In this document: in pieces, positions 1-22,288 of the stretch
Numbering within the stretch: the first letter of the stretch is position 1
How the letters are laid out: every line of letters starts with the position of its first letter
Virus record (IMG/VR): IMGVR_UViG_3300023180_000444
Location: 1 to 22,288 of that record
Length of the DNA stretch: 22,288 bases
Reading direction: 5' to 3' (one strand)
Origin: a virus
The notes under the pieces: generated by a model
Databases searched by the model: none
Told to the model about the DNA's origin: nothing
Seen by the model: the letters and a program-made list of their open reading frames with translations, nothing else
Position numbers and translations under genes: made by a program

Positions 1-1791
1 AATTTCTCCGCCTTCGCCAACAACTGCTGCTGTGTATTCTCCTGAAAATACAGAGTCGATAACATACACTTGTTCTTCTTCGTTGCCTGCTGTTCTTGTA
101 ACTGAATTGTTTAGAATAATTGTTCTAGCGACGTTCTTCAAATGATTTAATGCTGCAAATCTATATACTGTATCACCTGATAAAGCAGTATTAGCTTCAT
201 TTGGTCTAACAGTAGTTGAACGTAATTCGTCACCTAACAATGAAGTTTTTGCTGGAATAATAAGTGGAAGAATTTCTGTATAATCACCAGTGCTTAATTT
301 AACTGTAGTAGTTCCAGTGTATTCATCATTTGCACGTTCTAGTGCATATCTAATAGTTTTTAAAGGTTTAAATGGATCAATACCTGCATTTGGATTGTCT
401 CTATCGTCAACACCGTTATAAGGATCTACATAGAAAAATCTAGACGATAAACCAAATTTATCATATCCAAGTGTTTGTTCTGATTGTACTGTTAATAATT
501 CGTCTTGGTTACCAATTGGCACGTTTGCTGCACCAAGTGTACTTTGGTCACCGGCTAATGTTCTTGTTAAACCATAAGTTAACAAGTCTCCAGGGTTGAT
601 CATACCAATTTGATCATCACCTAAGAGTAATACATCCCAATATACAAATCCTGACCCGTTGTCTCCAGGGAAATTTTCGGCTGTAGCTTCGTGTTCATAG
701 TTACATGAATATGCAGTACCTCTGTAAATAATAACATCATTTACAGCATAAACTGTACCTTGTACCCAAGAACCTTTCCATGCCTGGCTTTCTACAACAA
801 CTTCCCAGTTACCTGCATCTAAATAATCTAAACTCGAACCGTCATCTGTTGAATCAAGTAACGCAATATAAAGATTGCCGCCTCGTTGCACAACATCACC
901 TGTTTTATAATTACCAGATGCTGCCCAAGGGCCTCTTAAATTAAATCCTTTTTCAATAATAGCCCAGTAAGTACCACCATCTGGTTGATAAATTGAGTCA
1001 CCTGGTGTTCTACCATAGCTATTTGCCGACGCTCTATAAACATATCCGCCGTGCTGTACAACATCACCAATTGCATAGTAAGTTGTTGAATCCCATGTTC
1101 CTTTAAGTTTATGTCCAGCGATATAAACTGTAAAGTTTGAATCTGTAATTGACGATCCAGAGACGTGTCCAATCAACACTCTCATTAAAGTGCCGCCGTA
1201 TTCTACGATATCGTTGGCTTTATATTTTGTATCTGAAGCCCATTCGCCTGCATAGTGAATATTTGTGTATGCAGTACCCCATTTTACTTGATCTAATTCT
1301 AAACCTTCTGCTGTTGTAGCAGCTGATGTATGACCTGTAATACATCTATAAACAATACCATTGTATCTAACTTGATCGCCAACACCGTATCTTGTTGATG
1401 TAGCCCAATCACCTTTCCACCCTACTGCCTGAGCAATAACTGTCCAGTCAGAAAGGTTATCGTCAAAATAAGTTCCGCTAGTATGTGCAGTTCCGACAAG
1501 CCAAACGTTACCACCATAGGATACTACTTCGCCTGGGAAGTAATCGGTAGCTGTTGCCCAACTTCCTCTATAATAAACACCGTCGGTGTGCTTTTTCCAT
1601 GCTGGTTGTGATACAGTGTCACCTGGTGGAACAAATGTAAAATCTGCATTGAAATTACTTGAAGTATGCTGTCTAATACAAATCCAAGAACTACCTGCGT
1701 ATAATACAACATCATCTTTGTTATATGATGTAGAGGTAGCCCAGTTGCTTCTCCAGGTATACCTAATTCTGCTTATCTTAAACTCTGCCAT
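1..1791 (-). CDS. Partial virion adhesin-like protein: seven tandem W/Y/G modules, then start of a beta-helix
   Basis: The frame is open from the ATG at 1791 to the window edge (597 codons, no stop), so the C-terminus is missing. Residues about 10-395 hold seven modules of 48-55 residues. Each follows a pattern of W, then about 5-8 residues, then Y..(G/N)D.V.Y.G..Y, and often a trailing H(T/V)S. This resembles chitin/carbohydrate-binding modules of the CBM5/12 type. From about residue 453 the sequence FYVDPYNGVDD, followed by a KPLKTIRYAL segment, resembles the start of a pectate-lyase-like right-handed beta-helix. The start follows the previous gene's TAG by 10 bases, with AGGA in the SD position. 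It is last in the fibre operon as read in this window. I infer a virion-surface fibre or baseplate adhesin that binds host or particle glycans. The module family is inferred from pattern only, and no catalytic residues are visible. Confidence 0.7.
   Translation of the reverse strand, partial: MAEFKISRIRYTWRSNWATSTSYNKDDVVLYAGSSWICIRQHTSSNFNADFTFVPPGDTVSQPAWKKHTDGVYYRGSWATATDYFPGEVVSYGGNVWLVGTAHTSGTYFDDNLSDWTVIAQAVGWKGDWATSTRYGVGDQVRYNGIVYRCITGHTSAATTAEGLELDQVKWGTAYTNIHYAGEWASDTKYKANDIVEYGGTLMRVLIGHVSGSSITDSNFTVYIAGHKLKGTWDSTTYYAIGDVVQHGGYVYRASANSYGRTPGDSIYQPDGGTYWAIIEKGFNLRGPWAASGNYKTGDVVQRGGNLYIALLDSTDDGSSLDYLDAGNWEVVVESQAWKGSWVQGTVYAVNDVIIYRGTAYSCNYEHEATAENFPGDNGSGFVYWDVLLLGDDQIGMINPGDLLTYGLTRTLAGDQSTLGAANVPIGNQDELLTVQSEQTLGYDKFGLSSRFFYVDPYNGVDDRDNPNAGIDPFKPLKTIRYALERANDEYTGTTTVKLSTGDYTEILPLIIPAKTSLLGDELRSTTVRPNEANTALSGDTVYRFAALNHLKNVARTIILNNSVTRTAGNEEEQVYVIDSVFSGEYTAAVVGEGGEI
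607..1764 (-). repeat. Seven tandem protein modules (carbohydrate-binding-like)
   Basis: Module starts, by residue of the enclosing protein, are approximately 10, 74, 124, 178, 229, 282 and 337. Conserved positions are a Trp near the start, a Tyr about 7 residues later, a (G/N)D-x-V hydrophobic strand, a Gly pair or single Gly, and an aromatic in the last strand. The copies have diverged strongly at the DNA level, so the array is old rather than a recent expansion. Confidence 0.7.
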
Positions 1792-1801
1792 ATCTTATAT
1801 C

Positions 1802-2173
1802 CTAACCGTTTGATGAATGTCCTGTTGGATATTCATAGTTTTGATTAATTCTTTGTACTAACATACCTTCGTTGTCTACATAATAAAGTATACTTCTTTC
1901 ATCCCAACGATATTGTGTATAATACATATTTGTATAATTTTGTTCATGATCTGCTGCAATTCCGTCAAAGAAATCAACACCTGGTTCAAAATCTTCAAAT
2001 GTGTCTTCTGGTGCTCCTGGAAGGTTAATATCAATAGTATCTTTGTCTTTTAAATTATCAACACGTCTTAGATATAATTCACCATCTGCATTTCTGCGAA
2101 TAGCATAGAAATATCTAGGACTGTCTCCTAATCCTCTTTCAGGATCTTGACCAAAGTAATAAGGACTCGCCAT
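1802..2173 (-). CDS. Small virion-associated-like protein, unknown function
   Basis: This is a 123-residue acidic protein rich in Tyr, Asp and Asn, with no membrane segment or signal peptide. It begins MASPYYFGQDPERGLGDSP and has a mixed beta-like pattern (YFYAIRRNADGELYLRRVD). Its ATG overlaps the previous stop by one base (TAATG at 2171-2175 on the minus strand), which implies translational coupling to the upstream gene. Its TAG lies 10 bases before the next start. Its place within a run of fibre-like genes suggests a virion or fibre-assembly role, but I recognise no named family. Confidence 0.75.
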   Translation of the reverse strand: MASPYYFGQDPERGLGDSPRYFYAIRRNADGELYLRRVDNLKDKDTIDINLPGAPEDTFEDFEPGVDFFDGIAADHEQNYTNMYYTQYRWDERSILYYVDNEGMLVQRINQNYEYPTGHSSNG

Positions 2174-2505
2174 TATGAAATCTCCACGTAACTGACAGTA
2201 GCATCAACACTGTCGTCTGTATCAGATGCAATTCTTAAACCGGCAGTAGCAGGCAAAACTAATCTTTCACCTTGTGTAATAACCTTAGCACTCGACCCCG
2301 GAGGAATCGGTACCTGTCTAACATAATTTCCTTGAGTAGAGTTTTCATCAACTACATAAACATCTACAAGAACTGTGTCATAATCTGACGTGTTAGCAAG
2401 GTTACAACCAATTATTGTAGCTCTAACACCTTCTGGAATCTGTACGATATCAACCGGTGTTGTTCCTACTTGTGTTACCACTGACTGTTTAAATACTGTT
2501 GGCAT
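2173..2505 (-). CDS. Small beta-rich structural protein, paralogue of 5629-6006
   Basis: The protein has 110 residues and is beta-rich, with neither membrane segment nor signal. The core runs RATIIGCNLAN, then VDVYVVD, a PIPPG turn, GERLVLPATAGLRI, and a final beta strand. The same succession occurs in the 125-residue protein at 5629-6006 (TTMILCN, VNIYLV, TIPAGET, EKIILDSGDEIWI), so the two appear to be diverged duplicates. The start at 2505 follows the upstream TAA by 6 bases, with purine-rich GGATAAAGAAAG as ribosome binding site. A virion decoration or fibre-associated beta-sandwich is likely; the exact role is unknown. Confidence 0.75.
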   Translation of the reverse strand: MPTVFKQSVVTQVGTTPVDIVQIPEGVRATIIGCNLANTSDYDTVLVDVYVVDENSTQGNYVRQVPIPPGSSAKVITQGERLVLPATAGLRIASDTDDSVDATVSYVEIS

Positions 2506-2511
2506 CTTTCT

Positions 2512-3576
2512 TTATCCTAACATTAATGCAAATGATGCTGCAATGTCATTTGCTGTAATTTCAGAAACAGCACCTGAAGCACCTGCTGGTGAACTCCATG
2601 CAGCGCCGTCCCAAGTTTCCAACGCCTTAGACGTTGTGTTATATCTTGTCATACCTAATACTGCATAAGCAGTAGGTCTTTCTGCATCAGTTCCTCTTGG
2701 AGGAACAAATCCGTTGTTTGTATCAATTCTAAAATAACCAGTACCTGTTTGTGCAATTTGTGTAATTGCATTATTAGAAACGTTAGTAATTGTGTTGTCA
2801 ACAATTTCAAAGTTTCCTAATCTAACACCGCCTGCGCCTGCGCCGTCAATGTATAAATCTAATCCTGGTTGAGTTGTTATTTCGTTATTTCTAAATATTA
2901 AATTTCCGATATCAAGTGTCGGAACATTCAATGTGTCTGCATATAAATCGCCAACGTGTACTGTTAACCATCTTTGTGTTGCTGAGCCTAAACTGTAAGT
3001 TAAGTTTGTTTCTGGAATTAAATCAGAAGCAATACTTGCATTAAAAATAATTTCGTCTGTTAGTGCATCACCAATGGTGATGTTTCCGCCTAGTGTGATG
3101 TTTCCGTCTGCATTGATGCTTCCTGTAACATATAAGTTACCGTCAATATTGGTGCTTGAAAATACTTCTAGTGTTCCTGAAGCGTTAGGGCGGATTTCTA
3201 AATTAACATTACTGTTAATGGTTGAAATTACATTGTTATGAATTTCAATATCATCAACTTGTAATTTAGAATTGTAAACTACTGGGTCTGATCCTGAAGG
3301 TGCAAAAGATAACGTAGTATCACTTGAAATAGTGTTACCGGTAAAATGAAGATTACCAACGTCAAGTTGATTATCTACTGTTAGTGTTGTTGATCTTGTT
3401 GTTCCTGAAACGTGTAAATCAGTCGATGGCGAAGAAGTGTTTACACCTACACGAGCGTTGTTTACATCTAGGTATAATATGTCAGGGTCTGTTGCTCCAT
3501 TTCTAAAGGTTAAATCCACACCATCACGTATGAGATTTGCCTTTAAGAGCGGCCCACTGATACGTCCAACTGCCAT
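2512..3576 (-). CDS. Tail-fibre-like structural protein A
   Basis: The protein has 354 residues. I place the start at the ATG at 3576, not at an in-frame ATG 60 bases upstream. AAGGAGAG sits just before 3576, and the N-terminus (GRISGPLLKANLIRDGVDL) then matches the N-terminus of its neighbour at 3693-5063. The middle has fibre-type repeats such as GNLYVTGSINADGN and a LG.A.QRW segment. The C-terminal part carries PPRGTDAERP, then MTRYNTTSKALETWDGAAW, a module shared with the next two genes upstream. It ends in ALMLG. A late-promoter-like ATAAATA lies 97 bases upstream. It is probably a trimeric fibre or baseplate appendage protein; the adhesion target is unknown. Confidence 0.8.
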   Translation of the reverse strand: MAVGRISGPLLKANLIRDGVDLTFRNGATDPDILYLDVNNARVGVNTSSPSTDLHVSGTTRSTTLTVDNQLDVGNLHFTGNTISSDTTLSFAPSGSDPVVYNSKLQVDDIEIHNNVISTINSNVNLEIRPNASGTLEVFSSTNIDGNLYVTGSINADGNITLGGNITIGDALTDEIIFNASIASDLIPETNLTYSLGSATQRWLTVHVGDLYADTLNVPTLDIGNLIFRNNEITTQPGLDLYIDGAGAGGVRLGNFEIVDNTITNVSNNAITQIAQTGTGYFRIDTNNGFVPPRGTDAERPTAYAVLGMTRYNTTSKALETWDGAAWSSPAGASGAVSEITANDIAASFALMLG

Positions 3577-3645
3577 TTGCTCTCCTTTACACGGGGATCC
3601 TGTCCCTCCAACTACCTTACATTGCGAGTTGACCACAGTAATAGA

Positions 3646-3666
3646 TCAACGCATGGACTACGTTGA
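3646..3666 (-). other. Hairpin in 5' leader of fibre gene A
   Basis: TCAACG and CGTTGA form a 6-bp stem around a 9-base loop, directly downstream of the late-promoter core at 3673-3679. It would lie at or near the 5' end of the transcript. Similar leader hairpins occur after the late promoters at 7493 and 11740. Confidence 0.4.
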
Positions 3667-3672
3667 CAATTG

Positions 3673-3679
3673 TATTTAT
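3673..3679 (-). promoter_or_regulatory. Late promoter core (ATAAATA) for fibre gene A
   Basis: The minus strand reads GCATAAATACA in the 116-base gap between two fibre-like genes. It matches the T4-type late promoter core TATAAATA in 7 of 8 positions. It would start a transcript covering 3576 leftward to gene 1. No -35 element is expected for this promoter class. Confidence 0.6.
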
Positions 3680-3692
3680 GCCAAAAGGAGAA

Positions 3693-5063
3693 TTACCCTA
3701 ACATTAGGTCATATACGACAGCTAATTGTTCCATTAATGGTTCGTTTACTTCTTCACCACCACCTGTTGAACGTCTATATCCGTCGCCAGTTTGAGACCC
3801 TACTGTGATAGTAATATCGTTGAGTGGACTAGCACCACCTACAAACACAGTTCCTGGTATTAGTAGAGTATCGCCTACGTTGTAGCCAACACCTTTAGTT
3901 GTTATTTCTATAGATAATACTCCGCTTACTAGAGTAAATCTAAAATCTGCACCTGTACCAATACCTGATGTGCTTATTTGTGATACTGGGTATTGAATCT
4001 GATCTGCAAGTCCTGATAATCCACCAGTAAATGATACATTATCAATTTCACCAGCAAATGCTTCTAAATATTGTCTATCTGTGTTCCAACGTAGATCAGC
4101 AAGTTCAGGTTTACTAGGTCTTGATGCGTCACCGCCTCCTGGTATCCTAACTGCATTTGTACCCATAAATCTAAGATAGCCTGCACCTGTACTTCCAAAT
4201 TTAAGTGGAGTAGTTCCGTTTAAATTTGTAATGTCGTTTGCTTGCCATTTAGTGTCTTCAATAAATGTAATACCTGTATCTGGATTTAATTCTACAAAGT
4301 CATCAGATTGTGCTCCAAATATTTCATTTGTTACACCATTAATATATAACTGATCACTTACCAATGAAGAGTAAGGTCTATTAGTAACTACGTTTGTTAA
4401 ATCTGGGGTGTGTAGTGATAGCCATTTTCTTGCTGTACTATCATTCGCTTGTTGTCCTAGCTCGTGTGTTAGATCTTTTCCAGGAAGAATATCTTGTGTT
4501 AGGTCTGGGTTGATAACAATAACATCAATTTCTTCATCTCCAAGTATAACTGTTCCTGCTGTTGTTAAATCGCCATCAATGGTGATGTTTCCTGTAACAG
4601 CAAGATCACCATAGATATTTGTATTAGCAGTAACATCAACAGTTCCTGTTCCACTAGCTTGTAAGGTAACTGAAGAATTTGAATCTAAAGTTCCTATAAT
4701 GTTATCAGTAAAATATAATTCGTCCGACTCTAGTCTATCAAAGTAATATGTTCCTGTATCAGAAATATTAAGTTGATTAATATATAAAGGACCTACAATA
4801 GTAGAAATAGTTCCGTTAGATCTAATAATGATATTATCTAATTTAGAATAATCATCAACTGATACATCAGTTGAACGAATATCTGTCGAAATGTCTAAAT
4901 CAAAATATGGAGCGTCATTCCTAATACCAACTTTGCCGTCGGTAACACTTAGGTATAATAGAGAGGTAGAGTCAAATGTTGTGTTAGAGAATTTAAGATC
5001 AACGTTGTCTCTTTTTAGGTTTTGCTCTAATAAGTGGCCGCCAATTCGCCCTAATTGTGCCAT
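3693..5063 (-). CDS. Tail-fibre-like structural protein B
   Basis: The protein has 456 residues and is a paralogue of the protein at 2512-3576. The N-terminus (GRIGGHLLEQNLKRDNVDLKF) and the segment around LYLSVTDGKVGIRNDAP align with it. So do GDLAVTGNITIDGDLT, the RKWLSLHTPDL segment, and the IPGGGDASRP...LRWNTDRQYLEAF module. The last residues DLMLG nearly match the paralogue's ALMLG, and their last codons are almost identical. A longer C-terminal insert after about residue 335 (beta-rich, Gly/Ile-rich) is absent from the paralogue. AAGGAG precedes the ATG and overlaps the stop of the gene upstream. It is likely a virion fibre or appendage subunit. Confidence 0.8.
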   Translation of the reverse strand: MAQLGRIGGHLLEQNLKRDNVDLKFSNTTFDSTSLLYLSVTDGKVGIRNDAPYFDLDISTDIRSTDVSVDDYSKLDNIIIRSNGTISTIVGPLYINQLNISDTGTYYFDRLESDELYFTDNIIGTLDSNSSVTLQASGTGTVDVTANTNIYGDLAVTGNITIDGDLTTAGTVILGDEEIDVIVINPDLTQDILPGKDLTHELGQQANDSTARKWLSLHTPDLTNVVTNRPYSSLVSDQLYINGVTNEIFGAQSDDFVELNPDTGITFIEDTKWQANDITNLNGTTPLKFGSTGAGYLRFMGTNAVRIPGGGDASRPSKPELADLRWNTDRQYLEAFAGEIDNVSFTGGLSGLADQIQYPVSQISTSGIGTGADFRFTLVSGVLSIEITTKGVGYNVGDTLLIPGTVFVGGASPLNDITITVGSQTGDGYRRSTGGGEEVNEPLMEQLAVVYDLMLG

Positions 5064-5073
5064 TTAAAACTCC

Positions 5074-5619
5074 TTAGTTTGCAAATCCAAAGAACATTGT
5101 TACATATTTGCTGTAAGGTATTGGACTTGTAAACTTTAAATACCATCCATCTGCATATGGTGCGCCTGGACCGGTTAAACTTCCGCTTGTGCTTTGTTCT
5201 AGTGTAAAGTTTGTTGTAGGAATTTGCATGACATTTTCTACTAAAACAATTATGTTATTAGCACTAGAAGGAATGTTTGCTAAAGGACCAAAGACTGTTT
5301 CTGTAGCATCTCCTGGTCCAAATGATTCGATGGAAATTGCTGATGCTCCTGGAGCTCTAATAGTTTCCCAAGTGCCATTAATGTAGCCTTCAAACGAATC
5401 TGTATCTGTATTAAATCTTAAATAACCATTTCCAGGATAAGTTGAATTACCATCTGCTGGTTGTCTTACCGCAGTTACGTCAGGACGCTGTGCTTGTGAT
5501 CCTTTAGGAACCATTACTGCTCCATTAAAATCCATCACAGCACGACCGTGTGCGTTTACCTGAAAGGTATTATCACTAGGACTATACTTCGATGTATTCT
5601 GTGACTTTAAAAATTTCAT
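5074..5619 (-). CDS. Fibre-associated structural protein with RP/NT module
   Basis: The protein has 181 residues. The middle holds VPKGSQAQRP, followed by GYLRFNTDTDSFEGYINGTW. This module recurs in both larger fibre-like neighbours (P.G....RP, a short gap, R(F/Y/W)NT, E, aromatic-x-G-x-W). Here the whole protein is little more than this module plus a beta-rich C-terminus ending FFGFAN. The SD (AAGGAAGG) overlaps the preceding TAA. The gap to the next gene is 10 bases and that gene's SD overlaps this stop. It may be a short fibre, collar or connector subunit. Confidence 0.75.
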   Translation of the reverse strand: MKFLKSQNTSKYSPSDNTFQVNAHGRAVMDFNGAVMVPKGSQAQRPDVTAVRQPADGNSTYPGNGYLRFNTDTDSFEGYINGTWETIRAPGASAISIESFGPGDATETVFGPLANIPSSANNIIVLVENVMQIPTTNFTLEQSTSGSLTGPGAPYADGWYLKFTSPIPYSKYVTMFFGFAN

Positions 5620-5628
5620 AGTCCTTCC

Positions 5629-6006
5629 TTAAACTGCAAGTGAACTAATTGTAGCAGTAACTAAACTTGCTGCACTAGTTCCAATCCAAATTTCATCACC
5701 GCTATCTAAAATAATTTTTTCATCGCTGAAAAATACAGTTTCGCCTGCAGGTATTGTAAGATTACTTACAATTAAATTATCAGCTGCTGCGGTGTCACCA
5801 CTTCTTACTAGATAGATATTAACAGCACAAGTATCTACTGACTCATCTGTAATATCAGGTGTTCCTGTATTACATAAAATCATAGTTGTTATAGCTGTTG
5901 TTTGCCCTGTTACAGCACCCCCAATAGGAGCTCCTGTAGTTGACGCAGTGAAAACTTTGCTTGGTACAGTTATTGAAGATCCAGTTAATTGTGTACTTGT
6001 TATCAT
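5629..6006 (-). CDS. Small beta-rich structural protein, paralogue of 2173-2505
   Basis: The protein has 125 residues and a Ser/Thr-rich N-terminus. The core TTMILCN, VNIYLV, TIPAGET, IILDSGDEIWI parallels the 110-residue protein at 2173-2505. There is no membrane segment, signal or Cys pair. The ATG at 6006 has AAGGGA 6 bases upstream, overlapping the stop of the preceding gene. It is probably a virion decoration or fibre-attachment beta-sandwich; function is unproven. Confidence 0.75.
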   Translation of the reverse strand: MITSTQLTGSSITVPSKVFTASTTGAPIGGAVTGQTTAITTMILCNTGTPDITDESVDTCAVNIYLVRSGDTAAADNLIVSNLTIPAGETVFFSDEKIILDSGDEIWIGTSAASLVTATISSLAV

Positions 6007-6015
6007 CGTTTTCCC

Positions 6016-6981
6016 TTAAAAAAGCATACTAAAGAGCAATGCTCTATTCTTACTTATTAATTCTCCAGTATCTGTTGAGTTAGTAAAGAACATACCTGTT
6101 TTTCCGACAGCAGGTTCGTTGCTATAAACAATAGTACTATCTACTACATACGCTGGAGTAACTGCAATTTTTTCTAGTTCAATACCGTAGTTTACTTGTA
6201 ATTTACCAGTACCTTGAGTACGAACAAAAATATTTGCGTTTGTATCGTTATTAGTAATTTCGTTTCCCGAAAACTCTAAACTTTGTATTGTAGTTCTGTT
6301 AGAATAAAATTGCGAGTTTAATACTCCGTCGACTAATACAGATACTGCACTTTCACCGAAAGAACTGTAACCAGTATTGTCAGTCAAATATGCTAAACTT
6401 CCTGACACATCTTTATCTGTAATAATAACTCTTGTGTTATCATCAATAATTTGGAAGGTCGGATTATCTCTAATTGAATCGTCTACATACTTTTTATTAG
6501 GTATGTCGTCATCATCAGTGATTTGCAATTCATAATTTAATGTTCCTAAAACTTTTACTACACCTGTACCTGTACCAATAAGTGTTAAGTCACCATCATC
6601 TGTTTCAGAATTAGTTAAAACTTTTCTAACACGAATTGCACTGTTGGCATAGTTAAATGTAGTTTCAGGTGAACCAAATGCAAAGTTAAAAGTATCATCG
6701 CTTTCGTTATAAACGATAGTTGCAGGAGTTTCGGTTCCTCTATCAATTTGAATACCTGAGTAACCTAGTGTTACTCCTGCACCTGTTTCGCCATAGTTTA
6801 AAACTATGATGTTATCGTTTACATTTAGGTTTTCTGCTGATACAGTTAGTGTGTCACCTTCAACGACAAGGTTACCTGTAACCTTTACTTCACCAATACC
6901 CGGACCTGTGTCGAATAAAATTTTATTCCCTTCACCGGTCTTGATTGTGTAATCGCCGTTAGTTTGTACGAACTGTGCCAT
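6016..6981 (-). CDS. Tail-fibre-like structural protein C
   Basis: The protein has 321 residues. The N-terminal part (GEVKVTGNLVVEGDTLTV, then NDNIIVLNYGETGAGVT) is the G-x-V-x-VTGNL-type beta repeat common in fibre proteins of marine T4-like phages. There is no enzymatic motif. It ends in LLFSMLF, echoing the hydrophobic LMLG tails of fibre-like proteins A and B. The ATG has only a weak SD (TAGG, 10 bases away) and the gene sits 13 bases after the gene upstream, so coupling is likely. A virion fibre or baseplate-appendage role is inferred from sequence style and context. Confidence 0.75.
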   Translation of the reverse strand: MAQFVQTNGDYTIKTGEGNKILFDTGPGIGEVKVTGNLVVEGDTLTVSAENLNVNDNIIVLNYGETGAGVTLGYSGIQIDRGTETPATIVYNESDDTFNFAFGSPETTFNYANSAIRVRKVLTNSETDDGDLTLIGTGTGVVKVLGTLNYELQITDDDDIPNKKYVDDSIRDNPTFQIIDDNTRVIITDKDVSGSLAYLTDNTGYSSFGESAVSVLVDGVLNSQFYSNRTTIQSLEFSGNEITNNDTNANIFVRTQGTGKLQVNYGIELEKIAVTPAYVVDSTIVYSNEPAVGKTGMFFTNSTDTGELISKNRALLFSMLF

Positions 6982-6994
6982 TATTCAGTACCTA

Positions 6995-7390
6995 TTAAGA
7001 AATTGCTGTTAATACGATGTAGTCTGCTGATGAATCGTTTTCTAGATACCAAGTATACTTGTTACCAGAAAAGTCAGTAGCAACACGCTTAGTAATTTTA
7101 GCAATGTTTACTAGATCAGCGTCAAGGTTACCTGTTGTAGAACCTTGTAACTGCATTTCACCTTGTGCAGCTGGTGTACCATTTTTCAACTTACAAGTTA
7201 GATAATTTGCAGTTGTTCCAATGTCGCCAACTCTTACTACTGTGAATGAAGTTGCTCCACGTTGTTTAATAATAACACCGTCTGTTCTATTTGATGTGCC
7301 ATCGTGGAAATTAACAGTGATACCTGTATCTGAAACTGGTGATTTGATTACATCTACACCATTTACATCTTTTCTAAGTGGTCTTCCCAT
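6995..7390 (-). CDS. Virion structural protein, first gene of fibre operon
   Basis: The protein has 131 residues and a basic N-terminus (MGRPLRKDVNGVDVI), then alternating beta-type segments (GVIIKQRGATSFTVVRVGD) and a YTWYLENDSSADYIVL end. Proteins of this type appear, from memory, downstream of gp23 in T4-like cyanophages, where they are annotated as structural. AGGAGA lies 6 bases before the ATG. It is the first gene after the late promoter at 7493-7499, with a leader of about 100 bases. The specific role is unknown. Confidence 0.75.
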   Translation of the reverse strand: MGRPLRKDVNGVDVIKSPVSDTGITVNFHDGTSNRTDGVIIKQRGATSFTVVRVGDIGTTANYLTCKLKNGTPAAQGEMQLQGSTTGNLDADLVNIAKITKRVATDFSGNKYTWYLENDSSADYIVLTAIS

Positions 7391-7462
7391 TTGTTTTCTC
7401 CTATGTTTAGAAGTCCGATGCGGGTTCTAGCCGCTACGAGGTTTGGTTTCCCCATAAGTCCA

Positions 7463-7474
7463 CCACCTTGGTGG
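7463..7474 (-). other. Small leader hairpin
   Basis: CCACC and GGTGG flank a 2-base centre, about 20 bases downstream of the late promoter at 7493-7499, within the 105-base leader of the 131-residue structural gene. The rest of this leader shows only a weak 4-bp GCGG/CCGC pairing. A two-base loop is strained, so the fold may be less stable than it looks. Confidence 0.3.
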
Positions 7475-7492
7475 CACACTATCTGACACAAG

Positions 7493-7499
7493 TATTTAT
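7493..7499 (-). promoter_or_regulatory. Late promoter core (ATAAATA) for fibre operon
   Basis: The minus strand reads AGATAAATACTT. The core overlaps the TAA stop (7496-7498) of the small orphan gene upstream. It lies about 100 bases before the ATG at 7390 and would drive the genes from 7390 down to gene 1. Confidence 0.65.
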
Positions 7500-7783
7500 C
7501 TTTTGCTCAACAAAGCCATAAGTTCTACCTTACTTATAGTATTCATTAGTGCATTGATTTTGTCTATTTCGTCTTGTGCTTTTGCAATAGCGTGAGTGCT
7601 TTTTGTTTGTTTATAGCGTATTAGATGCTCCATATAGTTTTTCATATGGCCTTCTACTGCTGTTTGGATTGTTCTTACATCATGTGAGAACATAGGAAAA
7701 CGCTTCTTCCACTTATCGAATTGATCTCTAAGTTTATTGAAATCTTCGTGACTTGTAATATCTTCCATAACAATATTTAACAC
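7496..7783 (-). CDS. Small helical protein, unknown function
   Basis: The ORF has 95 codons if it starts at the GTG (7783), or 90 if it starts at the ATG at 7768. The product is highly charged and predicted all-helical (FNKLRDQFDKWKKRFP, then HAIAKAQDEIDKINALM). There is no recognised domain, signal or membrane segment. It is isolated between the gp23 terminator and the next late promoter. A perfect TTGACA box at 7798-7803 and TTAAAT at 7775-7780 would place +1 at about the ATG at 7768. That favours the shorter form, perhaps leaderless. Its stop overlaps the late promoter of the fibre operon. It could be an early or middle-expressed gene inside the late region. Confidence 0.65.
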   Translation of the reverse strand: MLNIVMEDITSHEDFNKLRDQFDKWKKRFPMFSHDVRTIQTAVEGHMKNYMEHLIRYKQTKSTHAIAKAQDEIDKINALMNTISKVELMALLSKR

Positions 7784-7803
7784 TCTTTTTGGCAGATTGT
7801 CAA
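7775..7803 (-). promoter_or_regulatory. Sigma70-like promoter for the small helical gene
   Basis: TTGACA (7798-7803) matches the -35 consensus 6 of 6. TTAAAT (7775-7780) matches the -10 consensus 4 of 6. The spacer is exactly 17 bases. It lies immediately after the gp23 terminator. The predicted +1 falls on or next to the A of the ATG at 7768. Confidence 0.5.
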
Positions 7804-7810
7804 GCCATAA

Positions 7811-7839
7811 AAAAAGGGCGGTATAAAACCGCCCTTTTT
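7811..7839 (-). terminator. Rho-independent terminator after gp23
   Basis: GGGCGGT (7816-7822) and ACCGCCC (7828-7834) pair around a 5-base loop. A/T runs on both sides extend the stem to 12 bp. On the minus strand the right arm is followed by a run of T. It lies 22 bases past the gp23 stop and should end the head-gene transcript. The symmetrical flanks would let it work in both directions. Confidence 0.9.
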
Positions 7840-7860
7840 CGTAACACTTAAAAGTGTAAA

Positions 7861-9051
7861 TTAAGCAAAACGTAAGTTAGCTGAAGTTACAGCAACTTTG
7901 CCTAAGTAGTCAGCAGCATTACCAAGAGATGAAGCTGTGTTGTTTAATTCAACGTAGCCATATCTTGTCATGAAGCTAACAACTGGTTCGAATGTACCTG
8001 GATCAAGTACAACACCGCTTGACATTAATGGAATGTATGGGCAGTAGAACGCAGCAGCGTCAGATTCTGAAGAACCTTTGTAACCAACTAGTACATCGTC
8101 AGATGTAGCATAGCCGTTTACATACACACGCATTGCACTGTTTAAAGTACCTACAAACTTAGTGTTTGTCGGAGCTTCAAAAGTACCTTCTGTTGTTCTT
8201 GCGAACGCAGAAGTTGTAGCAGACTGAAGAAGTGTTAACACTGTTGGTGAAACCACTGCCCAGTTACCTGCGCCACGACGTGTACGTTGTGCAATCAAGT
8301 TTGCAACACGGTTGATTTGAACAGCCAATGCAGCGTGTTCGTCACCAACGAATGTAGCAGTACCTGATACAGCAGCTTGATCGTATGTCAATGCAGCAGT
8401 ACCTGCTAGTGAGCTAAGAGATCCGATGATCTCCTGGTCGATCTCAGCAGTAATCTCTTGTGCAAGAGCTGCCATGATCTCAGCTTCAACGTCAATGCCC
8501 TGTTGAGCTTGAGCGTCTTGAGCTGCTTCAAAAGTCCAGCGAGCTGACAATTTACGTGTCTTCGCTTCGACTGTTTGTTTCAAGATTTGAATGCTTAGTC
8601 TTGTACCAGCTTCACCTTCTAAAGTTGCTGTAGCAGCAGCTCTGTTAGATGAAATTGTAGACCCTGCTGTAGTAGCAGAATAGCCTTCAGCAATCTTGAA
8701 TGGGCTTAATGCCTCTTCACCAGCTGTTGTTCCAGTTACACCAGAACCTGTTACAGCATCAGCGTAACGAACTCTTAATGTATGGATTTGACCAACTGGT
8801 CCAGTCATTGGTTGTACACCAACTAGTTCATTAGCAATGACTGTTGGCATAACACGTCTGATCACTGGAAGGATGACGCGATTTAGGGTTGCAACGTTAC
8901 CGGCGGAAGTAGCACCAGCTGTAGCGGACTCTGAAAGATACTTGCGAGTGTTCTCAAGAGTGGCAGCCATAACTGAACGCTTGTTACCTTGAAGGCCTTC
9001 TAATAATGCCTCTTTGGTTTCCGACCAGCGTGACTCTAATAGTTGTGACAT
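7861..9051 (-). CDS. gp23: Major capsid protein gp23 (T4 family)
   Basis: The protein has 396 residues and forms the hexameric shell of the head. The start is the ATG at 9051, with AAGGAG overlapping the gp22 stop; a longer frame to 9201 would run through the end of gp22 and is rejected. The segment around RRVMPTVIANELVGVQPMTG, then GQIHTLRVRY, is the T4 gp23 hallmark (VQPM..P.GQ). Later FWTF/ARWTFEAAQD-type and VVSPTVLTLL segments, plus YCPYIPLM with a MTRYGY end, also fit the family. It is about 125 residues shorter than T4 gp23. The N-terminal part before the conserved core is only about 50 residues, with one fair protease site (YLSE|S after E41). It follows gp21 and gp22 as in T4. Confidence 0.95.
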   Translation of the reverse strand: MSQLLESRWSETKEALLEGLQGNKRSVMAATLENTRKYLSESATAGATSAGNVATLNRVILPVIRRVMPTVIANELVGVQPMTGPVGQIHTLRVRYADAVTGSGVTGTTAGEEALSPFKIAEGYSATTAGSTISSNRAAATATLEGEAGTRLSIQILKQTVEAKTRKLSARWTFEAAQDAQAQQGIDVEAEIMAALAQEITAEIDQEIIGSLSSLAGTAALTYDQAAVSGTATFVGDEHAALAVQINRVANLIAQRTRRGAGNWAVVSPTVLTLLQSATTSAFARTTEGTFEAPTNTKFVGTLNSAMRVYVNGYATSDDVLVGYKGSSESDAAAFYCPYIPLMSSGVVLDPGTFEPVVSFMTRYGYVELNNTASSLGNAADYLGKVAVTSANLRFA

Positions 9052-9064
9052 TTGTATGTTCTCC

Positions 9065-10156
9065 TTAAACTTTAAGTCCCGCAAGTCTGCGGATATCAAA
9101 AATCTCAGCAGTTTTTTCTCCACTGCTTTCTTGTGCCTGTGCTTTATCGCCTGTAACTTCTTTGCCTTCAGTAAGCGCCTTCTTCGCTGGTACATTGCCA
9201 TCCATCACGGCGCCAATGTACTTGTCAAAAGTAGCGTGTAATTTGTTAGTCTGAACAGATTCTAGTAGTTCACTCATAACTTCGCGCTTGTCTGTACTTA
9301 AAGGTGATAAAAGTTCATTCATCACTTCTTTTCTAGCTGCGCTATCTTTCATACGAGCAATCTCTGATTCACGACTTTCAACTAGTTTTTCTGCTTCTGC
9401 AATTTTTGCTTCAGCTTCTTTAACTGCATCTTCTTTCTGTTTTACAACTTTAAGAAGTTTTGCTGTCTCAGATTTTTCATTTAGATAACTAGCCGCGTAT
9501 TCACTTGAAAAACTTTCAAAAATTCTGCGACCAAAATCATTTTTACGTGCTGCATCAATATCTTCTTTAAGTTGTGACATCTCAGAACGTAGTCCTTTAG
9601 AGACTGTTTCTTTGACTGCATCAGAAGCTTTTGCAATAAATTCTTTCTTGACAGATTCAAATTTTGCTTTGCTATCGCGAATTAACTTCACTTTAGTTTC
9701 AGCTAGATCTTTTTTGTCAGTGTGGAATTCGGCAATTTCTTTTGCTAATGCGTTAACTATGAAAGATTCTAATTTAGCAACGTTATTTGCTACACTCTTA
9801 CGATCTTCATGTAGTTCAGCTAGTTCTTTTTTCAAGTTGTTAAGAACAAATGATTCCATTGCTTTGGAATCATCTTTCATTTTCTTAGCGTACTTGGCTC
9901 TAGCTTCAATAAGTCCTTGACGATCTTCAGCAAACTCAGATAGTTCAGCTTGAATTCTATCAGCTAACATCTTTTCTACTGCTTCTGCCATTGCAGACTT
10001 ATCATGCTCATATTTTTGAGCGAACTCTTCACGTAATTGTGCAGAGACTGTGTCGCGGTTTTCTTGAATAGCAGTTTCCCAAGCGGTCTCAATCTCCGAC
10101 TTGACATCTTCGGAAATCACGTTATTTTCAAATAACTGTTTTACGAAATCTAACAT
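9065..10156 (-). CDS. gp22: Prohead scaffold (core) protein gp22
   Basis: The protein has 363 residues and forms the internal scaffold around which gp23 assembles; in T4 it is degraded by gp21 during maturation. The sequence is almost entirely charged helix or coiled coil. Three related helical blocks (centred on ELSEFAEDRQ, KELAELHEDRK and KEIAEFHTDKK) recur between residues about 70 and 160. L/I-x-E sites suited to the T4-type protease are frequent. The C-terminal EIFDIRRLAGLKV is a typical gp22 end. The ATG at 10156 has AAGGAG overlapping the gp21 TAA. Its position between gp21 and gp23 matches T4. Confidence 0.9.
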   Translation of the reverse strand: MLDFVKQLFENNVISEDVKSEIETAWETAIQENRDTVSAQLREEFAQKYEHDKSAMAEAVEKMLADRIQAELSEFAEDRQGLIEARAKYAKKMKDDSKAMESFVLNNLKKELAELHEDRKSVANNVAKLESFIVNALAKEIAEFHTDKKDLAETKVKLIRDSKAKFESVKKEFIAKASDAVKETVSKGLRSEMSQLKEDIDAARKNDFGRRIFESFSSEYAASYLNEKSETAKLLKVVKQKEDAVKEAEAKIAEAEKLVESRESEIARMKDSAARKEVMNELLSPLSTDKREVMSELLESVQTNKLHATFDKYIGAVMDGNVPAKKALTEGKEVTGDKAQAQESSGEKTAEIFDIRRLAGLKV

Positions 10157-10169
10157 TTTGTGATTCTCC

Positions 10170-10796
10170 TTAAGATTTTAGACCTTGAATTATTTTCTTC
10201 AAGCTCTCTGCTATATATCGTTGTGCCTGTGCGTCGCCTTTTACTTCTTGTGCAACTTTATATGCCTGAAATCCACCATTTGTATTCATTAGGTGTTCAT
10301 AAACTGGTGTAGGATAAGCTCCCGGAGCACTTGGTTGGGCTACAATGTCCACTGTAACAATTTCAAATCCTTGAACGTTACCGCTCGGGTCTACCTCTCC
10401 TGAACCTCTACTGCTTACACCTAATTTAACTCCTGATGTCAACATAGTTTCAATCAGTTGTCCCATAGGTGTAGGCAACATTTTAAGTTTTCCGTAGCCG
10501 TTAGGACCGTCCATCCACATTTTAGTAATCATGTGTGATACACGGTCGAGGTTTATTTTTAAATCTTGAGGATGATCAACTTCGCCTAGCACTGAATACC
10601 CCCCAGAAATCTGTTCGTTGAGCGTCTTGACAGCCCTATCAATTTCCTTAGAAGAATAAACACGTTGGTTAGCATTACGAATGTCACCCTGAATACAGAT
10701 GCCACTCAAGTGTAATGACTTACCTTCGCCTTCATCACGCTCAAGTACGATTTTAGCCTGATCGAAGCTCAGATGTTCTGTTAAGCTAGTTTTCAA
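10170..10796 (-). CDS. gp21: Prohead core protease gp21
   Basis: The protein has 208 residues and is the serine protease that processes scaffold and capsid after prohead assembly. GEVDHP contains the presumed catalytic His75. GVSSRG contains the presumed catalytic Ser (128 or 129). Both are hallmark motifs of the T4 gp21 family, which shares the herpesvirus assemblin-type fold. NQRVYSSKEI near residue 44 is also typical. The start is a TTG at 10796. No ATG or GTG lies between the upstream in-frame TAG (10809-10811) and residue 79. AGGGG 9 bases before the TTG is the likely SD. It sits between gp67-like and gp22, as in T4. Confidence 0.93.
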   Translation of the reverse strand: MKTSLTEHLSFDQAKIVLERDEGEGKSLHLSGICIQGDIRNANQRVYSSKEIDRAVKTLNEQISGGYSVLGEVDHPQDLKINLDRVSHMITKMWMDGPNGYGKLKMLPTPMGQLIETMLTSGVKLGVSSRGSGEVDPSGNVQGFEIVTVDIVAQPSAPGAYPTPVYEHLMNTNGGFQAYKVAQEVKGDAQAQRYIAESLKKIIQGLKS

Positions 10797-10811
10797 CCTT
10801 ATTATCCCCTA

Positions 10812-11690
10812 TTATCTACGACCACGGAAAATTGAATCGGTGTTGCCAGCGCCGCTTTCTTTGTTTGCTGCACCACTTTCTTTGCTCATTTTAGTAGCGT
10901 TTTTAGAACCTGGTGTGTTTACATTACCAAAGTCATCAACTTTAGGTGCTTTTGCGCCAGTTCCACCTTTCTCTTCGCCTTTGCTTCCGAGAATGTTTGC
11001 TGCTGTACCACCCATATCATTTTTACCTGCTACTGGTGATTTTGTGTCAGCGCCTGATTCTGTGCTTTTTACACCCGCTACTTTTTCAACGTACTCACGC
11101 ATTGTTGCAAGTTCGTCTACTTCTGGAGCAATTTCGTCAGCAACTGGCTCTAAAGATTCTTCTTCAGCTTCTTCATCGCCTGCTTCGCCTTCGTCGCCTT
11201 CGTCTCCACCTTTAATTTCATCAAATTTAGCTTGTAGTTCGTCAACAATAGAGTCTAGATCTTGGAATAACTCTTCTGGCTCTTTGTCGCCTTCTTCGTC
11301 ATCACCTGTGATATCAGCTTCTAGATCGTCTGTTGCGTCTCCGCCCATATCCATGTCGTCAGCTGGATCTTCTTCGTCATCAGCTTCTACAGCTACTTCT
11401 TCAAATTCTTCGTCAACTTTGTCTTCGTCATCATCTTCTGATGCTTCGTCAACTTTGTCTTCTTCTGCATCGTCGTCTTTTGATGCTTCATCAACTTCTT
11501 TGTCTTCAGCATCTTCGTCTTTTGCAGCTTCGTCTACTTCCTCATCGTCAGTCATTTCTTCCTGGATAAGGTTTTCATAAATTTCTCTTGATTTTCCTAC
11601 AACGTACTCATGAAAAAGCTCTTCGGCTTTTGCTTGATCGTCGTTAACTAGATGCTCAAGCATCTGTTCTAATTGTGATTTATCTGCCAT
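10812..11690 (-). CDS. gp67: Acidic prohead core protein, gp67-like
   Basis: The protein has 292 residues. The N-terminal 45 residues (LVNDDQAKAEELFHEYVVGK, then a helix to about residue 46) resemble the N-terminus of T4 gp67, a small acidic prohead core protein. From residue 47 to about 200 the protein is dominated by Asp and Glu, with three VDEA-containing repeats of 12-14 residues at 52-91. The last 90 residues are Gly/Ala/Lys/Ser-rich and end FRGRR. It is much longer than T4 gp67 (about 80 residues). AGGAGA precedes the ATG. Its place directly before gp21 fits gp67/gp68. It probably fills or organises the prohead core; the extension's role is unknown. Confidence 0.75.
   Translation of the reverse strand: MADKSQLEQMLEHLVNDDQAKAEELFHEYVVGKSREIYENLIQEEMTDDEEVDEAAKDEDAEDKEVDEASKDDDAEEDKVDEASEDDDEDKVDEEFEEVAVEADDEEDPADDMDMGGDATDDLEADITGDDEEGDKEPEELFQDLDSIVDELQAKFDEIKGGDEGDEGEAGDEEAEEESLEPVADEIAPEVDELATMREYVEKVAGVKSTESGADTKSPVAGKNDMGGTAANILGSKGEEKGGTGAKAPKVDDFGNVNTPGSKNATKMSKESGAANKESGAGNTDSIFRGRR
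11418..11537 (-). repeat. Acidic VDEA repeats in gp67-like protein
   Basis: Three consecutive units begin VDEAAKDEDAEDKE, VDEASKDDDAEEDK and VDEASEDDDEDK, with a degenerate fourth (VDEEFEEV) following. The repeat is also visible as recurring TTCGTCAACTTTGTC-type stretches on the plus strand, so it may expand and contract by slippage or recombination. Confidence 0.75.
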
Positions 11691-11722
11691 TTTGTTCTCC
11701 TATAGATTGGTAAGGCTGTTTT

Positions 11723-11740
11723 GTTATGTATTTACATAAC
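11723..11740 (-). other. Perfect 8-bp inverted repeat in gp67-like leader
   Basis: GTTATGTA and TACATAAC flank two bases, directly downstream of the TATAAATG late-promoter candidate. It would lie at the very 5' end of the gp67-to-gp23 transcript. It could be an mRNA-stabilising hairpin or a protein-binding dyad. Confidence 0.45.
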
Positions 11741-11747
11741 ATTTATA
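11740..11747 (-). promoter_or_regulatory. Late promoter candidate (TATAAATG) for gp67-gp23
   Basis: TATAAATG on the minus strand matches T4 late TATAAATA in 7 of 8 positions. It lies in the 66-base gap upstream of the gp67-like gene, about 50 bases before its ATG. It would drive gp67-like, gp21, gp22 and gp23 up to the terminator at 7811-7839. Confidence 0.5.
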
Positions 11748-11756
11748 AAAAGCTGG

Positions 11757-12416
11757 TTAAATGTGCATATTTTGAGCCGTTTGAAGATGATATATAGTCC
11801 CTCCGAAGGTATTTTCGAAGTCTTCATGCGAAATATGCCTTAAATTGGTATATTGCGGCCCTAATTTGTCAGGTATAAATCCTCCTGGTTCAATAACTCT
11901 ATAAAATTTAATAGACTTAAATTCTTTTATTACCTTTTCTGTTTGCGACAACCAATTACCAAAAAACGTAGCTGAGTCTACACTTTTTTTATAATTGAAT
12001 GTATTTGCATACACATTATTAAATTTTCCGTCAAGTCCTTTGTAATCGAACCCATGAATATATATCTCTTTATGCCCATTTTGTGCGGCAAACCATAGTG
12101 CAGTAGGTCCACTTGACCATCCTTTATGTGGGCTAAAAAAGTTAATTCTTGACTTTGTTTTAATGCCTTTGTTAGGGTTTGTCCATAATGTACCCTTGTG
12201 ATGATAGCCTGAATCAATGATTTCATTAACCATTTTAACATCTACTGCTACTAAAAAGTTAGGATCAAATTCTCTATATTGTGCATTACATCCGTACACA
12301 ATTCCGTACTCAAGTAACTTTTTCATATCGACTTTTTGTCGACTTTTACCATTACCTAGTACAAATGCGGGACGCTTATAGATTTTCTTATTCTGCTGGT
12401 TCTGCTGGGGTTGCAT
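11757..12416 (-). CDS. Rossmann-like protein resembling DUF115/GT42 sialyltransferase-type enzymes
   Basis: The protein has 219 residues. FVLGNGKSRQKVD (GNG motif, residues 21-26), IVYGCNAQYREFDP (41-52), VAVDVKM (56-62) and WSSGPTALWFAAQNGHKEIYI followed by HGFD (100-124) follow a familiar order. They match the GNGPS / G.N / D / (S)GP..A...A...G...I...G.D layout of DUF115 and GT42-type nucleotide-sugar-binding proteins. No membrane segment is seen. The ATG lies within the previous gene, overlapping its last 29 bases in another frame, with AAGG 7 bases upstream; later Met codons would delete the GNG motif. The Gln/Asn-rich first nine residues fall in the overlap. The family call is by motif only. 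It could modify a virion protein or a host glycan, or be a non-catalytic relative. Confidence 0.55.
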   Translation of the reverse strand: MQPQQNQQNKKIYKRPAFVLGNGKSRQKVDMKKLLEYGIVYGCNAQYREFDPNFLVAVDVKMVNEIIDSGYHHKGTLWTNPNKGIKTKSRINFFSPHKGWSSGPTALWFAAQNGHKEIYIHGFDYKGLDGKFNNVYANTFNYKKSVDSATFFGNWLSQTEKVIKEFKSIKFYRVIEPGGFIPDKLGPQYTNLRHISHEDFENTFGGTIYHLQTAQNMHI

Positions 12417-12627
12417 ACATTTGCCTTATAAATTCTAGTTCAGATTGTTTTTCTGCTGTATGTGCTTCAGCAGCCATTCTGATTTCGTTTATTTGGCGAA
12501 GTGTAAGCCTGATTTTTCTAGTATCTGACGCTTTAAGAACAGACGTGTCTTTGCTGTTGTCGTATCTTTTGTCGACAGCAAAGTCATTGATTGAATCGTT
12601 GAAGTATAAAAATTCTCTTAAAAGCAT
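12388..12627 (-). CDS. Small conserved protein downstream of portal, unknown function
   Basis: The protein has 79 residues. It begins MLLREFLYFNDSIND, with a charged middle (DTSVLKASDTRKIRLTLRQI) and a helical end (EFIRQMYATPAEPAE). From memory, proteins of this shape lie after gp20 in T4-like cyanophages, with no assigned function. There is no SD before the ATG. The gp20 stop (12639-12641) and an ATAAATA motif lie only 5-14 bases upstream. Translation therefore depends on coupling to gp20 or on a leaderless late transcript. The last 29 bases overlap the next gene. A head-assembly role is plausible from position only. Confidence 0.7.
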   Translation of the reverse strand: MLLREFLYFNDSINDFAVDKRYDNSKDTSVLKASDTRKIRLTLRQINEIRMAAEAHTAEKQSELEFIRQMYATPAEPAE

Positions 12628-12632
12628 ACTAC

Positions 12633-12639
12633 TATTTAT
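12633..12639 (-). promoter_or_regulatory. Late promoter core (ATAAATA) overlapping portal stop
   Basis: The minus strand reads CAGTAATAAATAGTAGTATG. The core adjoins and overlaps the gp20 TAA, and only 5 bases separate it from the ATG at 12627. If active in the T4 manner, transcription would begin at about that ATG. It could instead be chance AT-rich sequence at a stop codon. Confidence 0.4.
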
Positions 12640-14348
12640 TACTGCGAGACAGTTTCACTACCTGCCGCAGCTCCCTCTCCGCCTGCAGGTTCAGCAGCAG
12701 CCGCTTGATCTGGTGTTGCTTCAGCATCAGTTTGCGCTCCTGCTTCTGCTTCCATACCCGCTGGTGTAATACCAGCAGTTCTTAGCTCTCCTCCAGCATC
12801 AGCCGGTGGTTGAAGCATTAGTGAATTTTCTTCTTTCCACAGTCTTTCATTTTCTTTGATTTCTTCTTCAGTTAAACCTAAGTAACGTTTCATAGCAAAA
12901 CGTTTTGATAAGTGTGGAACTTGTTGTAATGTACCAAATAGATTTGCTCTTGTAGTATCAAGCTCAGCTTGTCTGTATGCAGCAAAGTTTTGTGGTGTTT
13001 GGAATTTCAAATCAAACAGTGTAGGATCAATGTTATAACCTTGATTGCTTAACCAAAATTTAAATTCTACATCAAATGCTTCTACAATACTGCTTTGTAG
13101 TCTTTCACAATATTTGTTAAAACGAAGCTCTTGAATATATGCTGTTCCTACTTTACCGTCTGCTACTGTGTTAGGTTGTTCGTCAATTGAAGTTGGCAAA
13201 TAAGAAGCCGGAATTCTCAATGCACGGAACAATTTATTAGTAAAGTATTTTAAATCTGTAATTTCACCTAGGTTAGTACCACCTGGTAATGTTTCAACTT
13301 TAGATCCACGTCCTTCTGCTGTTTGTGGAAAGAAGTAATCTTCGTTGGTTGATAGTGGATTATAACTTGCATCAATAACATTTGTGCTACCGCCTGTTTG
13401 TGACGGAATACGTCTTTGTTGGATTTCATTCTTAACTTTTTCAACAAAGCTCATTGCCATGTGTGAAGGCATATTACCAACGTCTACATAAAAAATTCTT
13501 CTTTCTGGAGCACGTTGAATACGATAGATAATAATCGCATCTTCAAGTAATTCTTTTTGTTTGTAAACTTTGAACACACTTTCTAATAGTGAATTACCAA
13601 AAGGATAATTGTTATCCAATCCTTCTGATAGTGAAATGTGCATCACGTGTTCAGCGTCTACTGTAATTTCATTTTGTGCATTATGGAAACGTGTGCCTGG
13701 TGTTTGTGCTGCTGATCCTACAAAGCCACGACCAAACCCTCCTCCAGTTGTGTATGAGCTGGTTCCACTTGGAGAAGTGTTTGACGTACCGTGTGGTGTG
13801 GTAGCAACTAGATTTTTAAAATTAAAATTAATGTCTTTTATAACATACTGCTCGGGAATCTTTCCTTCGGATTCGTTAACAATAATTTTGGAGACTTTTG
13901 CTTGATCCACATATAACAATTTCTTAGTTTCTGGATCACGAATGAAAAAACAATCGCCATATTTAAATGTGTTCCTTACTACTCTAAAAATTCTAGTTTC
14001 AAACTGTTGTTGCTTAGACCATTTTTGTAATGCGTCTTTTAATAATTTTGTTTCAACACCTGTAGGTTGTTTTCTAAATTTAAAATTAAATGGTGTTGAA
14101 TTTTCTTTGTCTTTACCTGTACAAAATTCAGCAAGAATATCAAGAGCAGCATTAACTTCTGAATCCATATCCATGGTATCATACTGCATATATCTTTCAA
14201 TTCTATTTGGCGCACCTGCATAAACATCGGGCAAGAAAGATGAGTAGTTAGCACGAGCAGGACCAGCGCGGCCGCCGCCACTAATTGGGCTATAACTACC
14301 ACTCTTGTTATCAATGTTTACAGGTGTAAAATATTTTTTCCAGCTCAT
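12639..14348 (-). CDS. gp20: Portal vertex protein gp20
   Basis: The protein has 569 residues and forms the dodecameric ring through which DNA is packaged; it also initiates head assembly and joins head to tail. Diagnostic T4 gp20 motifs are present: IYRIQRAPERRIFYVDVGN, then MPSHMA, EDYFFPQTAEGRGSKVETLP and LKYFTNKLFRALRIP. The length is close to T4 gp20 (524). Two low-complexity additions stand out. One is a Gly/Ser/Thr-rich insert at about residues 185-220. The other is an Ala/Gly/Glu-rich C-terminal tail of about 55 residues. AGGAAAAAG precedes the ATG, which lies 12 bases past the tape-measure stop, so the two are probably cotranscribed. Confidence 0.96.
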   Translation of the reverse strand: MSWKKYFTPVNIDNKSGSYSPISGGGRAGPARANYSSFLPDVYAGAPNRIERYMQYDTMDMDSEVNAALDILAEFCTGKDKENSTPFNFKFRKQPTGVETKLLKDALQKWSKQQQFETRIFRVVRNTFKYGDCFFIRDPETKKLLYVDQAKVSKIIVNESEGKIPEQYVIKDINFNFKNLVATTPHGTSNTSPSGTSSYTTGGGFGRGFVGSAAQTPGTRFHNAQNEITVDAEHVMHISLSEGLDNNYPFGNSLLESVFKVYKQKELLEDAIIIYRIQRAPERRIFYVDVGNMPSHMAMSFVEKVKNEIQQRRIPSQTGGSTNVIDASYNPLSTNEDYFFPQTAEGRGSKVETLPGGTNLGEITDLKYFTNKLFRALRIPASYLPTSIDEQPNTVADGKVGTAYIQELRFNKYCERLQSSIVEAFDVEFKFWLSNQGYNIDPTLFDLKFQTPQNFAAYRQAELDTTRANLFGTLQQVPHLSKRFAMKRYLGLTEEEIKENERLWKEENSLMLQPPADAGGELRTAGITPAGMEAEAGAQTDAEATPDQAAAAEPAGGEGAAAGSETVSQ

Positions 14349-14360
14349 TCTTTTTCCTAA

Positions 14361-16982
14361 TTAAACAACAAATGCGTCTTGACTTAATCCGCCAGTTACA
14401 TTAATATGTTGCTGTTGTAGTTTATTATTCATTCTTGCCAAAGCTACTAATTCTTGTATGCTACTATTTAATTCTAGAATAGGATCTTTCTCTACATTTG
14501 TGGCTGCTGCCATTTGGGCTTCTTCTGTCATTGGAACACCAGTTGCCAATTCTTCTTCAGTTTTGGCAGCGTCTGGAAGCGTATTGGACGCAGTGGTTAT
14601 ATTACCTTGGCTGTAACCTCCTCCGCCGTTAACTTCTGCTACTTTGGTTTGGAAATCCTGTACTTCTTGTTCTGTTACTGTTCCGTCAGCAATCATTTGC
14701 TGAGAAGCCTGTTGTCTAGCAGCCATGAGCTGTTGTTGTATTTGGGCTAGTTCTTGTTTTTCATCTTCTGCTGACCAACCAACCGAAGAAAAACTATTAT
14801 CTGCAATTGCCTGTTGTAGTTTCTCTGCTTTGGCTTCTAGATCTCTAATAGTATCAGGACCTGAAAGTTTTTCTCCAATTACTTCACCTACAGCATCACC
14901 AGCTTTTGAGCCGGCCCACCAACCAATTGCACCACCTATGAGACCGCCAATCGCTGTTCCAACAATTGGAACAGCAGAACCAATTGCGGCTCCTGCCATT
15001 GCGCCAGTTGCCATACCGGTTAATCCGCCGGTAGTGCTTGTTACTGCTTTTGTTTTTTCGACAGTAGCTTGATTTTGAGTTATTTCACCCGATGCTAGTT
15101 TTTCATCAGCATCACTGTATCTCGAATATCCGTCATATAAAGACATACCTACTGCTACTGGTGCTGCTGCTTTTCCGGCAACTCTTAATAGTTTTCCACC
15201 CCAAGATGATAGTTTGCCCATCATTCCAGGCTTTGCGCCTGATGGTGTCTTTTGGTTGGTCCAAGCACCGTTGCCGCCTGGTCCTCCTCTATTCGAACCT
15301 GTAAATGCGCCTAGGCCGCTTTTTGCCAAAGTTAAGGCAGTCATTAAAGCGCCTAGTGCTGTAGTTACTCCACCTATAGCAGCTATAGCTAGTCCCATTT
15401 CAGTAGCATATTCGCCTGCCTTTTGCTGCATAGGAAGTGAAAACTCTTTTGCAGCCTTCATTACTAGATCAAATGCATCATTGACTGGAGTAATATCAAT
15501 CTTATTCAACTCAGATGTCATAAATGCAGCAGCTTCGTTGAATTTGTTTCTTACTGCTTCTACTGTCGCTGCATCTACAAATTCAGTGCCAGCGGTGCCT
15601 GCGGCGATATTATCTTTGATTGTTTTAAGATTAGTTTCAAGCTCGGAGTAGATTTGACCAATTGATTTTTCTCGTTCAGCAACATCATAAACACCTGTAA
15701 CCAAATCATTAAATTCAGGAACAAACTTACCTAGTGTTTTAAATAGTGGACTGTCTGCAACTGCTTTGGCTTCGTTTTGATATACTTCATTAAACTTAAA
15801 CACTTGATCTTTGGTAAGTGTTCCTGTTGCTGACATCTGTTGATGCAACTGTTGAGCACTCATTCCTGATTTCTGTAGGAAAGCCATAGCCTTCATACCT
15901 TCTTCAGAAGTTGCAGTACCTGTTGCTAGAATTTCTTTAAGACCTTGTTGGTGCTGTTTTGGAATGGTCTGCATCAACAGTTCTAGCTGTTTCTGACCAT
16001 CAGCATCTAGGCTTCTCAACATCGTACGATATTGAGCATCTGCCATTCTTGCGTCTTGTTCTGCTTGAAGTGCTTCTTTGGTTTTACCTGTTAACTTAGA
16101 TACAGCATCTAAGTTCTTTAAGTATTCGTATGTGCCTGCACGTAGTTGTGCATCTGTTTGTCCTTGTAGTCTACCACCTTTAGCAAGTAGTTGTGAGTAT
16201 TTTAAGAAACCTTCGTTGATCTGCTGTGTTCCATAACCTAATCTGTTTAGATCCTCAAACGCAGAAGTCTTTCTAAATTCTTTACCAAATTCCTGTAATC
16301 GTTTAGCACCAGCATCTGTGCTGCCGCCCAAGAACATTAATGCTTCGCCGTTGCCCTTCATTATTCCTGTGAGCTCACTCATTTGTAAGCCCATAGATCC
16401 AGCAGCCTGGACAACTCCATTCATGTTGCCGCCGAAGTTAGCACCAACTTGTGCAGCTTCTTGGAATGCTGTTCTTGTTTTATCTAATGAAGCAAGTGTA
16501 GGACCAAATGCCGCAGCAACTACTTGTAGTCCTTTTCCAATACCAGGGATTTGCGCTCCGACTGTATCTAGTGCAGTTCCGGCACCGGCTAGCGAACCAT
16601 CTAAACCTGCTAAGGTGCTGTTAACAGTAGAAATACGTTTAACAACATTGATAGCACCGTCGGCTAGACCACCTAATACGCCAATGGTCTTTGTAATAGC
16701 GCCTGCAAAACCGCCATTCAAATTCTTGGCAGTTTTACTAGCTGCGGAACCTAAATTAGCTACATCTGCACCAGATCTTTTGGTTGTTTTACCAAATTGT
16801 TGATTTGATTTAGTAGCAGCAATTGAAGCAGCGCCTAGACCGGTCACTGCTGCCGCAGTAGCTGGATCTATACCGCCTTGTTTCGCTGATAAAGCCGATA
16901 AAATCTTTTGCAGCGTAATTTCAGTCGCGGCATTATTAAGCAGAATCTCTTGATCGCCCAGTTGTCCTGTTACTTCAGCCAT
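14361..16982 (-). CDS. Tape-measure-like tail protein
   Basis: The protein has 873 residues. The N-terminal 180 residues are Ala/Gly/Thr-rich, followed by long charged helices. There are two hydrophobic stretches, about residues 525-560 (MGLAIAAIGGVTTALGALM) and about 650-700 (Gly-zipper-like, with AIGSAVPIVGTAIGGLIG and WWAG). The C-terminus is Gln-rich and helical. This is the usual make-up of tape-measure proteins, which set tail length and later interact with the host membrane. In T4 that role belongs to gp29; this could be its functional counterpart, but no gp29 signature was recognised. The SD is weak (GGGA). A late promoter lies 62 bases upstream and gp20 follows directly. Confidence 0.65.
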   Translation of the reverse strand: MAEVTGQLGDQEILLNNAATEITLQKILSALSAKQGGIDPATAAAVTGLGAASIAATKSNQQFGKTTKRSGADVANLGSAASKTAKNLNGGFAGAITKTIGVLGGLADGAINVVKRISTVNSTLAGLDGSLAGAGTALDTVGAQIPGIGKGLQVVAAAFGPTLASLDKTRTAFQEAAQVGANFGGNMNGVVQAAGSMGLQMSELTGIMKGNGEALMFLGGSTDAGAKRLQEFGKEFRKTSAFEDLNRLGYGTQQINEGFLKYSQLLAKGGRLQGQTDAQLRAGTYEYLKNLDAVSKLTGKTKEALQAEQDARMADAQYRTMLRSLDADGQKQLELLMQTIPKQHQQGLKEILATGTATSEEGMKAMAFLQKSGMSAQQLHQQMSATGTLTKDQVFKFNEVYQNEAKAVADSPLFKTLGKFVPEFNDLVTGVYDVAEREKSIGQIYSELETNLKTIKDNIAAGTAGTEFVDAATVEAVRNKFNEAAAFMTSELNKIDITPVNDAFDLVMKAAKEFSLPMQQKAGEYATEMGLAIAAIGGVTTALGALMTALTLAKSGLGAFTGSNRGGPGGNGAWTNQKTPSGAKPGMMGKLSSWGGKLLRVAGKAAAPVAVGMSLYDGYSRYSDADEKLASGEITQNQATVEKTKAVTSTTGGLTGMATGAMAGAAIGSAVPIVGTAIGGLIGGAIGWWAGSKAGDAVGEVIGEKLSGPDTIRDLEAKAEKLQQAIADNSFSSVGWSAEDEKQELAQIQQQLMAARQQASQQMIADGTVTEQEVQDFQTKVAEVNGGGGYSQGNITTASNTLPDAAKTEEELATGVPMTEEAQMAAATNVEKDPILELNSSIQELVALARMNNKLQQQHINVTGGLSQDAFVV

Positions 16983-17010
16983 TTATTTTAAATCCCAGAA
17001 ATATACGCAC

Positions 17011-17017
17011 ATAAATA
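17011..17017 (+). promoter_or_regulatory. Late promoter core (ATAAATA) for gp26
   Basis: CATAAATACTC on the plus strand, 45 bases before the gp26 ATG, is the same late core found before the minus-strand operons. It lies downstream of the opposing minus-strand promoter at 17044-17050, so the two divergent transcripts would overlap briefly. Confidence 0.6.
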
Positions 17018-17043
17018 CTCATAGCAATTGCTTTTATAATTAT

Positions 17044-17050
17044 TATTTAT
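17044..17050 (-). promoter_or_regulatory. Late promoter core (ATAAATA) for tape measure and portal
   Basis: The minus strand reads CGATAAATAATAA, 62 bases upstream of the tape-measure ATG. It would drive tape measure, gp20 and the 79-residue gene. It lies on the gp26 side of the plus-strand promoter, so the pair is arranged back-to-back with overlap. Confidence 0.55.
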
Positions 17051-17061
17051 CGGAGATAAAA

Positions 17062-17967
17062 ATGGAAGAAAATTTGGAACTACCAAAGGTTGAAATAGCT
17101 GGAAACACACAGCCTATGGCAAATACTCAGCCTAAAGCTAGTCCGCTTTCCAATTATTATAGACAGCCTAAGATTTATGTTTCATTGCCTAGCAACGGTG
17201 AATTCTATCCAGAAGGTAGTCTTGATAAAAGTGAAGATGGAAAATATGCTGTGTATTCAATGACAGCAAAAGACGAATTAATGCTAAAGACGCCAGACGC
17301 ATTAATGAATGGACAATCAACTGTTGATGTTATTCAAAGTTGTATTCCTGCAATTAAAAATGCATGGAATTTACCATCACTCGATCTTGATGCTTGTCTT
17401 GTTGCTATTAGAGTAGCAACATATGGCGAAAAGATGGATATTGATACTAATTGTCCAAAATGTAACGAAGAACTACGTTTTGAAAAAGATCTAGCAGACT
17501 GGTTAGGAACAGTAGCCAACTATCGCTATCCAACAGTTATTCAACACGGTGAATTGGTTTTTCATATTGAACCACTGAGTTACAGACAAGTAACAAAAGC
17601 GGGACTAATGAAAATAGAACAAGAAAAGATCTGGAATATTGTAAACAGTACAGAACTTACTGATGAAGAAAAGTTAGATCAATTCGGAGTATCGTTTACA
17701 AAGTTAACAAAATTTACAGTAGATGGTATTGTAAAATTGGTTAGAAAAATTGATACACCACATGGATCTGAAGAGAATAGAGATGAAATTGAAAAATTTA
17801 TTACTCAAGGTCCAAAAGAAATGTTTGATGCACTTAATGAAAAATTAACTTCGGTGAAAGATGATCTTGCACTGACGTTAAAAGGCGCAAAGTGTTCAAA
17901 TTGTGAAAACGTATTTGACGTTGGTATCACAATGGATCAAGCGGATTTTTTCGTCGCAAGATCTTAA
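17062..17967 (+). CDS. gp26: Baseplate hub / tail assembly protein gp26-like
   Basis: The protein has 301 residues. The central part resembles gp26-type baseplate proteins of T4-like marine phages: YVSLPSNGEFYPEG, TAKDELMLKTPDALMNGQS, VDVIQSCIPAIKNAW and IRVATYGEKMDIDTNCPKC. Two Cys pairs, C131-x2-C134 and C278-x2-C281, could form a zinc ribbon. GGAG lies 7 bases before the ATG. It is the only plus-strand transcription unit here, divergent from the tape-measure gene. In T4, gp26 acts in assembly of the baseplate hub. Near its end a T_TTT_TTC heptamer (17946-17952) and a downstream inverted repeat could shift ribosomes into the -1 frame, giving a fusion with the next ORF. Confidence 0.85.
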   Translation: MEENLELPKVEIAGNTQPMANTQPKASPLSNYYRQPKIYVSLPSNGEFYPEGSLDKSEDGKYAVYSMTAKDELMLKTPDALMNGQSTVDVIQSCIPAIKNAWNLPSLDLDACLVAIRVATYGEKMDIDTNCPKCNEELRFEKDLADWLGTVANYRYPTVIQHGELVFHIEPLSYRQVTKAGLMKIEQEKIWNIVNSTELTDEEKLDQFGVSFTKLTKFTVDGIVKLVRKIDTPHGSEENRDEIEKFITQGPKEMFDALNEKLTSVKDDLALTLKGAKCSNCENVFDVGITMDQADFFVARS

Positions 17968-17991
17968 CCAAACCTTTGCCGGAGATCTTGC
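17946..17991 (+). promoter_or_regulatory. Candidate programmed -1 ribosomal frameshift signal
   Basis: The slippery heptamer T_TTT_TTC (17946-17952) is in the correct phase with gp26 codons F296 and F297. A perfect 9-bp stem, GCAAGATCT (17956-17964) with AGATCTTGC (17983-17991), begins 3 bases later with an 18-base loop. TTGCC in the loop (17976-17980) can pair with GGCAA at 18017-18021, which would give an H-type pseudoknot. After slippage the -1 frame is open from 17952 to 18176, adding 75 residues to give a fusion of about 372 residues. Confidence 0.6.
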
Positions 17992-18179
17992 AAGAAGTCA
18001 AGAAGATAGACAAACAGGCAAGGGACATGAAAAAAGACCTACTTCGTATCTGTTGGTACATGAGAGGTATGTCTTATACTGATGCTGTGATGTTGGGTCA
18101 CGAAGAACGTGAACTTATCGGTGAGTTAATTAAAGATAATCTTGAAACAACTAAAAGAACCGGGCTGCCTTTCTTCTAG
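17976..18179 (+). CDS. Small helical protein after gp26, probably made as a -1 frameshift extension
   Basis: The ORF has 67 codons from a TTG. Its frame is open upstream to 17919, overlapping the gp26 end in exactly the -1 frame. The TTG has no SD and falls in the loop of a hairpin. An internal ATG at 18027 with AAGGG only 2 bases away would give 50 residues. The conserved-looking part is LLRICWYMRGMSYTDAVML, then a helix ending TGLPFF, similar to short ORFs after gp26 in related phages as I remember them; it occupies the position of T4 gene 51. It could be expressed as a gp26 fusion by frameshifting, or independently from TTG or ATG. Its TAG shares CTAG with the stop of the convergent gene. 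Confidence 0.7.
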   Translation: MPEILQEVKKIDKQARDMKKDLLRICWYMRGMSYTDAVMLGHEERELIGELIKDNLETTKRTGLPFF

Positions 18180-18184
18180 GCAGC
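18164..18184. other. Hairpin over two convergent stop codons
   Basis: GCTGCC (18164-18169) and GGCAGC (18179-18184) form a 6-bp stem around a 9-base loop. The loop edge holds CTAG (18176-18179), which supplies the TAG stop on both strands. There is no clean T-run after either arm, so terminator function is uncertain. Confidence 0.4.
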
Positions 18185-20935
18185 TAACAATTTCTTAGCA
18201 CTTTCAATTCCTTCAGGTCCTAGTTTTTTAATTTGATCAGCAATCTTTTGTAAATCTACAGCGCCAACAGCAGCACCTGCGGCAGCGGTTGCTGCATTCG
18301 ATCCACCTTGCTGTGCATTATCTGGTGCGCCTACTGGATTACCTGTTGCGGCTATATTTTTTTCTGCTGATTGATCTGGGCTTCCTGATCGTGTACTAGG
18401 AACAGGTTTGCCGTCAGGTGTAGTCATGTTTGCTACCTGAGCAGGGAAATTACCACCTGGTCCATCTGGATCAACTTCTACATATTTGTCAGCATCGTAT
18501 TTTCCAATACTGCCTGATGTAGTTGTTGCAGGAATTTCTTTTCCTTTTCGTGTTTTAACAACAACTTTAGTTCCTGGTTTAACTGCTGGGTTTGGATTTC
18601 CTTCTGCACCTGCTGTTGCTTTTTCAGGATCAGCAACATTGTCATCTTGATTAGCTGCTGCATCTGTTCCGGTTGCTGTGTTATCCTGTGCAGGTTCATC
18701 TGCACCTGGTACTGCGGCATCGCCGCCTGCATCACCTGCGGTAGCATCTGTTGGAGCACCTGCTGTGGTATCTGTTTTTTCAGCATCTGAGTCAGCGTCA
18801 GCATCTGGTGCGTCTACTTTAGGTGGTTCAATTTTCATTGAGTCGTATGTGCCTTTGATAACATCGTCATTAACACCTAGACTTTTAATTACATCATAAA
18901 CTTCATCTGAATCTGTAGGCGATCCTGCTTTTTTCCAAGCAGACAATAGTTTTTCTGCTGTTACTTTATTTGTAAGTTGCTTGCCTGCACCTTTCAACGC
19001 ACCGCCTACTGCTGCTGCACCTTTGGCTACTCCTCTGCCTAAACCCTGTAATGCACCTTTAACTCCGCCTGTGAGTTCGTCTAGTTGTTGATGTCTTACA
19101 GCATCAAATACACTTTCATACATTAATTTGTTTTCAAGCATATGATCATTTACTGTTGCAATCTTGTTGAACAACAAGTAGACCTGTCCTTCAGAAAGTT
19201 TACGTCCTGTGTAAACACGGCTTGCCATTTGAGGTTCACCTGCTTTTGCAGGTGCTTCTCCAGCACCAACGACCTTTTTATCTTGCATTGCTGCACTCAT
19301 TGCAACTGCTGTTGCTGCTGCACCGATTGATTTAGCAAGGTCCTGTTTGAATGTATCAACTACTACACTAATGCCCGCTTTGGAATCAGCAGACACTCCA
19401 GTGTATTCATTCATAAACTGAAATAATTTTTCAGTGTCTTCGTCTGATAAGTTTGCTTTATCGATGGCATCCCATACTGGATGAGTTGGTTGAGTAGTGA
19501 CTTCTTGTACTGCAAATACTGGATCACCATTAGCATCAACACCTTCAACTGTAACTGAACTTGTAAACGAAATTGGCGGTTCAATGCCTCCTACGCTTGT
19601 GCTAACTGTTGATTTAAATTGATCGCCTACTTTTATTTCTGCACCATCTGGTAGTGTTGTTGTTCCTAGTTCAGGAGCGTCACCTGTCCAGGCCGAAGCA
19701 CTTGAAGTATTTGCTGAAATGTTTTGCCCCATAAATTGTGCATCAGCCATTCCTTTTTCCATCTGGAACATCTTTTGCAACTGGTCAGAATCAATACCTT
19801 TTGATTCTGCCCACTCTTTTACTTCTGGGGAAATATCTGGTTCTGTGTCAAAGTTAATTCCTGCTTTTTTAAGTTGATCTGCACTTACAGGTTCTGCTTT
19901 AACCGTTTCAACCGTTGAAGCATCTGTAGCACCACCGTCGGGCGTGCCTGCATCTTGATCACCGTAATCACCATCATCGCCTGGTAATTCTGTTTTGTCA
20001 ACTCCAACGTCAGTTGTAGTTGTTGTGTCTCTTGCTAGATCCGAACCTTCAAGGCCAGCGTGATCTGCTAGTGCATCTCTACCGCCTAGATCATTAATTT
20101 TTGCACTTATTTCTTCAAATTCTGCTTGGAATACTTCTAGTTCTTCACCTGAAACATTTTTAAGTGCTGTTTCTAGTGCATTCTGTGTTTTAAGTAGATC
20201 TTCTGCTGCTTCAGGTGCAAGGTTTTCAATGCTCGTGGCTTTCATTCCTTCCAACGCACCTACATCAATTGACTGTCCGTCACTGGCAATAAGTGTTTGT
20301 GCAACATCTGGATCAACTAGATCACCAATCAGTTCAATACCACCACCAGCAAGAGCACCAACTGCACCTGTTGTTGCTGACTTACCAATTGCTGTAGAAA
20401 GGTCCTTGCCTTGTAGAATATCTTTTGTAGCACGACCAAGGAAACCACCTACTAAACCGCCTAGTGGTCCTGCTGCTAGTGCGGCCGCTGCTGTTAGAAT
20501 TGCAACCGCAACACTTGCTTTGCCTGGATTTGCTTTTGCCCAGTCGCTGACTACTTTTACGGCACTTACTACTTTTGAATCCTTTTCGCCAATTTTTGCT
20601 TTTAATTCTTTAAACTTGGCATCCATATTTTGAACTGGACCTGCACTCTTAATTGCAGCACCTAGTTTGTCAATTTCTGCTTTAATTGCACCTGCTGTAT
20701 TCTTAACAGCATCTGTGCCTTTACCTATTGCTGTTCTATTTCCGCCTGCGGCAGTTGCACCTTGTTCAACACTAGTAAATACCTGTTTGATTTGATCTGG
20801 AGATAGCATTGCTTCTAGAACAATACGTTCAACGTTGCTTACAAAAGGATCAATTACCTTTTGTTCTAGCAATAGCATATCAGGATCATTCCATCCTTCT
20901 GTAATATATCTTTTTTGTATCTGTGATAATCTCAT
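18176..20935 (-). CDS. Large modular virion-associated-like protein, unknown function
   Basis: The protein has 919 residues. The N-terminus (about 1-70) is helical and includes LSPDQIKQVFTSVEQGAT. A hydrophobic Ala/Gly-rich stretch at about 140-165 could insert in a membrane. An acidic Asp/Gly/Thr-rich linker follows at about 300-350. A module near residue 577 (RKLSEGQVYLLFNKI) precedes a Gly/Lys/Ala amphipathic stretch, then AWKKAGSPTDSDEVYDVIKS (about 663). The C-terminus has a long Asp/Ala/Thr linker, APDNAQQGG and a short helix. Its ATG is one base after the upstream stop (TAACATG). I recall similar modules in T4-like marine phage proteins of unknown role. An internal or ejected virion protein is one possibility. 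Confidence 0.6.
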   Translation of the reverse strand: MRLSQIQKRYITEGWNDPDMLLLEQKVIDPFVSNVERIVLEAMLSPDQIKQVFTSVEQGATAAGGNRTAIGKGTDAVKNTAGAIKAEIDKLGAAIKSAGPVQNMDAKFKELKAKIGEKDSKVVSAVKVVSDWAKANPGKASVAVAILTAAAALAAGPLGGLVGGFLGRATKDILQGKDLSTAIGKSATTGAVGALAGGGIELIGDLVDPDVAQTLIASDGQSIDVGALEGMKATSIENLAPEAAEDLLKTQNALETALKNVSGEELEVFQAEFEEISAKINDLGGRDALADHAGLEGSDLARDTTTTTDVGVDKTELPGDDGDYGDQDAGTPDGGATDASTVETVKAEPVSADQLKKAGINFDTEPDISPEVKEWAESKGIDSDQLQKMFQMEKGMADAQFMGQNISANTSSASAWTGDAPELGTTTLPDGAEIKVGDQFKSTVSTSVGGIEPPISFTSSVTVEGVDANGDPVFAVQEVTTQPTHPVWDAIDKANLSDEDTEKLFQFMNEYTGVSADSKAGISVVVDTFKQDLAKSIGAAATAVAMSAAMQDKKVVGAGEAPAKAGEPQMASRVYTGRKLSEGQVYLLFNKIATVNDHMLENKLMYESVFDAVRHQQLDELTGGVKGALQGLGRGVAKGAAAVGGALKGAGKQLTNKVTAEKLLSAWKKAGSPTDSDEVYDVIKSLGVNDDVIKGTYDSMKIEPPKVDAPDADADSDAEKTDTTAGAPTDATAGDAGGDAAVPGADEPAQDNTATGTDAAANQDDNVADPEKATAGAEGNPNPAVKPGTKVVVKTRKGKEIPATTTSGSIGKYDADKYVEVDPDGPGGNFPAQVANMTTPDGKPVPSTRSGSPDQSAEKNIAATGNPVGAPDNAQQGGSNAATAAAGAAVGAVDLQKIADQIKKLGPEGIESAKKLLAA
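18301..18328 (-). repeat. 28-base direct repeat, copy 1 (encodes APDNAQQGG)
   Basis: It is identical base for base to 21077-21104 and lies near the 3' end of the 919-residue gene. Both copies encode the same peptide in the same frame, about 40-50 residues before the protein's end. Confidence 0.85.
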
Positions 20936-20936
20936 G

Positions 20937-21872
20937 TTATAGCATCTTCAATAGTTGTTGTTTGTCTCTACCTGGCAGTGCTTCAAGTTGTTTTCTAAGT
21001 TCTGGTGGTAATGCTGCACCTGGTTCAGCAAATGCTCTACCTACTGCTGAGCCTGCTGCCTGAGCTGCACCTTTGAATCCACCTTGCTGTGCATTATCTG
21101 GTGCAACACCTGTGCCGTCATCAGTGCCACCACCTTCATCACGTTCAATGCCCTGTTGAACTGCTGCCATAAAAATTCTATCTAGTTGTCCGCCGGACAG
21201 TACTGCGTTGGCATCTTCAAAAATCCAAGTTGCTTCACTCCAATCAATTGATTGATTTACCACTTGTTTGTTTGCTGGTTGTGCTACTTTTTTATTTTTA
21301 GCACCTTTGATAGCAATGTTTGAATTATCTGTTGCAGTATTCTGCGCATCAGGTTGAGGTTTTTGCTGTGCTTGTGCATTACCTTGCGCATTTGGATCTG
21401 CTGCGGGTTGCTGTTGTGCTTTTGCCGCTGCTACACCTGCTTGAGCTCCTGCTACAGCACCTTTTGCAACATTGCTAACACCTTTTGCCACAGCACCTAC
21501 GCCCTTAGCAACACCTTTGCCAACTGCGGCAACGCCTTTTGCCGCGCCAGCGGCTGCGGTTCCGACCGCGGCGCCCATTTTTTGACCGGTAGTAACCTTG
21601 GTCATTTCTTGTTCTGCTGCGCCTGTGGGATATCTTTCTTGTTTTAGGAAATTTATAACTACTTGTGGAGTAGGCTCTTTGCCAATTTTACCGAGATATG
21701 TGTCAAACTTCTTCTTAAGCCAGTTGGCTTCTGCACCAGCATCAAGTTTTCCCTGTGCTTTTCTACCTGTAGCACCCGGAACAAATGTTTTCATCTTAGT
21801 TCCTAGACGTGATAGCATTCCTGAAGGTGCTTCGTCTAGATTATGATTTGAAGATATCTCATTAAAACGCAT
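20937..21872 (-). CDS. Ala/Gly/Lys-rich virion-associated-like protein
   Basis: The protein has 311 residues. I choose the ATG at 21872 (AGGA 6 bases upstream) over the TTG two codons earlier. The N-terminal domain includes WLKKKFDTYLGKIGKEPTPQ and a VINFLKQERYP segment, a small helical module. Residues about 97-145 are a repetitive Ala/Gly/Val/Lys stretch (GVAKGVGAVAKGVSNVAKG), cationic and amphipathic. A Gln/Asn/Ala-rich linker follows, then WSEATWIFEDANAVLSGGQL. The C-terminus has APDNAQQGG, an Ala-rich segment and a helix ending QLLKML. The last part parallels the end of the 919-residue neighbour. The two genes are cotranscribed from the late promoter at 21900-21906. Function is unknown; a packaged, DNA- or membrane-interacting protein would fit. 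Confidence 0.65.
   Translation of the reverse strand: MRFNEISSNHNLDEAPSGMLSRLGTKMKTFVPGATGRKAQGKLDAGAEANWLKKKFDTYLGKIGKEPTPQVVINFLKQERYPTGAAEQEMTKVTTGQKMGAAVGTAAAGAAKGVAAVGKGVAKGVGAVAKGVSNVAKGAVAGAQAGVAAAKAQQQPAADPNAQGNAQAQQKPQPDAQNTATDNSNIAIKGAKNKKVAQPANKQVVNQSIDWSEATWIFEDANAVLSGGQLDRIFMAAVQQGIERDEGGGTDDGTGVAPDNAQQGGFKGAAQAAGSAVGRAFAEPGAALPPELRKQLEALPGRDKQQLLKML
21077..21104 (-). repeat. 28-base direct repeat, copy 2 (encodes APDNAQQGG)
   Basis: It is identical to 18301-18328 and lies near the 3' end of the 311-residue gene. The flanking sequence diverges immediately on both sides. Confidence 0.85.
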
Positions 21873-21899
21873 TTTCAATCCTATTAATTTTTATAATGT

Positions 21900-21906
21900 T
21901 ATTTAT
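21900..21906 (-). promoter_or_regulatory. Late promoter core (ATAAATA) for the 311- and 919-residue genes
   Basis: The minus strand reads AAATAAATAAC, 27 bases before the ATG at 21872. It leaves room for a short leader containing the AGGA ribosome binding site. Confidence 0.55.
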
Positions 21907-21923
21907 TTTCGTTTACTCGGAAT

Positions 21924-21943
21924 AAGTGATCTAACGATCACTT
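21924..21943. other. Perfect 8-bp inverted repeat
   Basis: AAGTGATC and GATCACTT pair around TAAC. It lies just upstream of the leftward late promoter. GCGTT/AACGC (21944-21959) and a T-run follow on the plus strand. It could be an operator, or part of a terminator for rightward transcripts. Confidence 0.45.
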
Positions 21944-21981
21944 GCGTTTTCGCTAACGCTCAACGCCTTTTTCCATCTAAC

Positions 21982-21998
21982 AATTGCGAAGCAATTTT
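21982..21998 (+). terminator. Weak terminator-like hairpin
   Basis: AATTGC and GCAATT pair around a GAA triloop; the inner GCGAAGC is an unusually stable mini-hairpin. TTTT follows on the plus strand. No plus-strand gene ends here, so the role is uncertain. Confidence 0.3.
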
Positions 21999-22090
21999 AG
22001 CATCATCTAGATTGTATGGTCACAATTAGCCCGTTGCCGGGCCAAAGTGTGAATTTTGAACATCATCTGAGTTCGCACAGTCACAATAGC
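21993..22090. repeat. Imperfect tandem direct repeat, two copies about 60 bases apart
   Basis: Copy A (21993-22030) and copy B (22052-22090) share AATTTT, then CATCATCT, then 10-11 variable bases, then GTCACAAT(T)AGC. Between them a GCCCG/CGGGC hairpin (22029-22042) lies inside a wider TCACA/TGTGA pairing. The repeats are non-coding. Confidence 0.6.
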
Positions 22091-22223
22091 ATTAGAACTA
22101 CAAGATTGTATAATTTACAATATTTTACACAAAATTCTAATATATTTTGTATATTGTACAACCTAGCGCAGGCGGTTATCCGGTACCTACTCATTCCGTC
22201 TTAGTATCTTACGTACAACGGCA

Positions 22224-22256
22224 GTTATGTCTTGAAATGCTATCTCCAAGCATAAC
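22224..22256. other. Strong stem-loop of unknown role
   Basis: GTTATG-T-CTTG pairs with CAAG-CATAAC: 10 base pairs with one bulged T and a 12-base loop. It is followed three bases later by the terminator-like hairpin at 22259-22279. Together they could be the 3' part of a small plus-strand RNA. No homologue is recognised. Confidence 0.45.
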
Positions 22257-22258
22257 CT

Positions 22259-22279
22259 GTGGGAATGACCCACTCTTTT
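22259..22279 (+). terminator. Terminator-like hairpin
   Basis: GTGGG and CCCAC pair around AATGA, followed on the plus strand by TCTTTT. The stem is short (5 bp) but GC-rich. No plus-strand coding gene precedes it, so it would end either a non-coding RNA or read-through. Confidence 0.4.
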
Positions 22280-22288
22280 AGCCTATTC

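Follow-up and report, generated by a model that had tools for sequence, protein, structure and literature searches.

The window (the whole stretch of DNA analysed here, the 22,288 bases of the IMG/VR virus record IMGVR_UViG_3300023180_000444) carries the T4-like head genes for the portal gp20 and the major capsid protein gp23, as identified by a Pfam search, together with a gp26-like gene whose 3' end is the subject of this analysis. The features of the locus are the following:

14361–16982, minus strand: tape-measure-like gene, 873 aa, the presumed client (matches to phrog_794 and phrog_167, tail length tape measure, E 3e-17 and 9e-6)
17062–17967, plus strand: gp26-like gene, 301 aa, the 0-frame product and putative short chaperone form (TAC-N)
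17946–17952, plus strand: slippery heptamer T_TTT_TTC in the gp26 phase, proposed site of a −1 slip of tandem tRNA-Phe (sequence; conservation)
17952–18179, plus strand: −1 extension, 75 aa plus stop, C-terminal domain of the proposed 372-aa long form (TAC-NC) (conservation, selection, model)
17953–17955, plus strand: spacer, 3 nt, which would lengthen to 6 nt in effect on melting of the first 3, weakly conserved pairs of the stem (per-pair counts)
17956–17964, plus strand: stem 1, 5' arm, GCAAGATCT (covariation)
17965–17967, plus strand: gp26 stop codon TAA, within the hairpin loop (sequence)
17973–17980, plus strand: pseudoknot stem 2, 5' arm, in the hairpin loop (covariation)
17983–17991, plus strand: stem 1, 3' arm, AGATCTTGC (covariation)
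18017–18024, plus strand: pseudoknot stem 2, 3' arm (covariation)

The gp26-like protein belongs to PF12322 (T4_baseplate; 46.9 bits at a gathering cut-off of 24.5), which is the only Pfam tail assembly chaperone (TAC) family that it matches, and in PHROGs it falls into phrog_150, baseplate hub (E 8e-16). Its AlphaFold2 model (pLDDT 87) was used for a Foldseek search in BFVD and matched T4-like baseplate hub proteins of the gp26 type from many phages with E-values down to 7e-22. Searches of the PDB by sequence and by fold gave no credible match to solved proteins, so that a direct link to lambda gpG is unsupported by fold. The tape-measure-like gene adjoins gp26 on the opposite strand and is transcribed divergently from it; with its two PHROGs matches the adjacent tape-measure-like gene of the original prediction is confirmed.

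The 3' end of gp26 reads gcg gaT TTT TTC gtc gca aga tct TAA, and the heptamer thus lies in the phase that had been claimed for it. To follow this site we collected 201 distinct gp26 junctions from metagenomic relatives, cultured jumbo phages (RaK2, 121Q, PA5oct and Atu_ph07 among them) and cyanophages. An in-phase TTTTTTC is present in 197 of the 201 junctions and TTTTTTT in the other 4, and the downstream frame is in −1 phase in 201/201, so that the alignment across relatives proposed earlier bears the prediction out and relatives with another phase or lacking an in-phase T-run amount to 0/201. Loci picked solely by gp26 N-terminal peptides gave the same picture, with an in-phase T-run and an open −1 extension in 70/70, as did the cyanophage junctions (58/58). 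The 201 junctions are related sequences and no count of independent events, and therefore synonymous invariance, set against the codon variation in the rest of these genes, is a better measure than the count. NNT TTT TTC is found in all 88 distinct gp26 genes with zero synonymous variation, whereas TTC makes up only 327 of their 1087 Phe codons (30%) and the other conserved gp26 Phe columns are TTT/TTC mixtures at 9–22%. A chance origin of the slip site can be rejected on these figures. The TTTTTTT variant occurs in RAS14, XacN1, Melnitz-3 and C48C1 (loci L117, L120, L122 and L123), and in Melnitz-3 and C48C1 the gp26 stop codon follows immediately after the heptamer.

In the window the −1 frame opens 46 nt ahead of the gp26 stop codon (translation FFRRKILTKPLPEILQ...), in agreement with the earlier claim of a downstream ORF that is open through the slip site. 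Reading on after a slip gives CGT CGC AAG ATC ..., that is RRKILTKPLPEILQ..., up to the stop codon at 18177–18179, and the predicted fusion would join gp26 residues 1–297 to 75 aa for a total of 372 aa, compared with 301 aa for gp26. A −1 extension of 60–80 codons, open through the slip site, is present in 201/201 distinct junctions. For the window extension a helical domain is predicted (pLDDT 87); searches of PHROGs and Pfam assigned it to no family, and neither a sequence search of the PDB nor Foldseek found a credible match to any solved structure.

Downstream of the heptamer the perfect 9-bp stem of the original prediction was recovered, beginning 3 nt past the slip site and enclosing the gp26 stop codon. 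The hairpin alone has a folding energy of −15.3 kcal/mol (z = −5.4), with 0/200 shuffled sequences being as stable. The pairing of 17976–17980 with 18017–18021, suggested before as a possible pseudoknot, turned out to be the core of an 8-bp helix with one G–U pair that forms an H-type pseudoknot with stem 1 and is supported by covariation. Folding 78 nt with nested pairs alone disallows the pseudoknot and for that reason gives only moderate stability (z −1.98). Among 45 distinct gap-free relatives stem 1 is paired in 91% of cells and shows 36 double-change cells; the figures for stem 2 are 76% and 39. The covariation scores of both stems peak at the true register and were reached by 0/500 shuffles. 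On a tree built from gp26 minus its C-terminal end we counted 11 compensatory double changes for stem 1 (slid controls 0–2) and 15 for stem 2 (slid controls 1–9). The support for the pseudoknot is weaker than that for stem 1, since pairing is limited to 76% of its cells and 9 events persist when the register is shifted by −1.

Spacers of −1 frameshift sites usually measure 5–9 nt, other lengths being known as well (PMC5009743), and the spacer had been noted before as unusually short. Its 3 nt are confirmed, but they are less odd than they seemed: pairs 1–3 of stem 1 are the least conserved in the per-pair counts and pairs 4–9 are nearly fixed, which puts the beginning of the core stem 6 nt past the heptamer. 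Phosso, PA5oct and XacN1 carry stems of 10–11 bp behind a 6-nt spacer, and in Atu_ph07 a 10-bp stem lies at roughly the same place. A simple stem search with a shuffle test gave no significant stable stem in RaK2, BF, S-RIM12, RAS14, SCTP-2 and C48C1, and for this reason we do not claim a stimulatory stem for every relative. In a second class of relatives (loci L024–L034 and L005) one long stem of up to 15 bp (in L028) replaces hairpin and pseudoknot, pairing the bases just 3' of the heptamer with bases roughly where the pseudoknot 3' arm would lie; within the loop of this long stem Atu_ph07 (L005) shows a further 11-bp hairpin.

The small ORF might also be a separate gene, translated by coupled re-initiation after gp26 termination at TTG 17976, TTG 17988 or ATG 18027, the start candidates of the window. 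The two TTG codons indeed lie close to the gp26 stop codon, some distant relatives (Phosso, Atu_ph07, 121Q and BF) show ATGA or TAATG overlaps and the extensions of several relatives are annotated as genes of their own. The TTG at 17976, in the hairpin loop, is the start codon that had been described as the only one upstream, which holds for its position but misses the second TTG at 17988 in the 3' arm of the stem; the latter is preceded by a GGAG, but at a distance of 3 nt, which is too short for a good SD, and each of the two is absent from some relatives. An ATG near the gp26 stop codon is present in Phosso, Atu_ph07, 121Q and BF and at loci L015, L034 and L111, yet each of these few retains the heptamer, as do all other junctions in its T-run form, and the close relatives additionally keep the covarying structure. 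The start codons themselves also argue against re-initiation: in 42 of the 201 junctions ATG, GTG and TTG are all absent between the point where the −1 frame opens and 60 nt beyond the gp26 stop codon, and no start codon is found near the junction in RaK2 and PA5oct, where the predicted −1-frame peptides SQLLQLEATEIEK (RaK2) and ILVSGTPDDIR (PA5oct) lie N-terminal to any possible start. In 12 start-less close relatives the first start codon follows only 74–95 nt after the gp26 stop codon, and in the 19 codons past this stop pN/pS is 0.51 in the −1 frame compared with 1.05 and 1.25 in the other frames of the same stretch. Protein selection in the −1 frame thus acts before any start, and the simplest reading of these start-less junctions is that ribosomes enter the frame upstream, by slipping, which makes a separate gene very improbable. 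Transcriptional slippage at the T6 run, adding a base to a fraction of the mRNAs, would lead into the −1 frame and to the same fusion, and the signal is indeed a homopolymer run. As a rule, however, RNA polymerase slips on longer runs and requires no codon phase, whereas the run consists of only 6 T, ends in C in 197/201 junctions and is fixed in its codon phase. Moreover, the conserved structure lies downstream of the run and would not yet exist while the polymerase transcribes it, so that we regard this explanation as extremely improbable.

A −1 programmed ribosomal frameshift that yields a short (301 aa) and a long (372 aa) form of the PF12322 protein is thus the reading that we hold with very high confidence from the sequence comparisons. 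The heptamer, its phase, the covarying structure, the selection in the −1 frame and the membership in the gp26 family can all be seen in the sequence. According to the proposed mechanism most ribosomes would read gp26 to its stop codon and produce the 301-aa short form, and some would pause at the hairpin or pseudoknot just downstream, where the tRNA-Phe in the P-site and the one in the A-site could slip together from TTT-TTC to TTT-TTT. Translation would then resume in the −1 frame to give the 372-aa long form, composed of gp26 residues 1–297 and the additional 75 aa. We infer the actual slippage, the ratio of the two forms and a function as chaperone from this arrangement, and by analogy to gpG and gpGT of lambda the product is most likely a tail assembly chaperone. 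In lambda, coating of the tape measure falls to the short form and recruitment of tube subunits to the rarer, C-terminally extended form (PMC5009743); in the same way abundant short forms might coat the tape-measure protein here, a few long forms might recruit tube subunits via the extra domain and both would depart before the virion is completed. The chaperone reading of the original prediction gains from T4, whose gp26 and gp51 share membership in PF12322 and are classed as hub assembly chaperones in PMC3004832, and from Vladimirov, Gautam and Davidson 2022 (Virology 566:9–15), who identified the TACs of T4-like phages according to the papers citing them (PMC10885494, PMC12846349). It is also possible that the frameshift is real and its product a structural component of the hub, as gp26 traditionally goes by the name of baseplate hub subunit and is assigned to the hub by some genetic work (PMC3004832). 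The listing of gp26 and gp51 as assembly chaperones in the same source, the TAC assignment as cited from Vladimirov et al. 2022 and the short/long architecture beside a tape-measure-like gene speak against it, and we consider a hub component unlikely.

The likeness to lambda consists in a short form, a low-abundance extended form and a tape measure as client, the roles in the window being assigned by analogy. We found no detectable sequence relationship between the two systems, the tape-measure gene is divergent in the window but co-directional in lambda, and unlike lambda the window has a T_TTT_TTC heptamer with a covarying downstream hairpin and pseudoknot. Another parallel is the TAC frameshift of Vandenendeviridae/Andersonviridae (phage Adele), in which a −1 frameshift occurs at a poly-T sequence (GTTTTT) near the end of TAC-N and the extension was mis-annotated as a hypothetical gene (PMC12846349). 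These phages belong to other families, and the text of PMC12846349 does not mention a pseudoknot (0 occurrences).

Frameshifting of TACs has been described as widely conserved 'except T4' (Atkins et al. 2016, PMC5009743), which makes T4 a named exception to the two-form chaperone frameshifting of long-tailed phages. In T4 two separate PF12322 genes, 26 and 51, take the place of the frameshift, whereas the window has a single gene of the same family with a −1 extension. Both T4 proteins are full-length members of the family, with gp51 carrying approximately 48 extra C-terminal residues and thereby resembling a pre-fused long form. The resemblance of the cyanophage −1 extension to these residues is suggestive only (hhalign E 8e-4 at a probability of just 24%), a BLASTP comparison of that extension with the end of T4 gp51 gave no match, and for the window-type extension hhalign gave no credible match to T4 gp51 and aligned it to the wrong part of the protein. 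The window-type and cyanophage extensions align weakly with each other. As the same family appears to frameshift in all distant T4 relatives examined, the T4 arrangement looks like a later replacement. We therefore consider it somewhat probable that gp26 frameshifting at T_TTT_TTC is ancestral to the whole T4-like supergroup (jumbo phages, cyanophages and pelagi-type phages), driven by the covarying hairpin and pseudoknot in the lineage of the window, and that T4 and its relatives lost it via duplication of gp26 and in-frame fusion leading to gp51. If true, this would remove the single classical exception to TAC frameshifting. A small cyanophage gene labelled 'baseplate hub assembly catalyst' (gp51), found in about 500 phage records, mostly of cyanophages, is a truncated piece of the gp26 −1 extension in the cases examined, which show the T-run heptamer and the −1 phase (e.g. 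L118, 3115–3252).

The original prediction knew of no such report for gp26 of T4-like phages, and this was too strong, as PMC12846349 cites Vladimirov 2022 for poly-T slip signals in T4-like TAC-N genes. PRFect (PMC10885494) cites the same work for T4-like phages in which the short form and a fused long form are encoded by distinct genes, and judging from these citations it has probably been observed before that some T4-like phages use frameshifting. Within our incomplete coverage of the literature we found no report of a TAC frameshift for the group of RaK2, 121Q, PA5oct and Atu_ph07 and none of a covarying pseudoknot at any TAC site. Thus, the principle is known, and what appears to be new is its conservation among jumbo relatives together with the covarying pseudoknot. 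The analysis also corrects annotations in which the −1 extension figures as a hypothetical gene of its own, goes under the name 'gp51' or is missed altogether (RaK2, PA5oct), and it offers a naturally covarying bacterial frameshift pseudoknot in many sequence variants. With the unique peptides of the cultured phages it might now be possible to test the fusion directly.

Three further ORFs of the window, all on the minus strand, deserve mention. The adjacent ORFs 18176–20935 and 20937–21878, both without a Pfam match, have in common a C-terminal alanine-rich segment (PDNAQQGG...), as if a tail domain had been duplicated, and the former shows a convergent 4-base overlap with the end of the −1 extension. 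ORF 10812–11690, located between ORF 10170–10796 and the portal region, encodes a very acidic, repetitive protein (VDEASKDDDAEEDK...).
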